Below, piece by piece: positions 1 to 64,000 of a DNA stretch of 64,000 nt. Every line of letters starts with the position of its first letter. Position 1 is the first letter of the stretch. The DNA lies in NCBI GenBank assembly GCA_944332455.1, contig CALVJY010000004.1, forward strand, positions 62,001 through 126,000, given 5' to 3'. A program made the position numbers and the translations under genes. A model generated the notes under the pieces. That model saw only the letters and a list, made by a program, of their open reading frames with translations, was not told where the DNA came from and did no database searches. The stretch comes from an uncultured Clostridia bacterium (GTDB lineage: Bacteria > Bacillota > Clostridia > Christensenellales > HGM11417).

Positions 1-745
1 CGACCAAAAGCACGCCCTTGGGGATGCGGGCGCCCAGCTCGGAGAACTTTTTGGGGGTCTTTAAAAACTCCACGATCTCCTTGAGCTCTTCCTTCTCCTC
101 CTCGGCGCCGGCCACGTCCGAAAAGCGGACCTTGACGTTGTCGTTGGCCTTGGTCTTGACCCGGCCGAAGTTCATGGTCTTGGAACCGCCGCCGCTCATC
201 TGACGCATCATGACCGCGAACAATACGATCGTCAGAATGAGGAAGACGCCCGTGGAGATCAGCCCCGTCCAGTCCACGCCGGTCAGGCTGAGCTGGGTGC
301 GGGCGATCAGGGTGGCCGAGGCGTCGGAAAGGCTCACTTCCCGCTCGATGCGGCTGATCCACTCCGCAAAGCCGCCCTCGCCCGAAAAGTACCAGCTGGT
401 GGAATAGACCGGCCGGTTGTTGAGGTCGTACAGGGTGACGGTGTAGGCGTCGTAGGTGATCCGGCTGTAGGTACGGCCGGCGTTCAGGGCCCGGATGGGG
501 CCGATGCCGTCGATCACCAGAGTCTCCTCGGTGTTGCCGTCGCCGTCCACATCGTTTACGTCCTTCTGATAGACCCAGTTGCCGTCCTTGAACTGAAAAT
601 AGGCCCGTTCAATGAGCTGGGCAAATTCGTTCTGAGGCGGCTCCTTCGGACGGACGGTAAACAGATTGGCGAAGGCAAAATACAACACCAGGGCCACAAC
701 CAGGAAGCCGACGACGATGATGATTCTTTTGGTACTGTCTTTCAA
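1..745 (-). CDS. ftsH: ATP-dependent zinc metalloprotease FtsH, N-terminal part (cut by window edge)
   Basis: FtsH is a membrane-anchored AAA+ protease that degrades misfolded and short-lived membrane and cytosolic proteins. About 248 residues are visible. A first membrane segment lies at roughly residues 8-27, followed by an extracytoplasmic domain of about 125 residues that contains a DVDGDG stretch. A second membrane segment lies near residues 155-178, then the linker [12 protein letters not shown] and the start of the AAA domain ([21 protein letters not shown], ending IPKGVLLV). The Walker A loop, the second region of homology and the HEXXH zinc site lie beyond the edge. I chose the TTG start because AGGAGAGG sits 7 nt upstream and the protein begins with a short basic N-terminus before the first membrane segment. 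The extracytoplasmic domain is longer than in Bacillus FtsH. Identification is secure from domain order and the [12 protein letters not shown] motif. Confidence 0.93.
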
Positions 746-787
746 ATTTTCCTCTCCTTTCCCTGACACAGTTTAATATGCCGTTTT

Positions 788-816
788 ATTGTAACATATT
801 TTCATCAAATGGGCAA
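788..816 (-). promoter_or_regulatory. SigA-type promoter of ftsH
   Basis: On the minus strand TTGCCC is followed after 17 bp by TACAAT, giving a transcript that starts near 781 and a short leader before the TTG start at 745. Confidence 0.6.
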
Positions 817-973
817 ATATTATTTGCCACTTTCTCCCAAAGCGGAAAGCGTTCCGCACATTCTTAACCCGTATTTTACCAATTCAAACCCAAAACGGGG
901 TGATTGTTTGGTGAAAAATGCCTGAAAAACCAAACTACTTCTGTCGATCTCCGGAAAAAAGGGCCTTCTCGCT

Positions 974-2320
974 TTAAAAAGAGAACCGCGACAGGGGCAG
1001 GACCCCGCTTTCCTTTCCGCCTTCCTGCAAAAACATGACCATGTAGGCGGGATAGTAGGTGATCTTTCCCTTTGTCTCCACATTGGCAGAGGAAAACACA
1101 ACGGCCTGCGACAATTCGTAGTCCCGGACCTGCAGCACGTTGTTCAGGGCAGAATGGCGGGTGTAATCCTTGCCGCTTTTGACCTCGATGGGCAAAACTT
1201 TTCCATCGTGCTCCAGCACAAAATCCAACTCTCCCCATTTTTTGCTGGCATAGTAGTAGATCGGATAGCCGTGCGCCGTCAGTTCCTGGGCGATGACGTT
1301 TTCAAAGACGGCCCCCTTGTTGACCGCCTGCCGGGTGACGATCTGTAGCTTGACCGCACGGCCGTAGAGGCTGGTCAGCATCCCCACATCGGACAAAAAG
1401 AGTTTGAACAGCGAGGCCTTTTCGTTCAGCGCCAGGGGCAGAGCGGGGGCGGTCACATTGTAGCAGGGCAGCGCGACCCCCGCCGCCGTCAGCCAGAGAA
1501 ACCCCTCCCGCACCCTGTCGAACCGGGCCGCCTTCTGCACGTCGGAAATATTGAATCGCTTGTTTTTTTCGTTGAGCTCAGAGGGGATCAGATCGTAGAT
1601 CCGGGTCAAAAAGAGCCGCCTGTCCTCCGCCTCGTACTTGGTGAAGTCCTGCTTGTACTGCTCGATGATGGCGCGGTGTTCGGCCATGACGTCATCGATG
1701 TTGTTCGTCCGCCGGTACGTTTCCACCGCCGCCGGCATGCCCCCGATGATCAGGTAAAGATGAAAGATCTCGTCCATCCGCTCGTGGACAGAGGGATCTA
1801 CCGGCCGCTTCTGTTCGTAGCAGTCCCTCAGGTGCTCCGCCACTTCCGGAGACAGATTGAAAAGCTGCAAAAACTCCCCGAGATCCAGCGGATACATGGT
1901 GAGCGACTGCAGAGAGCCGACCGGCGCCGAGCGGATGTTCCGGATCTCCACGCCCAGCAGAGAGCCGCTCAGCACATAGCGGAACCGCCCGTCCTCCACC
2001 AGAAATTTGACAACCGTCACGATCTCCGGGAATTCCTGGATCTCATCGAAAAAGATCACGGTTTTGTGGGGGATCAGTTTCTTGGGCGAAAACAGGGAAA
2101 GTTTGAGGATGAGATCGTCTACGGTGGAAAACTGCCGCAGGACCTCCAGGACCTGCCGGTCCCGGATCAGGTTGAACTCCGCAAAATCCGCTTTCCGCTC
2201 GTTCAGCACGGCGCGTATGGTAAAGGTCTTGCCCACCTGCCGCGCCCCGCTGACGATCAGCGCCTTCCTGCTCTCCTCCAGCCAATGCACGATCTCCCCC
2301 TCGATCCTTCGCTTTAACAT
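974..2320 (-). CDS. AAA ATPase with C-terminal DUF4143 nuclease-like domain
   Basis: This is a standalone ATPase of the AAA_14 plus DUF4143 type. The Walker A motif is GARQVGKT at about residue 26 and Walker B is VIFFDEIQE near residue 92. The C-terminal part carries a PD-(D/E)XK-like signature, GELDFVLEHDG followed by IEVKSGK. Proteins of this family are widespread in gut anaerobes and their cellular role is not settled; links to mobile elements or defence are suggested only by distribution. The ATG at 2320 is preferred over the upstream in-frame GTG at 2329, because GGGAGG directly abuts that GTG but lies 9 nt from the ATG. It is the first of three such ATPases in this window (see 22570 and 40590), and the three are clearly divergent. 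It is monocistronic and transcribed from a promoter at 2347-2375. Confidence 0.85.
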   Translation of the reverse strand: MLKRRIEGEIVHWLEESRKALIVSGARQVGKTFTIRAVLNERKADFAEFNLIRDRQVLEVLRQFSTVDDLILKLSLFSPKKLIPHKTVIFFDEIQEFPEIVTVVKFLVEDGRFRYVLSGSLLGVEIRNIRSAPVGSLQSLTMYPLDLGEFLQLFNLSPEVAEHLRDCYEQKRPVDPSVHERMDEIFHLYLIIGGMPAAVETYRRTNNIDDVMAEHRAIIEQYKQDFTKYEAEDRRLFLTRIYDLIPSELNEKNKRFNISDVQKAARFDRVREGFLWLTAAGVALPCYNVTAPALPLALNEKASLFKLFLSDVGMLTSLYGRAVKLQIVTRQAVNKGAVFENVIAQELTAHGYPIYYYASKKWGELDFVLEHDGKVLPIEVKSGKDYTRHSALNNVLQVRDYELSQAVVFSSANVETKGKITYYPAYMVMFLQEGGKESGVLPLSRFSF

Positions 2321-2346
2321 CGCGTTCACCTCCCTCGGTCAGGAAG

Positions 2347-2375
2347 ATTATACCACATCCTTGACAAAAAGGCAA
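2347..2375 (-). promoter_or_regulatory. SigA-type promoter of the DUF4143 ATPase
   Basis: Minus-strand TTGCCT, 17 bp, TATAAT. The -35 box lies inside the first unit of the 33-bp tandem repeat described next, so repeat number could affect promoter surroundings. Confidence 0.7.
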
Positions 2376-2488
2376 GGTTTCAAACCCCTGTTTTTGACAA
2401 AAATCCAAACTCAAAACGGGGCGTTTTTGACAAAAATCCAAACCGGAAAAGCCCCCGTTTTGACAAAAATCCAAAAATTCCGCCTTCC
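2361..2488. repeat. 33-bp tandem repeat, four units, upstream of the ATPase gene
   Basis: The string TTGACAAAAA recurs at 2361, 2394, 2427 and 2460, an exact 33-bp period; the last three units share TTGACAAAAATCCAAA. The rest of the 2.3-2.8 kb gap (2489-2807) is G+C-rich and shows no credible gene or structured element. Confidence 0.8.
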
Positions 2489-2807
2489 GGGCCGGAAAAA
2501 GCCGGGAAAAATCCGGGATCAACCGCCCCCGCATTCGGGCAGGAGCGGTCGGCCGGTCCGGGTTCCGCCGCCGAAGCGGAAGCCGGTCTGCCTGACCTCG
2601 TGCCGCTTTCATCGGCGCGGCTCGAAAGGCGTTTTCAGGCGTCGAATGGCGCCGGCAGCTTCCCGCTGCAAACGGCTTCGAAAATGCCCGGACCGTCTTC
2701 GTTCCCCCTTCGGGCAGACCGGACGGGCAACCCGAAGAGCGGGCGCAAGGGAAAAAACAGGGGCAGGACCTTTGGCCCTGCCCCGGCGCGCCGGACGAAT
2801 GAACCTT

Positions 2808-3320
2808 TTACAGCTCCTGAAAGCGGCGGATGCAGAAGCGCGCGATCAGGAACAGACACAGCAGCGCCCCGATGACCGCGGCAAAATAGTAGACGGTGTA
2901 CCAGCCGTTGGGGATGACCACCATGGACAGCAGTCCCCCCGTCCCCTGGATCTCGATGGTGTTGAAGTTGGCGAACAGCACCACCATGGTGACCACCAGG
3001 GCCAGGAAGATCCCCAGAAGGAAGAGCGGAGAAGCTCTTTTGACCTGGGGTACAAAGGAGAGCGCCAGCCCGGCCAGGGGCAGCACCAGCATTAAAAAGG
3101 CCACCGGAAAGCCCGAAAAGGAGGCGCTCCAGTTGCGGACGTAGGACATGGCCTCCCCCGTGCAGGTCGCAAGATGCCACAGCGAGATCGGCTGATCCGA
3201 AAACGATGTGTTGCCCAGGGGGGTGGAGATGTTCACCGGAAACATGGGCACAAAAAAGAGGACGGCCAGGATCAGCGCGCAGGCGCGCAGCGCCCACCGG
3301 ACCACAGGTTGATCGAACAT
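2808..3320 (-). CDS. Four-helix membrane protein of unknown function
   Basis: A 170-residue hydrophobic protein. The start MFDQPVVRWALR is chosen because GGAGGAG lies 6 nt upstream; an in-frame extension further upstream would run through the terminator of the preceding gene. Four likely membrane segments can be seen: residues 9-25 (ACALILAVLFFVPMF), about 67-88 (FPVAFLMLVLPLAGLALSF), about 96-117 (LFLLGIFLALVVTMVVLF) and about 139-160 (YYFAAVIGALLCLFLIA), with an outside loop rich in N, T and S after the first. The C-terminus is basic. I recognise no family. It follows the epimerase gene but is separated from it by an intrinsic terminator, so co-transcription would be partial at most. Confidence 0.65.
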   Translation of the reverse strand: MFDQPVVRWALRACALILAVLFFVPMFPVNISTPLGNTSFSDQPISLWHLATCTGEAMSYVRNWSASFSGFPVAFLMLVLPLAGLALSFVPQVKRASPLFLLGIFLALVVTMVVLFANFNTIEIQGTGGLLSMVVIPNGWYTVYYFAAVIGALLCLFLIARFCIRRFQEL

Positions 3321-3335
3321 GGAGAACTCCTCCCG

Positions 3336-3361
3336 AAAAAAAGCCGGCCCGCGGGCCGGCA
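3336..3361 (-). terminator. Intrinsic terminator after the epimerase gene
   Basis: A perfect GCCGGCCCG/CGGGCCGGC stem on the minus strand is followed by eight Ts. It lies between the epimerase stop codon and the next ribosome binding site. Confidence 0.85.
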
Positions 3362-3371
3362 AGAGGCTCTG

Positions 3372-4235
3372 TCAGCCGTGGATGCGGTACTGGAAGGACT
3401 TGTCGTAGGTCTCTCCGGGGGCCAGCCGCACCATTTTTTCCTTCTGGGTGATGTCGCCGGCAAAGCTCTCGGCGTCGTCGCAGCCCTCGCAGGGCTCGAT
3501 GCAGACAAAGCCGTCCCCCTTGCTCCAGATGATCAGCACGGGGAAGCCCTTGAAGGTGACCTTGACCTCCGCGCCGTCGTTGACGTTTTTCAGGGTCACG
3601 CAGTCGGAGACCAGATCCTTGAAGATCAGGGCGTCCTGCGCGAACAGCTCGGGGGTCAGCTTTAAGATCTTGGTGTCCTTCAGATACTCCTCGGGCTGAT
3701 CGGAGAGCAGTTTGCGCTTGAAGTAGCGCCCGGCGTTTTCGGGCTGTTCGAACTCCAGGTAGAAGTCGGTGAAGTTTTCCCCCTCCCGCTCGTTGCACAA
3801 AAAGGCGGTGTGGCCGCCCGCCGAGAAGTAAAGATCCCTCTCCGAGCGGTTGACGACCTCGAAATTGACGTCCAGCGAGTGGCCGATCAGGGTGTAGGTG
3901 ACGTAAAACTCGAACTGAAAGGGGTACATCTTCAGGGTGTACTCGTTTTCGGTCAGGCGGTAGGTCACGCTGGTGACGTCCTTTTTGATCATCTCGAAAT
4001 CGAGATCCCGGGCGAACCCGTGCGAAGTCATGGGGTAAGCCTTGCCGTCCACGATCAGCTGACCGTCCTTGCAGTTGCCCACCACCGGGAACAGAATGGG
4101 GCTCTTGCGCTTCCACAGCTCCCCGGCCTGCCAGAGAAATTCCCGCCCCGTCTTTTTGTAGACGATGGAGGAGAGTTCCGCTCCCTTCTCGATGCTTCCC
4201 ACCTTCAGGTGCTCGTTTTCGATCCAGTATTCCAT
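3372..4235 (-). CDS. Aldose 1-epimerase family protein (LacX-like)
   Basis: The product (287 residues) belongs to the galactose-mutarotase-like superfamily, whose members interconvert alpha and beta anomers of hexoses. Its length and opening (YWIENEHLKVGSIEKGAELSSI) match the LacX/YeaD-type branch rather than classical GalM. Conserved features include RKSPILFPVVGNC near residue 45, a TSHGFARD motif around residue 70 with the conserved histidine, GGHTAFLC near residue 140 and the C-terminal IEPCEGCDDAESF segment with an acidic residue expected at the active site. The second of two adjacent ATGs is preferred because GGGAGG is 6 nt from it and only 3 nt from the first. galT lies 30 kb away, so this is not a Leloir operon. 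The exact substrate cannot be told from sequence. Confidence 0.82.
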   Translation of the reverse strand: MEYWIENEHLKVGSIEKGAELSSIVYKKTGREFLWQAGELWKRKSPILFPVVGNCKDGQLIVDGKAYPMTSHGFARDLDFEMIKKDVTSVTYRLTENEYTLKMYPFQFEFYVTYTLIGHSLDVNFEVVNRSERDLYFSAGGHTAFLCNEREGENFTDFYLEFEQPENAGRYFKRKLLSDQPEEYLKDTKILKLTPELFAQDALIFKDLVSDCVTLKNVNDGAEVKVTFKGFPVLIIWSKGDGFVCIEPCEGCDDAESFAGDITQKEKMVRLAPGETYDKSFQYRIHG

Positions 4236-4283
4236 CATTGACCTCCCACGCCGGCAGTGTTTTCGGGCCGCGCGGCTTTCTTT

Positions 4284-4313
4284 ATTCTATCATATTCGGC
4301 TCCGTGAAGTCAA
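4284..4313 (-). promoter_or_regulatory. SigA-type promoter of the epimerase gene
   Basis: Minus-strand TTGACT, 18 bp, TAGAAT, about 50 bp upstream of the ATG. Confidence 0.65.
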
Positions 4314-4348
4314 ATACATTTGCCCGAAGTCGAAAATTGTCTTTTGGC

Positions 4349-4412
4349 GGGGTGCCTGAAGGCACATCCTGTACGCCCAGGCGGCAGCGCCGCCGGGCAA
4401 CGCGCTCACTCT
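4349..4412. repeat. REP-like hairpin module (GTGCC...GGCAC plus GTACGCCCA)
   Basis: GTGCCTGAAGGCAC is followed by ATCCTGTACGCCCA and the palindrome GGCGGCAGCGCCGCC. The same pair of parts recurs more than fifteen times in intergenic DNA of this window, for example at 15400, 25690, 39015, 49110, 58790 and 61490. Confidence 0.8.
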
Positions 4413-4529
4413 AAGAGCATGGAAAAATAACCTTTATGCAAGTATATATGATAATATATCTCCCCGGCAAGAAAATATTTCCCCCAAGCCGTCAAACCGG
4501 CGCGGAGGAAGAAATGTCCGGGTTTTGCT

Positions 4530-4778
4530 TTGAATTTAGTGTAAATCAGCACCTTTTTCAAAGTCAGTTCTAAGATTAAACCTTCCCCCAGGGCATCAAA
4601 CCGAAACAGATCAAAGGCCAACACAACTTTTCACTTTGAATTTAGTGTAAATTGACACCTTTTTCAAAGTGAATTCTATGATGATATGCTTTTCCGGAAC
4701 GTCGATCCGGCATGGAGGAAGAAAGGTTCGGGTTTTCACTTTGAATTTGGTGTAAATTGACACCTTTTTCAAAGTGAA
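4530..4778. repeat. Three copies of a roughly 103-bp repeat with a nested hairpin core
   Basis: Each copy carries CACTTTGAA and TTCAAAGTG as outer arms around an inner GTGT...ACAC pair. Cores lie at about 4530, 4634 and 4738. The sequence between cores is less conserved but shares purine-rich GGAGGAAGAAA. No protein-coding gene is evident in 4239-5123. Confidence 0.75.
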
Positions 4779-4916
4779 GTTCCTTGTGCCTGATTGAACA
4801 GTCCTGTCGGGCGGCGGAAATATTCAGTGCGGAGGCCGCAGCCGGACTGCCCAAAGCCCGTTAAGTTTGCCTCTTTTTAGCCGGGATTTTTGGGTAAAAT
4901 ACAGTATTTCCGTTCT

Positions 4917-4939
4917 AAAATACAGTACTACTGTATTTT
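4917..4939. promoter_or_regulatory. Perfect AT-rich palindrome, possible operator
   Basis: AAAATACAGTA and TACTGTATTTT flank a single C. Partial copies (AAAATACAGTATTTCCG and AGTATTACTGTGTTTCCG) stand on both sides, so this resembles a cluster of regulator sites. No gene start lies directly beside it, so its target is unknown. Confidence 0.45.
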
Positions 4940-5082
4940 GATAAAGTATTACTGTGTTTCCGGGACAAACAGATAAAAATATGTTATCATAAATATAAAC
5001 TTGATATTTTTCCTCTCGGAGGCTTTTAAAAATACCAATGCCGCGCGCCTGTTTACCCTCGCAAAAACCTGCTTACTCTCGC

Positions 5083-5124
5083 AAAAAAAGGCCCAGCCCG
5101 ATCGATGGGAACGGGCGGGGCCTT
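5083..5124 (-). terminator. Terminator of the XRE repressor gene
   Basis: AAGGCCC pairs with GGGCCTT and is followed on the minus strand by seven Ts. The stem begins at the stop codon of the repressor. Confidence 0.7.
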
Positions 5125-5336
5125 CAGGTGTTGTCGCTCAAGCCCAGCAGATAATCCGCCGTGACGTTGAAAATTTTGCAAAGTTCCATCAGGGTGTCCA
5201 GGTCGGGCTGCCGGTTTCCGTTTTCCCAATGACAAACCGTCCCCTGCGACACGTGGGCTTTGGCGGCTAAGGTCCGCTGATTCATTTTTGCTTCCAGCCG
5301 AAGTTCTTTCAGCCGCTCCGGGAATGTCGTCTGCAT
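5124..5336 (-). CDS. XRE/Cro-cI family transcriptional repressor
   Basis: A 70-residue protein that is essentially one helix-turn-helix domain: RLKELRLEAKMNQRTLAAKAHVSQGTVCHWENGNRQPD, with the turn and recognition helix at about residues 20-40, and the SinR/cI-like ending FNVTADYLLGL. It binds DNA as a dimer in this family. It is divergent from the 5483 gene, and two matching palindromes (ATTACATAATGTAAT and TGATTACA...TGTAATCA) lie in the shared region; these are its likely operators. The ATG lies only 6 nt after a TATAAT box, so the message is predicted to begin at or beside the start codon, as for lambda cI from PRM. There is no Shine-Dalgarno sequence, which agrees with that. Confidence 0.88.
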   Translation of the reverse strand: MQTTFPERLKELRLEAKMNQRTLAAKAHVSQGTVCHWENGNRQPDLDTLMELCKIFNVTADYLLGLSDNT

Positions 5337-5342
5337 GGTTAA

Positions 5343-5454
5343 ATTATAGCACGCCGCGGGCGATTTTGGAAAAAATATTACATAATGTAATCACATCACT
5401 TGACATTCCGCTGCACATTTGTTATCATAAAACCGTGATTACATTTTGTAATCA
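5343..5454. promoter_or_regulatory. Divergent promoters and paired operators of the XRE switch
   Basis: Leftward promoter: TTCCAA, 17 bp, TATAAT (5343-5371). Rightward promoter: TTGACA, 17 bp, TATCAT (5400-5428). Operator 1 at 5377-5393 abuts both -35 boxes. Operator 2 at 5436-5454 (TGATTACATTTTGTAATCA, 8+3+8 palindrome) covers the rightward transcription start. This layout lets one repressor control both directions. Confidence 0.75.
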
Positions 5455-5482
5455 AAAAAATAAAAAGGAGAGATCACATACA

Positions 5483-5809
5483 ATGAGATCAATGCTGTAC
5501 GACCTGCATTACAAGGTCAAGATCAAAGAATGGATCGGTTTGGCCGCCAAGGAGATCGAAAAAGAGGACTGGGGCCGCACTCAGGAGGAGGAAGAGGATC
5601 TGAAAGCCGTTGTGCCCCAGGAGCACTGGGACCGGATCGAGGCGCTGACCGCAAAGTGCGAGGACCGCCTGGACGCCCTCTACTTCCGGGTGCTGGTGCG
5701 CACTCTGAACCTGGGCCTTCAGCTCGGCGCGGAGATCGAGTACTACGCCAACCCCCTGTGTCTGGAGCGGCAAAAGGAGGACTGGCCCTACGGCGCCCCC
5801 ACTGCATGA
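5483..5809 (+). CDS. Small acidic protein of unknown function, XRE-controlled
   Basis: A 108-residue protein, rich in Glu and predicted mostly helical (KIKEWIGLAAKEIEKEDWGRTQEEEEDLKAVVP, then DRIEALTAKCEDRLDALYFRVLVRTLNLGLQLG). No signal peptide or membrane segment is seen and I recognise no family. The ATG at 5483 is chosen because AAGGAG lies 12 nt upstream and the transcript starts near 5435; an upstream in-frame extension would cross the promoter. It is divergent from the XRE repressor and its transcription start is covered by an operator, so it is probably the regulated partner. Whether the pair is a small mobile-element remnant or a toxin-antitoxin-like unit cannot be decided from sequence. 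Confidence 0.65.
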   Translation: MRSMLYDLHYKVKIKEWIGLAAKEIEKEDWGRTQEEEEDLKAVVPQEHWDRIEALTAKCEDRLDALYFRVLVRTLNLGLQLGAEIEYYANPLCLERQKEDWPYGAPTA

Positions 5810-5873
5810 CCGCGCCCGATGTCGTGCTGTTATCCGAAAAAATTAATTTGCGCTTTACAAGAAGAACATGGGA

Positions 5874-5909
5874 AGCGCCCCTCCGTCAGGTACGGAGGGG
5901 CGCTCTTTC
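5874..5909. terminator. Bidirectional terminator between 5483 gene and yoeB
   Basis: AGCGCCCCTCCGT pairs with ACGGAGGGGCGCT around a 5-nt loop; T-rich sequence follows on the plus strand and GTTCTTCTTGT on the minus strand. Confidence 0.75.
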
Positions 5910-5924
5910 TTCTGCCAAGGTTTT

Positions 5925-6179
5925 TTATTCATAGTGCGTCCACATCCTGAGGACCTTGATCGTACCTTCCTTTTCCAGCACTTCATAGACCAGACGATGC
6001 TGGACGTTGATCCGCCGGGAATAGACGTTTTCCCTGTCCACCAGCTTTTCGTAAGGGGGCGCGAAGGGATCTTCTTCCAGCACCGACAGAAGGCGGCCGA
6101 TTTTGGCTCTGTGCGGGCTTTTGACTGCCTTTTCGTAGTCTTTGGCCGCCTGACGGGTAAAGACGATCTGCCAGTTCAC
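5925..6179 (-). CDS. yoeB: YoeB/Txe family toxin (ribosome-dependent mRNA endonuclease)
   Basis: The toxin is a RelE-fold endoribonuclease that cleaves mRNA in the ribosomal A site. Starting at the GTG that overlaps the antitoxin stop (TGA inside GTGA), the product is 84 residues, the usual YoeB length. It shows VNWQIVFTRQAAKDYEKAV at the N-terminus, the central LLSVLEEDPFAPPYEKL with the conserved glutamate, SRRINVQHRLVYEV and the terminal MWTHYE containing the catalytic histidine expected at the penultimate region. A longer in-frame reading from upstream would overlap the antitoxin by about 40 nt and adds residues foreign to the family. It is translationally coupled to yefM and shares its promoter. 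Confidence 0.92.
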   Translation of the reverse strand: MNWQIVFTRQAAKDYEKAVKSPHRAKIGRLLSVLEEDPFAPPYEKLVDRENVYSRRINVQHRLVYEVLEKEGTIKVLRMWTHYE

Positions 6180-6430
6180 CGCAGATCCTCTTTCCAGTTC
6201 AGCCGGACGCATTCCGAGACCGGCGTAGCCAGCCCCTGATCGATGGATTCCCTCATGCCGGGAATGCCGTAAAGAAAACAGGTCTCCTCCAGACTGCGCA
6301 GATATTCCTCGCTGACTACTGCCGCCGTCCCGTTTTTGGTGGTCACCAGCACGGTTTCGTCGCGCAGCGCGGCCGCGTCCAGATAGTCAAACAGATGTTT
6401 CCTGAAATTCGTGGCATTGGTAATGGACAT
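6176..6430 (-). CDS. yefM: YefM/Phd family antitoxin
   Basis: The antitoxin (84 residues) neutralises YoeB and represses its own operon. The N-terminal DNA-binding part reads MSITNATNFRKHLFDYLDAA, followed by VLVTTKNGTAAVVSEEYLRSLEET, which is typical of the Phd/YefM fold, and a C-terminal toxin-binding tail ending NWKEDLR. The ATG at 6430 is preferred to an upstream TTG because AGGAGG lies 9 nt from it and abuts the TTG. Its stop codon overlaps the toxin GTG start. A palindromic operator overlaps the -10 box, consistent with autorepression. Confidence 0.92.
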   Translation of the reverse strand: MSITNATNFRKHLFDYLDAAALRDETVLVTTKNGTAAVVSEEYLRSLEETCFLYGIPGMRESIDQGLATPVSECVRLNWKEDLR

Positions 6431-6455
6431 GCTGACCAACCTCCTTACTTCATTC

Positions 6456-6491
6456 TATGTACATTATAGCGTACATATTCCGGTTTGTCAA
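6456..6491 (-). promoter_or_regulatory. Promoter and autorepressor operator of yefM-yoeB
   Basis: Minus-strand TTGACA, 17 bp, TATAAT is a near-consensus promoter. The palindrome TATGTAC...GTACATA (6456-6477) encloses the -10 box, so bound antitoxin would occlude it. YefM sites with a core TGTACA are known in other bacteria; TGTAC is present in both half-sites here. Confidence 0.85.
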
Positions 6492-6682
6492 CCCTTTTTT
6501 CAAAAATTTTGCCCCGTCCCTCTCCCCTGCCGCCCGGCAGCGCAAAAGCCAAAGGGCAGCCGCTCCGGCCTCCGACGGGTCAGGAGCCGTCCCAGCTTCC
6601 AATGGGTTCGGGACTGTCCTTCTCCCCCTGCCGCCCAGCCGATATTAAAGCAAAGACTGACCGGTCCGGCATCGTGCGGCGC

Positions 6683-7753
6683 TCAGTCGATCTCGCCGCC
6701 GCCGATCACCCGGCCGTCGGGGGCGTACAGCACGCAGTACTGTCCGGCGGTCACCGCCCGCTGGGGGACGGCAAAGCTTACGCGCACCCCGCCGTCGGGC
6801 AGAAGGACGGCCTCGGCCTGCTGATCGGGCTGGCGGTAGCGGGTCTTGGCCAGGCAGGCAAAGCGCTCTGACGGGGGGGCGGTGATCCAGTTGACCCCGT
6901 GCATGGTCAGTTCGGAGCGGAAGAGGTCCTCCCCCTCGTTCTGCTCCACCCACAGAATGTTGTTCCGGACGTCCTTTTCCACCACGAACCAGCGGCCCTG
7001 GCCCCCGCCGGAGACCCCGCCGATGTTCAGGCCCTTGCGCTGGCCCAGAGTGTAGTACATCACGCCCTCGTGCCGGCCCACCTTTTTCCCGCTCCCCTTT
7101 TCCAGAATGTCTCCGGGGCGGGCGGGCAGAAAGTTCTGCAAAAAGGCCCGGAACTTGCGCTCGCCGATGAAGCAGATGCCGGTGGAATCCTTTTTGGCGG
7201 CGGTGGAAAGCCCGAGTTCGGCTGCAATGTTGCGGACCTCGTCCTTGCGAAGATCGGCCAGGGGAAAGAGGGCCATGGAAAGCTGTTCCCCGGTCAGCTG
7301 GTGCAGAAAGTAGGACTGGTCCTTGTTCGGATCCGCGGCCTTGTACAGCAGGACCCGGTCCCCCTCCCGGACCAGCCGGGCATAGTGACCGGTGGCAACA
7401 AAGCGGGCCCCCAGCTTTTTGGCAAAGTCCGAAAAGGGGCCGAACTTGATCTCCCGGTTGCACAGCACGTCGGGATTGGGGGTCCGCCCCGCCCGGTATG
7501 CGGCCAGAAACTGTTCGAACACCCGGTCGTAGTATTCTTTGGAAAAGTTGACTGCGTAGTAGGGCAGCTCCAGCTGCTGGCAGACCCGGCGGACGTCCGC
7601 AAAGTCCTCCTCGGCGGTGCACACCCCGTTGGGGTCGGTCTCCTCCCAATTTTTCATGAACAGGCCGATGACCTCGAAACCCTGTTGTTTGAGCAGGTAT
7701 GCCGCGACCGAGCTGTCCACGCCCCCGCTCATACCGACCACCACCCTCTCCAT
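6683..7753 (-). CDS. mnmA: tRNA-specific 2-thiouridylase MnmA
   Basis: MnmA thiolates U34 of tRNA-Lys, -Glu and -Gln using ATP and a persulfide sulfur. The 356-residue product has the PP-loop SGGVDSS at residues 9-15, the first catalytic cysteine in PNPDVLCNREIKFG near residue 100, GARFVATGHYARL near 120, and the second catalytic cysteine in DSTGICFIGERKF near 200. The central GRHEGVMYYTLGQRKGLNIGG segment and the C-terminal beta-barrel are complete. The ATG is preceded by AAAGGAGG at 7 nt; the upstream in-frame ATG lacks a site. It appears monocistronic. The 7754-8042 gap holds only low-complexity G+C-rich DNA and a possible TATAAA box near 7900. Confidence 0.97.
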   Translation of the reverse strand: MERVVVGMSGGVDSSVAAYLLKQQGFEVIGLFMKNWEETDPNGVCTAEEDFADVRRVCQQLELPYYAVNFSKEYYDRVFEQFLAAYRAGRTPNPDVLCNREIKFGPFSDFAKKLGARFVATGHYARLVREGDRVLLYKAADPNKDQSYFLHQLTGEQLSMALFPLADLRKDEVRNIAAELGLSTAAKKDSTGICFIGERKFRAFLQNFLPARPGDILEKGSGKKVGRHEGVMYYTLGQRKGLNIGGVSGGGQGRWFVVEKDVRNNILWVEQNEGEDLFRSELTMHGVNWITAPPSERFACLAKTRYRQPDQQAEAVLLPDGGVRVSFAVPQRAVTAGQYCVLYAPDGRVIGGGEID

Positions 7754-8042
7754 ACGGCCTCCTTTCGGCGGGGCCTTTTGCCCCCCGTTTTGCTGCCCAT
7801 TGCAGCGCATATACCGGATTTTTTCAAATCTTTCGCCGCCCGGTAAATGAACCCGGCCCCTGCCGGGCCGGATCCCGGCAAGCGTCCTCTCCGGACTTTA
7901 TAACACACAACAGTCGTTTTTTTCGGGACAAAAGCAAACCGACTTTTGTCGGCCCCTCCCGCCTTTCGGCGCGCAGCCGACGGCTTTTGACAGATCTTTC
8001 GCAACTCGGAAACTTTGACCCGGCGCCGGGCGGGCCTCTCCC

Positions 8043-8732
8043 CTATTCCCCCAAGACGATGGGCAAGACCTCCGGAAGCGTTCGGATCTCGAAGTCGGGG
8101 CGGAAGTCTCCGGCGGGCTTTCCCTCGGGATTGAACCAGCAGCAGGCCAGGCCCACTCCCCTGGCCCCGGCCATGTCGGCGGACAGGCTGTCCCCGATCA
8201 TCAGGGCGCGGCCGAGTTCGAAGCCGGGGATCTGCGAGAAGGCGTATTCGAAAAAGCGGGGATCCGGCTTTTGGGCCCCGGCCCTTTCGGAGACGAAGAC
8301 CTCCCGGAAGTATCCCGCCAGGCCGCTGCCCTTCAGCCGCTTTTCCTGCACCTCGGTGATGCCGTTGGTCAGCAGATAGTGTTCACAGTCAGGCAGGGCC
8401 GCAAGCACCTGTCCGGCCCCCGGCAGGGTGAAAAAGCCCTCGGAGAGCTCCTGCACGTAGCGTTCGGCCAGGACCTTGGGATCGGTCTTCAGGCCCAGCA
8501 GGTCCGCCAGATAGACGAACCGCTGCAGGCGGATCTCCTCCCGGGTGATGCGCTTTTGCTCGAACTGTTTCCACAGGGATTTGTTGTAGTCGTGATAGAT
8601 CCGGCAGAGCTCTTCGTCCGGCTCCACCCCGAAGGCCCGCATGGTGCGGCAGAAGGCCTGGCGTTCGGAGGCCTTGAAATCCAGCAGGGTGTCGTCGGCG
8701 TCCCAGAGCAAAAATTTGTACTTCATGTCCAT
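8043..8732 (-). CDS. HAD-superfamily nucleotidase, YjjG type
   Basis: A 229-residue (or 227 from the second ATG) haloacid-dehalogenase phosphatase with a C1-type cap. Motif I is LLWDADDTLLDF with the nucleophilic and acid/base aspartates, motif II is LLTNG, motif III is the lysine in AQKPDPRFFEYAF and motif IV is MIGDSLSADMAGA. The size and the motif I context match the YjjG group of pyrimidine 5'-nucleotidases, which clean up non-canonical nucleotides; other HAD phosphatases remain possible. The promoter's -10 box ends one base before the first ATG and transcription is predicted to start at the second ATG, so this looks like a leaderless message. The long G+C-rich upstream reading frame is not believed. 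Confidence 0.85.
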   Translation of the reverse strand: MDMKYKFLLWDADDTLLDFKASERQAFCRTMRAFGVEPDEELCRIYHDYNKSLWKQFEQKRITREEIRLQRFVYLADLLGLKTDPKVLAERYVQELSEGFFTLPGAGQVLAALPDCEHYLLTNGITEVQEKRLKGSGLAGYFREVFVSERAGAQKPDPRFFEYAFSQIPGFELGRALMIGDSLSADMAGARGVGLACCWFNPEGKPAGDFRPDFEIRTLPEVLPIVLGE

Positions 8733-8761
8733 ATTGTACCCTAAACCGGAAAATTTGGCAA
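8733..8761 (-). promoter_or_regulatory. Promoter giving a leaderless YjjG-type message
   Basis: Minus-strand TTGCCA, 17 bp, TACAAT, with the first ATG immediately after the -10 box and a second ATG 7 nt downstream of it, at the expected +1. Confidence 0.65.
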
Positions 8762-9013
8762 GCGATCTTTCAGGGAAAAACCGGACGGCCCCGGGACTTC
8801 GGCCTTTTCCCCCTTCCCCGGGACTTCGCCCTCCCTCCCCTCTTCCGGGGGGGGCGGCCGTTTTCCCCTTTCCCTGAGGCTTCGGAATTTTCCCCCTTCC
8901 CCGGGGTTTGGCCTTTTCCCCCGTTTCGGCGGGTTTTCGGCCTCTTTTGGCCCCCGGTCTCCTTTTCCGGAAAAAAACCGGAGCCTGGCTGCCCTGATTT
9001 TTTGCAAAAAGAC
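8762..9013. other. Low-complexity pyrimidine-rich gap
   Basis: Between the divergent promoters, CCCTTCCCCGGGACTTCG-like strings recur several times without a clean period. No gene, terminator with a T-run, or RNA motif is seen. Confidence 0.6.
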
Positions 9014-9042
9014 TTGACACCCGGGCGGGCTTAAACTATAAT
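9014..9042 (+). promoter_or_regulatory. SigA-type promoter of the mannose operon
   Basis: TTGACA, 17 bp, TATAAT, about 60 bp upstream of the GH92 ATG. Confidence 0.85.
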
Positions 9043-9107
9043 AAGAGAAAATCCAATCAAAAGGCGCGGGATCCCGCCGCTTTCCCGGGCGGCCCGCGGG
9101 AGCGGCT

Positions 9108-11138
9108 ATGCGATTTTTACCCTTTGTCAACGTCAAGCACGGGACGGCCTCGGTGGCCCGGTTTTCCCGGGGGAACACCCTGCCCCTGACCGCCCTGCCC
9201 CACGCCATGGCGGCCTTTGCCCCCCAGACCGAGGGGAGCCGGGGTTCGTGGTGGTATCATCCGGACGACCGCTCCTTCGAGGGCATCCGGCTGACCCATC
9301 AGCCCAGCCCCTGGGTGGGCGATTTTTCCCACCTGTGCTTTATGCCCCAGTCCGGCGAGCCGCAGGTGCGTCCGGAGAAGCGGTGGTGCAGCTTCCGGCC
9401 CGAAGAGCTCAGCCTGGCTCCCCACCGCATGAAGGGCTTTTTGCGGCGGTACGGGGCCTCCTTTGACCTGACGCCCACCGACAGCGGCTGCGTGGCCGAA
9501 CTCCGCTTCGAGGGCGAGACGCCGCGGTTTGCGGTGCTGCCCTTTGACTTCGAGGGGGAGATCGAGATCCTGCCCGAGGCCCGGCAGATCCGGGGCATGA
9601 CCACGGCCAGGACCTTTGTGCCCAAGGGAAAGCTTCCCCTTTACTTCCTGTTCGAGTTCGACGCCGACTTTGTGCCGGCGGAGAGTTTTACCACCGACGC
9701 CGAGGGCAATCTTTACGAGGACTTTGCCCTGACCGCCAGAGGGGCGGGCGCCAACGTCGCCCTGACCCGCAAGGAGGTCACCGTCCGCCTGGCCACCTCT
9801 TACATCAGCTACGATCAGGCCGAGGTCAACCTCCAGCGGGAAAAGCAGAGCTTTAAGCGCACCCTGCAGGCCGCCGAGCGGGCCTGGGAGGAGGTTCTCT
9901 CCCTCATCGAGATCCCCGGCTCCGAGGCTCAGAAAAAATTATTTTACTCCTGCCTGTACCGGGCCTTTCTGTACCCCACCAAGTTTTACGAGCTGGACCG
10001 GGCCGACAAGCCCTTCCATTTAGAGCCCGAGAGCGGGGTGGTCAAGCCGGGGGTGATGTACGTCAACAACGGCTTCTGGGACACCTACCGCACGGTGTGG
10101 CCGCTGTACGCCCTGATCGCGCCGGACAAGTACCGCGAGATGGCGGAGGGCTTTCTGAACTTTTACGACGACACGGGATATCTGCCCCGCTGGCCGGCCC
10201 CCTCGGAGTTCGGCTGCATGCCCGGCACCCTGATCGAGGCCGTGCTGGCCGACGCCGCCGTCAAGGGCATCCTGGACAGGGCCGGGTGCGAGCGGGCCCT
10301 GGAGGCCTGTCTGAAAAACGCCGAGGTCCAGTCCCAAGATCCCCTTCGCGGGCGCAAGTCGGTGGAGGCCTACCGGAAGCTGGGCTGGGTGCCCAACGAC
10401 CGGGAAAAGGAGAGCGTCAACGAGACCCTGGACTGCGCCTACGGCGACTTCTGCATCGGGCAGATCGCCGCCGCGCTGGGCAGGACCGAGCTGGCCGAAA
10501 AGTACCATGCCTACGGGCAGAACTACAAGAACCTGTTCGACCCCAGGACCGGCTTCATGCGGGGCCGGGATTCCCGTGGGAACTTCCGGCCCGGCTTTTC
10601 CCCCATTGCCTGGGGCGGGGAGTACACCGAGGGCAGCGCCTGGCAGAACTCCTTCGCCGTTCCCCAGGACACCGAGGGCCTGGCCGCCCTGTACGGCGGG
10701 AAGGAGGCCTTTTTGCGGAAGATCGATGAACTGTTCGACGCCCCGCCCGACTTCGAGGTGGGGGGCTACGGCTTCGAGATCCACGAGATGAGCGAGATGG
10801 CCGCCCAGGACTTCGGGCAGTGCGCCATCTCCAACCAGCCCAGCTTCCACTTCCCCTGGTTCTACGCCGCCCTGGGGCAGCCTCAAAAGACCCGGGAAAA
10901 GCTGGATCTGCTTCTGACCGCCTTTTCGGGCGAGGACGGCGGATTCCCCGGCGACGAGGACAACGGCACCATGGCGGCCTGGGTGATCTTCGCCTTCCTG
11001 GGGATCTACCCCATGTGCCCGGGCAAACCCGAATACGTCTGCACCTCCCCTTTGCTGGAGGGCATCAAGGTGCTGGGACGGCCCTGGAAGGGCTTCCCCG
11101 GTCCCGCCGTCTCCTTCGACGAACTGAAAAAGATCTGA
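9108..11138 (+). CDS. GH92 family alpha-mannosidase, apparently cytoplasmic
   Basis: GH92 enzymes are calcium-dependent inverting exo-alpha-mannosidases (mostly alpha-1,2). The 676-residue protein has the N-terminal beta-sandwich (about residues 1-240) and the (alpha/alpha)6 catalytic domain. Landmarks are GFWDTYRTVWPLYALI near residue 325, SVNETLDCAYGDFCI near 440, a GFEIHEMSEM...AISNQPSFHFPW segment, and the acidic loop GDEDNGTMAAWVIFAFLGIYP near 615, where the general base aspartate lies in characterised members. No signal peptide or lipobox is seen, unlike most Bacteroidota GH92 enzymes, so the substrate is probably an imported short mannoside. GGGAG lies 7 nt upstream of the ATG. It is the first gene of an operon with a sugar kinase and a lyxose/mannose isomerase. 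Confidence 0.92.
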   Translation: MRFLPFVNVKHGTASVARFSRGNTLPLTALPHAMAAFAPQTEGSRGSWWYHPDDRSFEGIRLTHQPSPWVGDFSHLCFMPQSGEPQVRPEKRWCSFRPEELSLAPHRMKGFLRRYGASFDLTPTDSGCVAELRFEGETPRFAVLPFDFEGEIEILPEARQIRGMTTARTFVPKGKLPLYFLFEFDADFVPAESFTTDAEGNLYEDFALTARGAGANVALTRKEVTVRLATSYISYDQAEVNLQREKQSFKRTLQAAERAWEEVLSLIEIPGSEAQKKLFYSCLYRAFLYPTKFYELDRADKPFHLEPESGVVKPGVMYVNNGFWDTYRTVWPLYALIAPDKYREMAEGFLNFYDDTGYLPRWPAPSEFGCMPGTLIEAVLADAAVKGILDRAGCERALEACLKNAEVQSQDPLRGRKSVEAYRKLGWVPNDREKESVNETLDCAYGDFCIGQIAAALGRTELAEKYHAYGQNYKNLFDPRTGFMRGRDSRGNFRPGFSPIAWGGEYTEGSAWQNSFAVPQDTEGLAALYGGKEAFLRKIDELFDAPPDFEVGGYGFEIHEMSEMAAQDFGQCAISNQPSFHFPWFYAALGQPQKTREKLDLLLTAFSGEDGGFPGDEDNGTMAAWVIFAFLGIYPMCPGKPEYVCTSPLLEGIKVLGRPWKGFPGPAVSFDELKKI

Positions 11139-11194
11139 ACATTCGTGCAGAGCAGCCGTTTTGAAAACAACGCCCGACGGGCAAGGAGTTTTTT

Positions 11195-12211
11195 ATGAAT
11201 ACCAAAGGCATCACCATTGCGGGCAACATTCTGACCGACAAGATCAAGCTGATCGACGCCTATCCCCAGCAGGGGATGCTGTGCAACATCTCCAAAGTGG
11301 AAATGGGGGTGGGCGGCGCCGTGCCGAACACCATCATCGACCTGGCCGTGCTGGACCCCTCGGTGCCCCTGAAGGCCATCGGCCTGGTGGGCGACGACGC
11401 CGAGGGCCGCTTTGTCGTGGGCATGATGAAGGACAAGGGGGTGGACGTGTCCGGCATCGGCGTGATCCGGGACCAGCCCACCAGCTTTTCGGACGTCATG
11501 ACGGTGACCTCCACCGGCGCCCGCACCTTCTTCCACGCCCGGGGGGCCAATTCGGTGTTCGGGCCCGAACACATCGACCTTGACAAGCTGGACTGCGACC
11601 TGTTCCACATCGGCTACCTGCTGCTGCTGGATCAGTTCGACCGGGAGGATCCCGAGTACGGCACCGTGATGGCCCGCACCCTGCACGAGGTGCAGAAGCG
11701 CGGCATTAAAACCAGCATCGACGTGGTCAGCGAGGCCTCGGACCGCTTCAAAAAGCTGGTCATCCCCGCCCTGAAGTACTGCGACTACGTGGTCATCAAC
11801 GAGATCGAATCCGGCAACGCCGTGGGGGTCGATCCCCGCACCCCGGACGGCAGGATCAGCCTGGAGGCGCTGAAGGAGATCTGCAGGCGCTTTATGGAGC
11901 TGGGCGTGAAGGAAGTCACCTGTATCCACAGCCGGGAAGTCGGGGTGTACTACGACAAGGCCGGCAACTTTACCTGGTCCCCCGCGGTCAACCTGCCCAA
12001 GGGCTACATCAAGGGCGCGGTGGGGGCGGGCGACGCCTTCTGCGCCGGCATGCTTTACAGCTTTTACAAGGGATTTTCCGCCAAACAGGCTCTGGACGTG
12101 GCCTCGTGCACGGCGGGCTGCAATCTGTCGGCCCCCGACTCGGTCAGCGGCATGAAGCCCCTGGCGGAGGCCCTGGAATTATTGAAAATTTATGGGAGTG
12201 AAACGTTATGA
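11195..12211 (+). CDS. PfkB family carbohydrate kinase, likely fructokinase-like
   Basis: PfkB (ribokinase-superfamily) enzymes phosphorylate sugars with ATP. The 338-residue protein starts TIAGNILTDKIKLID, has the GG motif in MGVGGAVPNTIIDLA near residue 40, and the family's second signature GAVGAGDAFCAGMLYSF near residue 280, with the catalytic aspartate in GAGD. Its substrate cannot be read directly. Because it sits between a mannosidase and a D-lyxose/mannose isomerase and overlaps the latter by 4 nt (ATGA), phosphorylation of fructose made from mannose is the simplest inference. GCAAGGAG precedes the ATG. Transcribed from the 9014 promoter. Confidence 0.9.
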   Translation: MNTKGITIAGNILTDKIKLIDAYPQQGMLCNISKVEMGVGGAVPNTIIDLAVLDPSVPLKAIGLVGDDAEGRFVVGMMKDKGVDVSGIGVIRDQPTSFSDVMTVTSTGARTFFHARGANSVFGPEHIDLDKLDCDLFHIGYLLLLDQFDREDPEYGTVMARTLHEVQKRGIKTSIDVVSEASDRFKKLVIPALKYCDYVVINEIESGNAVGVDPRTPDGRISLEALKEICRRFMELGVKEVTCIHSREVGVYYDKAGNFTWSPAVNLPKGYIKGAVGAGDAFCAGMLYSFYKGFSAKQALDVASCTAGCNLSAPDSVSGMKPLAEALELLKIYGSETL

Positions 12212-12744
12212 TCACCAAAAAAGAGTATGAACAGGCAAGACAAGAGACCCTGAAGCGCTTCCGCGAGGCCGGCATCCGCGTGACCCCAGAAGAGGCCGAG
12301 CGCATCGAAGTGGCCGACTTCGGCCTTTCCAACCTCCCCGAGATCGGGCTGGAGATCCTGACCTACGTCAACACCGAAAAGGTGTGCGCCAAGGAGATGG
12401 TGCTCTTCCCCGGCCAGACCTGCCCCGAGCACATCCACGTGGACGGCCCGGGCTACGAGGGCAAGGAGGAGACCTTCCGGGTCCGCCGCGGCAAAGTTTA
12501 CCTTTACGTCTCCGGGGAGCCCACCCCCGACATCCAGGCCAAGATGCCTCCCTCCAAGGTCACCGTCTTCCACGAGATCGTGCTGACCGAGGGCCAGCAG
12601 TACACCCTGTACCCCCGCACCCTGCACTGGTTCCAGGGCGGCCCCGAGGGCGCCATCGTCTCCGAATTCTCCACCCGGAGCCGGGACGAGAGCGACATCT
12701 TCACCGACCCCGCCATCTCCCGCCTGCCCGAGATCGGGGAGTGA
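12208..12744 (+). CDS. D-lyxose/D-mannose ketol-isomerase (cupin)
   Basis: A 178-residue single-domain cupin matching D-lyxose isomerase (EC 5.3.1.15). The metal ligands are visible as the two histidines in CPEHIHV (about residue 75), the glutamate in KEETFRVRRGKVYLYV (about 88-94) and the histidine in RTLHWFQGGPEGA (about 145). Characterised members act on D-lyxose and D-mannose, giving D-xylulose and D-fructose. It is translationally coupled to the PfkB kinase. Together with the GH92 enzyme it forms a plausible mannoside to mannose to fructose to fructose-phosphate route that avoids hexokinase plus phosphomannose isomerase. The operon ends in a strong terminator at 12792. Confidence 0.92.
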   Translation: MITKKEYEQARQETLKRFREAGIRVTPEEAERIEVADFGLSNLPEIGLEILTYVNTEKVCAKEMVLFPGQTCPEHIHVDGPGYEGKEETFRVRRGKVYLYVSGEPTPDIQAKMPPSKVTVFHEIVLTEGQQYTLYPRTLHWFQGGPEGAIVSEFSTRSRDESDIFTDPAISRLPEIGE

Positions 12745-12791
12745 ATTAAGAGCCCGATCGGCAGCAAGAACATTGACTTCATATGGACTTC

Positions 12792-12836
12792 ACAAAACAG
12801 CAAGCTCCGGAACGCTCCGGAGCTTGCTGTTTTGTG
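12792..12836. terminator. Bidirectional terminator after the mannose operon
   Basis: ACAAAACAGCAAGCTCCGGA and its complement enclose a 4-nt loop; the minus strand reads into TTTTGT as well, so it can also serve the convergent lipoprotein operon. Confidence 0.85.
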
Positions 12837-12872
12837 TGAACTAACAAATAGTAATCTTTTTTGCGAGGTAAA

Positions 12873-15002
12873 TTAAGTCCTCTCTGCTTTTAATGTCGGG
12901 AAACCATCTTCATAAAACACCCAAAGTTCCTGATCCCAAAACATTAAATCTGTGTAAAACACATTTGAATAAGTTTCATCCGTGTGTGTCCCCTGTACAG
13001 AATCCAATCCTGTAGTTGAACAATTATAGTAGCAATTCTGAATAGAACTCGGATATAGAAGTATATAACAAAGGACTGCGGAGACCCCGGAAGAACTTAT
13101 TTCTCCAAAATTTGCACACTGACTGATCTCAAATGCGGTAAGGCATCCGCCAATCCCGCCTGCGTAATAGTTGCCGGCAATTTTCCCGCTATTGTAACAA
13201 GAGGTGATGTGAATAACGGAATTTACAATTGGCTGGTTGCCAAAGCCGATGATCCCTCCGGCATTTTTGCTGGACGAGATCTCTCCTTGATTAAAACAAT
13301 TTTGAATATAAGAAGCTATTCCGAGAGCTTCGAAGTAATCTGGATGCATTTCCAATGAACCGATTATACCACCGGCACTGTCCGACTGCGCCGGAGAAGT
13401 CGAATAGCTTGTTATATTGCCTTTATTGGAACACTGATCAATAATTACCATATAATAGCTTCTTCCGACAATGCCTCCGGCATGACGTTCCCCATAAATA
13501 TCTCCCATATTAAAGCATTTGCTTGCAAGGAAAAGGATGCCGTCTCCCATCATTCCGCCGGCTATTTGGGCGCGGATTTCGCCGTAATTCACATTGTTTT
13601 CGAACAATGTGATCGCTGACATTTCTTTATAGCCAATCATCCCGCCGGCCGCAGTTCCCGCCTCGATATCGGCTCTATTGGTGCAGCCTCTGACTGAATC
13701 AGACTGACTGTATCCAATGATCCCTCCTGCATAACTGGAATAAGCTGAACTATGGTTTGCCAGATTGATGCTGCCGGAAACGCTGACATTTTCGAAAGTC
13801 GCATCTTTGTTGTAACCTGCTACTCCGCCGACATAAACAGTATTGGAAACAGCGGGGAGCGCTATATGGATATTAGTAAAAGAGAGGTTAAAAATTTTGC
13901 CGCTCGAGGCAAACCCGATAAAGCCATAATACCGTTGATTTGGCCGTAATTGCGTGATCGTCAAGCCAGCAATGGTAAAATGATTGCCGTCAATTTGACC
14001 GGTAAAAGGTTCTGCCGCTGTCCCGACCGGAGTCCAGTCGCCCTCCGGAAGCTCAATATCGTCCGTCAGCACGAAATGACCGTTGGGATAGGCATACAGC
14101 TGTTGCAAATCCTCCGCCGAAGACAATTCGATGATCCAGGATGTTGTAACTTCGATGTCGGACGTATAGGTCCATTCCTCCAGCGAATTGCCCAGGCTGT
14201 CGGTTATTTGTTCCCCTTGATAAAACCAACCGATAAAAGCTCCGTACTCATTGGTTGCAACGGGCAGCGTAAACCGCTTTCCGAATTCCACTTGCAGTTC
14301 CGTTTCCGGGACCTCGCCGCCGTTCGCATTCAAGGTGACCGTGTACTTGTTTGCCGTCCAGGAAGCGGTCAGCGTACAATCGGCCGCGATCCCCCACTTG
14401 TCTCCTGCCACAAGTTCATCCTGCCAAAACCAGCCGTTGAAGGTGTGCCCTGTCCGTTCAGGTTGCGGCAATTCGTATGCCTGATCAAAGACCACGGTGA
14501 TCGGATCCAGCACTTCCCCCGTTCCGGGGTCAAAGGATACTTCATATTCATTGGCCGTCCATACCGCAGTCAGTTGCATGTCGCTTTTCACAACGTCCGA
14601 ATTGAAACGCCACTCTTCGCCATTGCAATACCAGCCATTCAGGGTATAGCCGGTCCGTTCGAGTTCGGGACGTTCGACCTTATACCCGTCCTTGACGATC
14701 TGGCTGCTCACAGCGGCAGAAAATCCGGAATCAAATTTGACTTCATACATCTGGACTGCAACGATATCGGTTTTGATTCCGTTCAGAATGTAATAGCCGT
14801 CTTCCGATATTGCAATGCTTTTGATCGATTCAACGGCTTCATCCCCGAAATTGCCCAGATTTTCCGTGGTGTCATCAGTGTAGACAGCAATCAAATCTCC
14901 GTTTTCATCGAGATAATACCGTTCCGCCACCGGATTGTTCCCACAGGCGGAAAAGGACAAAGCACAAAAAAGCACGCATAAAACAAAAAGTATTTTTTTC
15001 AT
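12873..15002 (-). CDS. Surface lipoprotein with InlB-type B repeats and GLUG repeats
   Basis: The product has 709 residues. The lipoprotein signal is MKKILFVLCVLFCALSFSAC with cysteine 20 as the predicted lipid anchor. Residues about 95-300 hold three Listeria-Bacteroides (Flg_new/InlB B) repeats recognisable by RTGYTLNGWYCNGEEW, RTGHTFNGWFWQDELV and GAFIGWFYQGEQI, each with LTAVWTA-like or LTASWTA-like ends. Residues about 330-650 carry GLUG-type repeats of the form AGGIIGY, GGMIGY and AGGIVGR. Such proteins are anchored at the cell surface and are probably adhesive or structural. The gene is visibly richer in A+T than the neighbouring sugar operon. GAGGAGGG precedes the ATG. It is co-transcribed with the small membrane protein upstream. 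Confidence 0.85.
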   Translation of the reverse strand: MKKILFVLCVLFCALSFSACGNNPVAERYYLDENGDLIAVYTDDTTENLGNFGDEAVESIKSIAISEDGYYILNGIKTDIVAVQMYEVKFDSGFSAAVSSQIVKDGYKVERPELERTGYTLNGWYCNGEEWRFNSDVVKSDMQLTAVWTANEYEVSFDPGTGEVLDPITVVFDQAYELPQPERTGHTFNGWFWQDELVAGDKWGIAADCTLTASWTANKYTVTLNANGGEVPETELQVEFGKRFTLPVATNEYGAFIGWFYQGEQITDSLGNSLEEWTYTSDIEVTTSWIIELSSAEDLQQLYAYPNGHFVLTDDIELPEGDWTPVGTAAEPFTGQIDGNHFTIAGLTITQLRPNQRYYGFIGFASSGKIFNLSFTNIHIALPAVSNTVYVGGVAGYNKDATFENVSVSGSINLANHSSAYSSYAGGIIGYSQSDSVRGCTNRADIEAGTAAGGMIGYKEMSAITLFENNVNYGEIRAQIAGGMMGDGILFLASKCFNMGDIYGERHAGGIVGRSYYMVIIDQCSNKGNITSYSTSPAQSDSAGGIIGSLEMHPDYFEALGIASYIQNCFNQGEISSSKNAGGIIGFGNQPIVNSVIHITSCYNSGKIAGNYYAGGIGGCLTAFEISQCANFGEISSSGVSAVLCYILLYPSSIQNCYYNCSTTGLDSVQGTHTDETYSNVFYTDLMFWDQELWVFYEDGFPTLKAERT

Positions 15003-15018
15003 CTTGATACCCTCCTCC

Positions 15019-15174
15019 TCAGGTTTTATCGTCTTTGCCGTCAATAAGCTTGCGTATATTTTTACATATTTTTATAATCCTCTCCTCCGTTTTATAGGTG
15101 GTCACCATGGAAAAAACAGCAAGGAAAACGGAAAAAAGGCTTGTGATCAAGGAAACGATCGCCAGCCAGTCCAA
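15019..15174 (-). CDS. 51-residue single-pass membrane protein
   Basis: A short gene with a TTG start: MDWLAIVSLITSLFSVFLAV, then FSMVTTYKTEERIIKICKN and a charged tail ending GKDDKT. Residues 4-25 form one membrane helix and the rest is basic and charged. AGGAGG lies 10 nt upstream of the TTG and a strong promoter lies just beyond, so expression is likely. It is followed after 16 nt by the lipoprotein gene, with that gene's ribosome binding site in the gap. Size and layout recall small membrane toxins or holin-like peptides, but no family can be claimed; a small partner or anchor for the lipoprotein is equally possible. Confidence 0.7.
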   Translation of the reverse strand: MDWLAIVSLITSLFSVFLAVFSMVTTYKTEERIIKICKNIRKLIDGKDDKT

Positions 15175-15202
15175 TTTTGAAAAACCTCCTTTGTTTAAAA
15201 TT

Positions 15203-15256
15203 CACGAAATTCGTGTTTCTTTTTTTATTATAAACCATAAAAAGCATGATTGTCAA
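15203..15256 (-). promoter_or_regulatory. Promoter and palindromic operator of the small protein-lipoprotein operon
   Basis: Minus-strand TTGACA, 18 bp, TATAAT (15227-15256), followed at the transcription start by the perfect palindrome CACGAATTTCGTG (15203-15215), a probable repressor site. Confidence 0.75.
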
Positions 15257-15399
15257 ATAGAAATGATGAGATTTATAGAATTAAGACTTTCTGAGACAGA
15301 TACTAGTTTTCGGGCGGAGGGAGGCCGTCCCGAATTTTTTTCCAAAAAAAATTTTGCTTTTCCCCAATAAAACGGGGCGCTGCGGTGTCTAAATAATAA

Positions 15400-15612
15400 A
15401 GTGCCTGAGGCACATCCTGTACGCCCACTCGTACGGAGCGGGAAAAGGGATCCTTTGTTCCTGCGATTGTTTTATGCCGCTATCCGGCACACGGAAAAAC
15501 AACTGCCTGTGCCTGCGATCTGTTTTCCCCCATAAACAACGCTTTACGGGTGCCGGGCGGAAAAACAAACGGATGCTCCCTGCGACCTGTTTTCACCCAT
15601 AACAACGCAAAA
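15400..15612. repeat. REP-like module plus a duplicated roughly 65-bp leader segment
   Basis: GTGCCTGAGGCAC with GTACGCCCA lies at 15400-15425. CTGCGATCTGTTTTC and CTGCGACCTGTTTTC, each followed by CCCATAA(A)CAACGC, form two direct copies about 65 bp apart directly upstream of the 15634 gene. Confidence 0.7.
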
Positions 15613-15633
15613 ACTCTTCCGGGAGGATGTGAT

Positions 15634-17010
15634 ATGAGAAAAACCCTTCTAATGGCCCTGTGCGCGGCGCTTTTGCTGATCGGGCCGGGCCTTTCCCGTC
15701 CCGCGCTGGCCAACTCCGCCCAGACCTGGTGGTCGGGCACGGACGGCGCGGGCCTGATCGTGACCGAGGGCGAGTGTCCCATCGAGGTCACCCGGGAAAG
15801 GCTGACCTTCGAGCTGTGGGAATTCCCAGAAAACTTTTACGACGTCGGCGAGGAAGAGGCCTTTTTGGCCTACTCGGGCATGGTGAGCGCGGAATACACC
15901 TTTTTGAACCCTACCGATCTGACCGTGGACGTCCGGCTGGCCTTCCCCTTCGGACAGCAGCCGCACTACTCCCCCTTCTGGAGCGGAGAGGCCGACGACG
16001 CCGAAAAATACGGCGTTTCGGTGGACGGGCAGGAGATCGAACGCCGGATCCGGCACACCTACCGGGCGGATTACGCCGACTTTTACCTGGAGGAGGATCT
16101 CCCCAGGCTTTCAGACGGCTACCTCGAGGACGACTTTTTTCTCCCCGGCATGACGGTCACCCGGTACGCCTTCCGGGCGGACGGCGTCGACAGCCGCTAT
16201 CCCGCGGCCAACGCGGCCTTTGACTTCGTCCCCTCTCCCGACGTGCGGATCCTCTTTCCCCAGCTGAACGGAGGCAGCGCCCTGGGCGGGGACCGCTTCC
16301 GGGCCGAGGCCTGGGTGGAAAACGGAGACACCTTCGAGGTCTATGCCATCGGCGGGGACTTCTTTCCGGAATGGACCTTTTACCGGGACGGCGCCTGCCG
16401 GGACGGGGAGGAGATCGCCGGCATGATGTCGCTGACCGAGGTGGAGACCCTGACCTTCGAGGAGCTGGCCCTTTCCTCCTTCGACCCCGAGGGGGACGTC
16501 TCCGCGATCGATTGGTACAACGCCTTTGTCTGCCTGCTGAACGACAACCACTGGCAGGGCGGCCTGCTGGGCACCGACCGGCTTTCCGCTTCCGATCTGC
16601 TCCGCTGGTACGAGTACGAGCTGACCTTTGCCCCCGGGCAGACCCTGGTCAACCGGGTGGAGGCCCCCATTTATCCCGACATCGACACCGACTGCACCCC
16701 CAGCCTGTACACCTACACCTACCTGCTCTCCCCGGCCGGCACCTGGGCGGACTTCGGGGAGCTGGAGATCGTCCTGAACACCCCCTTTTACCTGATCGAC
16801 GACGACAGCTTTGAAAAGACCGAGGGCGGATACCGCAAAATTTTGCCCGGCCTGCCCGAGGGCGAGCTGGTCTTTTCGCTGGCCACCGAACCCGCCGTCA
16901 CCCGGCCCGCAAGCTTTTTCGGCTGCCGATTGAGCCTTTCTCCCGCCGGCCCCGCCCTGCTCGGGCTCTTTGCCCTTGCCCCGGCCCTGATCCTGCGGCG
17001 ACGGGCGTGA
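15634..17010 (+). CDS. Secreted, C-terminally anchored protein of unknown function
   Basis: The 458-residue protein starts with a classical signal peptide, MRKTLLMALCAALLLIGPGL, with a probable cut after PALA. A long extracytoplasmic part rich in D, E, Y, F and W follows and contains EYTFLNPTDLTVDVRLAFPFG, which resembles a transgenic-type beta-sandwich (VIT-like 'MHF' edge), but I cannot assign it firmly. The C-terminus has one membrane helix, AGPALLGLFALAPALIL, followed by RRRA, as in single-pass surface proteins. GGGAGG lies 7 nt before the ATG. No partner gene is adjacent on the same strand apart from what the 17146 promoter drives. Function unknown. Confidence 0.75.
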   Translation: MRKTLLMALCAALLLIGPGLSRPALANSAQTWWSGTDGAGLIVTEGECPIEVTRERLTFELWEFPENFYDVGEEEAFLAYSGMVSAEYTFLNPTDLTVDVRLAFPFGQQPHYSPFWSGEADDAEKYGVSVDGQEIERRIRHTYRADYADFYLEEDLPRLSDGYLEDDFFLPGMTVTRYAFRADGVDSRYPAANAAFDFVPSPDVRILFPQLNGGSALGGDRFRAEAWVENGDTFEVYAIGGDFFPEWTFYRDGACRDGEEIAGMMSLTEVETLTFEELALSSFDPEGDVSAIDWYNAFVCLLNDNHWQGGLLGTDRLSASDLLRWYEYELTFAPGQTLVNRVEAPIYPDIDTDCTPSLYTYTYLLSPAGTWADFGELEIVLNTPFYLIDDDSFEKTEGGYRKILPGLPEGELVFSLATEPAVTRPASFFGCRLSLSPAGPALLGLFALAPALILRRRA

Positions 17011-17145
17011 CCCTTTGAAGGCGCCGCGCCCCAAGCACGGCGGCGCCCGCCGGAACGGCCGCTCCCGAGGCCCCTTTGGGCGGGCAAAAACCGCCGGCCG
17101 GGCAAAAGTTTTTTCCAAAAACCGGAAAAAATTTTCAAAACCCTA

Positions 17146-17174
17146 TTGACAAATGCCTTCATTTGTGGTATAGT
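17146..17174 (+). promoter_or_regulatory. Strong SigA-type promoter of a non-coding transcript
   Basis: TTGACA, 17 bp, TATAGT. No credible start codon with a ribosome binding site follows before the terminator at 17358-17396. Confidence 0.8.
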
Positions 17175-17180
17175 AAAGGC

Positions 17181-17396
17181 AGGACGGATTCCGGGCCTCC
17201 TTTCGGAATTTGTTCTTTCGTTCTTCTGTTTTTCTGTTGCTCTTTTGTTTTTTTCATGACTTTTTTCTTCTTTTGCCCCTCCTCATCCGGACCGGAAGAG
17301 CCCATTTTCCGGTCCGAACTCCTGACCTGTTTCGGGCTTCCCTCGCCCGGACAGCGGAACAACGTCCCCGGTCCCCCCCGGGGGCGTTGTTTTTTC
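17181..17396 (+). ncRNA. Candidate small RNA with an anti-Shine-Dalgarno loop
   Basis: Bounded by the promoter above and an intrinsic terminator (AACAACG...CGTTGTTTTTT, 17358-17396), this predicted RNA of about 215 nt has a first hairpin ATTCCG/CGGAAT whose loop is GGCCTCCTTT, complementary to ribosome binding sites. A pyrimidine-rich single strand follows (17210-17280, including CCCCTCCTC), then a 9-bp hairpin GGACCGGAA/TTCCGGTCC and a CGGGC/GCCCG hairpin. C-rich unpaired loops are typical of regulatory RNAs in Firmicutes that block translation starts. It does not show 6S, tmRNA, SRP or RNase P signatures. A further hairpin with a T-run lies at 17462-17493. Confidence 0.5.
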
Positions 17397-17525
17397 CTCC
17401 CTTTCTCTCCGCACAAAGAGCAAGGTTTGTCTCACTTTTGTAAAAATAAGGTCCATGTTTGCCCGCCCCCTCCCCTTTCGGCGGGATTTTTTTATGAGTT
17501 TCGGCCCCGCTCCGCCCGGATCTTG

Positions 17526-17554
17526 TTGACAAACCGGGCGCGGAGTGTTACAAT
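17526..17554 (+). promoter_or_regulatory. SigA-type promoter of the 17659 lipoprotein gene
   Basis: TTGACA, 17 bp, TACAAT, about 100 bp upstream of the ATG. Confidence 0.8.
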
Positions 17555-17658
17555 AGAAGACGGTTCGTAAAACAAAACAATGCGGCTTCGGCCGAGGGCC
17601 GGAACAAGGGACTCTTCTGTTTTATGAAAAAAAATTTCACGATCGGAGGTAGAAAGAG

Positions 17659-20600
17659 ATGGATCGAAAAGCACGCAGCTTTCGCTGCGGACTGCCGGCG
17701 CTGATCTGCCTGTTTGCGGCCTCGCTGGGACTGTTCGTCCTGACGGCCTGCGGCGGACATCAGCACACGCTGACCTTTGTGGCCGGCACCGAGGCGACCT
17801 GCGAAGAGGCGGGCAGCCCGGCGCACTGGACCTGCGCCGACTGCGGTAAAAACTTCGCCGATGAGGCGGGGACCGAGGAACTGACCTCGCTGGTCCTGCC
17901 CGCGCTCGGGCACGACTGGGACGAGGGCGCGGAGACCACGCCCGCTTCCTGCGAAGACCCCGGCGTTCGGACCTACACCTGCTCCCGCTGCCAGGACACC
18001 TACACCCAGGACATCGCTCCGCTCGGGCACGACTGGGACGACGGCGTAGAGACCACGCCCGCTTCCTGCGAAGACCCCGGCGTTCGGACCTACACCTGCT
18101 CCCGCTGTCAGGACACCTACACCGAGGACATCGCTCCGCTCGAGCATGATTGGGACACCGAAAACATCGTCTGGAGCTGGGAGGGAACGGCGAGCGCTTC
18201 GGCCCAAATTTCCTGCAAGAACGGGGACCATCCCCCAGACCCTGACGGCGGAAGTGCGCAGCCAGCAGACCCAGGATCCCACGGAGACCGCGGAGGGCGA
18301 GCGCACGTTTACGGCCACGGTCACCTTTGAGGGACAGACCTACACCGATCAGAAGACCGAATCTATCCCCCGGCTCTCGCTGGCCTATGCCCTGAACGGC
18401 GATCAGACCGCCTACACCGTCACCGGCATGGGCACGGTGACGGGGACCTCGGTCACCGTGCCGGACACCTACGAGGGCCTGCCCGTGACCGCCGTGGCGG
18501 CCGGCGCCTTCCGGAACGCGGCCATCACGCAGATCACCCTTTCGGTCAACGTCACGGTCATCGGGGCGGACGCCTTTGCCGGCTGCGAAGACCTTGAAGT
18601 GACCTACGGCGGCACCCTGGCCGACTGGGTGGGCATTGACTTTGAGAACGCCTCGGCCAATCCCCTGAACGGCGGCAGCCTGGTCATCGGCGGCGAAAAA
18701 GTGTCCGCTCCGGTCCTGTCCGGGGACGTCACCGAGATCAAGCCCTTTGCCTTTGCCGGGGCCACCTTTGTCAGCATCACCCTCAACGTCAGCGTGACCG
18801 TCATCGGCGCGGACGCCTTTGCGGGCGCAGACCTGGGCGAGGTCCACTACACCGGCTCCGTTGCCGACTGGGTGGACATCGACTTTGAGAACGCCTCTGC
18901 CAACCCCCTGGGCGGCGGCAGCCTGGTCATCGGCGGCGAAAAAGTGTCCGCCCCGGTCCTGCCCGACAGCGTGACCGAGATCAAGCCCTTTGCCTTTGCC
19001 GGCGCGACCTTTGTCAGCATCACCCTCAACGTCAGCGTGACCGTCATCGGCGCGGACGCCTTCGAGGGGGCGGACCTGGGCGAGGTCCGCTACACCGGCA
19101 GCATCGCCGACTGGGTGGGCATTGACTTTGAGAACGCCTCCGCCAATCCCCTGAACGGCGGCAGCCTGGTCATCGGCGGCGAAAAAGTGTCCGATCTGGT
19201 CATTCCCGAGGGCGTGACCGCCATCAAGCCCTTTGCCTTTGCCGGCGCGACCTTTGTCAGCGTCACCATCAACGTCACCGTGACCGTCATCGGCGATTCG
19301 GCCTTTGAAAACTGCACCGTCTCCGCCTCCGTCTCCTTTACCGGTACCGCCGAGGACTGGGAGAAGGTCGACGTGGGCGGGGAGAACGGCCTGCTGGAGG
19401 AGGTTTCCTGCCACACCCACAGCTACCAGAGCGAAGTGACCAAGGAGCCCACCTGCACCGAGGAGGGCGTGCGGACCTTTACCTGCTCCTGCGGGGACAG
19501 CTACACCGAGACCATTGCCATGGATCCAAACGCTCACACCCCGGAAGTCATCCCCGCGGTGCCGGCCACCTGCACGGAGACCGGCTTGACCGAGGGCAGC
19601 CGCTGCTCGGGCTGCGGCAAGATCCTCGTGGAGCAGGAAGAGGTCCCCGTGACAGACCACCAATATGAGAGCGAAGTGACCAAGGAGCCCACCTGCACTG
19701 AGGAAGGGCTGCAGACCTACACTTGTTCCGGCTGCGGGGACAGCTACACCGAGCCCGTTGCCGTGGACCCGGACGCCCACACCCCGGAAGTCATTCCCGC
19801 CGTGTCGGCCACCTGCACGGCGACCGGCCTGACCGAGGGCAGCCGCTGCTCGGGCTGCGGCAAGATCCTCGTGGAGCAGGAAGAAGTGCCCATGATCGCA
19901 CACAACTATGTCGGCGGCGCCTGCACGATGTGCGGCGAGCCGGAAAAATGGACCGGAGACGTGGCTGAGGCCTTCGAATCCGGCACGGGAACACGATACG
20001 ATCCCTACATCATCGCCTCCCCCGCTCAGCTGGCTTTCCTGGCCAAGTCGGTCAGCGAGGGCACGACTTACTCCAACCGTTATTTCCGCCTTGCCAATGA
20101 CATCGATCTGGGCGGCCGGGAGTGGACCCCGATCGGCCAGGCTTATGCCACCAGATTTATAGGCACTTTTGACGGGGACGGGCATACCATTTCCAACTTT
20201 AAGATCACCGCAACCTATGACGAAAATGCCTACGTCGGACTGTTTGGATACATCCGGGAGAATGCCATCCAAAACCTCGGCGTCACCGAGTTTGTCATTG
20301 AAGTTTCGGGAACAGCCAATCTTTACGTGGGCGGTCTGGCAGGGCATTTGTACCGCACCAATCTGGAAAACTGCTACGCTTCGGGGACGATCACCTGCCC
20401 CGCGTCTTCGGCCACGATCTATGCCGGCGGCCTGTTCGGGTATCAGGATGCGGACAACACCAGTGCGTATTCCGTCAAAAATTGCCATGCCGACGTGTTG
20501 GTGACGGTCTCTGGCAATAGCGCCTGCGCCGGCGGGCTGGCAGGATATCTGCGTAATGTGCCTCTCTCGGACAGCCACGCGACCGGATCGGTCACCGCCG

Positions 20601-21436
20601 TTTCTTCTCTCGGAAATTGCGACGCGGGCGGTCTGATCGGAGATTTCGGCGAAGCACCGGCCTCCGGCTGTTACGCCACCGGAGCCGTCCGGGCGGAAGG
20701 AACGAGCCTGACCTATGCCGGCGGCCTGTTCGGCTTCGGCTATGACCTGGGGACCCTTTCCGACTGTCATGCAACCGGGAGTGTTGACCTCATTTCCTCC
20801 GGCAGCTGCTACGGCGGAGGACTGCTCGGCCGGGCCAATTTGGAGGTCGACGTGGCCCGCTGCTACGCCACCGGAGAGGTACAGGTCACGGCCTCCGGGT
20901 CGGCACAGACTTCGGCAGGAGGTCTGATCGGAGATTTTGACTCCGGATCGTTTGTCAATTGCTATGCATGGGGCAATGTTACGGCACAAGGCGAGACCGG
21001 GGAGCTCTGTGCCGGCGGTCTGGTCGGAGATTATTATTCTATCAACCTCACCTCGCTGTCTGCCTGCTATGCAACCGGAAACGTGACCGCTTCGACCACC
21101 ACCGGCCGGCTCGAGGTCGGAGGCCTGATCGGAGGATTCTATTCCCGGGAGATCACGAACAGTTTTGCCACCGGAAATGTGACCGCCAGCTCTGACAGCG
21201 GATATGTCGCCGCCGGCGGTTTCGCGGCCGGATCCAATACCGCGATTCAAAACTGCCACCGCAACGAGGCGCAGATCCTCACGGTCACCGTGGCGGGCGA
21301 GCCCGGAACCCCCAGCACCTATGGCACCGCGCAGACCCTTGCCGATCTGCAGTCGGAGGCCTTCCTGACCGGGACTTTGAAATGGAGTTCCTCGGTCTGG
21401 AATTTCGAGGAGGGCGAGTTCCCCACCTTGAAATGA
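17659..21436 (+). CDS. Giant repeat lipoprotein (Cys-rich, BspA-like LRR and GLUG repeats), split by a frameshift
   Basis: Read as one gene this encodes about 1,258 residues. GGAGG lies 8 nt before the ATG and the lipoprotein signal ends LFVLTAC. Residues about 35-175 hold CxxC repeats of the form PASCEDPGVRTYTCSRCQDTY; then three BspA-like leucine-rich units; then two more CxxC blocks (PTCTEEGVRTFTCSCGDSY and SRCSGCGKILVEQEE); then a long run of GLUG repeats (YAGGLFGY, DAGGLIGDF, CAGGLVGDY). At 18232-18236 a run of five Cs shifts the frame: removing one C joins the two frames exactly (GDHPQTLTAEV). This is either a sequencing or assembly error or a real inactivating or phase-variable change; five Cs is short for frequent slippage. 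It is likely an anchored adhesin-like surface protein. Confidence 0.82.
18530..19330 (+). repeat. 243-bp in-gene tandem repeat coding BspA-like units
   Basis: GGCGGCAGCC recurs at 18671, 18914 and 19157, giving an exact 243-bp (81-residue) period. Neighbouring units are nearly identical at DNA level, which points to recent duplication or gene conversion. A second, 240-bp duplication (GCGAAGTGACCAAGGAG at 19431 and 19671) follows. Confidence 0.85.
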
Positions 21437-21625
21437 CCGAAAGAAAGCGCGGGCCGTTCCGATGGACCGGCGCGGCCTCCTTCCTGATCAAACAGAATTC
21501 CTGATCAGGCCGCGTAACTTGATTTCTGGTCAGGCCGCGTAACTTTCTGCTTGTTTCAACAGCTTTCAACAGCGCGGCTTAATTTGATCAAAAAATAACC
21601 GCAAACAGCAGCGGCAAAGACCCGC

Positions 21626-21668
21626 AAGCAGCGGCGCCCCCGGAATGCTCCGGAGGCGCCGCTTTTGC
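21626..21668 (+). terminator. Terminator downstream of the giant lipoprotein gene
   Basis: GCGGCGCC and GGCGCCGC with an inner CGGA/TCCG pair, followed by TTTTGCT. Upstream in the gap, CTGATCAGGCCGCGTAACTT recurs as two partial direct copies (21491-21545). Confidence 0.7.
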
Positions 21669-21720
21669 TCCTGATCAGGCGGTTCCCGAAATATCGAGGC
21701 TCCGAAAACGTTTCACCAAA

Positions 21721-21762
21721 AAGCCCTGAGGCCCGAACGCTGTTCGGGCCTCAGGGCTTTAC
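21721..21762. terminator. Perfect hairpin terminator overlapping the NERD gene stop codon
   Basis: AAGCCCTGAGGCCCGAAC pairs perfectly with its complement around a 3-nt loop. On the minus strand it follows the stop codon of the NERD gene at 21759 and continues into TTTTTGG. Confidence 0.75.
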
Positions 21763-22541
21763 CTCTTTTTGGTAAACTTACACTTCGGATAGTTTTCACA
21801 TCCGTAAAAGGGACCGTACCTCCCCTCCCGCTCCACCAGATGACCGCCGCAGCGCGGACAGATCCCCGCCTCCACCGCCGCCCTCATCTGTACAACTTCC
21901 CGAACGTGTTCCTCGTCGCTGATCTTCGCATTGGCCTGCGCTTTTGCAAGCAAAGAACAGATCTCTTCGATCTGCCCGGCAGAGAGGTGATATCCCGTGG
22001 GCTGATCGAGAACCGCCGGCAGCTGTGAAAGAGCGACCACCCCGCGGGAACGGATAAATGCCGTATTGTTCTGCACAAACACGATCAGCGACCACACGGG
22101 CACTCCTTTCGGCAGGAGCTTCTGCACGCAGCGGACATGCGTCAGATTCTGCTTGACCGGGTTATAGAACTTGTTTTTCACCTTCCCGTAGGACAGGACC
22201 TGCGTCCATTCCTGCCAATCCTCCTCCCCATAGATCTGTCCGGAAAGATTTTTGGTCTCGATGACGAATACGCCGTTTGAGTTCACGACAATATGATCGA
22301 TCTGCCTGGAGCGGCCGTTTTCGACCAGCATGAAGTTGTCAAAAATGCCAGGCTGCCCGCTCCTCTCCAGGGTGAGCCGCACTTCCTCCTCTCCTTCTCT
22401 GCCCTGCTCCAGACTTGTTTTCCGGGCCTTTTTCCTCCGGAAGGCTACCAGGGCAGGCACAACGATCATGATCAGAATGATCAGCGCGACCAAAAAGGGC
22501 CATCCGCCCGGAACAGATTGAGATAAAAATAACGATAACAT
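21759..22541 (-). CDS. NERD-domain protein with N-terminal membrane anchor and C-terminal zinc ribbon
   Basis: The 260-residue protein has a membrane helix at about residues 14-33 (PFLVALIILIMIVVPALVAF) followed by a basic RRKKARK stretch. The NERD nuclease-related domain at about 45-165 shows GREGEEEV, FDNFMLVENGRSRQIDHIVV, and the active-site-like GVFVIETKN with E and K. At the C-terminus, CPRCGGHLVEREGRYGPFYGCENYPKC is a topoisomerase-type four-cysteine zinc ribbon. NERD is related to restriction-type PD-(D/E)XK nucleases; biochemical roles are poorly known. GGAGG precedes the ATG. It lies 28 nt downstream of the DUF4143 ATPase on the same strand, so the two DNA-processing-like proteins probably share a message. 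Confidence 0.88.
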   Translation of the reverse strand: MLSLFLSQSVPGGWPFLVALIILIMIVVPALVAFRRKKARKTSLEQGREGEEEVRLTLERSGQPGIFDNFMLVENGRSRQIDHIVVNSNGVFVIETKNLSGQIYGEEDWQEWTQVLSYGKVKNKFYNPVKQNLTHVRCVQKLLPKGVPVWSLIVFVQNNTAFIRSRGVVALSQLPAVLDQPTGYHLSAGQIEEICSLLAKAQANAKISDEEHVREVVQMRAAVEAGICPRCGGHLVEREGRYGPFYGCENYPKCKFTKKR

Positions 22542-22569
22542 AGGGCCCTCCGTGTACCTCGTTTCGGGA

Positions 22570-23799
22570 TCAGATCATCCAGACGGGCACGATCAGGTTT
22601 TCGCGGTCGAAGGCGGAAAAGGACTGCGCCAGACAGAGGACCGCGCCCGTCCCCCGTTCCAGCGGCGATCTCTCGATCATATCGAAGTTCCGCACGAGGC
22701 GCTTGTCGGGCGTGGCCGTCTTTTTGATCTCCAGGGGAAAGAGCTTGCCGTCGGCCTCCAGCAGGGCGTCGATCTCCCTGGCGTCCCGGTCGCGGTAAAA
22801 ATAGAGGTAGGGCGAAGCCCCGGCATTCTGGTAGCTCTTCACCAGCTCGGAGACGGTAAAGTTTTCCAGCAGCGCCCCGCTCATGGCCCCGGCCTCCGCC
22901 ACTTCCGCCGAGGACCAGCGCGTGAGATAGCATACCAATCCCGTATCGTAGAAATACAGCTTGGGCGTGCGGATGGTGCGCTTTAACACATTGTTCGAAT
23001 AGGGGTGCAGCAGAAAGACCAGGCCCAGGGCCTCGAGGATATCCAGCCAGGCTTTGGCCGTCTGAACGTTGATGTCCGCATCCTCGGCCAGCGCCGAAAA
23101 ATTGACGAGCTGGGCGCACCGCGCCGCCGCCGAAGTCACAAAACGGTTGAATTTCAGGGCGTCGATCCCTCCCGAAAGCTCGCGCACGTCCCGCTCGATG
23201 TAGGTGGAAAGATAGGAGGCGTAAAAGATCTCCCGCTCGGGCTGGGCGCCGCTCGCGAGCGCGGGCATGCACCCTTTCCAGATGCGCTCATAAAGCTGCG
23301 GCGCGGAAACGGGCGGAATGACTCTGCTGTCCTGCAGCAGGGCCTCGAAATCAACGGAAAAGGGGCGAGGCGGGATCCCCGCGATCTCTCGCTGCGACAG
23401 GGGCGAAAGGTGCAGCAGCGCCACCCGCCCCGCCAGCGATTCCTGCACCCCGCGCATGAGCCGGTAGATCTGCGATCCCGTCAGCCAGAACCCGCCGGGC
23501 AGCTGCTGTTCGTCCACATGGATCTTGATGTAGGTGAAAAGCTCGGGCGCGTACTGCACTTCGTCGATGAGGACGGGCGGCCGATGCAGCTGCAAAAACA
23601 GCTTCGGATCGTTCCGGGCCATGTCGCGCTCGTTCAGATCGTCCAGCGAGACGTACCCGCGCCCGATCCCCTCGCGCCCGGCAAGCGCTTTGAGCATGGT
23701 CGTTTTGCCGGCCTGCCGCGGCCCCGTGATGAGCAGCGCCGGGAAAAACCGGCTCAGCTCCAGCACCTTCTGCTCCATGTGTCTTGCGATGTAGGGCAT
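22570..23799 (-). CDS. AAA ATPase with DUF4143 domain (second copy)
   Basis: A 409-residue member of the same ATPase group as the 974 gene but with low similarity to it. Walker A is GPRQAGKTT at about residue 26, Walker B is PVLIDEVQYAPELF near 77, and the sensor-like WLTGSQIYRLM follows. The C-terminal nuclease-like signature is REIDALLEADGKLFPLEIKKT. GGAGGGCGGGAAG precedes the ATG. It forms an operon with the NERD protein downstream, and a strong promoter with an inverted repeat lies upstream. Role unknown. Confidence 0.85.
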   Translation of the reverse strand: MPYIARHMEQKVLELSRFFPALLITGPRQAGKTTMLKALAGREGIGRGYVSLDDLNERDMARNDPKLFLQLHRPPVLIDEVQYAPELFTYIKIHVDEQQLPGGFWLTGSQIYRLMRGVQESLAGRVALLHLSPLSQREIAGIPPRPFSVDFEALLQDSRVIPPVSAPQLYERIWKGCMPALASGAQPEREIFYASYLSTYIERDVRELSGGIDALKFNRFVTSAAARCAQLVNFSALAEDADINVQTAKAWLDILEALGLVFLLHPYSNNVLKRTIRTPKLYFYDTGLVCYLTRWSSAEVAEAGAMSGALLENFTVSELVKSYQNAGASPYLYFYRDRDAREIDALLEADGKLFPLEIKKTATPDKRLVRNFDMIERSPLERGTGAVLCLAQSFSAFDRENLIVPVWMI

Positions 23800-23820
23800 C
23801 TTCCCGCCCTCCTTTTTTCG

Positions 23821-23893
23821 GCTGATTTTTACTTGGACTGAAAATCAGCCGGGATTCTGCTCTGATTATACACCAGCTTCGCTCGTTTGTCAA
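23821..23893 (-). promoter_or_regulatory. Promoter of the ATPase-NERD operon with an inverted repeat in its leader
   Basis: Minus-strand TTGACA, 17 bp, TATAAT (23865-23893). GCTGATTTT and AAAATCAGC (23821-23849) form an inverted repeat between the start site and the ribosome binding site, a possible operator or leader hairpin. Confidence 0.75.
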
Positions 23894-23994
23894 TTAAAAA
23901 AGGGGACAAACGGGTCAGCCGACTTTTTCTGCCCCCGGTCCGATTTTGAGTACCTGGGGCGGGGGCGGTCGGACGGAAGCCGCGGGACTTTGAA

Positions 23995-24165
23995 GAAAGA
24001 TGCTCCGGAAATTCAGCTCTGCGGAGAACCTCCCCGAGATCCGGCCCTGCGGAGAAAGGCCCGGTCCAGCTCTGCGTAAAAGCCCACGGTTCAACCCGGC
24101 GGAAAAAACCCCCGAGATCCGGCCCTATGGAGAAAGCCCCCGAGATCCGGCCCGCCGGGGGGAAC
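23995..24165. repeat. Degenerate short tandem repeats (GAGATCCGGCCC units)
   Basis: CCCCGAGATCCGGCCC followed by (T/C)(G/A)(C/T)GGAGAAAG recurs at about 24033, 24112 and 24137, with weaker copies between. No gene is seen in this gap. Confidence 0.6.
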
Positions 24166-24278
24166 TTCGGCGACATCATAAAATCAGGGAGACAAACGCA
24201 CTGAGGGCAAAAATCGTTTTACTTTTGACCAAAAATATTTTAAAATAGAGGGCAGAACTGACCGAAGAGGGCGAAGCG

Positions 24279-25067
24279 TTGAGACCGTTTTTGTTCAAAA
24301 CTTCATCGGGCCGGATCTGGGAGCTGGATTTTTTCCGGGGCTGCATGATCCTGCTGATGTTTCTGGCCCACTTTCTGTACGACCTCATGCTGTTCGGCAC
24401 GACTTGGTCCTTTGCCGTGCCGGCCTGGGCCGAGCCCGCCAACGCCGCCTGGCGGTTTCTGATGTCGGACGACTACACCTTTTTCGATTCCGTCATCGTC
24501 TTCGGCTTTTTCGCGGCGGCGGGCCTTTCCTCCTCGCTGACCCGATCGGGCTGGATGCACGGCCTGAAGGTGCTGGGCTTTGCCTTTGTGGTCTCGCTCT
24601 GCTCGGGGCTGGTGGGGATGGTCATTCGCTTCGGCGTGCTGCACGCCCTGGGGGTGTGTATGCTGTTCGAGGCCCTGTTAAGATCCCTGAAGGCCAACAA
24701 GATCGTGGTTGGCGTGCTGGCCGCCCTGTTCCTGCTGGCCGGACTCTACCCCATGTCGGGCGCCCCCCTGCCCGAGGTCTTGCGGCCCTATGACTGGTTT
24801 TTCGAGGTCTTCGGCTGGCCCATCGGGGTCTATGACGACTACACCCCGCTGATCCCCCACCTCGGGCTGTTTTTGCTGGGCTCGCTGGCCGGACGGACCG
24901 TGTATGCGCAGAAGCGCTCGCTGGCGCCTGCCGCCCGCCCTCTGATCGGCCTCCCGATCGAATTTCTGGGCCGGCACTCCCTGCCCATCTACGTCACCCA
25001 TCAGCTGATCCTGTTCGGCCTGTTCACGGCCTTTTCCCTGATCTCTTCGCTGCCGCTGCCGTTTTAG
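24279..25067 (+). CDS. HGSNAT_cat/DUF1624-type membrane protein (acyltransferase-like)
   Basis: The 262-residue protein has seven or eight predicted membrane helices and begins KTSSGRIWELDFFRGCMILLM, the (R/W)E(L/I)D..RG opening typical of the heparan-alpha-glucosaminide N-acetyltransferase catalytic (DUF1624) family. LMFLAHFLYD contains the conserved histidine. The ending FLGRHSLPIYVTHQLIL is also diagnostic of membrane acyltransferases. Members are thought to transfer acyl groups to cell-surface sugars; the substrate here is unknown. The start is TTG, with GAGGG 8 nt upstream; no ATG fits. It is monocistronic, and a long palindromic repeat starts 12 bp after its stop and could act as terminator. 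Confidence 0.82.
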   Translation: MRPFLFKTSSGRIWELDFFRGCMILLMFLAHFLYDLMLFGTTWSFAVPAWAEPANAAWRFLMSDDYTFFDSVIVFGFFAAAGLSSSLTRSGWMHGLKVLGFAFVVSLCSGLVGMVIRFGVLHALGVCMLFEALLRSLKANKIVVGVLAALFLLAGLYPMSGAPLPEVLRPYDWFFEVFGWPIGVYDDYTPLIPHLGLFLLGSLAGRTVYAQKRSLAPAARPLIGLPIEFLGRHSLPIYVTHQLILFGLFTAFSLISSLPLPF

Positions 25068-25077
25068 GCGCTTCGCT

Positions 25078-25392
25078 TCCGGCCAGACGCAAAATTCCGC
25101 TGTGCGGAATTTTGGCCGGACTTGAGGGGACAACCGTTGTTCGCGAACGGGATGTAAAACCTGAAAACTCTTTTCGGAGGCCGAAATTTACTTCGGTCTC
25201 CGTTTTTTTGTTCCGCTCTGCAACGTTTTTCCCCTCTCAAAAGGCGTTGCCTTTTGATTCACCTCTTTCCACCCGTGGCTTTGCTCACCGCAAAGCCACG
25301 ATTGAGTCCGATGGCGGCGCATGTCCGCCATCGTCACGACGAGATTGGAAACCTGGTGCGGGGACAGACTTTGAGGGGAAAAGACAATTGAA
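25078..25392. repeat. Composite hairpin repeat (275-bp family), copy after the HGSNAT-like gene
   Basis: Outer arms CCGGCCAGACG/GGCCGG enclose CAAAATTCCGC/GCGGAATTTTG. Then come GGACTTGAGGGGACAACCG, an exact GGAGGCCGAAAT/ATTTACTTCGGTCTCC-like hairpin, CTCTCAAAAGG, CGTGGCTTTGC/GCAAAGCCACG with a TCACC loop, and GATGGCGG/CCGCCATC. The same parts in the same order recur at 53100, 53430, 59191, 59467 and 61680, partly in the opposite orientation. Confidence 0.88.
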
Positions 25393-25740
25393 ACGGACTT
25401 ATATCTTTTTCTTTATGTGGTCTGTCCACAACGTGGCGCGAAGCGGCACATATCGAGCAAGGCGAAGCTGTGTCTATCTTCTAAAACACATTGCAGGAAA
25501 ATCAAGCAATTTCCCCGCTTGCTCGGAGTGGGCGTATGGCCCGGGGCCGCCGGCACCGGAGCCTTGCATATCAAATGGCCGTCAGGCCATATATCGAGCG
25601 GCCATAGGCCGCATATCGACATAAACTTATCGCAGGATAAATCAATCATTTTTCCCACTCCATACGAGTGGGCGTTCTCGCCCGGTGCCTCAGGCACCTG
25701 GGCGTACAAAAAGGTGCCGATGGCACCCGGACTTGAGGGG
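25345..25740. repeat. ATATCGA-linked hairpin module, eroded copy
   Basis: GACGAGATTGGAAACCTGG and GGACAGACTT lead into stems joined by ATATCGA (25452, 25587, 25606), the unit ATGGCCGTCAGGCCAT, TTATCGCAGGATAAATC and CCCACT...AGTGGG, ending in two GGTGCC/GGCACC hairpins with GGGCGTAC. It parallels the island at 27990-28425. Confidence 0.85.
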
Positions 25741-25752
25741 AGGCGGCATTGA

Positions 25753-25788
25753 AAGACAGTTGTCAAAAAAACAACTGTCTTATTTTTT
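25753..25788 (+). terminator. Terminator-like hairpin after the hairpin island
   Basis: AAGACAGTTGT and ACAACTGTCTT around CAAAAAA, followed by ATTTTTT. No gene precedes it, so it may end a transcript made from the repeat island. Confidence 0.7.
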
Positions 25789-25807
25789 CTGTGGATATTA
25801 GCCCTTT

Positions 25808-25835
25808 TTGAAAATGGATCGTATAAACAGATAAT
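25808..25835 (+). promoter_or_regulatory. Promoter with a conserved spacer (GGATCGTATAAACA)
   Basis: TTGAAA, 16 bp, GATAAT. The spacer ATGGATCGTATAAACA differs in only one base from that before the purine permease (58711-58726), and a related TCGTAT spacer precedes the ABC transporter (38769-38784). The leader to the 26056 gene is about 215 nt and contains another hairpin module. Confidence 0.55.
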
Positions 25836-26055
25836 GGGGATTTAAGAAGGGTTGCCGACGTCTGTCTATGCGGTCTGAAAACGGGGCCTTCATTCGGCGT
25901 GCGGTCAATCAAAACTTATTGCAGGAAAAATTAATCGTTTCCCCGCCCGTTTGGCGTGGGCATATGGCCCGGTGTCGCCAGGCGCGGGCGTTCAGGGCGT
26001 GCCTTCAGGCACCCGCCCGGGCAGAGGGGACGCGAAAAGGAAAGGGAGGTTCCGG

Positions 26056-27573
26056 ATGTATACCTTTTTGATCGGCCTGGTGCTGTTGATCGTCGGCGGC
26101 TTTTTTTACGGTCAGTTCTGCCAGAAAGTGTTCCGGCCGGACGACCGCAGGACGCCGGCGCTGACCCGGACGGACGGCGTGGACTATCTGCCCATGAAGA
26201 GCTGGAAAAACAGCCTGATCGAGCTGCTGAACATTGCGGGGACCGGGCCCATCCTCGGCCCCATTCAGGGGATCCTGTTCGGGCCCATTGCCTTTTTGAC
26301 CATTCCGATCGGCTGCGTGCTGGGCGGCGCGGTACACGATTTTCTGTGCGGGATGATCTCCGCCCGCTGCGGGGGCTGCCAGACCCAGGAGATGGTGGGC
26401 CGTTTTCTGGGGAAGATCAGCAAGATCTTTTACACGGTGTTCGTGTGCATTTTGCTGCTGTTGGTGGGGGCGGTGTTCATCTACACCCCCGGCGACATCC
26501 TGGCCGAGGGGATCCTGGGCACTTCCACCTCGGCCTCCAATTGGGTGATCTGGGTGATCTACGGGGTGATCTTTCTGTACTATCTGGCGGCCACGCTGTT
26601 CCCCATCGACAAGATCATCGGCAAGATCTACCCGGTGTTCGGGGCGGTGCTGCTGCTCTCGGCCGTCGGCGTGTTCATCGGCCTGTTCACCTCGGGCTAC
26701 TCGGCGGCCCTCACCGAGATCTGGTCGCCGGACGCCTTCACCCTGTACGGCGGCTATTTCGGCAGCAACCACTTTTTGCCCATTTTCTTTGTGACCGTGG
26801 CCTGCGGCATCGTCTCGGGCTTCCACGCCACCCAGGCCACCCTGGTCTCCCGGACCATTCAGCACGAGCGGCAGGGGCGCACGGTGTTTTACTGGATGAT
26901 GATCGCCGAGGGCGTGATCGCCATGATCTGGGCGGCCGCCGCCATGGGGGCCTATTCCACCGGGGTCTCGTCGACCTCGGACGGCGCGCAGTCGGTGCTG
27001 ATCGCCATTGCCCGGGACCTTTTGGGCAACGTCGGCGGCATCATCGCCATGGTCGGGGTCATCGTGCTGCCCATCACTTCGGGCGACACGGCGCTGCGCT
27101 CGATGCGCCTGCTGCTGGCCGAGACCTTCGGCATCGACCAGGTCAAAAAGAAGAACCGGCTGCTTCTGTCCGCCGCCATTTTTGCGGTGGTGGCCGGGAT
27201 CCTGGTCTTTGCCAAGCTGTCGGCCGACGGCTTCCAGATCTTGTGGCGGTACTTTTCCTGGGCCAATCAGGTGATCGCCGTGTTCGGCTTTGCCTATGCC
27301 ACCGTCTACCTCATCCTCCGGCACAGCCGGGCCTTTGCCATGACGTTGATCCCGGGCATGTTTTACTTCTTCGTGGTCTCCTCCTACATTCTGAACGCCT
27401 CCATCGGATTCCGGCTGTCCTGGACGGTCTCCTACATCGCGGCCGGCGTGCTGACCGCCCTCTACGGCTTTGCCGTGCCCTTTGCCGGCTTCCGCAAGCG
27501 CGGCCGGGTGGCCCCCGAGGATCCGCCCGTGTACGAGGAACCCGCCCCCGAAGCCGTACAGCCGGTCACGTGA
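26056..27573 (+). CDS. CstA family transporter (short Firmicutes type)
   Basis: CstA-like proteins import peptides and pyruvate; the founding member is induced by carbon starvation. This 505-residue form has about 13-14 membrane helices. It shows the family landmarks YGQFCQKVFRPDDRRTPA (near the N-terminus), the N-terminal NIAGTGPILGPIQGILFGP, GGAVHDFLCGMISARCGG, CGIVSGFHATQATLVSRTI and the late ITSGDTALRSMRLLLAE. The C-terminal tail is hydrophilic and rich in E and P. GGGAGG lies 6 nt before the ATG; upstream in-frame codons belong to repeat DNA. It is monocistronic, with a terminator at 27580. The actual substrate is unknown. Confidence 0.92.
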   Translation: MYTFLIGLVLLIVGGFFYGQFCQKVFRPDDRRTPALTRTDGVDYLPMKSWKNSLIELLNIAGTGPILGPIQGILFGPIAFLTIPIGCVLGGAVHDFLCGMISARCGGCQTQEMVGRFLGKISKIFYTVFVCILLLLVGAVFIYTPGDILAEGILGTSTSASNWVIWVIYGVIFLYYLAATLFPIDKIIGKIYPVFGAVLLLSAVGVFIGLFTSGYSAALTEIWSPDAFTLYGGYFGSNHFLPIFFVTVACGIVSGFHATQATLVSRTIQHERQGRTVFYWMMIAEGVIAMIWAAAAMGAYSTGVSSTSDGAQSVLIAIARDLLGNVGGIIAMVGVIVLPITSGDTALRSMRLLLAETFGIDQVKKKNRLLLSAAIFAVVAGILVFAKLSADGFQILWRYFSWANQVIAVFGFAYATVYLILRHSRAFAMTLIPGMFYFFVVSSYILNASIGFRLSWTVSYIAAGVLTALYGFAVPFAGFRKRGRVAPEDPPVYEEPAPEAVQPVT

Positions 27574-27579
27574 CCCCGA

Positions 27580-27605
27580 CCCCGTCTCTCCCGAGACGGG
27601 GTTTT
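27580..27605 (+). terminator. Terminator of the CstA-like gene
   Basis: CCCCGTCTC and GAGACGGGG around CTCCC-type loop, followed by TTTT. Confidence 0.85.
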
Positions 27606-27694
27606 AAATTTCGGCCAAACGGCCTGCGGCGGCGGCCATAGCGCCCGTCACAAATAAAGGGTAAAAAGGTTAGTGTTTTCGCTCAATCTTTCAG

Positions 27695-27774
27695 TCGATA
27701 TGTTTCCCTGGCGGGAAACTCGATATGTTCCCTTCGGGAACTCGATATTTGCCCGCTTTGCGGGCAATCGATAT
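27695..27774. repeat. Minimal TCGATAT hairpin array: four linkers, three different perfect stems
   Basis: TCGATAT occurs at 27695, 27720, 27742 and 27768. Between them lie TTTCCC/GGGAAA, GTTCCC/GGGAAC and TGCCCGC/GCGGGCA. Loops are TGGC, TTC and TTT. The linkers are identical while every stem is different and perfectly paired. Confidence 0.92.
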
Positions 27775-27899
27775 GAATGGCCTTGTTTATTCTCTTTTCC
27801 CTCTGTAATTTGTCCCGCCATATTTTGGAATAAAGATCAAGACAGAGGCCCCAAACCCGGCCATTCGTATTGGATAAAACAGATCAAAACCGTATGATT

Positions 27900-28425
27900 T
27901 TTAAAACCTATCGCAGGAACAAGCGGTTAGTTTTTCATTCGCCCCGAGTGAGCGTACAGGCTGTGCCTTCAGGCACCCCTGCGTTGGCGCGACGAGATTG
28001 AAAGCCCGGTGCGAGGACAGACTTTACGAAAAAAATAATCGGAACGGGCTTATATCTTTTCCTTTATGCTGTCCGTCCACAACGTGCCACGTTGTGGCAC
28101 ATATCGAGCAAAGTGAGCGAAGCGGAACTTTGCATATCGAATGGCCGTCAGGCCATATATCGAGCGAGGCAAAGCCGAGCATATCGACTTAAACTCATCG
28201 CAGGATAAATCAATCAATATTCCCACTCAGTCAGAGTGGGCGTGCTGCCTGGTGCCGCCGGCACCGGAGCCTTGCATATCGAATGGCCGTCAGGCCATAT
28301 ATCGAGCGAGGCTTAGCCTCGCATATCGACATAAATTTCTCGCAGGGCAAATAAATCAAATTTCCCACTTGCCCGGAGTGGGCGTATTGCCCGGTGCCGC
28401 CGGCACCCGCCCGCATAAGCGGTTT
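27900..28425. repeat. Large composite island of ATATCGA arrays
   Basis: Two arrays (28084-28186 and 28274-28330) are each followed by (T/C)TCGCAGG, an AAATCAAT tract and a CCCACT/AGTGGG hairpin, then GTGCC/GGCAC. Stems include GTGCCAC/GTGGCAC, GCAAAGT/ACTTTGC, ATGGCC/GGCCAT (twice), GGC/GCC inside GCGA...CGAGC and GCGAGGC/GCCTCGC. The start repeats GACGAGATTGAAAGCCCGG as at 25351, 53368 and 61700. No gene is seen in 27606-28473. Confidence 0.9.
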
Positions 28426-28468
28426 TTATGGCACATAAAAGGATAAACTTAGGACTTTAAAGGGCTAA

Positions 28469-29869
<1,401 letters not shown>

Positions 29870-29883
29870 CATCTGCGACTGAC

Positions 29884-29912
29884 GGGGAGCCTTCCGGCTC
29901 CCCCCTTTTTTT
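29884..29912 (+). terminator. Terminator of gdhA
   Basis: GGGGAGCC/GGCTCCCC with a 4-nt loop followed by a T-run. Confidence 0.9.
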
Positions 29913-30049
29913 GGCTCTTTACGAGGTTTTTTCGGGCGGGCAAGATTTCCCCTCTCTCTGTCTCTCTTTTTCTTTTTGGTGGGCGCGCTTTCGGCTCCGC
30001 CGGAACGCCGCTCGTGCGAACAAAGAGCGGGCGGCCCCATAAAATACAG

Positions 30050-30546
30050 AGGCGTTGGGGAAGCCGCATGAGGGAATCGGTCCACATAAGCGGGAGGTTC
30101 AGCCAACAGGAGCGGTGAGGAAAAGCCGCATGAGAGGATCGGTCTGCATGAGCGGGCAACCCGCAAAACGCAGGGCGGCACGGAAAAGCCGCATGAGAGG
30201 ATCGGTCTGCATAAGCGGGCGACCCCGCAAAACGCAGGGCGGCGCGGAAAAGCCGGAAGATCACACAAAAACCAGGGAAGCCTCTTTTCTCAAAAGTGGA
30301 AACAAACCGGCAAAGCGGGCAGAAAGCGGCCCCCGCGAACACAGGGCGGCGCGGAAAAGCCGGAAGATCACACAAAAATCGGGAAAGCCTCTTTTCTCAA
30401 AAGTGGAAACAAACCGGCAAAGCGGGCAGAAAGCGGCCCCCGCGAACACAGGGCGGCACGGAAAGCCATGTCAAAAGGCCGGCGCTTTGTCCGGACTTGC
30501 CCTCTTTTGCCGAAAGGCTCCCCTCTTTGCAAGGGGAGCCTTTTTC
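30050..30546. repeat. Two kinds of tandem repeat (about 63 bp and 107 bp) plus a terminator
   Basis: Three units beginning AAGCCGCATGAG and containing ATCGGTC (30060, 30122, 30187) are followed by two nearly identical 107-bp units beginning AAAAGCCGGAAGATC (30249, 30355). All full units end GCAGGGCGGC or ACAGGGCGGC then (A/G)CGG. A terminator, AGGCTCCCCT/AGGGGAGCCT plus T-run, lies at 30515-30546. No gene is seen. Confidence 0.8.
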
Positions 30547-30635
30547 TGTTTTCAGACGGCGGGAGGCGGTTTTTTGCCGCCGCCCTGGGTAAAACTTTTG
30601 CCGGGGTTCAACGCTTGTTTTCTGTTTGCCGGGGT

Positions 30636-31025
30636 TCAACGCTTGTTTTTCAGATCGTCCAGCCGGGCCAGCGCCTCGTCGGGCTCCAGGATCTCCCGGA
30701 TCCCGCAGGAGGCCCGGGCGGCCATGCAGGTCGTGTTGCTCCCGAAAAAGAGTTTGTCCCAGGGATTGATGACCACGATGGGAAAGGTGTACTCCTCCGG
30801 AAGTCCGATCCGGCGGAATCCTCTTGCCTCCAGGGCCTCCGAAAGGCGGCGGAGGGTCTCGCGGTCATGCCAGCGCACGCACCAATGGTCCCGCCCCTGG
30901 ATGGCCACGATCGGATCCGGCTCCTCTCCGTCCCGTAAACGCGGGGTCTCTTCGTCCCACGCCCAGATGGTCGGGGCGGAAATATAACGTACTCGTTCCT
31001 GTGAAATTGTGCGCTTTTGCTTCAT
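30636..31025 (-). CDS. Orphan 129-residue protein under SAM riboswitch control
   Basis: I do not recognise this protein. It starts MKQKRTISQERVRYISAPTIW, is rich in W, R, E and D, has VAIQGRDHWCVRWHDRETLRRLSEALEARGF in the middle, IVVINPWDKLFFGSNTTC near residue 85-102 and a helical tail EPDEALARLDDL. No signal peptide or membrane helix is seen, so it should be cytosolic. GAGGTG lies 5 nt before the ATG. Its 170-nt leader carries a SAM-I-clan aptamer and a terminator, so expression should rise when S-adenosylmethionine is scarce; a link to methionine, SAM or sulfur metabolism is therefore inferred. A 29-bp direct duplication (GCCGGGGTTCAACGCTTG, two copies at 30601 and 30630) covers its last codons and stop. 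Confidence 0.72.
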   Translation of the reverse strand: MKQKRTISQERVRYISAPTIWAWDEETPRLRDGEEPDPIVAIQGRDHWCVRWHDRETLRRLSEALEARGFRRIGLPEEYTFPIVVINPWDKLFFGSNTTCMAARASCGIREILEPDEALARLDDLKNKR

Positions 31026-31064
31026 AACAGCACCTCTTGAAAAAAATATTCCGCAAAGAGGCGC

Positions 31065-31195
31065 AAAAAAAAGCCCATCGTCCGACGGGCTTTTGCTTTC
31101 TGTTTTTTTTCGGCCCATCGTTCAGCCTTTGGCACCTTGCAAAAGCAGGTTGCCGTGCGGTCAAAGGGGCTGTCCCTCGCGCAACTCTTTATGGT
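31065..31195 (-). promoter_or_regulatory. SAM riboswitch (SAM-I/SAM-I-IV clan) with terminator switch
   Basis: On the minus strand the leader has the clan's conserved core in order: GCGAGGGACAGCCCC (GAGGGA at 31178-31173), TTTGACC, GCACGGCAACC (GGCAACC at 31154-31148), a P3 hairpin ACCTGC-TTTT-GCAAGGT, and AAGGTGCCAAAGGC (31138-31131). Downstream, GCCCGTCG (31090-31083) can pair either with CGATGGGC at 31120-31113 (antiterminator) or with CGATGGGC at 31080-31073 followed by eight Ts (terminator). That is the layout of a transcriptional OFF switch. Which subclass it is needs covariance-model scoring. Confidence 0.8.
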
Positions 31196-31201
31196 GATCT
31201 T

Positions 31202-31230
31202 ATCATAGCATATTTTTTGCCGTTTGGCAA
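31202..31230 (-). promoter_or_regulatory. Promoter of the SAM-riboswitch transcript
   Basis: Minus-strand TTGCCA, 17 bp, TATGAT; transcription would start at the 5' end of the aptamer. The adjoining 31231-31580 stretch is repeat-free G+C-rich DNA in which I see no gene. Confidence 0.7.
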
Positions 31231-31612
31231 GTCTTTTTTCGGAAGAATCCGAAATTTGTCTCTCTCTTCCCTTTCCGGCGGGATCTTCCCGGAACCCTCC
31301 CGGGGAAGGCATTTTGGGGCCTGCCCCGGAAAAATTTGAAATTTGTCCTTTCAGTCCTCCTCTGCGGCTCAACTTTTTCTCGGGCCGCTCCCGGGAAAAG
31401 AGCTTTCTGCCCGGCCGCCGGACGAGGCAAAAGCCAAAGCCGGATATGCTTTTTCCCTCTTTTCCGGGCAGGAAGATTTTCCGGCCCCGGAAAAATTTTT
31501 CAGCCCCTCCCTGCGGGAACTTTCTGACGCCTCCCGGGGAAGGCTTTTTCAGACCGACCCCGAAAAATCCGGAAAAAATTTGAAAAACCCGTTTGAAAAC
31601 CGGAAAAGGGTT

Positions 31613-31660
31613 TATAATATTAGCAAACAAAGAACTAGAGTGCCAGCACTCATGGAGTGC
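31613..31660 (+). promoter_or_regulatory. -10 box and CIRCE-like operator of hsp20
   Basis: TATAAT at 31613-31618 is followed by TTAGCAAAC, 9 bp, GAGTGCCAG (31620-31646), which has the exact spacing of CIRCE (TTAGCACTC-N9-GAGTGCTAA) with two mismatches per half. It overlaps GCACTC-ATG-GAGTGC (31646-31660), a perfect inverted repeat of the HrcA half-site with a 3-bp spacer. Confidence 0.55.
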
Positions 31661-31684
31661 AAGCGCCAAAAGGAGATGAGTTTT

Positions 31685-32101
31685 ATGAAAAACGAACTGA
31701 GCAGAAAGAGTGATTTTGATTTCTTCGACGAGGCCATGCATGATTTCTTTACCCCCTTCTACGGCAGAAGAGGCGTCCAGAAATATATGCGCACCGACAT
31801 CAAGGAAAACGAGAACGACTACCTGATGGAAGTGGAGCTGCCCGGGCTGGACAAGCAGGACATCCACATCGAGCTGAAGGACGGTTACCTGAACATTTCG
31901 GCCTCCAAGAGCGAGAAGCAGGAAGGCGGCAAGGACAACTATATCCACCGCGAGCGCAGCTTCTCCTGCCAGCGGAGCTACTATGTGGGCGACGTCCGCA
32001 GCGAGGACATCAAGGCCAAGTACGAAAACGGCATTTTGCAGGTGGTCATCCCCAAGCTGACCGAGCAGAAGGAAATTAACAGCCGCATCGAAATCGAATA
32101 A
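31685..32101 (+). CDS. Hsp20/alpha-crystallin small heat shock protein
   Basis: Small heat shock proteins form oligomers that hold unfolding proteins for refolding by other chaperones. The 138-residue product has a short N-terminal arm (FDFFDEAMHDFFTPFYG), the alpha-crystallin domain from about residue 38 (MRTDIKENENDYLMEVELPGLDKQDIHIELKDGYLNISA) to about 128, and the conserved NGILQVVIPK with the family's A/G-x-L motif variant. A short C-terminal tail (INSRIEIE) carries an I-x-I motif. AAGGAG lies 9 nt before the ATG. The upstream region contains HrcA-like half-sites, which suggests heat-shock control. Monocistronic. Confidence 0.95.
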   Translation: MKNELSRKSDFDFFDEAMHDFFTPFYGRRGVQKYMRTDIKENENDYLMEVELPGLDKQDIHIELKDGYLNISASKSEKQEGGKDNYIHRERSFSCQRSYYVGDVRSEDIKAKYENGILQVVIPKLTEQKEINSRIEIE

Positions 32102-32135
32102 TCCCCCGCCGGAGGGCATCCGGCCAGGGTCTTTC

Positions 32136-32168
32136 GGGCCTTCCCTCCGCCCGGAAGGCCCTTTTTTT
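32136..32168 (+). terminator. Terminator of hsp20
   Basis: GGGCCTTCC/GGAAGGCCC followed by seven Ts. Confidence 0.9.
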
Positions 32169-32273
32169 GCCGTTTTTCAAAGCCTTGCCGGTTTCAAGAT
32201 CTTTTCAAACGATCCCTTAAACCCCTGCTTTTTGGGGCAAAGCCCTTATCCTTTGGCCGGCACGCTTCAAAGG

Positions 32274-32305
32274 AAAAGGACTCCGCCGACGGGGCGGAGT
32301 CCTTG
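32274..32305 (-). terminator. Terminator of the galT-SDR operon
   Basis: AAGGACTCCGCC/GGCGGAGTCCTT; the minus strand continues TTTTCC. Confidence 0.75.
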
Positions 32306-32394
32306 GCTTTGAAAACAGCTGCCTGACGGGGGGTTGATCTTCAAGCGCTCCATGGGCGATCTTCCTGCGCTCCGGCTTTTAAGGGGCAGAGGCG

Positions 32395-33339
32395 TCAGAC
32401 CTTGAGGATCCGGCCGATCAGGGCAGTCTGCAGGCGGTCGGGAAGGAGATGCAGCAGGCGAAGGCCGGGATTGCGGTTGAGGTTGTAGACCAGCCGGGGC
32501 CGGCGGGCCCGCAGCGCGGAGAGCACCTTTTTGGCCACGGCGGCGGGCGGGACGCTTCGGGTCTCGACCTTGTTGACGATGGCCCGGAACCGGGCGGCGT
32601 TGCAGGGATAGAGCTTGGTGTTTTGGCAGAACCGCTCCAGCCCCTCGGTGGAGACGGCCAGAAGGCCGGTTTTGACCGCGCCCGGCCGGATGACCACCAC
32701 CGAGTGGCCCAGCAGCTGGACCTCCATGCGCAGGGAAAAGGCGTATTTTTCCAGGGCGGCCTTGCTGACGGCGTAGACCCCGGTAAAGGGAAGGGGGTCC
32801 AGAGGCGCCAGCTCGCTGGTGGTGATCAGGATGCGGGATTTCGGCCCGAGCAGGGAAAGAAAGAGCTGATTGACCCGGCAGACCCCGAAAAAGTTGACCT
32901 CGAACACCCGGTGCAGCTCCGCCTCGGGCATTTCGATCAGGGAATCCAGCCGGTAGATGCCGGCCATGTGCACGATGGCGCCCAGCGTTCCGGCCTCCCG
33001 GGCGATCTGCTCCCGGGCGGCCTCCAGCGAGGCCGGGTCGGTGACGTCGGCCGAAAGATACCGCCAGGGCCTCCCGGACGGGAGGGCGGGTTCGGTCTCT
33101 GCCGGCTCGGGGAGGGCAGTCTCTGCGGCCCCCGGCCGCGCGGCAGAAACTTGCGCGGGCCGTTCTCCGGCCCCCTTCGGGCGGGAATCGGGCCCGGCCT
33201 GAGGGGCGGGCTCGGGGAGACGTTCGGGCAGGTCGATGCCCCACACCCCGTAGCCCTGGCGGCTGAGCAGCTCGCACACGGCCCGGCCCATGCCGCCGGC
33301 CGCGCCGGTGACCAGGACATTGCAAAGGGGAGGTCTCAT
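32395..33339 (-). CDS. Short-chain dehydrogenase/reductase with a Pro/Ala-rich insertion
   Basis: The 314-residue protein is a classical SDR: NVLVTGAAGGMGRAVCELL for NAD(P) binding at residues 7-25, the NAG-equivalent VHMAGIYRLDSL near 130, the active serine region ILITTSELAPLD near 175 and YAVSKAALEKYAF with the catalytic Tyr and Lys. The VIRPGAVKTGL motif follows. Between the first helix and DVTDPASL there is an extra stretch of about 45 residues rich in P, A, E and G, unlike normal SDRs and probably a disordered loop. It overlaps galT by 4 nt (ATGA), so the two are co-translated. A role in UDP-sugar or polyol metabolism is suggested only by this coupling. Confidence 0.85.
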   Translation of the reverse strand: MRPPLCNVLVTGAAGGMGRAVCELLSRQGYGVWGIDLPERLPEPAPQAGPDSRPKGAGERPAQVSAARPGAAETALPEPAETEPALPSGRPWRYLSADVTDPASLEAAREQIAREAGTLGAIVHMAGIYRLDSLIEMPEAELHRVFEVNFFGVCRVNQLFLSLLGPKSRILITTSELAPLDPLPFTGVYAVSKAALEKYAFSLRMEVQLLGHSVVVIRPGAVKTGLLAVSTEGLERFCQNTKLYPCNAARFRAIVNKVETRSVPPAAVAKKVLSALRARRPRLVYNLNRNPGLRLLHLLPDRLQTALIGRILKV

Positions 33340-34847
33340 CTGTTTTCTCCTTTTTCCGGGCCGAAGGCCGCGGTCAGAAAGCGGTCGAAGTGGGCCTGCC
33401 CCTTTTCGTCCTCCTTGAAGACTGCGGTGTTGCGGAGGATGTCCAGGCAGGTCTGGTCGAGGAACTGCCGGACCACGGCCTCGGCCTCCTCCTGCCCGAG
33501 GGCGGTCCCGTGCCGGGCGGTCAGCTGTTCGACCATGCGCCGGTGCGGGGCGAGGTCGGGGTCTTCGGGGTCGAAGGGCCGGCCGGTCAGCACGCCGGCC
33601 ACGGCCCGGCACTGCCTTTGCAGCCGGCCGGGGAGGATGAACACCCCCATGGCCTCGATGATGCCGATGCCCTCCTTCTTGATGTTGTGGTGCTCGGGGT
33701 GGGCGTGGAAGACGCCGTCCGGGAATTCCGGGCTGGTGACGTTGTTCCGCAGAATGAGATCCAGGCGGTAGGTCTTTCCCCGCCTGCAGGCCACCGGCGT
33801 GACCGTGTTGTGGGGCTGGGCGGGCGAATTTTCCACCCCGACTTCGGGGTCGGCATACCCCCGCCAGGCCCTTTGAACGGCGTCTGCGGCCTCCAGAACG
33901 GCCTCCCGGGCCTCCCCTTCCACCCGGACCACTGAATTATACCAGTCCGCCACCCCCACCCGGACCCCCTTTACGACGGCAAAGGGCCGGCGGAGGGCGG
34001 TCTTTTGCAGGGGCATTTCGGTCCCTCCGCCCTGGAAGTGCTCGTGGCTTAAGATGGACCCGCCCACGATGGGGAGGTCGGCGTTGCTGCCGATGAAGTA
34101 GTGCGGGATTCGGTCGACAAAGTCCAGCAGCTTGACCAGGGTGGAACGGTCGATCTTCATGGGCCGGTGCTCGGCCGAGAAGGCGATGCAGTGCTGGGGA
34201 TAGTAGACGTAGGGCGAAAACTGGAAGTACCACCGCTCGCCCCCCAGGGTGAGGGGGAGAAAGCGCAGGGTCTGCCGGGCCGGAAAGTTGAGCCGTCCGG
34301 CATAGCCCAGGTTTTCGGCGCAGAGCATACACTTGGGATAGGACGACTGGGGCAGGCTGCGCTGGCGGGCGATCTCCTTGTTGTCCTTTTCGGGCTTGGA
34401 GAGGTTGATGGTCATGACCAGGTCGGCCTTTGGGGCGGGGGCGGTCCACTCGATGTTTTTGCGGATGTCCCCCATGCGGATGTAGTTGCTGTCGATGCAC
34501 TGGCGGTAAAAGGCGTCCAGCGCGGCCCGGATCCCCTCCCCGGCCTCGGTCTCCGCAAAGGCCCGGATGACCTCGGAGGGGCGGGGCAGCAGGCAGCCGA
34601 ACAGGGCGGCCTCCAGCAGGGGGAGCCGCTCGCGCTCCGTTCCCCCTTCCAGGGCGGCCTCCAGCAGGGGGCGGACGGCCTCGTCGGGGCCGAGATCCGC
34701 CCCGACCTCCGGCTCGGGACCGTCGGGCAGAGCGTCCTGCCCCAGCAGGGCCAGCACGGCGTTTTGGGCGAAGAGGGCGTCCTCCTCGCTCAGGGAAAAG
34801 CGGGCCTTTCCGTAGCGGATAAAGCGTCTGATGTCGTCTTGCAGCAT
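33336..34847 (-). CDS. galT: UDP-glucose--hexose-1-phosphate uridylyltransferase, class II
   Basis: GalT exchanges UMP between UDP-glucose and galactose-1-phosphate in the Leloir pathway. The 503-residue length and the sequence match the Firmicutes class II form. Visible landmarks are MGDIRKNIEW, YPKCMLCAENLGYAGRLNFPARQTLR, PYVYYPQHCIAFSAEHRPMKI, and the nucleotidylation-type motif GGSILSHEHFQGG with the histidine pair, and later FHAHPEHHNIKKEGIGIIEAMGVFILP. It is the first gene of an operon with the SDR. galK and galE are not in this window; the LacX-like epimerase at 3372 is distant. The message starts near 35158, leaving a leader of about 310 nt. Confidence 0.95.
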   Translation of the reverse strand: MLQDDIRRFIRYGKARFSLSEEDALFAQNAVLALLGQDALPDGPEPEVGADLGPDEAVRPLLEAALEGGTERERLPLLEAALFGCLLPRPSEVIRAFAETEAGEGIRAALDAFYRQCIDSNYIRMGDIRKNIEWTAPAPKADLVMTINLSKPEKDNKEIARQRSLPQSSYPKCMLCAENLGYAGRLNFPARQTLRFLPLTLGGERWYFQFSPYVYYPQHCIAFSAEHRPMKIDRSTLVKLLDFVDRIPHYFIGSNADLPIVGGSILSHEHFQGGGTEMPLQKTALRRPFAVVKGVRVGVADWYNSVVRVEGEAREAVLEAADAVQRAWRGYADPEVGVENSPAQPHNTVTPVACRRGKTYRLDLILRNNVTSPEFPDGVFHAHPEHHNIKKEGIGIIEAMGVFILPGRLQRQCRAVAGVLTGRPFDPEDPDLAPHRRMVEQLTARHGTALGQEEAEAVVRQFLDQTCLDILRNTAVFKEDEKGQAHFDRFLTAAFGPEKGENR

Positions 34848-35193
34848 ATCTTCTCCGATCCGCCCTGCCGGGCGGTGATTTCGTACCGAGGGTTTTTTAT
34901 GGGCCGGACTTTTCTGCCATGCGCAGGCCGGCCCTGCCTTTTGCTATGTTTCCGGAAGAAGGACAGCGCGGGCCTTACAGCCATTCGCACAGATCGGCCC
35001 GGCTTTTGGCCGTGCGCCCGGACAGAAGGCGAACGGCGGACTTCGCGGCGACCCGGCCCATTGAGGTCCTCGCCGCCCTCCTTTAAAAAACCGGAAGGGT
35101 CTTGGATCCGTCGGGCGGGACAAAATTTTCTGTCCGACGCCGGTCTCCGGAACCGGCCTTTCTTATTATAGCATCCGGCGGCGCAAAAGGCAA
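34848..35193 (-). promoter_or_regulatory. galT promoter and long structured leader
   Basis: Minus-strand TTGCCT, 17 bp, TATAAT (35165-35193). The leader contains GCCGGT/ACCGGC and GTCGG...CCGAC hairpins and an isolated AAAGGAGG (35078-35085) with no well-placed start codon. No known riboswitch motif is recognised. Confidence 0.6.
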
Positions 35194-35270
35194 CCCTTTG
35201 CCCGCCCCCGAGCGCCGGAACGCCGCTTCAGGCGGGCTTTCGGATGACAAAAGGCGGGCTTTGGAGCGGC

Positions 35271-35304
35271 AAAAAGAGAAGAGGCCGAACTTTTTCGGCC
35301 TCTT
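35271..35304 (-). terminator. Terminator of the ABC transporter operon
   Basis: AAGAGGCCGAA/TTCGGCCTCTT with a 4-nt loop; minus strand continues CTCTTTTT. Confidence 0.85.
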
Positions 35305-35347
35305 GCGGATTTTTTGTGTGTGCCCCTCCTCTTTCAGCGCCCCGGCC

Positions 35348-36451
35348 TCAGAAGGTCAGCAGCAGCAGATTTTTCTCCCCGTCGAAGCGGTGCTCCCGGC
35401 GGGAGAACAGGCCGGCGACGATGCGCAGGGAGAGCTCCTCGGCGTCGCCGAAGGGGTCGTAGGCCGGGCCGCCGTAGCCCACCCGGACCTCGGTCTTGCC
35501 CTCGGCCTCGGCGACCTCCACCGAAAAGTCCAGGGGCAGCTTTCCCTTTTTGAGCAGGGTCTGCACGCAGAGCTCCTCGAAGCACAGCTGCAGGCTGTTG
35601 ATCTGCTTTTGCCCCAGGACCATTCTGCGGCCGAATTCCTCGATGCGGGTGGCCGTCTCCGGGAGGTCGAAGTCGGGGCTGTCCACCTCGATCTTCAGCA
35701 CCTTGAGCCGCTTGATGAAGGCCCGGGTGCGCTCCCGCTGGGGGTGGTCGAAGATCTGTTCGGGGGGGCCTTCCTCGTAGATGCCCCCTTCGTCCATGTA
35801 GAACACCCGGCTGGAGACGTCGCGGGCGAACCTCATCTCGTGGGTGACGATGAGCATGGTCAGCCCCTCGCCGGCCAGGGAGCGGATGACCGACAGCACC
35901 TCGCCCACCATGGTGGGGTCGAGGGCGCTGGTGGGCTCGTCGAAGAGCACGATCTCGGGCTTCATGGCCAGGGTGCGGGCGATGGCCACACGCTGTTTCT
36001 GGCCCCCGGACAGCTCGTCGGGGAAGGACAGGGCCTTGTCGGCCAAACCCACGGTCCGGAGCAGGCGCATGCCCTCCTCGTAGGCCTCCTGCCGACTGAT
36101 CCCCAAAAGGTCCACCGGGGCCAGCATGACGTTTTCGATGACCATCAGGTGGCTGAACAGGTTGAAGGACTGGAAAACCATGCCCATTTTCCGGCGCAGC
36201 AGGTTCAGGTCGTACTTTTTGGCGGTGGTGTCCTCGCCGTTCACGAAGATCTCCCCCGCCGTCGGCTCCTCCATGCGGTTGAGGCAGCGCAGAAAGGTGG
36301 ACTTTCCGGTCCCCGAGGGGCCGATGACGGAGATGACCTCCCCCGGGAAGATGTCCGCGGAGACGTCCTTCAGGGGCGTCACGTTGGGATAGGCCTTTTG
36401 CAGATGGCAGACGCGGATCAGCGGTTCTCTTGCGGACTCTTTGGCGTTCAT
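35348..36451 (-). CDS. Amino-acid ABC transporter ATPase fused to an RsbW-like (HATPase) domain
   Basis: Residues 10-255 are a GlnQ/HisP-type ATPase with Walker [11 protein letters not shown]-loop VFQSFNLF, signature [16 protein letters not shown], Walker [13 protein letters not shown] and H-loop [10 protein letters not shown]. The usual protein ends near residue 250. Here about 110 further residues follow: [20 protein letters not shown], then [26 protein letters not shown] and a final [13 protein letters not shown]...LLLLTF. This tail has the layout of a GHKL ATPase of the RsbW/SpoIIAB kind (an EEL helix, then D/GxG...P..DPF), but the N-box asparagine is Gln, so ATP binding is doubtful. It overlaps the permease gene by 4 nt (ATGA). 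The tail may regulate transport; this is inference. Confidence 0.88.
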
Positions 36452-38676
36452 GCTTTCACCCCCTTCAGTTTTCTCTTGCGGTGTTTGGGATCGACGCGGA
36501 CCTCGATGAGGTTCAGAAGCAGCGAGAGCACCCAGGCCAGCAAAAAGTAGAGGATGGCGGTGACGATCAGGGGGAAGAAGGCCTCGTAGGTGCGGCTGCG
36601 GATGATGTCGCTCATCTTGGTCAGATCCTGCACGGCGATGTAGCCCACCACCGAGGTCATCTTGACCATGGAGATGAACTCGCCCTTGTAGACGGGCAGG
36701 AAGTGCCGGGCGGCCTGGGGGAAGGTGATCTTGAAAAAGGCGGGCACCTTGCCGTAGCCCAGGGCCTTGGCGGCCTCGATCTGCCCGGGGTCCACCGCCT
36801 CGATGCCGGTGCGCATCATCTCGGAGACGTAGGCCCCGAAGTTCAGCCCGAAGCCGATGATGGACACCCACAGGGCGCTGATCGAGGTCGAGCCGAACAC
36901 CACGTAGTAGAGGATCATCAGCAGCACCATGACGGGGGTGCCCTGGAGCAGGCGGATGTAGACCCGGGCAATGGCCGAGACCACCTTGTTCCGGCTCCGC
37001 TTCATCAGGCAGATCCCGAAGCCGATCAGGGTGCCCAGCAGGCAGGCCGCCACCGAGATCAGCACGGTGGTGCCCAGCCCCTGCACGATCAGCATCCAGC
37101 GGTTTTCGCGGATGAAGTTGCGCTCGAAGCTTTCGGCGATGTCGGTGAAGAAGTTCCCGTCCGAGGAGACCGCGCCCGGCCTGCGGACCACGGCCACCGC
37201 CCCGCCGGTGTAGTGGCTGACCGAAAAGTCCACGGCCTGCAGCCGCTCTTCGGTGATGGACAGGCAGCCGGTGACCAGATCGTACTTGTCGCTCTCCAGC
37301 CCGGGGATCAGGGAGCCGAAGTTGGTGACCTCGAATTCCACCTGATAGCCCAGCTCCCGGCAGATCAGGCGGATCAGCTCGATCTCCAGCCCGGTGGGCC
37401 GGCCGTCCGAGCCGGCGTAGCTCATGGGATCGATGTTGACGTCGGCGCCCACCCGCACGGTCCCCCGGTCGCAGCCCGAAAAGTCCAGCTCGGCCAGGGT
37501 CTTCTCCCCCGCGCCCAGCCACTTTTCGGTCAACTGTTCATAGGTCATGTCCGAAAGGGTGCCGCCCGCGAGGAAGGGGGTCAGCACCGAGTCGAACTCG
37601 GCCACCAGCGCGCTCCCTTTCCGGAAGGCAAAGCCGTAGTGATCCTCGGCAAAGGTGCCGGGAATGAGGTACAGATTGGGGTTCTGATTGGTCAGGGAGC
37701 GGCCCACCGGCTCGTCCAGGCCCATGCCGTCGATCTTGCCGGACTGGAGCATGGCCACGCCGTCGGCAATGGACTTGTACTCCAGCCAGGGCTTTTCGAT
37801 GTCCACGGTCTGGGCGAACAGCTCGTCGAAGATCGAGCCCTCCAGCTTGGCCATCTGATAGTCCGCCAGATCCTCCGCCGTGGGCAGCTCGTAGCCCTGC
37901 ACCATCATCACCAGCCCGCCGGAGTAGGTGGGTTCGGAAAAGAGCATGACCTCGGCCCGCTCCTCGGTGACCCCGATGCCGCACGCGGCCAGGTCGTACC
38001 GCCCGGTCTGGATGCCGGACAGAATGGACTCGAACAGCAGATCGGAGACCTCCAGCGCGTAGCCGTAGGCCTGGCAGAAGCGGGCCACCAGGTCGATGTC
38101 GTAGCCCACGATGCGGCCGTCCTTCATGTAGGCAAAGGGCGCCAGCGTGCTGGAGGTGGCCAGCCGGATGGTGCCGCGCTCGGCGGGCAGGCTTTCATAG
38201 TCCAGCACCGTCTTTTGCTCCTCGTCCGAGCCGAACCAGACCGCGTCGATCTCGGCCAGGGTGCCGTCCGCCTCGATGGCGGCCAGAAATTCGTTGACCT
38301 CGGCCCTCAGCGCCTCGCCGCTCTCGCTCTTCCGGAGCAGCCAGGCATAGCTCTGCTGTTCGATCATTTCCCGCAGATAGGTCAGCCCGTCGGTCTGACT
38401 CACGATGTAGCGGGCCATGGGCTCGTCGATGACGAATCCGTCGATCTTGCCCTGCGAAAGGGCCAGCTGGACGTCGGTGGTGGTGTTGTAGTAGGACAGC
38501 TCGGCCTCCGGCCACCGCTCCTTCGTCACGCTCTCGAAGGTGCTGGCCGACAGCACGCCCAAGCTGGCGTGGTCGAGGTCGTCCAACGAGAAAAAGCGCT
38601 GCTCCGTCTGCTGCCCGCACCCCAACAGGCCGGCGCACAAAACCGCCAGAATCAGCGCGGCAAACCATTTTTTCAA
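36448..38676 (-). CDS. Lipoprotein fusing solute-binding lobes to an amino-acid ABC permease
   Basis: The 742-residue protein starts at TTG (AAGGAGG 7 nt upstream) with [20 protein letters not shown], a lipoprotein signal. Residues 36-160 resemble only the second lobe plus closing helix of a SBP_bac_3 domain ([22 protein letters not shown]). Residues 167-395 are a complete SBP ([17 protein letters not shown] to LTEKWLG). Residues 404-497 are only a first lobe ([17 protein letters not shown] to GGAVAVV). Residues 526-742 are a HisM/GlnP-type permease with the EAA loop ([28 protein letters not shown]). So one polypeptide holds a full binding domain flanked by two half domains. It forms an importer with the 35348 ATPase, probably for polar amino acids. 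Confidence 0.9.
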
Positions 38677-38762
38677 AGCGCAACCTCCTTTTTCCCGGCC
38701 TCCGGGACCGGGAAAACCCTTCCGCTTCCCCCTCCCTTCGCCGTTTTTCGACAGAATGACTC

Positions 38763-38790
38763 TATATAATTCATACGACGCACTTTTCAA
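38763..38790 (-). promoter_or_regulatory. Promoter of the ABC transporter operon
   Basis: Minus-strand TTGAAA, 16 bp, TATATA; the spacer contains TCGTATGAA, related to the spacers of two other transporter promoters (25808, 58705). Confidence 0.65.
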
Positions 38791-38819
38791 AAGGGCCAAT
38801 CTTTTTCCAAAAAAATACG

Positions 38820-39190
38820 GCGGGTGCCGGCGGCACCGGGCAGCGCGCCCACTCTATCACAAGCGGGCGTATTTGATTTTCTTTCCTGCGATAAGTTTTA
38901 TGTCGATATGTGCCGCGATGCGGCACTCGATATGTGGGCTTGCGCCCACTCGATATGCAAGGCTCCACTTCGCTCGCCTTGCTCGATATGTGCCGCTTCG
39001 CGGCACGTTGTGGGGTGCCACAGGCACCTTTCTGTACGCCCGGGCCAAAGTGTTCTTTCACTCAAAGTCCGTACACGCACCGGGTTTCCAATCTCGTCGC
39101 GACGATGGCGGGGTGCCACAGGCACCTTTCTGTACGCCCGGGCGGCATCGCCGGGTGCCGTCGGCACCTGGCAGCGCGCCCACACAAATG
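38820..39190. repeat. TCGATAT array with four stems, flanked by GTGCC/GGCAC modules
   Basis: TCGATAT lies at 38903, 38927, 38950 and 38983. Stems are GTGCCGC-GAT-GCGGCAC, GTGGGC-TTGC-GCCCAC, GCAAGGC/GCCTTGC and GTGCCGC-TTC-GCGGCAC. CTGCGATAA precedes the array. GGTGCC/GGCACC hairpins with CTGTACGCCCGGG follow at 39013, 39108 and 39150. The rest of the gap, 39191-39632, is G+C-rich and shows no gene. Confidence 0.92.
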
Positions 39191-39632
39191 TAAAAATAAG
39201 AATTAACCTTAGTTCTCTGCACTTATTTTGAAGGGGGGAAAAACCGCTGCCAAAAAATTCCGGCCTCTCCCCCCTTCCGGCCGCCCGGCGGGGGACTTTG
39301 CGGCCCCGGAAAAAGGTCCGCACCTTTCGGGACCTCCTTTGCATACATTGAAAGGAGCGCGGCGGCAGGGTCCAGGAGCGGCCCTCGCGGGGCCAACGGC
39401 CGGAAGCACACGGGAGAGGAGCTCCCTTCCGGTCCTTCGGCCCCTTCGCCGGGCGGCAGCGCCGCCGGGCAACACGCTCGTTCTTGGTGCCTTCTTTACC
39501 CAACTTCTGCACTCGTACAGGGTTTTGTTGCAAGCATAAGTTTTGGCGGGGCGGGCGAACAGCCTGACCCCCACAAAAAGAGCGTTGAAGAACCAGCGGA
39601 CGGACTGAAATGGAAACAGGGGGAGGAACGGG

Positions 39633-40313
39633 ATGAACATCACCTTTGTCACGCAGGGGAGCCTGGACGAACTGATCGGACACCTGAACAAGCTGCGGGC
39701 GCCCGACGTGCTGCTGCTGGCCGAGGGCGTGCTGCCCGAGCTGGACCTGCTGAAGGAGGCCGAGGGCGAGAGCGGGTTTGTGGTCCGGCTGTGCGCCCTG
39801 TCCGAGCAGCTGGAGTGCGCCATCGTGGCCGGCTGCGACACCCGGGTCTGCGACATCCTGCACAAGTCGGCGGTGGTGGTGGACCGGGGCAGGCTTTTGG
39901 GGGTCTCGGACATGGCCCACGTGCTGGACGAGACCGGCTATTCCTCGGGCGGGGGGTTCCGGGTGTACGATACCCCGGCGGGCAAGCTGGGGGTGATCGT
40001 GGGCGAGGACCTCTTTTTCCCCGAGGTGGCCCGGATCCTCACCCTGTGCGACGCCGAAGTGCTGCTGTGCCCCTTCGGGAAGATCTCCTCCCCCATGCCC
40101 CAGGTCATGATGCGGGCGGCCGCCTTTTCCAACGGGGTCAACGTGTGCATGGCCGCCGCCGGCTGCGTGCAGATCGCCGACCTCAAGGGCGAGATGATCG
40201 CCCTGCCTACGGCCATGCTGGAATTTAACATGGAGATCATCAAGGACTTTCACCTGATCTCCGCCCGCCGCCGGGGGTGCTACCGGGAAATTTACTCGGC
40301 GTTTGAGTGTTAG
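39633..40313 (+). CDS. Nitrilase-fold (carbon-nitrogen hydrolase) protein lacking the catalytic cysteine
   Basis: The 226-residue protein follows the nitrilase superfamily fold: a first strand-helix ending DVLLLAEGVLPELD with the conserved glutamate, then LECAIVAGCDTRV, and HKSAVVVDRGRLLGV. The hallmark segment reads TPAGKLGVIVGEDLFFPEVARIL. In active members the same place reads GVxICYDxxFPE; here Cys-Tyr is Gly-Glu, so the nucleophile is missing. The expected lysine before it is also not in its usual YRKxHL setting. The protein is shorter than typical members (about 260-290). GGGAGGAACGG precedes the ATG. It may be a non-catalytic, binding or regulatory relative. No operon partner is seen. 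Confidence 0.82.
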   Translation: MNITFVTQGSLDELIGHLNKLRAPDVLLLAEGVLPELDLLKEAEGESGFVVRLCALSEQLECAIVAGCDTRVCDILHKSAVVVDRGRLLGVSDMAHVLDETGYSSGGGFRVYDTPAGKLGVIVGEDLFFPEVARILTLCDAEVLLCPFGKISSPMPQVMMRAAAFSNGVNVCMAAAGCVQIADLKGEMIALPTAMLEFNMEIIKDFHLISARRRGCYREIYSAFEC

Positions 40314-40317
40314 GGGC

Positions 40318-40495
40318 TTCGCCCTTTCCGGCCAGACGCAAAATTCCGCGTTGCGGAATTTTGGCCGGCCTTTCGCGAAAACAGACTGAAAGCCCGGTGC
40401 GGGAGCAAACTTTGTAAAGGAAAGTCAATTGATACGGGCGTGTTGTCCGGCGGCGCTGCCGCCCGGGCGTACGAAAAGGTGCCGCCGGCACCTCG
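40318..40495. repeat. Fragment of the 275-bp composite repeat joined to REP-like hairpins
   Basis: CCGGCCAGACG with CAAAATTCCGC/GCGGAATTTTG and GGCCGG is followed by AAAGCCCGGTGCG and AAAGTCAATTGA (as at 25360), the palindrome GGCGGCGCTGCCGCC, and GGTGCC/GGCACC. Confidence 0.85.
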
Positions 40496-40569
40496 AAATT
40501 GAGAACTTTTCCGAAAATCAGGAAAAGTTCTCAATTTAATTTGACTTTCGGAACAGGGTTTGCTATACT
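40496..40569 (+). promoter_or_regulatory. 17-bp perfect inverted repeat abutting a strong promoter
   Basis: AAATTGAGAACTTTTCC and its exact complement (40496-40512 and 40521-40537) enclose GAAAATCA. TTGACT, 17 bp, TATACT follows at 40541-40569. The repeat ends 3 bp before the -35 box and lacks a T-run, so it looks like an operator or cruciform site, not a terminator. Confidence 0.75.
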
Positions 40570-40589
40570 GCAGATAAGGAGGCACCGCT

Positions 40590-41804
40590 ATGGCACTGAT
40601 GGAACGGAAAGAGTATACAGACTGGCTGAAACGCTATCAGGACAAGAAGGTGATCAAGGTGATCACAGGGCTGAGGCGAGTGGGAAAATCTACACTTTTT
40701 GATCTTTACATCGCGCAGCTTCTGAAGGAAGGGATCGCGAGGGATCAGATCGTCAAGATCAATTTTGAAGAACTGGAAAATGAGCCTCTGCTGGACCGGG
40801 ATGTCCTTTACCGTTTTTTGACGGACAAGCTCCGGCCCGACCGGAAACTTTACATCTTTCTGGACGAAGTGCAGCGGGTCCGCGAGTTTGAACGGGTGGT
40901 CGACAGTCTGTTCGTCAAGGACAACGTCGATCTTTACATCACGGGCTCCAACGCGAAATTTCTCTCCTCGGAGATCGCCACACTGCTGACGGGCCGTTAT
41001 GTAGAGATCAACGTACTGCCTCTTTCCTTCCGCGAATATGCCGAGCATTTCGCGACGGAGGGCAAAGACCGCCGGGCGCTGTTTATGGATTACATCACCT
41101 ACGGAGCCCTGCCCGGCCTGTTCATGTTCGAGGCGGGCAGCGCGGAACAGCGCGAATACGTGCAGAGCGTTTACAGGACCATTCTCGAAAAAGACGTCCT
41201 GACGCGCAACACCGCGGCGGGCCGGCAGCTGGTGGAAAGTCTGCTGAATTATCTGATCTACAACATCGGCTGCCTGACTTCAGCAAAGCGAATCTCGGAC
41301 ACCCTGAATTCCAACGGGGTCAAAGTCTCCTACAACACCATAAACAGCTATATCGAGACTCTGGAGGACTGCTTTTTTATTTATAAAGCCGACCGCTACG
41401 ACATTGTAGGGAAAGAATACCTGAAACTCATCAACAAATACTATGTGACCGATTTCGGCTTCAAGTACTATATCCTGAACAACCGAACGGTGGAGCTTTC
41501 GCAGATCCTTGAAAATCTTGTCTTTCTGGAACTCAAACGCCGCAGATTCAAGGTCGCCACGGGGAAGGTCGCCGAAAAGGAAGTCGACTTCATCGTCAAG
41601 GACGCGAACGACAGCCTGCTCTACGTTCAGGTGGCAGTCACGGTCATGGACGAGGCCAAGCTGCAGCAGGAACTCCGTCCCTTCCGGGAAATCTCGGACA
41701 ACTATCCCAAGTATATCCTCACGCTGGACGAGGTGTTTGTCGCCGATCACGACGGGATCAGAACGATCAACGCGCTGGACTTCCTGCTCGGTCAGCCGCT
41801 GTAA
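40590..41804 (+). CDS. AAA ATPase with DUF4143 domain (third copy)
   Basis: A 404-residue ATPase. Walker A is GLRRVGKSTL at about residue 28, Walker B is LYIFLDEVQRV near 93 and ITGSNAKFLSSE follows. The winged-helix-like middle (SAKRISDTLNSNGVKVSYNTINSYIETLED) is complete. At the C-terminus KEVDFIV is followed by LYVQVAVTV, so the E-x-K pair seen in the other two ATPases of this window is replaced, as in the branch with Q instead of E. GGAGG lies 8 nt from the ATG. Expression comes from a strong promoter beside a 17-bp perfect inverted repeat. Function unknown. Confidence 0.85.
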   Translation: MALMERKEYTDWLKRYQDKKVIKVITGLRRVGKSTLFDLYIAQLLKEGIARDQIVKINFEELENEPLLDRDVLYRFLTDKLRPDRKLYIFLDEVQRVREFERVVDSLFVKDNVDLYITGSNAKFLSSEIATLLTGRYVEINVLPLSFREYAEHFATEGKDRRALFMDYITYGALPGLFMFEAGSAEQREYVQSVYRTILEKDVLTRNTAAGRQLVESLLNYLIYNIGCLTSAKRISDTLNSNGVKVSYNTINSYIETLEDCFFIYKADRYDIVGKEYLKLINKYYVTDFGFKYYILNNRTVELSQILENLVFLELKRRRFKVATGKVAEKEVDFIVKDANDSLLYVQVAVTVMDEAKLQQELRPFREISDNYPKYILTLDEVFVADHDGIRTINALDFLLGQPL

Positions 41805-41844
41805 CGACCGGCCCGCCCGACTTTCCCAAAGCGGATAAGAGCCC

Positions 41845-41882
41845 AAAAAACGCGCCCGCCCGGAAAATTCCGGACGGGCGCG
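41845..41882 (-). terminator. Terminator of the pilin-lipoprotein operon
   Basis: CGCGCCCGCCCGGA/TCCGGACGGGCGCG with a GC-rich stem; the minus strand continues into six Ts. Confidence 0.75.
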
Positions 41883-41960
41883 ATCCCTTCCAAACGGTCC
41901 GTTACGGACCTTTTTCTCTTGGTTTTGCCGACAGCCGGAAGTAGCCTTGCGGCTTTTCCC

Positions 41961-42110
41961 GCAGTCGAGGGAAGTTTTTTCCCTTTCAGCCAGAGTTCCG
42001 GCAGTCGAGGGAGGCTTTCTCCCTTTCAGCCGGACTTCGGGCAGTCGAGGGAGGCTTTCCCCCTTTCAGCCGGACTTCCCACAGTCGAGGGAGGCTTTCC
42101 CCTCGGCCGG
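41961..42110. repeat. 40-bp tandem repeat, four units
   Basis: CAGTCGAGGGA recurs at 41962, 42002, 42042 and 42082, an exact 40-bp period, each unit continuing into TTTC(T/C)CCCTTTCAGCC and a variable GGACTTC. It lies between the terminator and the 3' end of the 42127 gene. Confidence 0.85.
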
Positions 42111-42126
42111 GGTAATGGTTCAGACC

Positions 42127-43728
42127 TTATTCCGCGGGGGTGGCGGCAGAGGCCCCGACAGGTTTAGTGAGGGTCGGAAGCTCTCCGCCGGCCAGCCAGG
42201 CATTGATCGCAGACATGGTCTCCAGCTGCCAATTCACAAAGTTGTCAAAGGAAATACCGCTTCCTGTGAAAGCAGGCAGATTCAAGCTTTCCGTTCCCTT
42301 GACGATTTTCCAGCCAGAAACATAAGACGACTTTCGGATCCCTCCAATATAGGTTCCGGTACAAGAACCTTCGTAGGTATCATTCTTTATGGGGAAAGTA
42401 TTTACTATCTTCGTGGTAACACCTTCCTCTGTATCGATCCTCAATTCTCCGGACATTGTGCCAACTAAGCCGCCAATATTGCGAAGCCCCTTGTTGTTAT
42501 CCATTCCACCAGGAATAGAAGCACTGATTGTACAGTTTTCAACCTTATTCCCGTTCAGAATTACCGATGTGGTCCAGCCGATCAAACCGCCCAAATCACG
42601 GGTTCCGTAGATGTTGCAGCTTGATACAACACAACCGGAAATCGTTACGGCATTCTTTCCTTCCTCTAAAGAAGTTCTTTCGATATGCCCGACAATCCCG
42701 CCAATCTTGTCGCCTTCTCCGTCCTTATCTGCAGTTGTAATCGGATTATAAGCTTCAAAATAGACGCCCGTTACCTTACAATTCGAAATATCGACTTTGT
42801 ATTCTCCTTTTGTGGCATCATCGGCCTCAGAAGCAGCATAAAGACGTCCCACAATGCCGGCCATAACGCCGTTACTGCGCAAATATCCTCCGTTCACATG
42901 CACATTATCGACTGTCAGATCTCCTGCAACAACGCCGGTTAAGGCGGCAACATCCTTGCAATGATCCGGAGCCTCCGCAGAGCTGATGTTGATATACGGG
43001 CTTTCAAAGGTCAGATTTTTTACTTCGGCATTCGCAAGTCCGGCAAACAAACCGTAAAAACGATCTTTCCCCGAAGTCAGCAAACTCAAACCCGGCGTGT
43101 TGTTAGCTGTTGTAATGGTCAATCCTTTAATTGTCTGGCCGTTTCCATCAAGGACAATATTTTCAATAACAACGGTGCTCACGGTTCCCTCTTTATCAGC
43201 AAGAGGCACCCACTCGTAACCGGCAAGATTAATATCCGCTGTCAACTGATAATATGTTGTTTTTTTACCAGACTTAATAGCGGCAAGGTCCTCTTTTGTC
43301 GCAATTGCATAAGGGTTGCTGTCGGTTCCGGCGTTCTCTGTCGTCCCGTTCACACCCGTAAGGGTTTTAGACGGCGTGATAATGCCGCCGCCGCCCTCGC
43401 CGACCACGTTGTAGTACACAGAGATGGTCACACCGCGGTAGGACACAACAATCGTTTTTTGTCCAAGGCTGGAAGTATCCAGTTTCCCGTTATTCAAACC
43501 GGAAACAGACAGAATGGAATCTGTCAGGCTGACGGTGCGGGTATTCCCGTTGTCATAGGTGATGGTCAGCGAAAACTGTTTGGCCTCCACAGGCTCGTCT
43601 AACGAGTAGACGGCTTCGGGCGCATTGGTGAAGCTGATGGCTTCAACCTGGGTAAGGCTGCAGGCGGCCAAAGAGGCCAGCAGCGCGACGGCGGCCAAGA
43701 GGGCCACCAGCAGTTTGCTCTTTTTCAT
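42127..43728 (-). CDS. Surface lipoprotein with Ig-like and GLUG-type repeats
   Basis: The 533-residue protein has a lipoprotein signal, MKKSKLLVALLAAVALLASLAAC. Residues about 25-110 form an Ig-like segment with SLTITYDNGNTRTVSLTDSI and TIVVSYRGVTISVYYNV. From about residue 130 a parallel beta-type domain follows, with NPYAIATKEDLAAI, YYQLTADINLAGYEWVPL, LDGNGQTIKGLTI and repeated (I/L)GG(I/L)(V/I)G units characteristic of GLUG proteins. It ends in a P/T/A-rich tail. It lies 97 nt downstream of the prepilin gene on the same strand and is probably co-transcribed. It is likely a surface partner or adhesin. AGGAGAG precedes the ATG. Confidence 0.85.
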   Translation of the reverse strand: MKKSKLLVALLAAVALLASLAACSLTQVEAISFTNAPEAVYSLDEPVEAKQFSLTITYDNGNTRTVSLTDSILSVSGLNNGKLDTSSLGQKTIVVSYRGVTISVYYNVVGEGGGGIITPSKTLTGVNGTTENAGTDSNPYAIATKEDLAAIKSGKKTTYYQLTADINLAGYEWVPLADKEGTVSTVVIENIVLDGNGQTIKGLTITTANNTPGLSLLTSGKDRFYGLFAGLANAEVKNLTFESPYINISSAEAPDHCKDVAALTGVVAGDLTVDNVHVNGGYLRSNGVMAGIVGRLYAASEADDATKGEYKVDISNCKVTGVYFEAYNPITTADKDGEGDKIGGIVGHIERTSLEEGKNAVTISGCVVSSCNIYGTRDLGGLIGWTTSVILNGNKVENCTISASIPGGMDNNKGLRNIGGLVGTMSGELRIDTEEGVTTKIVNTFPIKNDTYEGSCTGTYIGGIRKSSYVSGWKIVKGTESLNLPAFTGSGISFDNFVNWQLETMSAINAWLAGGELPTLTKPVGASAATPAE

Positions 43729-43825
43729 ATTTTCTCTCCTTTTTCCCGGTTTGGCCGGGTTATTTCATTCGATAAAGCCTCTCTTTGGGGGCATCTTTTC
43801 CCAACCTAAGCTGATATGCGATCAC

Positions 43826-45127
43826 TTATGCCCCCGTAACTTCCGGGATCTCTGCAGAAGGATGAGCTGCTGTTACAATAAGATCGGCGATTTTCCCTTC
43901 ATTATCAAGCGCGATAATCCGGACATCCATGGTAGGAAAGCCTCCTTCCGCACTAATTGTTGGCCGATAGACGATGCTTAATGTGTGGATAGAAGGATAC
44001 GCCTCCATCAGATCCTTGGTAATAATCTCTTTTATAAAATTTTCTGAAGCCGCTGTTTTGCCAAGGGTCCCGATGGTCAGCCTTTTAACCTGCGCACCAG
44101 TCGATTCCGTCATCGGGAGAGCATAATAACCCATTTCGGAATCTGTGTGATAATTACTTTGACTTGCTCCTTTTGCCGGGATTGCTTTCGGAATTACTTT
44201 GATAAATGAATTGCCTTTCGCTACTCGCGCGGCAAAACTTTCGGCATCGATGGGATGACTAAGTTGGGAAGAAACTTCCAAAGAACTGAAAGCCGTTCCC
44301 TCAACTGCCACCTTTTGATTGGAAGCCGTAGTTGTAATCTTAGCGCCGGTTAACAGATTCAGAGGATTTTGTTCTTCTACCACAACAACTGTAATTGGAA
44401 GCTGAACATTCAAATCCTCTGCAGCTTCCAATAAGGCGGGCGTTCCGGACAAAACCTGAATACCATCTGCAAATACCACCTTCTTAACGGTTTTCGCATT
44501 TCCTTCCACGTCAACTCCAGTTGCCGTTGTATAGTATCCTTTTTCTCCTGTCCCAATAAATAATGTATTGTCTGGATTATAGGCTTCATAAATGGAAGTC
44601 AACGTTGCAATTGAAACGCCATCGAGCGCTTCATCTGGAGCCAGACTGTCGTATTCCGTTTTACCAGTTATATGCCGAAGTCCTTTCAAAAAGTTGGCCA
44701 ACTCGCCCTCGGTGTTCAGATAGATCTGCCCGGGAAGGACTTCCTCGATGGAATCTCTGGGCTCGGCAGCACTCACAGCTGTTCCTCCGACCGGAACAAC
44801 GCCGCGGGTAACCTCCACGTTGCCGGTATTCCGGTTATACCAGAACACGCCCTCGGACGAGGCGGGCCGGAAGGTGTAGAACTCCTCCTCGGTGTTGATG
44901 ATGTAGCGGATGTCGGGGGCCTGCAGGTCCTCCTCGTCCACGCCGTTCATCATGCAGTACTGCTTGACGATGGTGGACATGTTGCGGGCCGCGGCCTGAT
45001 CGTTGGCAAAGCGCGCGCTCTCGATGGCGCCCGAGAACGTCGGGATGAGCACCGCGGCCAGAATGCCGATGATGGCGATCACCACGATCAGCTCCACCAA
45101 GGTAAAGCCCTTTCTTTTTTGCTTCAT
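43826..45127 (-). CDS. Type IV prepilin/pseudopilin with a long C-terminal domain
   Basis: The 433-residue protein starts MKQKRKGFTLVELIVVIAII, the class III signal with cleavage after Gly and the conserved Glu at mature position 5, followed by the hydrophobic pilin helix. Pilins are usually 130-200 residues; this one has about 250 more after a normal alpha-beta head (up to about residue 150). The extension contains VVVEEQNPLNLLTGAKITTTA and GALE-free beta-rich stretches and no family I know. At DNA level the first third is G+C-rich and the last two thirds are visibly A+T-richer, so the C-terminal part may have been acquired. CAAGGAGG precedes the ATG. It heads an operon with the GLUG lipoprotein; no pilus assembly genes are in the window. 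Confidence 0.88.
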   Translation of the reverse strand: MKQKRKGFTLVELIVVIAIIGILAAVLIPTFSGAIESARFANDQAAARNMSTIVKQYCMMNGVDEEDLQAPDIRYIINTEEEFYTFRPASSEGVFWYNRNTGNVEVTRGVVPVGGTAVSAAEPRDSIEEVLPGQIYLNTEGELANFLKGLRHITGKTEYDSLAPDEALDGVSIATLTSIYEAYNPDNTLFIGTGEKGYYTTATGVDVEGNAKTVKKVVFADGIQVLSGTPALLEAAEDLNVQLPITVVVVEEQNPLNLLTGAKITTTASNQKVAVEGTAFSSLEVSSQLSHPIDAESFAARVAKGNSFIKVIPKAIPAKGASQSNYHTDSEMGYYALPMTESTGAQVKRLTIGTLGKTAASENFIKEIITKDLMEAYPSIHTLSIVYRPTISAEGGFPTMDVRIIALDNEGKIADLIVTAAHPSAEIPEVTGA

Positions 45128-45129
45128 GG

Positions 45130-45345
45130 TTTCCTCCTTGTGTTTTTCGCGAGGCCCTCCGCTTTTCCGGATGTCTCTGTGTCTGTTCCTTGTTCGAGGC
45201 CGCCGGTCTGCCGGCCCCTCTGTGTCTGCCTTTTCCCTCGCGAGGCCCTCCGGCTTCCCGGACGCCTCTGTGTTCTGTTCCCCGCTTGCCGGAGTGGCCT
45301 TTTGCGCCCTTCCGTCTTCCAAGGCCTCCGCCCTTCCTCCGGGGC
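45130..45345 (-). repeat. Three or four hairpin units with constant linkers in the prepilin leader
   Basis: On the minus strand, units of about 47 bp contain ACACAGAG or AGACACAGAG followed by a stem: GAGGCGTCCGG-GAAG-CCGGAGGGCCTC, GAGGGGCCGG-CAGA-CCGGCGGCCTC and GAGACATCCGG-AAAA-GCGGAGGGCCTC. Inner arms differ but pair (TCCGG/CCGGA against GCCGG/CCGGC). Confidence 0.7.
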
Positions 45346-45644
45346 CTCTTTTCCTGTGGTGTTTCCACCGGGCGCCGACGGGCGCCGTCGGCGCCGGGAA
45401 GGCACGCTATGGCCCCTCCCGCTCAGGGAAAAGCCCGTGGTGTGTGCCGGTCTTCTCCCCGCTCGTTCGGAGCGCTTCCGCGCCCTCGGGAAGTCTCATG
45501 AGTCCCTTCCTCCGGCCGCTTCCGCCTTGCTTTTCCCGCCCCGCCCTCTTTCGGTCCCCTTTGCAGTCCGCTTTGGCCGGGCAAATTCGGGGCGTACTTT
45601 CCGGGTGCCGACGCCTCTGAAGAGAAGGCTCTTATTCCTGAACT

Positions 45645-45815
45645 GTTGCAGGGCCGAAGATCGGACATCTGCAAAAGCCGGGAGTGGGCGTGCCTTCCGG
45701 GTGCCGACGGCACCTCCCAACAAGAGGCTTTTCTGTCTCTGCCCGTTGCAGGGCCGAAGATCGGACATCTGCAAAAGCCGGATTGGGCGCGCCTTCCGGG
45801 TGCCGACGGCACCTC
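45645..45815 (-). repeat. Two roughly 98-bp direct repeats in the prepilin leader
   Basis: GTTGCAGGGCCGAAGATCGG, continuing to CATCTGCAAAAGCCGG, occurs at 45651 and 45748, each followed by GGGCG(T/C)GCCTTCCGGGTGCC and GACGGCACCTCC. Each copy holds a TTGCAG/CTGCAA hairpin with an inner CCGA/TCGG and a GTGCC/GGCAC hairpin. Confidence 0.8.
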
Positions 45816-45818
45816 CGA

Positions 45819-45947
45819 AAAGGTATACCTTTATAGAAGCCTGTGCGCTCTCCGCATCTTGCGGCGGGGGCGCTTTTTTTCTGCCCTTTGGGCAGGATCC
45901 CCTTCCGAAATTATGTAATTTTTTTGCTTCCACAAAGGTATACCTTT
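45819..45947. mobile_element. 129-bp MITE-like element with 22-bp terminal inverted repeats
   Basis: Both ends carry the palindrome AAAGGTATACCTTT (45819-45832 and 45934-45947), extended inward as ATAGAAGC and GCTTCCAC, giving 20 of 22 matching positions. The interior has two small hairpins (CTGCCC/GGGCAG and CTCCGCATC...GCGG-like) and no gene. No transposase is nearby and no target duplication is obvious. Confidence 0.5.
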
Positions 45948-45979
45948 CTAAAAGGCCGAACGGGATCTTCGGTGCCTTT

Positions 45980-46007
45980 ATTATACCACAAAATCCGGAT
46001 TTGTCAA
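45980..46007 (-). promoter_or_regulatory. Promoter of the prepilin operon, with a leader of about 850 nt
   Basis: Minus-strand TTGACA, 16 bp, TATAAT. No other start codon with a ribosome binding site intervenes before the prepilin gene, so the message would contain all the repeats of 45130-45947. Confidence 0.65.
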
Positions 46008-46168
46008 GTCCAAATGTAACGAACGGTAGGATTTTTGTCATGAACGGTAAAAAAAATTTTTTCATGCCCCGTTTTCAGCCCGTTTTTTTCAAAAATCCGT
46101 CCTTCTCCCCTCTTGCGGGCCGAAGTCGGAACATGCGGTCTTGCAATTGAAATTTATCAATATCTTGC

Positions 46169-46184
46169 TGTTTCACGGGGAACA
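46169..46184. promoter_or_regulatory. parS-like site for ParB
   Basis: TGTTTCACGGGGAACA matches the parS consensus TGTTTCACGTGAAACA at 14 of 16 positions, with the left half intact. It lies about 15 kb from parB and the origin-like region. Confidence 0.55.
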
Positions 46185-46235
46185 AGCTGAAATTTTGTCC
46201 GGAAGCGCCTGCCCTGTCTGTGTCATGCTGTGTAA

Positions 46236-46900
46236 AGAGCGCGGCGCGAAAGCCGCTCTTTCAGACCGCCCGTTTCAACCTGATCCTGCGTCAAGACAAA
46301 CTTTACAAAGCGGCGTTTTCCGCCCCCGTTTTCTGGGAAAGAGGGCATTTACCTCCCTTCCAAAAACGCCCCGGCCCCTCCTTCTGTCCTTATACAAGAG
46401 AGCGGCCTTGGAAGCCGCCTCCAAAGGCGGCGGAATCAGTCTTGTTCCCCCCGGCAGGAGGGCCTCGGAAGCCCCTTCCAAAAGGCGGCGGAAGCCTCCT
46501 CGTTCTCCCCCAAAAGAGGGGGGGGGGAGGGACCCTCCTTGTTTCCCCCGGCAGGAGGGCCTCGGAAGCCGCCTTGCTTTTCCCAAAAGGAGGGCCTCGA
46601 AATTCTCCTCACTTCATCTCTCTTCCGGCCTCTTTCTTGCCCTCTCGGAAGGGCCTTTTCCCCGCCTTCCTCTCCCTCTTGCGCAAAAAAAAGACCGGGG
46701 AGCAGCCTCTCGCCCCCGGTAAAGATCTCCTCCGGCCTGCGGGAGGGCAGGGCCGCACGAAAAATACCGGGCCTAAGCAGCGGGTTCCGTTTAAGGGTTT
46801 TCCGTCCGGCCTGCGGTGGTTCAGGACTATACCGGAGGAATGTCCGGACCCGGTCGGTAAAGTTTTCCGCCCGGCCCGCGGGAGGGTTCAGGCATATCCG
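46236..46900. other. G+C-rich gap with degenerate repeats, no gene
   Basis: A hairpin AAAGAGCG/CGCTCTTT lies at 46236-46262. GGAGGGCCTCGGAAGCC or GGAAGCCGCCT-like strings recur at about 46410, 46455, 46555 and 46585. CCGGCC(T/C)GCGG(G/T) recurs at 46733, 46808 and 46873. I find no reading frame with a ribosome binding site. Confidence 0.55.
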
Positions 46901-46924
46901 GCTTGCGGGGCGTACAGGCGCATG

Positions 46925-46956
46925 AAAAAAGAGACCGGAGAAAGTCCGGTCTCTTT
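46925..46956 (-). terminator. Terminator of the 47030 lipoprotein gene
   Basis: AAAGAGACCGGA/TCCGGTCTCTTT; the minus strand continues into TTTTTC. Confidence 0.85.
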
Positions 46957-47029
46957 GGGATTCGGTTGGGGGCGGCGGCGCCAAACGCGGCGATCACGCG
47001 GGCCTGCCATTTCTTTCAAGTCAGGGCGC

Positions 47030-48538
47030 TCAGTCCTCGTCGGAGGAGCTTTGGGCGGCCTCGTAGGCCTCCTGATCGGCCACCGACCACTGGCCGAGGC
47101 GGACCTCGGTGAAGAAGTCCTCGCCGGTGTCCTCGTCGGTCTCCTTGACGGCGTAGTAGAGGTAGCCGGTGTAGTCGCCGGTCGTGTTGATGAAGTAGGC
47201 CACGCCGTCCATCACCGCGGGCTTGAGGTAGGTGGTGTTGACCCCGTTCTCGGTGTAGAACACGGGATCCTTGCCGAAGGCGGGCAGGGAAAGCTCCTCT
47301 GCGGTGATGTCCACCGAGCAGAGGCGGCTGTCGGCGTCGGCGTAGTAGAGGGTGTTGCCCTCCAGCTTGAACACCGTGAAGGTGCCGCGGAGGATGTTCT
47401 TGAGGGCGGTGGGGCTCTCCGAGCCGGTGAAGATGCTGCCGGAGGCCGAGACCTGCACCAGATAGTTGACCTCGTCGGAGGTGATCTGCGCCAGCATGCC
47501 CTGGTCATAGCTTAGGGGCATGAGGTTGGACAGGGCGGGTCCGGCGATGGAATTGGAGAGCATGCGGATCTCGCCGGCGGCGTTCATGACGTAGTAGTAG
47601 GTGGCCGCCGTGCTGCCGTCGGTGGTGCCGTCGTTGCGGGAGAAGAAGATGTCTCCGTTCTTGACGAACAGCGGGGTGACCGAAAGCGCAGGATCCTGGT
47701 AGCAGTCCGCCTCGGCCGCGGCCGAACCGTAGATGAATTTCTGGGTGAGCAGCTTGCCGTTTTTGTCGGTGATCTCCTGGGGATCGCCGCCGGCCATGGA
47801 GACCTTGCTGAACTTGTTGTAGTCCTCGTCGCCCTCCTCCATCGCGCCGGTCTTGGGCACGGCCTGGGTGAAGTAGACAAAGCCGTCGTCGGCCAGCACG
47901 GGGGTGTTGGTCACCTTTTCGGCGATGCGCGTGGAAGCCCCGGTGGCGGTGTTGATCGACCAGACGCCGGTGTAGCTCTGGCTGACGCCGTCCTCGTCGT
48001 TCTCGCTGTAGGAGGAGACGTAGACGAAGTAGACCGTGCCGTCCAGCTCCACAAAGGTGTAGTTGAAGCTGTTGGAGCCGATCAGCGCCAGACGCCGGGA
48101 TCCCTGGCCGTCCAGCCCGCAGACGTAGACTTCGGTGTAGGAAGTCAGCAGGTTGCCGTCACGGTCCTTTTCCTGAGAGGGGGTCAGATAGAACAGCTGA
48201 TCTCCGAAGATCCAGATCCCGGCCGAGGTGCCGGAGGAATAGAAGATCTTGGGGACCACCACCCGGGCGGTGTCGGCCTGGGGGACGTTGTCGGCGCCCA
48301 CCTTCGCGTACATGATGCTGCCCTTGATGGGGGTGCCGAAGGTGTTGTCGGCGGTGTTGGATTCCTGGCCGTTGACGAAGTAGACATAGTCGCCCTTGCG
48401 GACCACCATGGTGCCGTTGCCGGTCACCGCGTCGGAGGCCGAGGGGGTCTCGGTCACATACTCGAAGCCGCCGCAGCCGGTCAGCAGCAGGCAGCCGAGC
48501 AGCAGGATCGAGCACAGTCTGAGCACTTTTTTGAACAT
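47030..48538 (-). CDS. Lipoprotein with beta-propeller-like (DUF5050-type) repeats
   Basis: The 502-residue protein begins MFKKVLRLCSILLLGCLLLTGC, a lipoprotein signal with the lipid cysteine at 22. The mature part has repeated (Y/V)(V/I)YFV or IFFS strands separated by about 45 residues (GDYVYFVNGQ, GDQLFYLTPS, DGTVYFVYVS, DGFVYFTQAV, NGDIFFSRND, GNTLYYADAD, DGVAYFINTT). This is typical of DUF5050/prolow-density-receptor-like propellers on cell surfaces. The C-terminus is acidic and serine-rich. The promoter is at 48608-48636. It is divergent from the Pro-rich protein gene at 48698. Probably a surface binding protein; ligand unknown. Confidence 0.85.
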   Translation of the reverse strand: MFKKVLRLCSILLLGCLLLTGCGGFEYVTETPSASDAVTGNGTMVVRKGDYVYFVNGQESNTADNTFGTPIKGSIMYAKVGADNVPQADTARVVVPKIFYSSGTSAGIWIFGDQLFYLTPSQEKDRDGNLLTSYTEVYVCGLDGQGSRRLALIGSNSFNYTFVELDGTVYFVYVSSYSENDEDGVSQSYTGVWSINTATGASTRIAEKVTNTPVLADDGFVYFTQAVPKTGAMEEGDEDYNKFSKVSMAGGDPQEITDKNGKLLTQKFIYGSAAAEADCYQDPALSVTPLFVKNGDIFFSRNDGTTDGSTAATYYYVMNAAGEIRMLSNSIAGPALSNLMPLSYDQGMLAQITSDEVNYLVQVSASGSIFTGSESPTALKNILRGTFTVFKLEGNTLYYADADSRLCSVDITAEELSLPAFGKDPVFYTENGVNTTYLKPAVMDGVAYFINTTGDYTGYLYYAVKETDEDTGEDFFTEVRLGQWSVADQEAYEAAQSSSDED

Positions 48539-48607
48539 GGCTTAAGCTCCTTTGTTCCGGGCGTTCCGGACTTTCGGCCCGGAGCGCGCATAATCGTACG
48601 TTACAAT

Positions 48608-48660
48608 ATTATATAATAGTTTGGAAAGTTAGGCAAATCATTTGCCCGAATTTCGGGCAA
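48608..48660. promoter_or_regulatory. Promoter of the 47030 gene and a palindrome in the divergent region
   Basis: Minus-strand TTGCCT, 17 bp, TATAAT (48608-48636). TTGCCCGAATTTCGGGCAA (48642-48660) is a perfect palindrome just upstream of the -35 box; on the plus strand it is followed by CTTTTTTT, so it could be an operator or a terminator. Confidence 0.65.
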
Positions 48661-48697
48661 CTTTTTTTAAAAATTTGTCCGAGGAGGTCTTTTCGAC

Positions 48698-49069
48698 ATG
48701 AAAAAACACCCTTCCGCCCCCTCTTCCGGGGCCAGATCCCCTCTTCCGGGGCTGCTGTCCGCCCTCCCGCCCGAAGTGCTGAGCGGGCTGATTTCCTCCC
48801 TGACCGCCGGAAGATCCGGCCAGAATCCCCCTGCAAACGCCCCCTTCGCCCCCGGACAGCGACCGCCTTCCGCCCCCGGACCGGCCTCCGGCTCCCGGAA
48901 CGCGCCAGACGGCGGGGGGAACGTTCCGACGGCTTCGCACGGGCAGCAGTGGCGGGAGGGGCCGCCCAATCCGGACTTTCCCAACCCCAAGGAGCACGCC
49001 TTCCGGGATCTGCTGCTCCGGCACGAGGCCCTCTCCCGCAAGATCGACCGTGACAACCGGCCGACCTGA
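48698..49069 (+). CDS. Proline/glycine-rich small protein of unknown function
   Basis: A 123-residue protein, MKKHPSAPSSGARSPLPGLL at the start, with a short helical segment (GLLSALPPEVLSGLISSLTAG) at about 17-38, a long P/G/N/S-rich part that should be disordered (about 40-90), and a charged helical end (HAFRDLLLRHEALSRKIDRD). GAGGAGG lies 10 nt before the ATG, which supports a real gene despite its low complexity. No signal peptide is seen. The helix-disorder-helix plan resembles small spore-forming accessory proteins, but no family is recognised. Confidence 0.55.
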   Translation: MKKHPSAPSSGARSPLPGLLSALPPEVLSGLISSLTAGRSGQNPPANAPFAPGQRPPSAPGPASGSRNAPDGGGNVPTASHGQQWREGPPNPDFPNPKEHAFRDLLLRHEALSRKIDRDNRPT

Positions 49070-49099
49070 AGCAGACAAGGCAGAATTTTCCCCGTTTCA

Positions 49100-49330
49100 G
49101 GGCGTGCAGAGGTGCCTTCAGGCACCTAAATAAGGATCGTTTTTTACAGAAAGGCCGAGGAAGCAGGAAATTTCGTTAAAAGCCTGAACTATTCCAGGGC
49201 GTACAGAAGTGCCTGTGGCACCGGAAAAAAGCTGTTTGCCCGCCGGAAGTTTGAGGAGGCAGAGCATGAAGCGAAAAGTCTATACTCTTTCAGGGCGTAC
49301 AGGATGTGCCTTCAGGCACCTATCAGCGCG
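49100..49330. repeat. Three REP-like GTGCC/GGCAC modules with GGGCGTACAG
   Basis: AGGTGCCTTCAGGCACCT (49108), AGTGCCTGTGGCACC (49208) and TGTGCCTTCAGGCACCT (49305) each follow CAGGGCGT(G/A)CAG at about 100-bp spacing. The gap holds no gene other than the hisS promoter region. Confidence 0.8.
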
Positions 49331-49389
49331 GTTTATGCAAGCGTAAAGCAAAACCGAGGGCAGATCGCGGGGGAAGAAAGCCCAAAGAT

Positions 49390-49418
49390 TTGACATGACC
49401 TGATAATTATTATATAAT
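49390..49418 (+). promoter_or_regulatory. Promoter of hisS
   Basis: TTGACA, 17 bp, TATAAT. The leader of about 75 nt is too short for a T-box. Confidence 0.85.
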
Positions 49419-49499
49419 AGTAAGACCTGTACCGTTTGACCGGGAAAACGGCCGAAGAAACGGAAACATTCAACAGGGGATCTGAAAGGGCATCGCAAT

Positions 49500-50750
49500 A
49501 TGATCAACATACCCAAGGGAACCAAAGACGTTTTGCCGGACGAGTCGGCCAAGTGGCAGTATCTGGAGGCCAGGGCCCGCGAGACCGCCCGCCTGTTCGG
49601 CTATCGGGAGATCCGCACCCCGGTGTTCGAGCACACCGAGCTGTTTTTGCGCGGGGTGGGCGGGACCACGGACATCGTCAACAAGGAGATGTACACCTTT
49701 CTGGACAAGGGGGGGCGCTCCGTCACCTTAAAGCCCGAGGGCACGGCGGGCGCGGTCCGCTGTTTCATTGAAAAGGGGCTGTACAACGCCCCCATGCCGC
49801 TGGGGACCTACTATTTTACCCCGGTGTTCCGCTACGAAAACCCCCAGAGCGGGCGGCTGCGGGAGCATCATCAGTTCGGCGTGGAGGTGTTCGGCTCGGC
49901 CTCGCCCCGCACCGACGCCGAGATCATCCTGCTGGCCGACACCTACTTCCGCTCGCTGGGCATCGAGGGGCTGACCGTGCATCTGAACTCCATCGGCTGT
50001 CCCGACTGCCGCCCGGCCTACCAACAGGCCCTGCGGGAATTTTACGCCGGGCACCTGGAAGAGCTCTGCCCCACCTGCCGGGAGCGGCTGGACAAGAACC
50101 CCATGCGCATCCTGGACTGCAAGGAGCCGGGCTGCGCCGCCCTGAACCGGGGGGCGCCCAGAACGCTGGACTTTTTGTGCGGGGCCTGCCGGGACCACTT
50201 TGCGGCTTTGCAGGAACTGTTGACCGAGGCCGGGATCCCCTTCGAGGTGGACACCGGCATCGTGCGGGGGCTGGATTACTACACCAAGACGGTGTTCGAG
50301 TTCGTCTCCGAATTTCTGGGGGCCAAGAGCACGGTGTGCGGGGGCGGAAGGTACGACAACCTGGTGGAGTCGCTGGGCGGCAAGCCCACGCCGGCGGCCG
50401 GCTTCGGCCTGGGGCTGGAGCGGCTGATCCTCACCCTGGAAAACATGGGGCTTCCCCTGCCCGATCCCGAGCCGGTGCGCATTTACCTGCTGCCCATCGG
50501 GGCGGAGACCGTGGAGCCGGCCTTTGCGCTGTGCAACCGGCTGCGCCGGGCGGGCATTCCGGCCCGGACCGACTGCATGGACCGCTCGGTCAAGGCGCAG
50601 TTCAAGTATGCGGACAAGCTGGGCGTCCCCTTTGTGGGCGTTCTGGGGGGCGAGGAATTGCAAAAGCAGGCCGTCCGCCTCAAAAATATGGCGACTTCCG
50701 AGGAGAAAGAAGTCGCCTGGGCCGAGCTGCCCGCCCTGCTGAAGGCCTGA
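49500..50750 (+). CDS. hisS: Histidyl-tRNA synthetase
   Basis: HisRS charges tRNA-His. The 416-residue class II synthetase starts INIPKGTKDVLPDESAKW and shows motif 1 around FGYREIRTPVFEHTELF, motif 2 FTPVFRYENPQSGRLREHHQFGVE, the His-A loop GIVRGLDYYTKTVFEF, GGGRYDNLV, and motif 3 AAGFGLGLERL. The C-terminal anticodon-binding domain runs from about 330 (V-R-I-Y-L-L-P-I-G) to the end. GAAAGGG lies 9 nt before the ATG. aspS follows 564 nt downstream, the usual Firmicutes order, but with an unusual repeat array in between. Confidence 0.98.
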   Translation: MINIPKGTKDVLPDESAKWQYLEARARETARLFGYREIRTPVFEHTELFLRGVGGTTDIVNKEMYTFLDKGGRSVTLKPEGTAGAVRCFIEKGLYNAPMPLGTYYFTPVFRYENPQSGRLREHHQFGVEVFGSASPRTDAEIILLADTYFRSLGIEGLTVHLNSIGCPDCRPAYQQALREFYAGHLEELCPTCRERLDKNPMRILDCKEPGCAALNRGAPRTLDFLCGACRDHFAALQELLTEAGIPFEVDTGIVRGLDYYTKTVFEFVSEFLGAKSTVCGGGRYDNLVESLGGKPTPAAGFGLGLERLILTLENMGLPLPDPEPVRIYLLPIGAETVEPAFALCNRLRRAGIPARTDCMDRSVKAQFKYADKLGVPFVGVLGGEELQKQAVRLKNMATSEEKEVAWAELPALLKA

Positions 50751-50889
50751 GGCCGCTCGGGGCGGGACGAAAAAGGGCTCCTCCTGAAAAGGGCCGGACC
50801 CGCTCTTTGTATGCGGCGGGTCGGCCCGGGAAAAGCGGATCGGATCTTAAAACAGCAAACACACGGGCGCACTGAAAAAAACGCCGGGT

Positions 50890-51300
50890 TATGCTCTGAA
50901 AATAAGAGCAGGTCGAATTTTTAGAAAACGGATATACCCCTTTTCGGGTGTACTGAAAAAAACGGGTGTACTGAAAAAAAACGCAAGGACACGCTCCGAA
51001 AACAGGGGCGGGACGGATTTTAGAAAACGGATATACCCCTTTTCGGGTGTATTGGAAAAAACGCAAGGACACGCTCTGAAAACAGGAGCGGGACGGATTT
51101 TAGAAAACGGATATACCCCTTTTCGGGTGTATTAGAAAAAACGCAAGGACGCGCTCCGAAAACAGGAGCGGGACGAATTTTTAGAAAACGGATATACCCC
51201 TTTTCGGGTGTATTGGAAAAAACGCAAGGACACGCTCTGAAAATAAGGGCGGGACGAATTTTAGAAAACGGATATACTTTTTGCGAGTGTATTGAAAAAA
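50890..51300. repeat. 80-bp tandem repeat, five units, between hisS and aspS
   Basis: GGATATACCCCTTTTCGGGT follows AGAAAACG at 50930, 51029, 51110, 51190 and, with a changed hairpin (GGATATACTTTTTGCGAGT), at 51270. Spacings are 99, 80, 80 and 80 bp; the first is longer through a duplicated GGGTGTACTGAAAAAAA. Units share AAACGCAAGGACACGCTC(T/C)GAAAA and GGGACG(A/G)ATTTT. The last unit provides the aspS start region. Confidence 0.88.
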
Positions 51301-51314
51301 ACGGAGAAACGATC

Positions 51315-53099
51315 ATGGCAGAATTCATGGGCGAACTGAGAAGGACGGCTTTTTGCGGCGAGATCACGGACAAGCTGGGGCAGGAAGTCGTGGTGATGGG
51401 GTGGACGGCCAAGCGCCGGGACCTGGGAGGACTGATCTTTGCGGACATCCGCGACAAGACGGGGATCTGTCAGGCGGTGTTTGACAACGCCTCTTTTGCG
51501 GACTTTGCCAAGGCCGAGCGCATCCGCAGCGAGTACGTGCTGGCGGTGCGCGGGGTGGTGCGGGCCCGCTCCGAGGAGACGGTCAATCCCAAGCTGCCCA
51601 CGGGGACGGTGGAAATTCTGGTCAGCGAGCTGAAAATTTTGTCCGAGGCCGAGACCCCGCCCTTTGCCATCGAGGAGGATTCGGACGTCAACGAGCTGAT
51701 CCGGCTGAAGTACCGCTACCTGGATCTGCGGCGGCCGGACCTGCAGCGGCGGCTGTTTCTGCGGCACAGGATCACCAGCGCGGCCCGGCACTATCTTGAA
51801 GAAAACGGCTTTACCGAGATCGAGACCCCCTTTCTGGGCAAGTCCACGCCGGAGGGGGCCAGGGACTACCTGGTGCCTTCGCGGGTGCATCCGGGGCAGT
51901 TTTACGCCCTGCCGCAGTCTCCCCAGCTGTACAAGCAGCTGCTGATGATCGCGGGCATGGACCGCTACTACCAGATCACCAAGTGCTTCCGGGACGAGGA
52001 CCTGCGGGCCAACCGCCAGCCCGAGTTCACCCAGATCGACATGGAGATGTCCTTTGTGGAGGAGGAATCCGACGTCATGACGGTGATGGAGGGGCTGATC
52101 GCGCGGATCTTTTCGGAGGCCGCCGGCATCGAGCTGCCCCGCCCCTTCCGGCGGATGACCTACCGGGAGGCCATGGACCGCTTCGGGTCGGACAAGCCGG
52201 ACACCCGCTTCGGGCTGGAGCTGTGCAATGTGTCCGATCTGGCCGAACAGAGCGGCTTCCGGGTGTTCGCCGAGGCCGTCAAAAACGGGGGAAGCGTGCG
52301 CTGCATCAACGCCAAGGGCTTTGAGGAAAAGCTCTCCCGCCGGGAGATCGACGCTTTGGGCGACTTTGTCAAGTCCTGCCGGGCCAAGGGCCTGGCCTGG
52401 ATCACCTGGTCCAAAACCGAGGGCGTCAAGTCCCCCATCACCAAATTCCTCTCCGAGGACACCCAGAAGGCCCTTTACGAGCGCACCGGCTTCGAGCCGG
52501 GGGACATCCTGTTCTTCGTGGCCGACCGGGACGAGATCGTGTTCGGCGCCCTGGGCGCGCTGCGCCTGCACCTCGGGGAGCGGGAAAACCTGATCGACAA
52601 GAGCAAGTTCGACATTTTGTGGGTGACCGACTTCCCCCTGTTGGAGTACAGCGAGGAGGAGGGCCGCTTTGTGGCCATGCACCACCCCTTTACCTCCCCC
52701 AAGACCGAGGACCTGCCCCTGCTGGACACCGATCCCGGCAAGGTGCGCGCCAAGGCCTATGATCTGGTCATCAACGGCCAGGAGGCCGGCGGCGGCTCCA
52801 TCCGGATCCACAGTCAAAAGATCCAGCAGAAGATGTTCCGCACCCTGGGCCTGTCCGACGAAGTGGTGGCCCAGAAGTTCGGCTACTTCGTCAACGCCTT
52901 CCGCTACGGCACCCCGCCCCACGGCGGGCTGGCCTTCGGCCTGGACCGGCTGACCATGCTGCTGACCGGGGCGGAATCCATCCGCGACGTCATCGCCTTC
53001 CCCAAGGTGCAGACGGCCTCCTGCCTGATGAGCGAGGCCCCCAACACCGTGGACCCCAAACAGCTGGAAGAGCTGGGCATCGACATTGTAAAGGAATAA
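51315..53099 (+). CDS. aspS: Aspartyl-tRNA synthetase
   Basis: AspRS charges tRNA-Asp. The 594-residue bacterial-type enzyme has the N-terminal OB-fold anticodon domain (GQEVVVMGWTAKRRDLGGLIFADIRDKTGICQ), motif 1 near FTEIETPFLGKSTPEGARDYLVPSR, motif 2 ITKCFRDEDLRANRQPEFTQIDME, the GAD insertion (about 290-420, with ITWSKTEGVKSPITKFLS) and motif 3 GTPPHGGLAFGLDRL. The start ATG is 9 nt after GGAG inside the last repeat unit. A composite hairpin repeat begins right after the stop codon. Confidence 0.98.
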   Translation: MAEFMGELRRTAFCGEITDKLGQEVVVMGWTAKRRDLGGLIFADIRDKTGICQAVFDNASFADFAKAERIRSEYVLAVRGVVRARSEETVNPKLPTGTVEILVSELKILSEAETPPFAIEEDSDVNELIRLKYRYLDLRRPDLQRRLFLRHRITSAARHYLEENGFTEIETPFLGKSTPEGARDYLVPSRVHPGQFYALPQSPQLYKQLLMIAGMDRYYQITKCFRDEDLRANRQPEFTQIDMEMSFVEEESDVMTVMEGLIARIFSEAAGIELPRPFRRMTYREAMDRFGSDKPDTRFGLELCNVSDLAEQSGFRVFAEAVKNGGSVRCINAKGFEEKLSRREIDALGDFVKSCRAKGLAWITWSKTEGVKSPITKFLSEDTQKALYERTGFEPGDILFFVADRDEIVFGALGALRLHLGERENLIDKSKFDILWVTDFPLLEYSEEEGRFVAMHHPFTSPKTEDLPLLDTDPGKVRAKAYDLVINGQEAGGGSIRIHSQKIQQKMFRTLGLSDEVVAQKFGYFVNAFRYGTPPHGGLAFGLDRLTMLLTGAESIRDVIAFPKVQTASCLMSEAPNTVDPKQLEELGIDIVKE

Positions 53100-53101
53100 A
53101 T

Positions 53102-53430
53102 TTTTCCGACCAGGCGCGATTTTTGCTTCGCAAAAATCGGTCGGACTTGAGGGACAAACCGCGTGCCGCTGTCCCGTCTTTTAGTTCTGAAATAATCTTT
53201 GTTCTTTGACAAACATTGCAGCTGTCTGCAATCTGTAAAAGCAGCTTAGCGCGGTTTTTCCCTCGCTTCGGCTTTGCCTCCGCTTCACCCTTTTCCTTCC
53301 CGGCTTTTGCTCACCGCAAAAGACCGGATTGAGTCCAACGCCGGTACACGCCCGGCGTTGGCGCGACGAGATTGAAAGCCCGGTGCGAAGATTGACTTTG
53401 AGGGGAAGCGATCATTTGGAGCGGGCGTAT
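53102..53430. repeat. Composite hairpin repeat after aspS, inverted relative to the copy at 61680
   Basis: TCCGACCAGGCGC, GATTTTTGC-TTC-GCAAAAATC, GGTCGGACTTGAGGGACAAAC, GCGGCACGC-like linker, TTGCTCACCGCAAAAG, and CCAACGCCGG/CCGGCGTTGG, ending GACGAGATTGAAAGCCC. Aligned to the reverse complement of 61680-61975, linkers agree almost base for base, but GATTTTTGC/GCAAAAATC replaces GATTTTGCC/GGCAAAATC and CCAACGCCGG/CCGGCGTTGG replaces GATGGCGG/CCGCCATC. Confidence 0.9.
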
Positions 53431-53732
53431 TGCCTGGCGGCGACGCCGCCAAGTCCGGCACTTTTTTCGCACAACGAAAAATGACATCTGGCCGGAAATA
53501 AAATTTTGTTTTCGCAAAACGGCGGACCTGCGCCGGGCTTTTGCACAATCGAAAATTTACGGTGAGTAAATTTACGGGTGGAAAGAGGTGAATCAAAAGG
53601 CAAAGCCTTTTGAGAGGGGAAAAACGTTGCAGAGCTTTGCAAAAGGCAAAGCGAACAACGGTTGTCCCCTCAAGTCCGGCTCATTTTCCGCCATCGGCGG
53701 AAAATGACGTTTGGCCGGAAAAACCGGAGGTT
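53430..53732. repeat. Composite hairpin repeat ending at the rseC ribosome binding site
   Basis: GGCGGCGACGCCGCC, GTCCGGC-type outer arm, GGCCGGAAATAAAA, GTAAATTTAC with a GGTGA loop, GGTGAATCAAAAGG with AAAGCCTTTTGAGAGG, AACGTTGCAGAGC, TTTGC/GCAAA, CGAACAACGGTTGTCCCCTC and TCATTTTCCGCC-ATC-GGCGGAAAATGA. The last arm (TTTGGCCGGAAAAACCGG) runs directly into the GGAGG of the next gene. Confidence 0.9.
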
Positions 53733-53734
53733 TT

Positions 53735-54196
53735 ATGACCGAAAGCGGCACGGTGGTCCGGCTGGACGGACCCTTCGCGGTGGTGCGCATCGACAAAAAG
53801 GCGGTCTGCGAGAGCTGCAAAATGTGCGCCTTTCCCAAGGGCGAAAAACACCTGGACGTCCGGGTGGAAAATACCCTGAACGCCAAAGAAGGGGATCTGG
53901 TGGAGCTTTCCCTGCACGAAAAGTCGGCCCTGACGGCCTCCATGCTGGTCTATCTGGTGCCGCTGGCGCTGGCCGCGCTGGGTCTGCTGATCGGAAAAAT
54001 CTTTCAAAATGACCTCATTTCTCTGATTTTGTGTTTGATTTTCCTCAGTTTGGGTTATATATTGGTCAACAGGATCGATAAGAGGATCCGGAAAAACAAC
54101 CATTTCGCGCCCGTCATGACCGCGGTCTTTGCTTTGGATCAGCCAAAGGGCGCCCCGGAGGACAAGCATGAAGGAACTGACGCTCACCAAGAGTAA
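53735..54196 (+). CDS. SoxR-reducing system RseC family protein
   Basis: The 153-residue protein has a cytosolic N-terminal domain (MTESGTVVRLDGPFAVVRIDKKAVCESCKMC) with three cysteines in a C-x2-C-x2-C cluster, then VRVENTLNAKEGDLVELSL, two membrane helices (about residues 72-92 and 97-115) and a charged tail. This order is that of RseC/MucC proteins, which work with Rnf-type electron-transfer complexes or in redox control. The ribosome binding site CCGGAGG is formed at the end of a hairpin repeat. It overlaps the thioredoxin gene by 29 nt, so the pair is co-transcribed and a shared redox role is likely. Confidence 0.85.
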   Translation: MTESGTVVRLDGPFAVVRIDKKAVCESCKMCAFPKGEKHLDVRVENTLNAKEGDLVELSLHEKSALTASMLVYLVPLALAALGLLIGKIFQNDLISLILCLIFLSLGYILVNRIDKRIRKNNHFAPVMTAVFALDQPKGAPEDKHEGTDAHQE

Positions 54197-54482
54197 TTTT
54201 GAGGAAGTCATCTCGTCCAACCCCAAAGTGGTGGTGGACTTCTGGGCCAGCTGGTGCGGCCCCTGCCGCATGATGGGCCCGGTCATCGAGCTGCTGGCCG
54301 AGGACCCGGAGGCCGGCGTCACGGTCGGCAAGGTCAACGTGGACGAAGAGGAAGCGCTGGCCCGCAAGTTCGGGGTCATGAGCATTCCCACCATCATCGT
54401 CTTCAAGGACGGCAAGGAAGCCGCCCAGAAAGTGGGCTATATGCCCTACGAACAGCTCAAAAAATTTGTGTCCGAGGTCTGA
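54168..54482 (+). CDS. trxA: Thioredoxin
   Basis: The 104-residue protein reduces disulfides in the cytosol. It has the thioredoxin fold with VVVDFWASWCGPCRMMGPVIELLA containing the WCGPC redox motif at about residues 28-32, VGKVNVDEEEALARKFGVMSIPTIIVFKDG with the conserved cis-proline, and GYMPYEQLKKFV at the end. GGAG lies 8 nt before the ATG. It overlaps the rseC-like gene by 29 nt. A terminator follows at 54497. trxB is not in this window. Confidence 0.96.
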   Translation: MKELTLTKSNFEEVISSNPKVVVDFWASWCGPCRMMGPVIELLAEDPEAGVTVGKVNVDEEEALARKFGVMSIPTIIVFKDGKEAAQKVGYMPYEQLKKFVSEV

Positions 54483-54496
54483 GACCCGGTCCCGGC

Positions 54497-54529
54497 GGGG
54501 CAGCGATTTATTTTGATCGCTGCCCCTTT
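54497..54529 (+). terminator. Terminator after trxA
   Basis: GGGGCAGCGAT/ATCGCTGCCCC followed by TTTG. Confidence 0.8.
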
Positions 54530-54760
54530 GTTATTTGCCTGACGGCAGTTTTATTTGCCTTCGGCAAGTCCTGTCTGCGGCAGTTTTATTTGCCTATGGC
54601 AAGTGATATTTGCCTTCGGCAGTCCTGCCTGACGGCAGTTTTATTTGCCTTCGGCAAGTCCTGCCTGCGGCAGTTTTATTTGCCTATGGCAAGTGATATG
54701 CCTTCGGCGTGATATTTTGCTTCGCAAAGTATTCTTTCTACCTTCGGGAGAAGCTGTGGC
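54530..54760. repeat. TTTTAT/GTGATAT-linked hairpin array
   Basis: About a dozen short stems separated by AGTTTTAT, GTGATAT or AGTCCTG: TTGCC-TTC-GGCAA, TTGCC-TAT-GGCAA, TGCC-TGAC-GGCA, TGCCTGCGGCA, GCC-TTC-GGC, TTTGC-TTC-GCAAA and GGCGCC-TGA-GGCGC-type. A block of about 125 bp is repeated twice with only loop changes. Confidence 0.88.
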
Positions 54761-54849
54761 GCCTGAGGCGCTCCCTGAACGCCCGAAACTCTCTGGCAGC
54801 GGTCAAATATATTGCTTTGGCCTCAAATTGATTGTAGATCAAATACAAC

Positions 54850-55030
54850 TTTGACAGCAGGTCAGCGCCTGAAACTCTTTGACAGCAATTCAAAATATAA
54901 CTTTGACCTCAACTTTGACCGCAGGTCAAAATATAACTTTGACTGAAAGTCAAAATATCACGCAGGGAACCTGCATATCACTTTGGCCGCAGGCCAAAAT
55001 ATCACTTCTTCAGCCCAAGGCTGAAAAAGA
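54850..55030. repeat. ATATCAC/ATATAAC-linked hairpin array (opposite orientation)
   Basis: Stems TTTGACC-GCA-GGTCAAA, TTTGACT-GAA-AGTCAAA, GCAGG-GAA-CCTGC, TTTGGCC-GCA-GGCCAAA and TTCAGCC-CAA-GGCTGAA are joined by ATATAAC or ATATCAC, the reverse complement of the GTGATAT linker. A partly decayed set (AACTTTGAC, CAGGTCA) precedes them. Confidence 0.9.
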
Positions 55031-55065
55031 ATCCCGGAACAAGGCGATGTCTTTAACGTATTAAA

Positions 55066-55102
55066 AATCAGGCGAACTTTACGGGGTAAAGTTCGCCTGA
55101 TT
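55066..55102. terminator. 17-bp perfect hairpin terminator
   Basis: AATCAGGCGAACTTTAC pairs with its exact complement around GGG; T-rich on the plus strand (TGTTTTC) and ATTTTTAA on the minus strand, where it follows the 55154 gene. Confidence 0.75.
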
Positions 55103-55153
55103 GTTTTCATTGAAATTTTCTGTAAAATCCCGTGTTTCTTTTTTTTCGTCAGG

Positions 55154-55414
55154 CTATGCCCGGCGGCCCTCCGACAGCCGGAGCCGGAAATAGGCTCTGT
55201 CCGCCTCGTCCTCGGCCCGGTCCAGCAGATACTGCCATTCGGCCGCGGAAAATCTCCGCTGGGCCTGATTCCGCCGCCTGGCCGCCTGCTCGTAGCCCTC
55301 GAAGTTGTCCCGGAGGGCGGCCTCCTCTCCCAGCTGCGTAAAGCCCAGATAGCGGGCCAGCGCGTCCGAAAGCACCAGCCCGGCCTCCGGTCCGGACTCT
55401 TTCTCTTCGCTCAT
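55154..55414 (-). CDS. Small charged protein of unknown function
   Basis: An 86-residue protein, MSEEKESGPEAGLVLSDALA at the start, then FTQLGEEAALRDNFEGYEQAARRRNQAQRRFSAAEWQYLLDRAEDEADRAYFRLRLSEG. It should be almost entirely helical and is rich in R, E and A, with no signal or membrane segment. GGGGGA lies 4-5 nt before the ATG, which is acceptable. A terminator follows on the same strand at 55066-55102. I recognise no family. Confidence 0.55.
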   Translation of the reverse strand: MSEEKESGPEAGLVLSDALARYLGFTQLGEEAALRDNFEGYEQAARRRNQAQRRFSAAEWQYLLDRAEDEADRAYFRLRLSEGRRA

Positions 55415-55518
55415 ACAGTCCCCCTTTTACGGCCCTCCGCCGTCCCTTGCTCCGCTCTGTCCCCGGCGCGGAATAAAAAATGAACTCCTTGCAAGATCTA
55501 CGCAGCACTCAAACCAAA

Positions 55519-55874
55519 GAGCGGGGCCTCGGAAAGCCCCTTTTTAAGGCCCCGCTCCCCCTGTCATCGTCTTTTCCATTCGGCCTTTGTTCTCCCGGCC
55601 CTCCTCTGACAGGCCTTTCCTCTCCTCTGATGGCTCCGACTGAAATTCCAGCCTGCCGACAAAGGAGCGCGGCCCCTGTGGGCGTCGTTTCGAGAAAACG
55701 GGCAGGAACCTTTGGCTCTCGTTTCCACGACGTTTTCTTAATGTCCCATTCAGAGCCTTCGTTCCCTTTGGGCCCGCGCTGATCCGGCGGAATAATTGCC
55801 TTTCTCGCCGGATTGACATAAAACCCAAACCTAAGAGCGGGGCCTCGGAAAGCCCCTTTTTAAGGCCCCCGCTC
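55519..55874. repeat. Duplicated hairpin (GAGCGGGGCCT...AGGCCCCGCTC), about 316 bp apart
   Basis: Both copies read GAGCGGGGCCTCGGAAAG then CCCCTTTTTAAGGCCCC and GCTC; the second has one extra C in the right arm. CGGCCTT(T/C)G(T/A)TCTCCCGGC-like sequence follows each, so the duplicated segment is about 75 bp. Nothing gene-like is seen between them. Confidence 0.75.
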
Positions 55875-55953
55875 ATCGGCTTTTCCCGCCCGGCCTTCGA
55901 TCTCCCGGCGGCCCTTTCCTTCCTTTGTCCGGCTCATCCCGCTTTGGTCCGAC

Positions 55954-56493
55954 TTACAGAAAGCTCAGCGCCCCCAGGATCAGGCAGCACAGGTTGGTAC
56001 GCTCGACCTCGGTGAGCTCGGGAAAGGCCTCCAGCCGGCGATGCACAAAGGCGGTCTTTTGGGCCACGCTCTCCAATCCCTCCAGCCCGGAAACTATCGC
56101 TGCGGCCTCTTTTTTGGCCCGCTCGAAGCCCAGCCGCCTGGTCAGCAGGCCGGCCACCAGCACCACCCTGGCGTCCGAGGGCATGAAGGTCAGCTGCCGG
56201 CTGAGGCATTGGCCGTAGAGGGTGAACAGCAGATTGGCGCACAGGCCGCCGTCCACGCCGCCCGCCAGCACCGACTCGGGAGGCTCGCCGGTCAGCCAGG
56301 AAAAGAGCAGACCCAGCGCAAAACCGCTTGCAGGGGGCAGAAAGGCCAGGCTGCGGTTTGAGCGCCCCTCCAGCCGGGGACGAAGCCAGGCGCACAGCGC
56401 CGCCCCGCCAAGGCCCGCCAGAGCGGCTGCAAAGCCGCTGCTCCTCAACAGCGTGCCCACGGCTGCCTCCGACAGATCGCCCGCCTCCACCAT
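55954..56493 (-). CDS. Membrane protein of unknown function with uncertain start
   Basis: The 179-residue protein has two or three membrane helices (GFAAALAGLGGAALCAWL near residue 20, LAFLPPASGFALGLLFSWL near 48, possibly DARVVLVAGLLTRRL near 105) and a helical end ELTEVERTNLCCLILGALSFL. No family is recognised. The best ribosome binding site, GGGAGG at 56509-56514, is 7 nt from an ATG at 56501 that is in the wrong frame, with an A-run just after it; the in-frame ATG is 15 nt away. Either the gene uses the distant start or a one-base change in the A-run has displaced the frame. A TATAAT box lies at 56567-56572. Confidence 0.55.
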   Translation of the reverse strand: MVEAGDLSEAAVGTLLRSSGFAAALAGLGGAALCAWLRPRLEGRSNRSLAFLPPASGFALGLLFSWLTGEPPESVLAGGVDGGLCANLLFTLYGQCLSRQLTFMPSDARVVLVAGLLTRRLGFERAKKEAAAIVSGLEGLESVAQKTAFVHRRLEAFPELTEVERTNLCCLILGALSFL

Positions 56494-56562
56494 TTTTCCA
56501 TGTTGCTTCCTCCCTTTCCGCTGTGTCGGGCGGATCTTCGGGGAGTTTTTGGGGGGAGTCAC

Positions 56563-56913
56563 TTCTATTATACCATGCCCTCCCCCGCTTTTGAGCCAAA
56601 ACTACCGTTTTCCGGGAAAATTTTTTTGGGCCCTGCGAGCCGGCTTGGCCTATCTTTCTCTTTCCCCCCTTTGCATGACGGTCCCTGCAAACAATTTTCC
56701 TGCGATCGATCTTTCTCCTGTCAAACGATTTTCCTGCGAACAGGGCCTCCGGGAGGGTCCGGAACAGGGGCCGGAGCGGGGTTTTGCCCCGATCGATCTT
56801 TCTCCCGCCCCTCAAGGATGGCCCGCATGATGAGCTGTCCTTTTCCATTGAACAGGCCCGGTCTGTCGTCCTCTTCCCTGTTTCAGCCGTTTCTCCCCAT
56901 AGCCATATAGGGG
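56563..56913. other. Gap with a short duplicated segment, no gene
   Basis: AACAATTTTCCTGCGATCGA and AACGATTTTCCTGCGAACAG, with CGATCTTTCTCC(T/C) next to each, are imperfect direct copies at about 56690-56745 and again at 56795. No ribosome binding site with a convincing frame is present. Confidence 0.5.
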
Positions 56914-56948
56914 CAAAAAAAAGAGACCGGTTCGGCCTCTTTTCTTTT
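56914..56948 (-). terminator. Terminator of the purine permease gene
   Basis: AAGAGACCG/CGGCCTCTT; the minus strand continues with eight Ts. Confidence 0.8.
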
Positions 56949-57128
56949 ATTTCAATATCTTTTTTGTGTGACCCGCCCGGCAAAAACCTCGGCGGGACAA
57001 GCGTCCTCAGGCGGTCCCCGGAGCGGGAAAGTTTCCCTCAAAGCCTCCTTTCGCGCCGCAGGACGGAAAGGGTTTCCGGCTTTGCGGTTCGGGTGAGCGG
57101 GGCGGTGTGTTTGGCGGTCTTTCCGGGG

Positions 57129-58610
57129 TCAGTGCGTGAACAGGAAGGTGAACAGGAACAGGACGGAGAGCACGGCGGTCACGGGATGGATCTCCCTCAC
57201 CTTTCCGGTGAACAGCTTGATGGCGGTGTAGGAGAGAAATCCGGCGGCGATGCCGTAGGAGATGGAGTAAGTAAAGCTCATCATGGCCACGGTGAGAAAG
57301 GGCGGAATGGCTTCGGCGGGGTTTTTCCAGTCGATCTCGGTGATCCTGCCCATCATCAGCACGCCCACGTAGATCAGGGCGCCCGCCGTGGCGGCCGAGG
57401 GAATGAGGGCGGCCAGCGGGCTGAAGAACAGGGCCAGCAGGAAGAGGACGGCCACCGTCAGCGAGGTCAGGCCGGTCCGCCCGCCCGCAGCCACGCCGGC
57501 CGAGGATTCCAGAAAGGAAGTCACGGTGGAGGTGCCCAAAATGGCGCCGGTGCAGGTGGCGACGGAGTCGCTCAGCAGGGCGCGGTTCAGGTTTTTGATC
57601 TCGCCGCGCTCGTCCAGCAGGCCGCTCTCCTTCCCCGCTCCCTGACAGGTCCCGATCAGGGTGCCGATGGTGTCGAACATGTCCACCATGGCAAAGGAGA
57701 TCATTACGGCCAGAAATTCAAAGATACGGCCGCTCGAAAGCCCCTGCCAGCCCTCGGTAAAGACCTTGCCGAAGGCCTGGGTGCCGAAGTCCGCAAAGGC
57801 CTGGAAGGGGTCTGAAAGGGTGATGCCGTCGAACACGGCCCGGCAGGAGGCGTCCCCCGCCGCACAGCCCAGCCCGATGAAGGCGTAGTAGGCCAGGGTG
57901 CTGAGGGCGATGCCGATGGGAATGGCGCCCTTGACCTTGCGTCCGGCCAGCACGCCGATGCAGATCAGGGACAAAAGCCCCACCGCCGCGCCGATCATCA
58001 CCGCCGCCTCCGTCTGTCCGGAGAGGATGTTGAAGGAGACCAAGGTCACCTTGGTGGAGGGATCGGCGGCGATCAGGCCGGCGTTCTGCATCCCCACAAA
58101 GGCGATGAACAGCCCGATCCCCACCGGAATGGCCGTCTGCACGGCCTTCGGCATGGCGCGGACGATGGCCTGCCTGGCCCCGACCACGGTCAGGATCAGA
58201 AACAGCAGCCCCGAACACAGCACGATCAGCAGGCCGTTGGCATAGGTATAGCCCAGCGTGCCGCAGACCGTGACCACAAAGAAGGCGTTCGGCCCCATGC
58301 CCGTGGCCTGCGCGATGGGCATTCTGGCCAGAAAGGCCATCAGCAGGGTGCCGATCACCGCGCCCAGCGCCGTGAAGATGTAGGCCGCCCCGAAGGTCAG
58401 CCCGCTTCCCCCCACGTCCGTGAACAGGTCGGCGTTGACCACCAGAATGTAGACCATGGTCACAAAGGTGATCAGCCCCGCAAACAGCTCGGTCTTCACC
58501 GTGGAGCCGCTGGCGCTCACCCCGAAAAACCGATCCAGCCTGCCCGGCTTCTTTCCCGCCGGCAAGACCGCCCCGGCCTCCCTGCCCTCTTTCGGTTTCT
58601 TTTCTTCCAT
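57129..58610 (-). CDS. NCS2/AzgA family purine permease
   Basis: A proton-coupled importer of guanine, hypoxanthine or adenine in this family. The 493-residue protein begins RLDRFFGVSASGSTVKTELFAGLITFVTMVYILVVNADLF, the AzgA/PbuG opening, then MPIAQATGMGPNAFFVVTVC, GVVGARQ-like VVGARQAIVRAMPKAVQTAIPVGIGLFIAFVG, the signature VMISFAMVDMFDTIGTLIGTC and LLSDSVATCTGAILGTSTVTSFLESSAGVAAGGRTGL. About 12-14 membrane helices are expected. AAAGGAAG precedes the ATG. I looked for a purine riboswitch in the leader and found none. Its promoter shares a spacer sequence with that of the CstA-like gene. Monocistronic. Confidence 0.95.
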   Translation of the reverse strand: MEEKKPKEGREAGAVLPAGKKPGRLDRFFGVSASGSTVKTELFAGLITFVTMVYILVVNADLFTDVGGSGLTFGAAYIFTALGAVIGTLLMAFLARMPIAQATGMGPNAFFVVTVCGTLGYTYANGLLIVLCSGLLFLILTVVGARQAIVRAMPKAVQTAIPVGIGLFIAFVGMQNAGLIAADPSTKVTLVSFNILSGQTEAAVMIGAAVGLLSLICIGVLAGRKVKGAIPIGIALSTLAYYAFIGLGCAAGDASCRAVFDGITLSDPFQAFADFGTQAFGKVFTEGWQGLSSGRIFEFLAVMISFAMVDMFDTIGTLIGTCQGAGKESGLLDERGEIKNLNRALLSDSVATCTGAILGTSTVTSFLESSAGVAAGGRTGLTSLTVAVLFLLALFFSPLAALIPSAATAGALIYVGVLMMGRITEIDWKNPAEAIPPFLTVAMMSFTYSISYGIAAGFLSYTAIKLFTGKVREIHPVTAVLSVLFLFTFLFTH

Positions 58611-58704
58611 CTTCCTTTCCTCTTTTTCTGTGCCCGCTCGGAACGAAAAAACAGGTCGTTCCTGCAGGGCCTTTTTATCGGTTCTGTCGGCGGACAAAAC
58701 TTCC

Positions 58705-58732
58705 GCTATTTGTTTATACGATCCTTTTTCAA
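58705..58732 (-). promoter_or_regulatory. Promoter-like element with the GGATCGTATAAACA spacer
   Basis: Minus-strand TTGAAA then AAGGATCGTATAAACA; the expected -10 (AATAGC) is poor, so the conserved TCGTATAAAC may itself be the recognised element. Compare 25808-25835. Confidence 0.45.
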
Positions 58733-58739
58733 AAAAGGC

Positions 58740-59160
58740 TAAGGTGCCGGCGGGGAACCTGAGGCTCCGCGCAATACGCCCAGGCGGGTGCCTGAGGCAC
58801 CATGCAAGTACGCCCACTCTTAGAAAACGGGAATATTGATTATTTGTTCCTGGGCGGCGTCGCCGCCGGGAAGGCGCGCCCACTTTGACTAAGCAGGAAT
58901 ATTGATTATTTGTTCCTGCGATGCGTTTATGTCGATATGTGCCGCGAAGCGGCACTCGATATATGGCCTGACGGCCATTCGACCAAAGTTCCGCTGCACT
59001 CACTTTGCTCGATATGTGCCGTTTCACGGCACGTTGTGGACAGACCCTATAAAAAATCGGAGACCGAAGTGCATTTCGATCTCCGAATATTATGCGGTTT
59101 ATTTTAAAACCTAAACACTGTCGCAGGAGAAGAGGCAAGCTCCCTCTCGCAAACGGAGTG
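58740..59160. repeat. TCGATAT array and REP-like modules before the composite tandem
   Basis: GGTGCCTGAGGCACC and GTACGCCCACTC are followed by GGCGGCGTCGCCGCC, TTCCTGCGATGCG, then TCGATAT-linked stems GTGCCGC-GAA-GCGGCAC, ATGGCC-TGAC-GGCCAT, CAAAGT/ACTTTG and GTGCCG-TTTCA-CGGCAC (58932-59032), then CGGAGACCGAA/TTCG(A)TCTCCG and TCGCAGGAGAAGAGG. Confidence 0.9.
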
Positions 59161-59190
59161 GGCTTTCCCGCCCGGCGGCGCTGCCGCCTT

Positions 59191-59797
59191 GTCCCCTCAA
59201 GCCCGGCCGATTTTCGCTTTCAGCGAAAATCGCGTTTGGCCGGAAATAAGAATCTGTTTTCGCAAAAGTCCGGACCTGCGCCGGACTTTTGCACAATCGC
59301 ATTTTTGCGGTGAGCAAAAATGCAGGAGGAAAAGGGTGAATCAAAAGGCAAAGCCTTTTGAGAGGGGAAAAACGTTGCAGAGCGGAACAAAAAATCGGAG
59401 ACCGAAGAAATTTCGGTCTCCGAAAAGAACTTTTCAGGTTTTACATCTTGTTCGCGAACAACGGTTGTCCCCTCAAGTCCGGCCAAAATTCCGCAAAGCG
59501 GAATTTTGCGTCTGGCCGGAAATAAGAATCTGTTTTCGCAAAACGGCGGACATGCGCCGCCGTTTTGCACAATCGTGGCTTTGCGGTGAGCAAAGCCACG
59601 GGTGGAAAGAGGTGAATCAAAAGGCAAAGCCTTTTGAGAGGGGAAAAACGTTGCAGAGCGAAACAAAAAACGGAGACCAAAGGAATTTCGGTCTCCGAAA
59701 AGAGTTTTCAGGTTTTACATCCCGTTCGCGAACAACGGTTGTCCCCTCAAGTCCGACCGATTTTTGCGAAGCAAAAATCGCGCTTGGTCGGAAAAGC
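59191..59797. repeat. Tandem of the roughly 275-bp composite hairpin repeat before dnaN
   Basis: GTCCCCTCAAG starts units at 59191, 59467 and 59741 (partial). Each unit has four variable stems in fixed places. Stem 1: GATTTTCGC/GCGAAAATC, CAAAATTCCGC/GCGGAATTTTG, GATTTTTGC/GCAAAAATC. Stem 2: AAAAGTCCGG/CCGGACTTTT and AAAACGGCGG/CCGCCGTTTT with loop AC(C/A)TGCG. Stem 3: GCATTTTTGC/GCAAAAATGC and CGTGGCTTTGC/GCAAAGCCACG with loop GGTGA. Stem 4: CGGAGACC/GGTCTCCG. Linkers such as GGAAATAAGAATCTGTTTTC are identical. Confidence 0.93.
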
Positions 59798-59804
59798 GAA
59801 GCGT

Positions 59805-60911
59805 TTAATTGACAATCCGCACCGGCAGGATCAGGAAGAGATATTCCTCGGTGGAGACCGGGCGGATGACGCAGGGCGAGACCGGGGTGTTGAGGTAGAT
59901 GCGGATGAACTCGTCGTTCACGGTGCGAAGGGCCTCGGTGAAGTAGCGGGCGTTGAAGGCGATCAGCATGTCCTTGCCCTTCAGCGAGACCGCCATGTTC
60001 TCCTTGACGTTGCCCATGTCCGAATTGGAGGTCAGGGTCATCACCTTTTCCCGGATGTCAAATTTGACCATGTTGTTCTTGGGGTTGTTGGACAGCACCG
60101 AGGCCCGCTCGATGCCGTCCTCCAGCTGCTGCTTGTTGACGGTGACGCAGGTCTCGAATTCCCCGGGAATGATCTGCTTATACTTGACGAAGTCCCCGTC
60201 CAACAGCCGGGAGATCAGGATGGTGTGGTCCAGATCCAGCATGATGTAGTTTTTCTGCACGGCGATGGTGGCCACCGATTTTTCGGTGTCCTGGATCATT
60301 TTGGCGATCTCCTGCATGCTCCGGGCGGGCACCACCAGGGAAAATTCCCCCTTGTTCTGCTCCAGCGCCTTTTTGACCAGAGACAGCCGGTAGCCGTCCA
60401 GCGCCACGGCGGTCAGCTCGTACTCACCCACCTCCAGCAGGATGCCCTTCAGCACCGGCCGGGTGTCGTCGGCGGCCACCGCAAAGCTGGTCTTGTTGAT
60501 CAGATCCTTCAGCTCGCTCTCCAGAATGGAGAAGGAATGCTCGGTGTCGATCTTGGTGATCCGGGGATATTCGTCGGCGTTGAAGCACTGCAGATATCCT
60601 TCAGAATCCATGTAGCGGATGCGCAGCTGCTGCTTGTCGTTCAGGTCGATCTCGATCTGCTCGTTGTTCAGCTTGCGCACAAAGTCGGCAAACAGCTTGC
60701 CCGGCACCACCGTGCTGCCCTCGACCTTGACGTCGGCCTTGATCTTGCGCTGAAGCGACAGCTCCAGATCGGTGGCCGTCAGCATGACGTAATCTTCTTT
60801 GGCCTCCAGATGGATGCCCTCCAGGATGGGATTGGTGCTCTTGCCGCTGACCGCTTTCAATACCCTTAAGACCGCGTCCGAAAGATCCAGTCCGTCACAT
60901 GCAAATTTCAT
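59805..60911 (-). CDS. dnaN: DNA polymerase III beta subunit (sliding clamp)
   Basis: The clamp tethers replicative polymerase to DNA. The 368-residue protein shows the three-domain clamp layout: MKFACDGLDLSDAVLRVLKAVSGKSTNPILEGIHLEA (domain 1), SFAVAADDTRPVLKGILLEV (domain 2, near residue 140), and the third domain from about 255 with FNARYFTEALRTV. The ending EEYLFLILPVRI matches the usual LMPMR-type tail. The ATG with a TTTCTCC-complement (GGAGAAACC) is accepted; an in-frame upstream extension across the oriC-like region is not. dnaA, normally directly upstream, is absent here; the DnaA-box cluster occupies its place. Confidence 0.97.
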   Translation of the reverse strand: MKFACDGLDLSDAVLRVLKAVSGKSTNPILEGIHLEAKEDYVMLTATDLELSLQRKIKADVKVEGSTVVPGKLFADFVRKLNNEQIEIDLNDKQQLRIRYMDSEGYLQCFNADEYPRITKIDTEHSFSILESELKDLINKTSFAVAADDTRPVLKGILLEVGEYELTAVALDGYRLSLVKKALEQNKGEFSLVVPARSMQEIAKMIQDTEKSVATIAVQKNYIMLDLDHTILISRLLDGDFVKYKQIIPGEFETCVTVNKQQLEDGIERASVLSNNPKNNMVKFDIREKVMTLTSNSDMGNVKENMAVSLKGKDMLIAFNARYFTEALRTVNDEFIRIYLNTPVSPCVIRPVSTEEYLFLILPVRIVN

Positions 60912-60960
60912 GGTTTCTCCTTTTTGCCCGACGGGCTCTTCTGCCGGGCGCGTTGTATCA

Positions 60961-61351
60961 GATAAGATTAGGTTTTTCTTTTTTAATTTGTCGTAGTCGT
61001 ATCCGTAGAGGGTGTTCAAATGTGGACAAGCCCCAAAGTCGGCCTTTTTTGGCCCGAGGGGGCTTCAAAACCCCGGAATTCGGGTCTGCGAACCCAAAAA
61101 ATGAGGGTGAAGTTTTGTGGATAACTCGGCGGAAAACCGGGGAAGAGAAGTGGAATCCGGTGTGTAAAACCCCTTTCAGCCCCCTTCAGAGGGGAGATGA
61201 GGGTGGAAAAGAGGGAAGTTATCCACTTTTTTGTACACTTTTCCACCAAAAGCAGAGGTGGGGATGTCCACATCTTCTTTTCCTTTTGCCAGGCCGTCTG
61301 AAACCCTTTTTGAACGGTTTTTTACCGCCTCTGTACCCAACTTTATCCACC
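60961..61351. other. oriC-like region: six DnaA boxes and an AT-rich stretch
   Basis: One perfect box (TTATCCACA, minus strand, 61116-61124) and near matches TTGTCCACA (61021-61029, minus), TTATCCACT (61219), TTTTCCACC (61239), ATGTCCACA (61264) and TTATCCACC (61343). An AT-rich tract (60963-60992, TTTTTCTTTTTTAATTTG) lies beside them and could be the unwinding element. dnaN, parB and parA flank it, the normal origin neighbourhood. Confidence 0.75.
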
Positions 61352-61650
61352 AGGGAGCCTGAGGCTCCGCGCAGTACGCCCACTCCAAATGGTCGGTTCC
61401 CCTCGAAGTCTGTACACGCAACAGGTTTCCATTCTCGTCGCGCTGATGACAGGCGGCGTCGCCGCCTGGAAGGCACGCCCAGGTGCCGGCGGCACCGGGC
61501 AATACGCCCACTCCGAGCAAGCGGGGAAATTGCCTGATGTTCCTGCAATGAAGTTTAGACGATATACCCGGCTCCACTGTGTTCGCCTTGCTCGATATGT
61601 GCCACAACGTGGCACGTTTTGGACAGACCACATAACTAAGAACTTTTTAT
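61352..61650. repeat. Hairpin module with GATATA/TCGATAT linkers, partial
   Basis: AGCCTGAGGCT, GTACGCCCACTC, AGGTTTCCATTCTCGTCG, GGCGGCGTCGCCGCC, GGTGCCGGCGGCACC and GTTCCTGCAATGAAG are followed by CTCGATAT and GTGCCAC-AAC-GTGGCAC. It is the counterpart of 25345-25740 in the opposite orientation. Confidence 0.85.
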
Positions 61651-61659
61651 ATTCGTTCT

Positions 61660-61990
61660 AATTGTCTTTTCTACTCGAAGTCTATCCTCGTACAGGGCTT
61701 TCAATCTCGTCGTGACGATGGCGGACATGCGCCGCCATCGGACTCAATCCGGTCTTTTGCGGTGAGCAAAAGCCGGGGAGGAAAAGGGTGAAGCGAAGGC
61801 AAAGCCGAAGCGAGGGAAAAACCGCGCAAAGCTGCTTTTACAGATTGTAGACAACAGTAACGTTTGTTAAAAACAAGGATTGTTTCAGAAATAGAAATTA
61901 GGACAGCGGCACGCGGTTTGTCCCTCAAGTCCGACCGATTTTGCCGCAGGCAAAATCGCGCCTGGTCGGAATAACGGCCGTCTGGCCGGA
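61660..61990. repeat. Composite hairpin repeat downstream of parB
   Basis: Inverted copy of the unit after aspS (53102-53430): TTTCAATCTCGTCG, GATGGCGG-ACATGCG-CCGCCATC, GACTCAATCCGGTC, TTTTGC-GGTGA-GCAAAA, GGTGAAGCG, the CGGCACGCGGTTTGTCCCTC linker and GATTTTGCC-GCA-GGCAAAATC within GTCCGACC/TGGTCGGA. Confidence 0.9.
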
Positions 61991-61995
61991 AAAAC

Positions 61996-62997
61996 TTACC
62001 GCATCCTGTCAAACAGCTGATAGATCCGGTCGATGTCGTCCGAGGAGAAATAGTCGATGGAGATCCGGCCCTTGTTCTCGTTGCCGATGGCGTGCACCTT
62101 GGTGCCCAGCACCCGCTGCATGGTCTGGACCAGGTCCTTCAGTTCGGCGGGGGCATGGGGTCTGCGGCCGCGGTTCTTCAAAAAGGCGGGGGGTACGGGA
62201 TTGGCCGAAGGCAGGGGCCGGCCGGCCACCAGGGCCTCCAGATCCCGCACGGACAGCTGCTTGTCGATGGCCTCCCGGGCCAGGGAGATCTGCTTTTCGG
62301 GATCGGACACCGAGACCAGCGCCCGGGCGTGTCCCTGGGAAAGGGCGCCGGTGCGGACCATGTCCACCACGTCCTTGGGCAGGGTCAGAAGCCTGAGCAT
62401 ATTGGCCACCGCCGAACGCGATTTGCCGATGCGCTCGGCCACCTGCTCCTGCGTAAACCCGTGCCGGGTCATCAGTTCCCGCACGGCCTCCGAGGCCTCG
62501 ATGGGGTTCAGGTCCTCCCGCTGGAGGTTCTCGATGAGGGCCACCTCGGCGATCTGCTGGTCGGTGTAGTTTTTGAGCACCGCCGGCACCGTCTTCAGGC
62601 CCGCCCGCTTGGCCGCGCGGTACCGCCGCTCGCCCGCGATGATGAAGTAGCGGCCGTCCTTTTTGCACAGCACCAGAGGCTGGACCACCCCGTGCAGCTT
62701 GATGGACTCGGCCAGCTCGTCAATGGCTTCCTCGTTGAAGTGCTTCCGGGGCTGGTTGGGGTTGGGGTCAATGAGATTCAGCGCCACCTCGGCCGGCTTG
62801 CCGTCCGAGACAAACTTGATCTTTTCGACCTCCACCACTTTTTCGACCACCTTGGGCTCCTCAGCGGCCGCTTTTTCGGCCTTCTTTTCCTTTACAGGCT
62901 CCTTCTCCTCCAGCAGGCTGTTTTTGCCGTACTCCATTTCGGTGTCCTGAAAGAGCGCCGAAAGACCTTTTCCTAAACCCTTCATTTTAACTGCCAT
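61996..62997 (-). CDS. parB: Chromosome partitioning protein ParB (Spo0J)
   Basis: ParB is a CTP-dependent clamp that loads at parS and recruits condensin. The 333-residue protein starts MAVKMKGLGKGLSALF, the usual ParA-interacting N-terminus, followed by an acidic/lysine-rich linker (residues about 25-60). The CTP-binding motifs are NPNQPRKHF and IIAGERRYRAAKRAG near residue 118. The parS-reading helix-turn-helix is TRHGFTQEQVAERIGKSRSAVANMLRLL near 180-205, and the C-terminal dimer domain ends IDYFSSDDIDRIYQLF. GGAG lies 7 nt before the ATG. It lies downstream of parA with a duplicated REP-like spacer between them. Confidence 0.97.
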   Translation of the reverse strand: MAVKMKGLGKGLSALFQDTEMEYGKNSLLEEKEPVKEKKAEKAAAEEPKVVEKVVEVEKIKFVSDGKPAEVALNLIDPNPNQPRKHFNEEAIDELAESIKLHGVVQPLVLCKKDGRYFIIAGERRYRAAKRAGLKTVPAVLKNYTDQQIAEVALIENLQREDLNPIEASEAVRELMTRHGFTQEQVAERIGKSRSAVANMLRLLTLPKDVVDMVRTGALSQGHARALVSVSDPEKQISLAREAIDKQLSVRDLEALVAGRPLPSANPVPPAFLKNRGRRPHAPAELKDLVQTMQRVLGTKVHAIGNENKGRISIDYFSSDDIDRIYQLFDRMR

Positions 62998-63009
62998 ATT
63001 TCTTCTCCT

Positions 63010-63170
63010 TGGCGGCAGCGCCGCCGGGCAATACGCCCGTTGCCAATTATTTTTGTTTTTAAAGCGTTGAACTCGAACAAATTTTCTTTTTGTTCCTGGG
63101 CGGCAGCGCCGCCAGGCGATACGCCCGTAACCAAATTTTTTGTTTCCAAATCGTTGAACTCGAATTATAG
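63010..63170. repeat. Two 88-bp direct repeats between parA and parB
   Basis: GGCGGCAGCGCCGCC followed by (G/A)GGC(A/G)ATACGCCCGT recurs at 63013 and 63101; CGTTGAACTCGAA follows each copy. A minus-strand TATAAT (63164-63169) lies at the end and could start parB transcription. The 63171-63255 remainder shows nothing. Confidence 0.8.
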
Positions 63171-63255
63171 TCCTCTTTGCCTGTGTTTTTTACGAAAGAG
63201 GTATTTTCCGGTTATTTTTTCGGTTTTATCTCCGGAGCGTGCCAGGCATCCGGGA

Positions 63256-64000
63256 TCACTTTTTGCGTTCCCGGATGTTCAGGTACTCCTTGGTCAGCCT
63301 GCGGTAGGCCTTGCCGCCCGCGCAGTTGGGGTCATACTTCAGCACCGGCACGCCGTGCGAAGGGGCCTCGGACAGGCGGATGTTCCGGGGAATGACGTGG
63401 GAAAACAGCTTTTTCCCGAAGAATTTGGAAATTTCCTGGTAGATCTGCTTGGAAATGGTGGCCCGGTTGTCGTACATGGTGATGACCACCCCGTCGATCT
63501 CCAGATGGGGGTTGCGGTGCTTGGTCACCAGCTTGATGGTGTTGATCAGCTGGCTGAGCCCCTCCAGCGCGTAGAACTCGCACTGAATGGGAATGATGAC
63601 CGCGTCGGAGGCCACCAGCGCGTTCAGGGTCAAAAGCCCCAGCGAAGGCGGACAGTCAATGGTGATGAAGTCATATTCCCCCGCGATGGCCTTGATGGAG
63701 TTGCTCAGCACATACTCCCGGTTGGGCGTGGTCACCAGCTCGACCTCGGCCCCGGCCAGGTCGATGTTGGAGGGGATCACGAACAAATTGGGCACATCGG
63801 TGGGCAGACAGATGTCGTCGGGCTTGATGTTCTCCTCGCAGAGCAGATCGTAGGAGGACTTGCGGACGGCCTCTTTCTGCACGCCCAGACCCGACGAGGC
63901 GTTGCCCTGGGGGTCCAGGTCGATCAGCAGGACCTTTTTGCCGAAGGAGGCCAGATAGGCCGACATGTTGACGCAGGTCGTGGTCTTGCCCACCCCGCCC
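63256..64000 (-). CDS. parA: Chromosome partitioning ATPase ParA (Soj), N-terminus cut by window edge
   Basis: ParA forms ATP-dependent dimers on the nucleoid and works with ParB in origin segregation. The visible 248 residues begin inside the deviant Walker A motif (GGVGKTTTCVNMSAYLA), with LLIDLDPQGNASSGLG (Walker A'), DFITIDCPPSLGLLTLNALVASD (Walker B) and a complete C-terminus VPVLKYDPNCAGGKAYRRLTKEYLN. Only about ten N-terminal residues should be missing. It lies just upstream of parB on the same strand. Confidence 0.97.
   Translation of the reverse strand, partial: GGVGKTTTCVNMSAYLASFGKKVLLIDLDPQGNASSGLGVQKEAVRKSSYDLLCEENIKPDDICLPTDVPNLFVIPSNIDLAGAEVELVTTPNREYVLSNSIKAIAGEYDFITIDCPPSLGLLTLNALVASDAVIIPIQCEFYALEGLSQLINTIKLVTKHRNPHLEIDGVVITMYDNRATISKQIYQEISKFFGKKLFSHVIPRNIRLSEAPSHGVPVLKYDPNCAGGKAYRRLTKEYLNIRERKK

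Follow-up and report, generated by a model that had tools for sequence, protein, structure and literature searches.

The window analysed here is a stretch of 64,000 nucleotides (bases 62001–126000 of contig C4) from a 2.35 Mb draft genome in 53 contigs, the source of which is the single species of its genus in the genome set compared. Next to dnaN, the interval 59189–59793 is occupied by an array of one A module followed by two complete units, the second of which ends ca. 11 nt from the dnaN stop codon. The tandem claimed at 59191–59797 in the preliminary description is genuine; it had been placed directly before dnaN but actually lies 3′ of the stop codon, as dnaN is encoded on the minus strand. 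The locus is composed of the following features:

58740–59055, plus strand: 5′ part of the composite with TACGCCC-tagged GC hairpins, TCGATATG-separated hairpins and GTTGTGGACAGACC, assigned on the basis of the fixed module order genome-wide
59189–59245, plus strand: A module 1, ..TTGTCCCCTCAAGCCCGGCC, inner stem GATTTTCGC/GCGAAAATC, bulge GCGTTT, GGCCGGAAA
59261–59521, plus strand: unit 1, complete
59261–59292, plus strand: hp2 of unit 1, GCAAAAGTCCGG-ACCTGCG-CCGGACTTTTGC
59299–59323, plus strand: hp3 of unit 1, GCATTTTTGC-GGTGA-GCAAAAATGC
59341–59361, plus strand: hp4 of unit 1, TCAAAAGGC-AAA-GCCTTTTGA, with the same letters in unit 2
59362–59474, plus strand: closing helix of unit 1, GAGGGGAAAAACGTTG (59362–59377) pairing with CAACGGTTGTCCCCTC (59459–59474)
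59395–59423, plus strand: CGGAGACC hairpin inside the closing helix of unit 1
59475–59521, plus strand: A module 2, 3′ end of unit 1, inner stem CAAAATTCCGC/GCGGAATTTTG, bulge CGTCT, GGCCGG
59537–59793, plus strand: unit 2, complete, with hp2 at 59538–59568, hp3 at 59574–59600 and hp4 at 59617–59637
59638–59653 with 59733–59748, plus strand: closing helix of unit 2
about 59749–59793, plus strand: A module 3, 3′ end of unit 2, stem CGATTTTTGC/GCAAAAATCG
59805–60911, minus strand: dnaN (sliding clamp), start near 60911, stop codon 59805–59807, a neighbouring gene only

The hp2–hp4 part expected in front of A module 1 is missing, and other repeats occupy its place. The position beside dnaN and the origin had been considered of interest, but nothing links the repeat to it: the same units adjoin rpoC, parB, pfk, two tRNA synthetases and ca. 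30 other genes of this genome, among them those of MurB, GMP synthase and peptidyl-tRNA hydrolase. The segment after dnaN looks like one array of an interspersed repeat and not like a device of dnaN. Independently of the repeat, DnaA-box-like sites (TTATCCACA and TTATCCACC, at 61116 on the minus and 61343 on the plus strand) are found upstream of dnaN, between dnaN and parB, and the replication origin may therefore lie at ca. 61100–61350.

The 284-nt unit is predicted to fold with −121.2 kcal/mol compared to −80.4 ± 5.0 for shuffled sequences (z −8.2). Concerted changes of both arms had been described for four hairpins of the array; they are found in hp1, hp2 and hp3, i.e. in three of the five hairpins, and not in hp4 and the CGGAGACC hairpin. 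The arm sets of hp1 differ in concert between GATTTTCGC/GCGAAAATC, AAAATTCCGC/GCGGAATTTT and GATTTTTGC/GCAAAAATC, those of hp2 between AAAGTCCGG/CCGGACTTT and AAACGGCGG/CCGCCGTTT, and those of hp3 between GCATTTTTGC/GCAAAAATGC and CGTGGCTTTGC/GCAAAGCCACG. In hp4 (TCAAAAGGC/GCCTTTTGA) units 1 and 2 do not differ, and the CGGAGACC hairpin differs in a single arm (CCGAAG to CCAAAG). As described, the units of the array retain the loops ACCTGCG/ACATGCG and GGTGA.

In general, a unit is a chain of hp2 (heptaloop RCRTGYR), hp3 (loop GGTGA), hp4, a long closed hairpin and the A hairpin, the latter termed module A and being a bulged hairpin at the 3′ end with the composition AAGTCCGRCC-stem-GCGTYTGGYCGGAA. 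The genome contains 93 blastn matches to the repeat, and a covariance model (R1) built from 26 full units of this genome detects 65 units above 100 bits, six of them in the window; this count covers the stretches of the genome with copies, and thus corresponds to at least 65 copies. As many draft contigs (C23, C27, C42, C46, C48 and C52) break off within these repeats, the true number of copies is higher, and assembly artefacts may account for some of the junctions. The further copies named in the preliminary description were recovered by the covariance model, one of them weakly:

25077–25337, minus strand: unit, 197.7 bits
40326–40541, minus strand: degenerate unit, 33.4 bits
53104–53364, minus strand: unit with the long closed hairpin, its A end separated by 4 nt from a class II tRNA synthetase stop codon
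53513–53720, plus strand: unit, its A end 14 nt ahead of a co-directional gene's start codon
61712–61971, plus strand: unit, A end 24 nt from the parB stop codon

The order hp2-hp3-hp4-closed hairpin-A is repeated once to several times per array and is preceded on the 5′ side by a fixed series of TACGCCC-tagged GC hairpins, TCGATATG-separated hairpins, GTTGTGGACAGACCACATAA and a leader. The resulting composites of up to ca. 1 kb occupy intergenic gaps in this species, and nested copies and mosaics are present among the arrays. Most arrays have their 3′ (A) end next to a convergent gene, whose stop codon is often 2–12 nt away; in about nine it lies beside the start of a co-directional gene. Two further hairpin repeats were noticed. 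One consists of variable stems between constant TCGATATG elements (58915–59035, 27695–28407 and many other loci). Exact matches to TCGATATG number 72 in this genome and eight, with other stems, in a genome of another family (G350), where they do not adjoin an A module in the loci read; none was found in the 24 other module-A carriers searched. The other is REP-like, with GGTGCC..GGCACC or GGCGGC..GCCGCC followed by TACGCCC(ACTC) in both orientations; it is found at 58740–58880 and 61340–61520 and interrupts several units of other families.

The conserved secondary structure suggested earlier is backed by covariation beyond the array. The 26 units share 68 consensus pairs with 97.2% of the cells paired, and 30 of these pairs, including some in the closing helix, show double changes. 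Double-change cells amount to 247 compared to 88.5 in shuffles, and the covariation score of 0.380 exceeds those of shuffles (0.149) and of slid partners (≤0.084). Significance was assessed by a home-made test modelled on R-scape but distinct from it, using a tree-based null, a G statistic and an average-product correction. In the within-genome alignment (A1), 29 column pairs are significant, of which 9 are base pairs and 20 are not. Of the latter, almost all of those inspected lie inside single hairpins. Whole hairpins thus vary as blocks, moving as haplotypes among the copies, and local copies consequently overstate the count of independent compensations. The arms of a hairpin vary jointly and intermediates are scarce, although single-pair compensations also exist. 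A four-gamete test between hairpins was positive for hp3 versus hp1 only (3 of 6 allele pairs), with few alleles available elsewhere. Among 54 distinct A modules compared across genomes (alignment A4, fitted to the model), base pairs take all ten of the highest ranks among the column pairs, and nine of the 11 doubly variable pairs, but no other pair, are significant. An unfitted MAFFT alignment of 16 representatives built without structure (A3) agrees, with 96.4% of the cells paired, 55 double-change cells compared to 16.7 and double changes in 10 of 16 pairs. Covariation thus persists when more copies are aligned and lies, according to the home-made test, above the phylogenetic null, as demanded of a conserved structured RNA.

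Module A extends far beyond this genome. Of the 396 genomes and 142 genera of the order, 43 genomes and 19 genera are matched by a second model (R2) at E ≤ 1e-4; at E ≤ 1e-6 the model matches 26 of the 396 and not a single one of 397 genomes from elsewhere in the phylum. The carriers are sporadic, belong to six or more families and contain in many cases several to dozens of copies. The pattern AAGTYCGRCC-N10..40-GCGTYTGGYCG, which sets no condition on the inner stem, occurs in 11 of the 396 genomes of the order (reversed control: three matches in total), and in the listed matches from the order the inner arms are complementary. Of two patterns searched in viral contigs, one gave no match; the eight matches of the other have non-complementary inner arms and are taken as chance, as are four scattered matches of an hp4 pattern to named genome contigs of unrelated phyla. 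The repeat has no blastn match in phage and plasmid collections or in 40 relatives; in the relatives this is explained by differing stems, which makes a covariance model necessary for detection. Related species carry different arms, contrary to a fixed sequence with identical arms in all strains, and these arms nevertheless pair: it is the fold and not the sequence that is retained. Thus, G277 of another family contains the hp2 loop GCGTGTA followed by GGGGTGAA, a hairpin, GAGGGGAAAA..TTGTCCCC and AAGTCCGACC; G111 has kept CGGACATGCGCCG and GCGGTGAGC between wholly different stems, and a GCGGTGAGC-like hairpin is kept upstream of module A in G177 and G262. The latter two genomes share an orthologous locus with identical linkers, outer stem and bulge, where one has the inner stem CGAATGC/GCATTCG and the other TGGCGAC/GTCGCCA. 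G177 moreover contains each of these stem types at separate loci, which fits an exchange between copies.

Matching arms might in principle also arise without function by template switching or quasi-palindrome correction, to which the co-changing arms, the scarcity of intermediates and the replacement of whole stems would correspond. Such processes cannot, however, keep the GGTGA and RCRTGYR loops or the GCGTYT bulge on one side of the stem: a bulge of this kind would be lost on correction from arm to arm, yet it persists like the loops across families of the order. Together with the single-pair compensations, this renders a mutational artefact very improbable.

With respect to the active nucleic acid, the unique stem haplotypes contain 107 G-T compared to 32 A-C combinations, 34 of the former probably deriving from one invariant T-G pair. 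The excess derives mainly from the closed hairpin (51 versus 6), and near-neighbour hp3 types show no G-T bias (3 versus 7). In 24 of the 26 units the B-to-A (sense) strand gives a more stable fold than the opposite strand; the copies are related to each other. Altogether, the data lean towards RNA of the B-to-A strand over single-stranded DNA. A polarity of this kind would not be required by DNA hairpins of the REP/BIME type, for which single-stranded DNA or cruciforms would be read by a Y1 (RAYT/IS200) transposase and RNA would be irrelevant. REPs are likewise intergenic, clustered, situated near gene ends, present in high copy and assembled into nested mosaics (PMC3733652), and this genome does contain two Y1 transposase matches above the curated cut-off. 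Y1 does not track A-module presence among the carriers, however, as G078 (97% complete), G356 (95%), G104, G069 and G277 are devoid of a match. REPs are moreover defined as 20–40 bp palindromes with an unpaired GTAG or CGTC end tag (PMC3733652), whereas the present unit comprises ca. 200 nt with a 48-nt A hairpin, has the ends AAG..GGAA and contains CGTY only as an internal bulge; a CGTC-tagged REP, which the CGTC of the bulge might suggest, was ruled out on the same architectural grounds. A DNA hairpin served by Y1 is regarded as unlikely.

The family has no counterpart in Rfam: version 15 gave no match at gathering score in the whole window, and relaxed thresholds gave only sub-threshold matches at chance level between 58500 and 62100. 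In behaviour it is closest to BOX (PMC3049150) and REP/BIME (PMC3733652), but it is assigned to neither. BOX elements are modular and intergenic, contain variable numbers of internal units, form a stem-loop if transcribed, occur nested and are over-represented between convergent genes (PMC3049150). The boxA-boxB(n)-boxC elements of Streptococcus resemble the present repeat in all these respects, as judged from their published description, but belong to another host group and have another architecture. The present repeat, for which no terminal inverted repeats or target duplications were found, furthermore replaces stems wholesale while keeping the loops and has a homologous 3′ hairpin in 19 genera of the order. 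With REP/BIME it shares the interspersed extragenic palindromes of high copy number and alternative complementary stems (PMC3733652), but it differs by multi-hairpin units of 200 nt and composites of ca. 1 kb. Of the characteristics of MITEs, it shows the non-coding nature, the high copy number and the strong secondary structure. Some SINEs share a 3′ stem-loop with a partner LINE, and a common 3′ hairpin handle on lineage-specific 5′ parts is also the design of the present repeat; in contrast, no hallmark of retroposition was seen and no reverse transcriptase (RVT_1) was found in this genome. Since an Rfam intron match is likewise missing from the window, a derivative of a group II intron or retroelement is not indicated.

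Two other RNA-based explanations have to be considered. According to the first, the repeat is a cis-acting 3′-UTR or 5′-UTR structure which stabilises, terminates or regulates the adjacent housekeeping gene. The A ends indeed adjoin stop codons of convergent genes or start codons, and module A recurs beside the same genes in different lineages: it adjoins phosphofructokinase (pfk) in two families and pyruvate kinase in two (L042 in G000, L076 and L060 in G069, L128 in G127), placements which should rarely be shared by chance, and follows groEL in one genome. However, the repeat is antisense to most neighbours and sense to others, the A hairpin is not followed by a U-tract, and the neighbours are ca. 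30 unrelated genes. Its presence is also sporadic, only two of ten species of one genus carrying the element after spo0A; in the non-carrier species it is absent from this locus, the flanks being too diverged for a clean junction. A cis-acting role appears rather unlikely. The second explanation considers the ca. 1-kb composite as the transcript of a multiplied ornate large non-coding RNA of the OLE, ROOL or GOLLD kind, in line with the multi-hairpin architecture, the module order fixed from the TACGCCC hairpins to the A end and the strand polarity leaning towards RNA. Dozens of copies, mosaic truncations and the missing Rfam match distinguish the repeat from these RNAs, and its 5′ TCGATATG part is present in only one other of 25 A-positive genomes, so that this interpretation is improbable.

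On the basis of the sporadic multi-copy carriers, the lineage-specific 5′ parts linked to a common 3′ hairpin, the nested mosaics and the intergenic placement, we propose, with a probability of about 0.5, that the repeat represents an order-restricted family of structured, non-autonomous mobile elements, BOX/REP-like in behaviour, with the 3′ hairpin as conserved handle. Units are five-hairpin chains read in one direction; conserved throughout the order are the loops of hp2 and hp3 and the A hairpin at the 3′ end, including its invariable outer stem and the GCGTYT bulge on one side. A putative trans-acting enzyme might recognise the loops and bulge in single-stranded form, the transcript being a more likely substrate than single-stranded DNA, and the stems would need only to pair. 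The copies would spread into intergenic gaps, grow into tandem arrays and presumably swap whole hairpins by recombination through the conserved linkers, an exchange that would yield discrete stem types with always-matching arms. The search for marks of transposition revealed neither an empty site nor a target duplication or terminal inverted repeats, the unit ends GGTGCC.. and ..GGCCGGAA being on reading no inverted copies of each other. No transposase is among the 25 commonest Pfam families of the 71 ORFs flanking A modules, and reverse transcriptase does not track A-module presence. Against mobility stands the distance of only 2–12 nt that separates A end and stop codon in many arrays, a closer fit than random insertion would be expected to give and perhaps the sign of a function at gene ends; module A is moreover found next to pfk in two families, a hint that its position is under selection. 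A more specific version of the proposed mobile repeat would be a SINE-like bacterial system, in which transcribed non-coding elements with a shared bulged 3′ hairpin and lineage-specific 5′ modules are mobilised by a putative enzyme that is neither Y1 nor a recognised reverse transcriptase, exchange whole hairpins and are under selection for fold, loops and bulge only. This version is considered unlikely.

Structured intergenic repeats are common in bacteria, most of them being short palindromes whose stem sequence is part of their identity. The family described here is absent from Rfam and is unusual in that the fold, the outer stem, the loops and the bulge are conserved throughout the order and the inner stems are replaced almost at will. 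With a 3′ hairpin common to at least 19 genera and an inner stem nearly freely replaced even at orthologous loci, selection on the fold alone becomes directly testable, and dozens of natural variants per genome are at hand for testing recognition by a mover or binding protein. The exchange of hairpins is also a warning, as it inflates within-genome covariation among repeats. Apart from the hairpin repeats, the window contains an 80-bp tandem of four copies at 50963–51303 (CGGGTGTATTGGAAAAAACGCAAGG...), which is apparently unrelated to this family.
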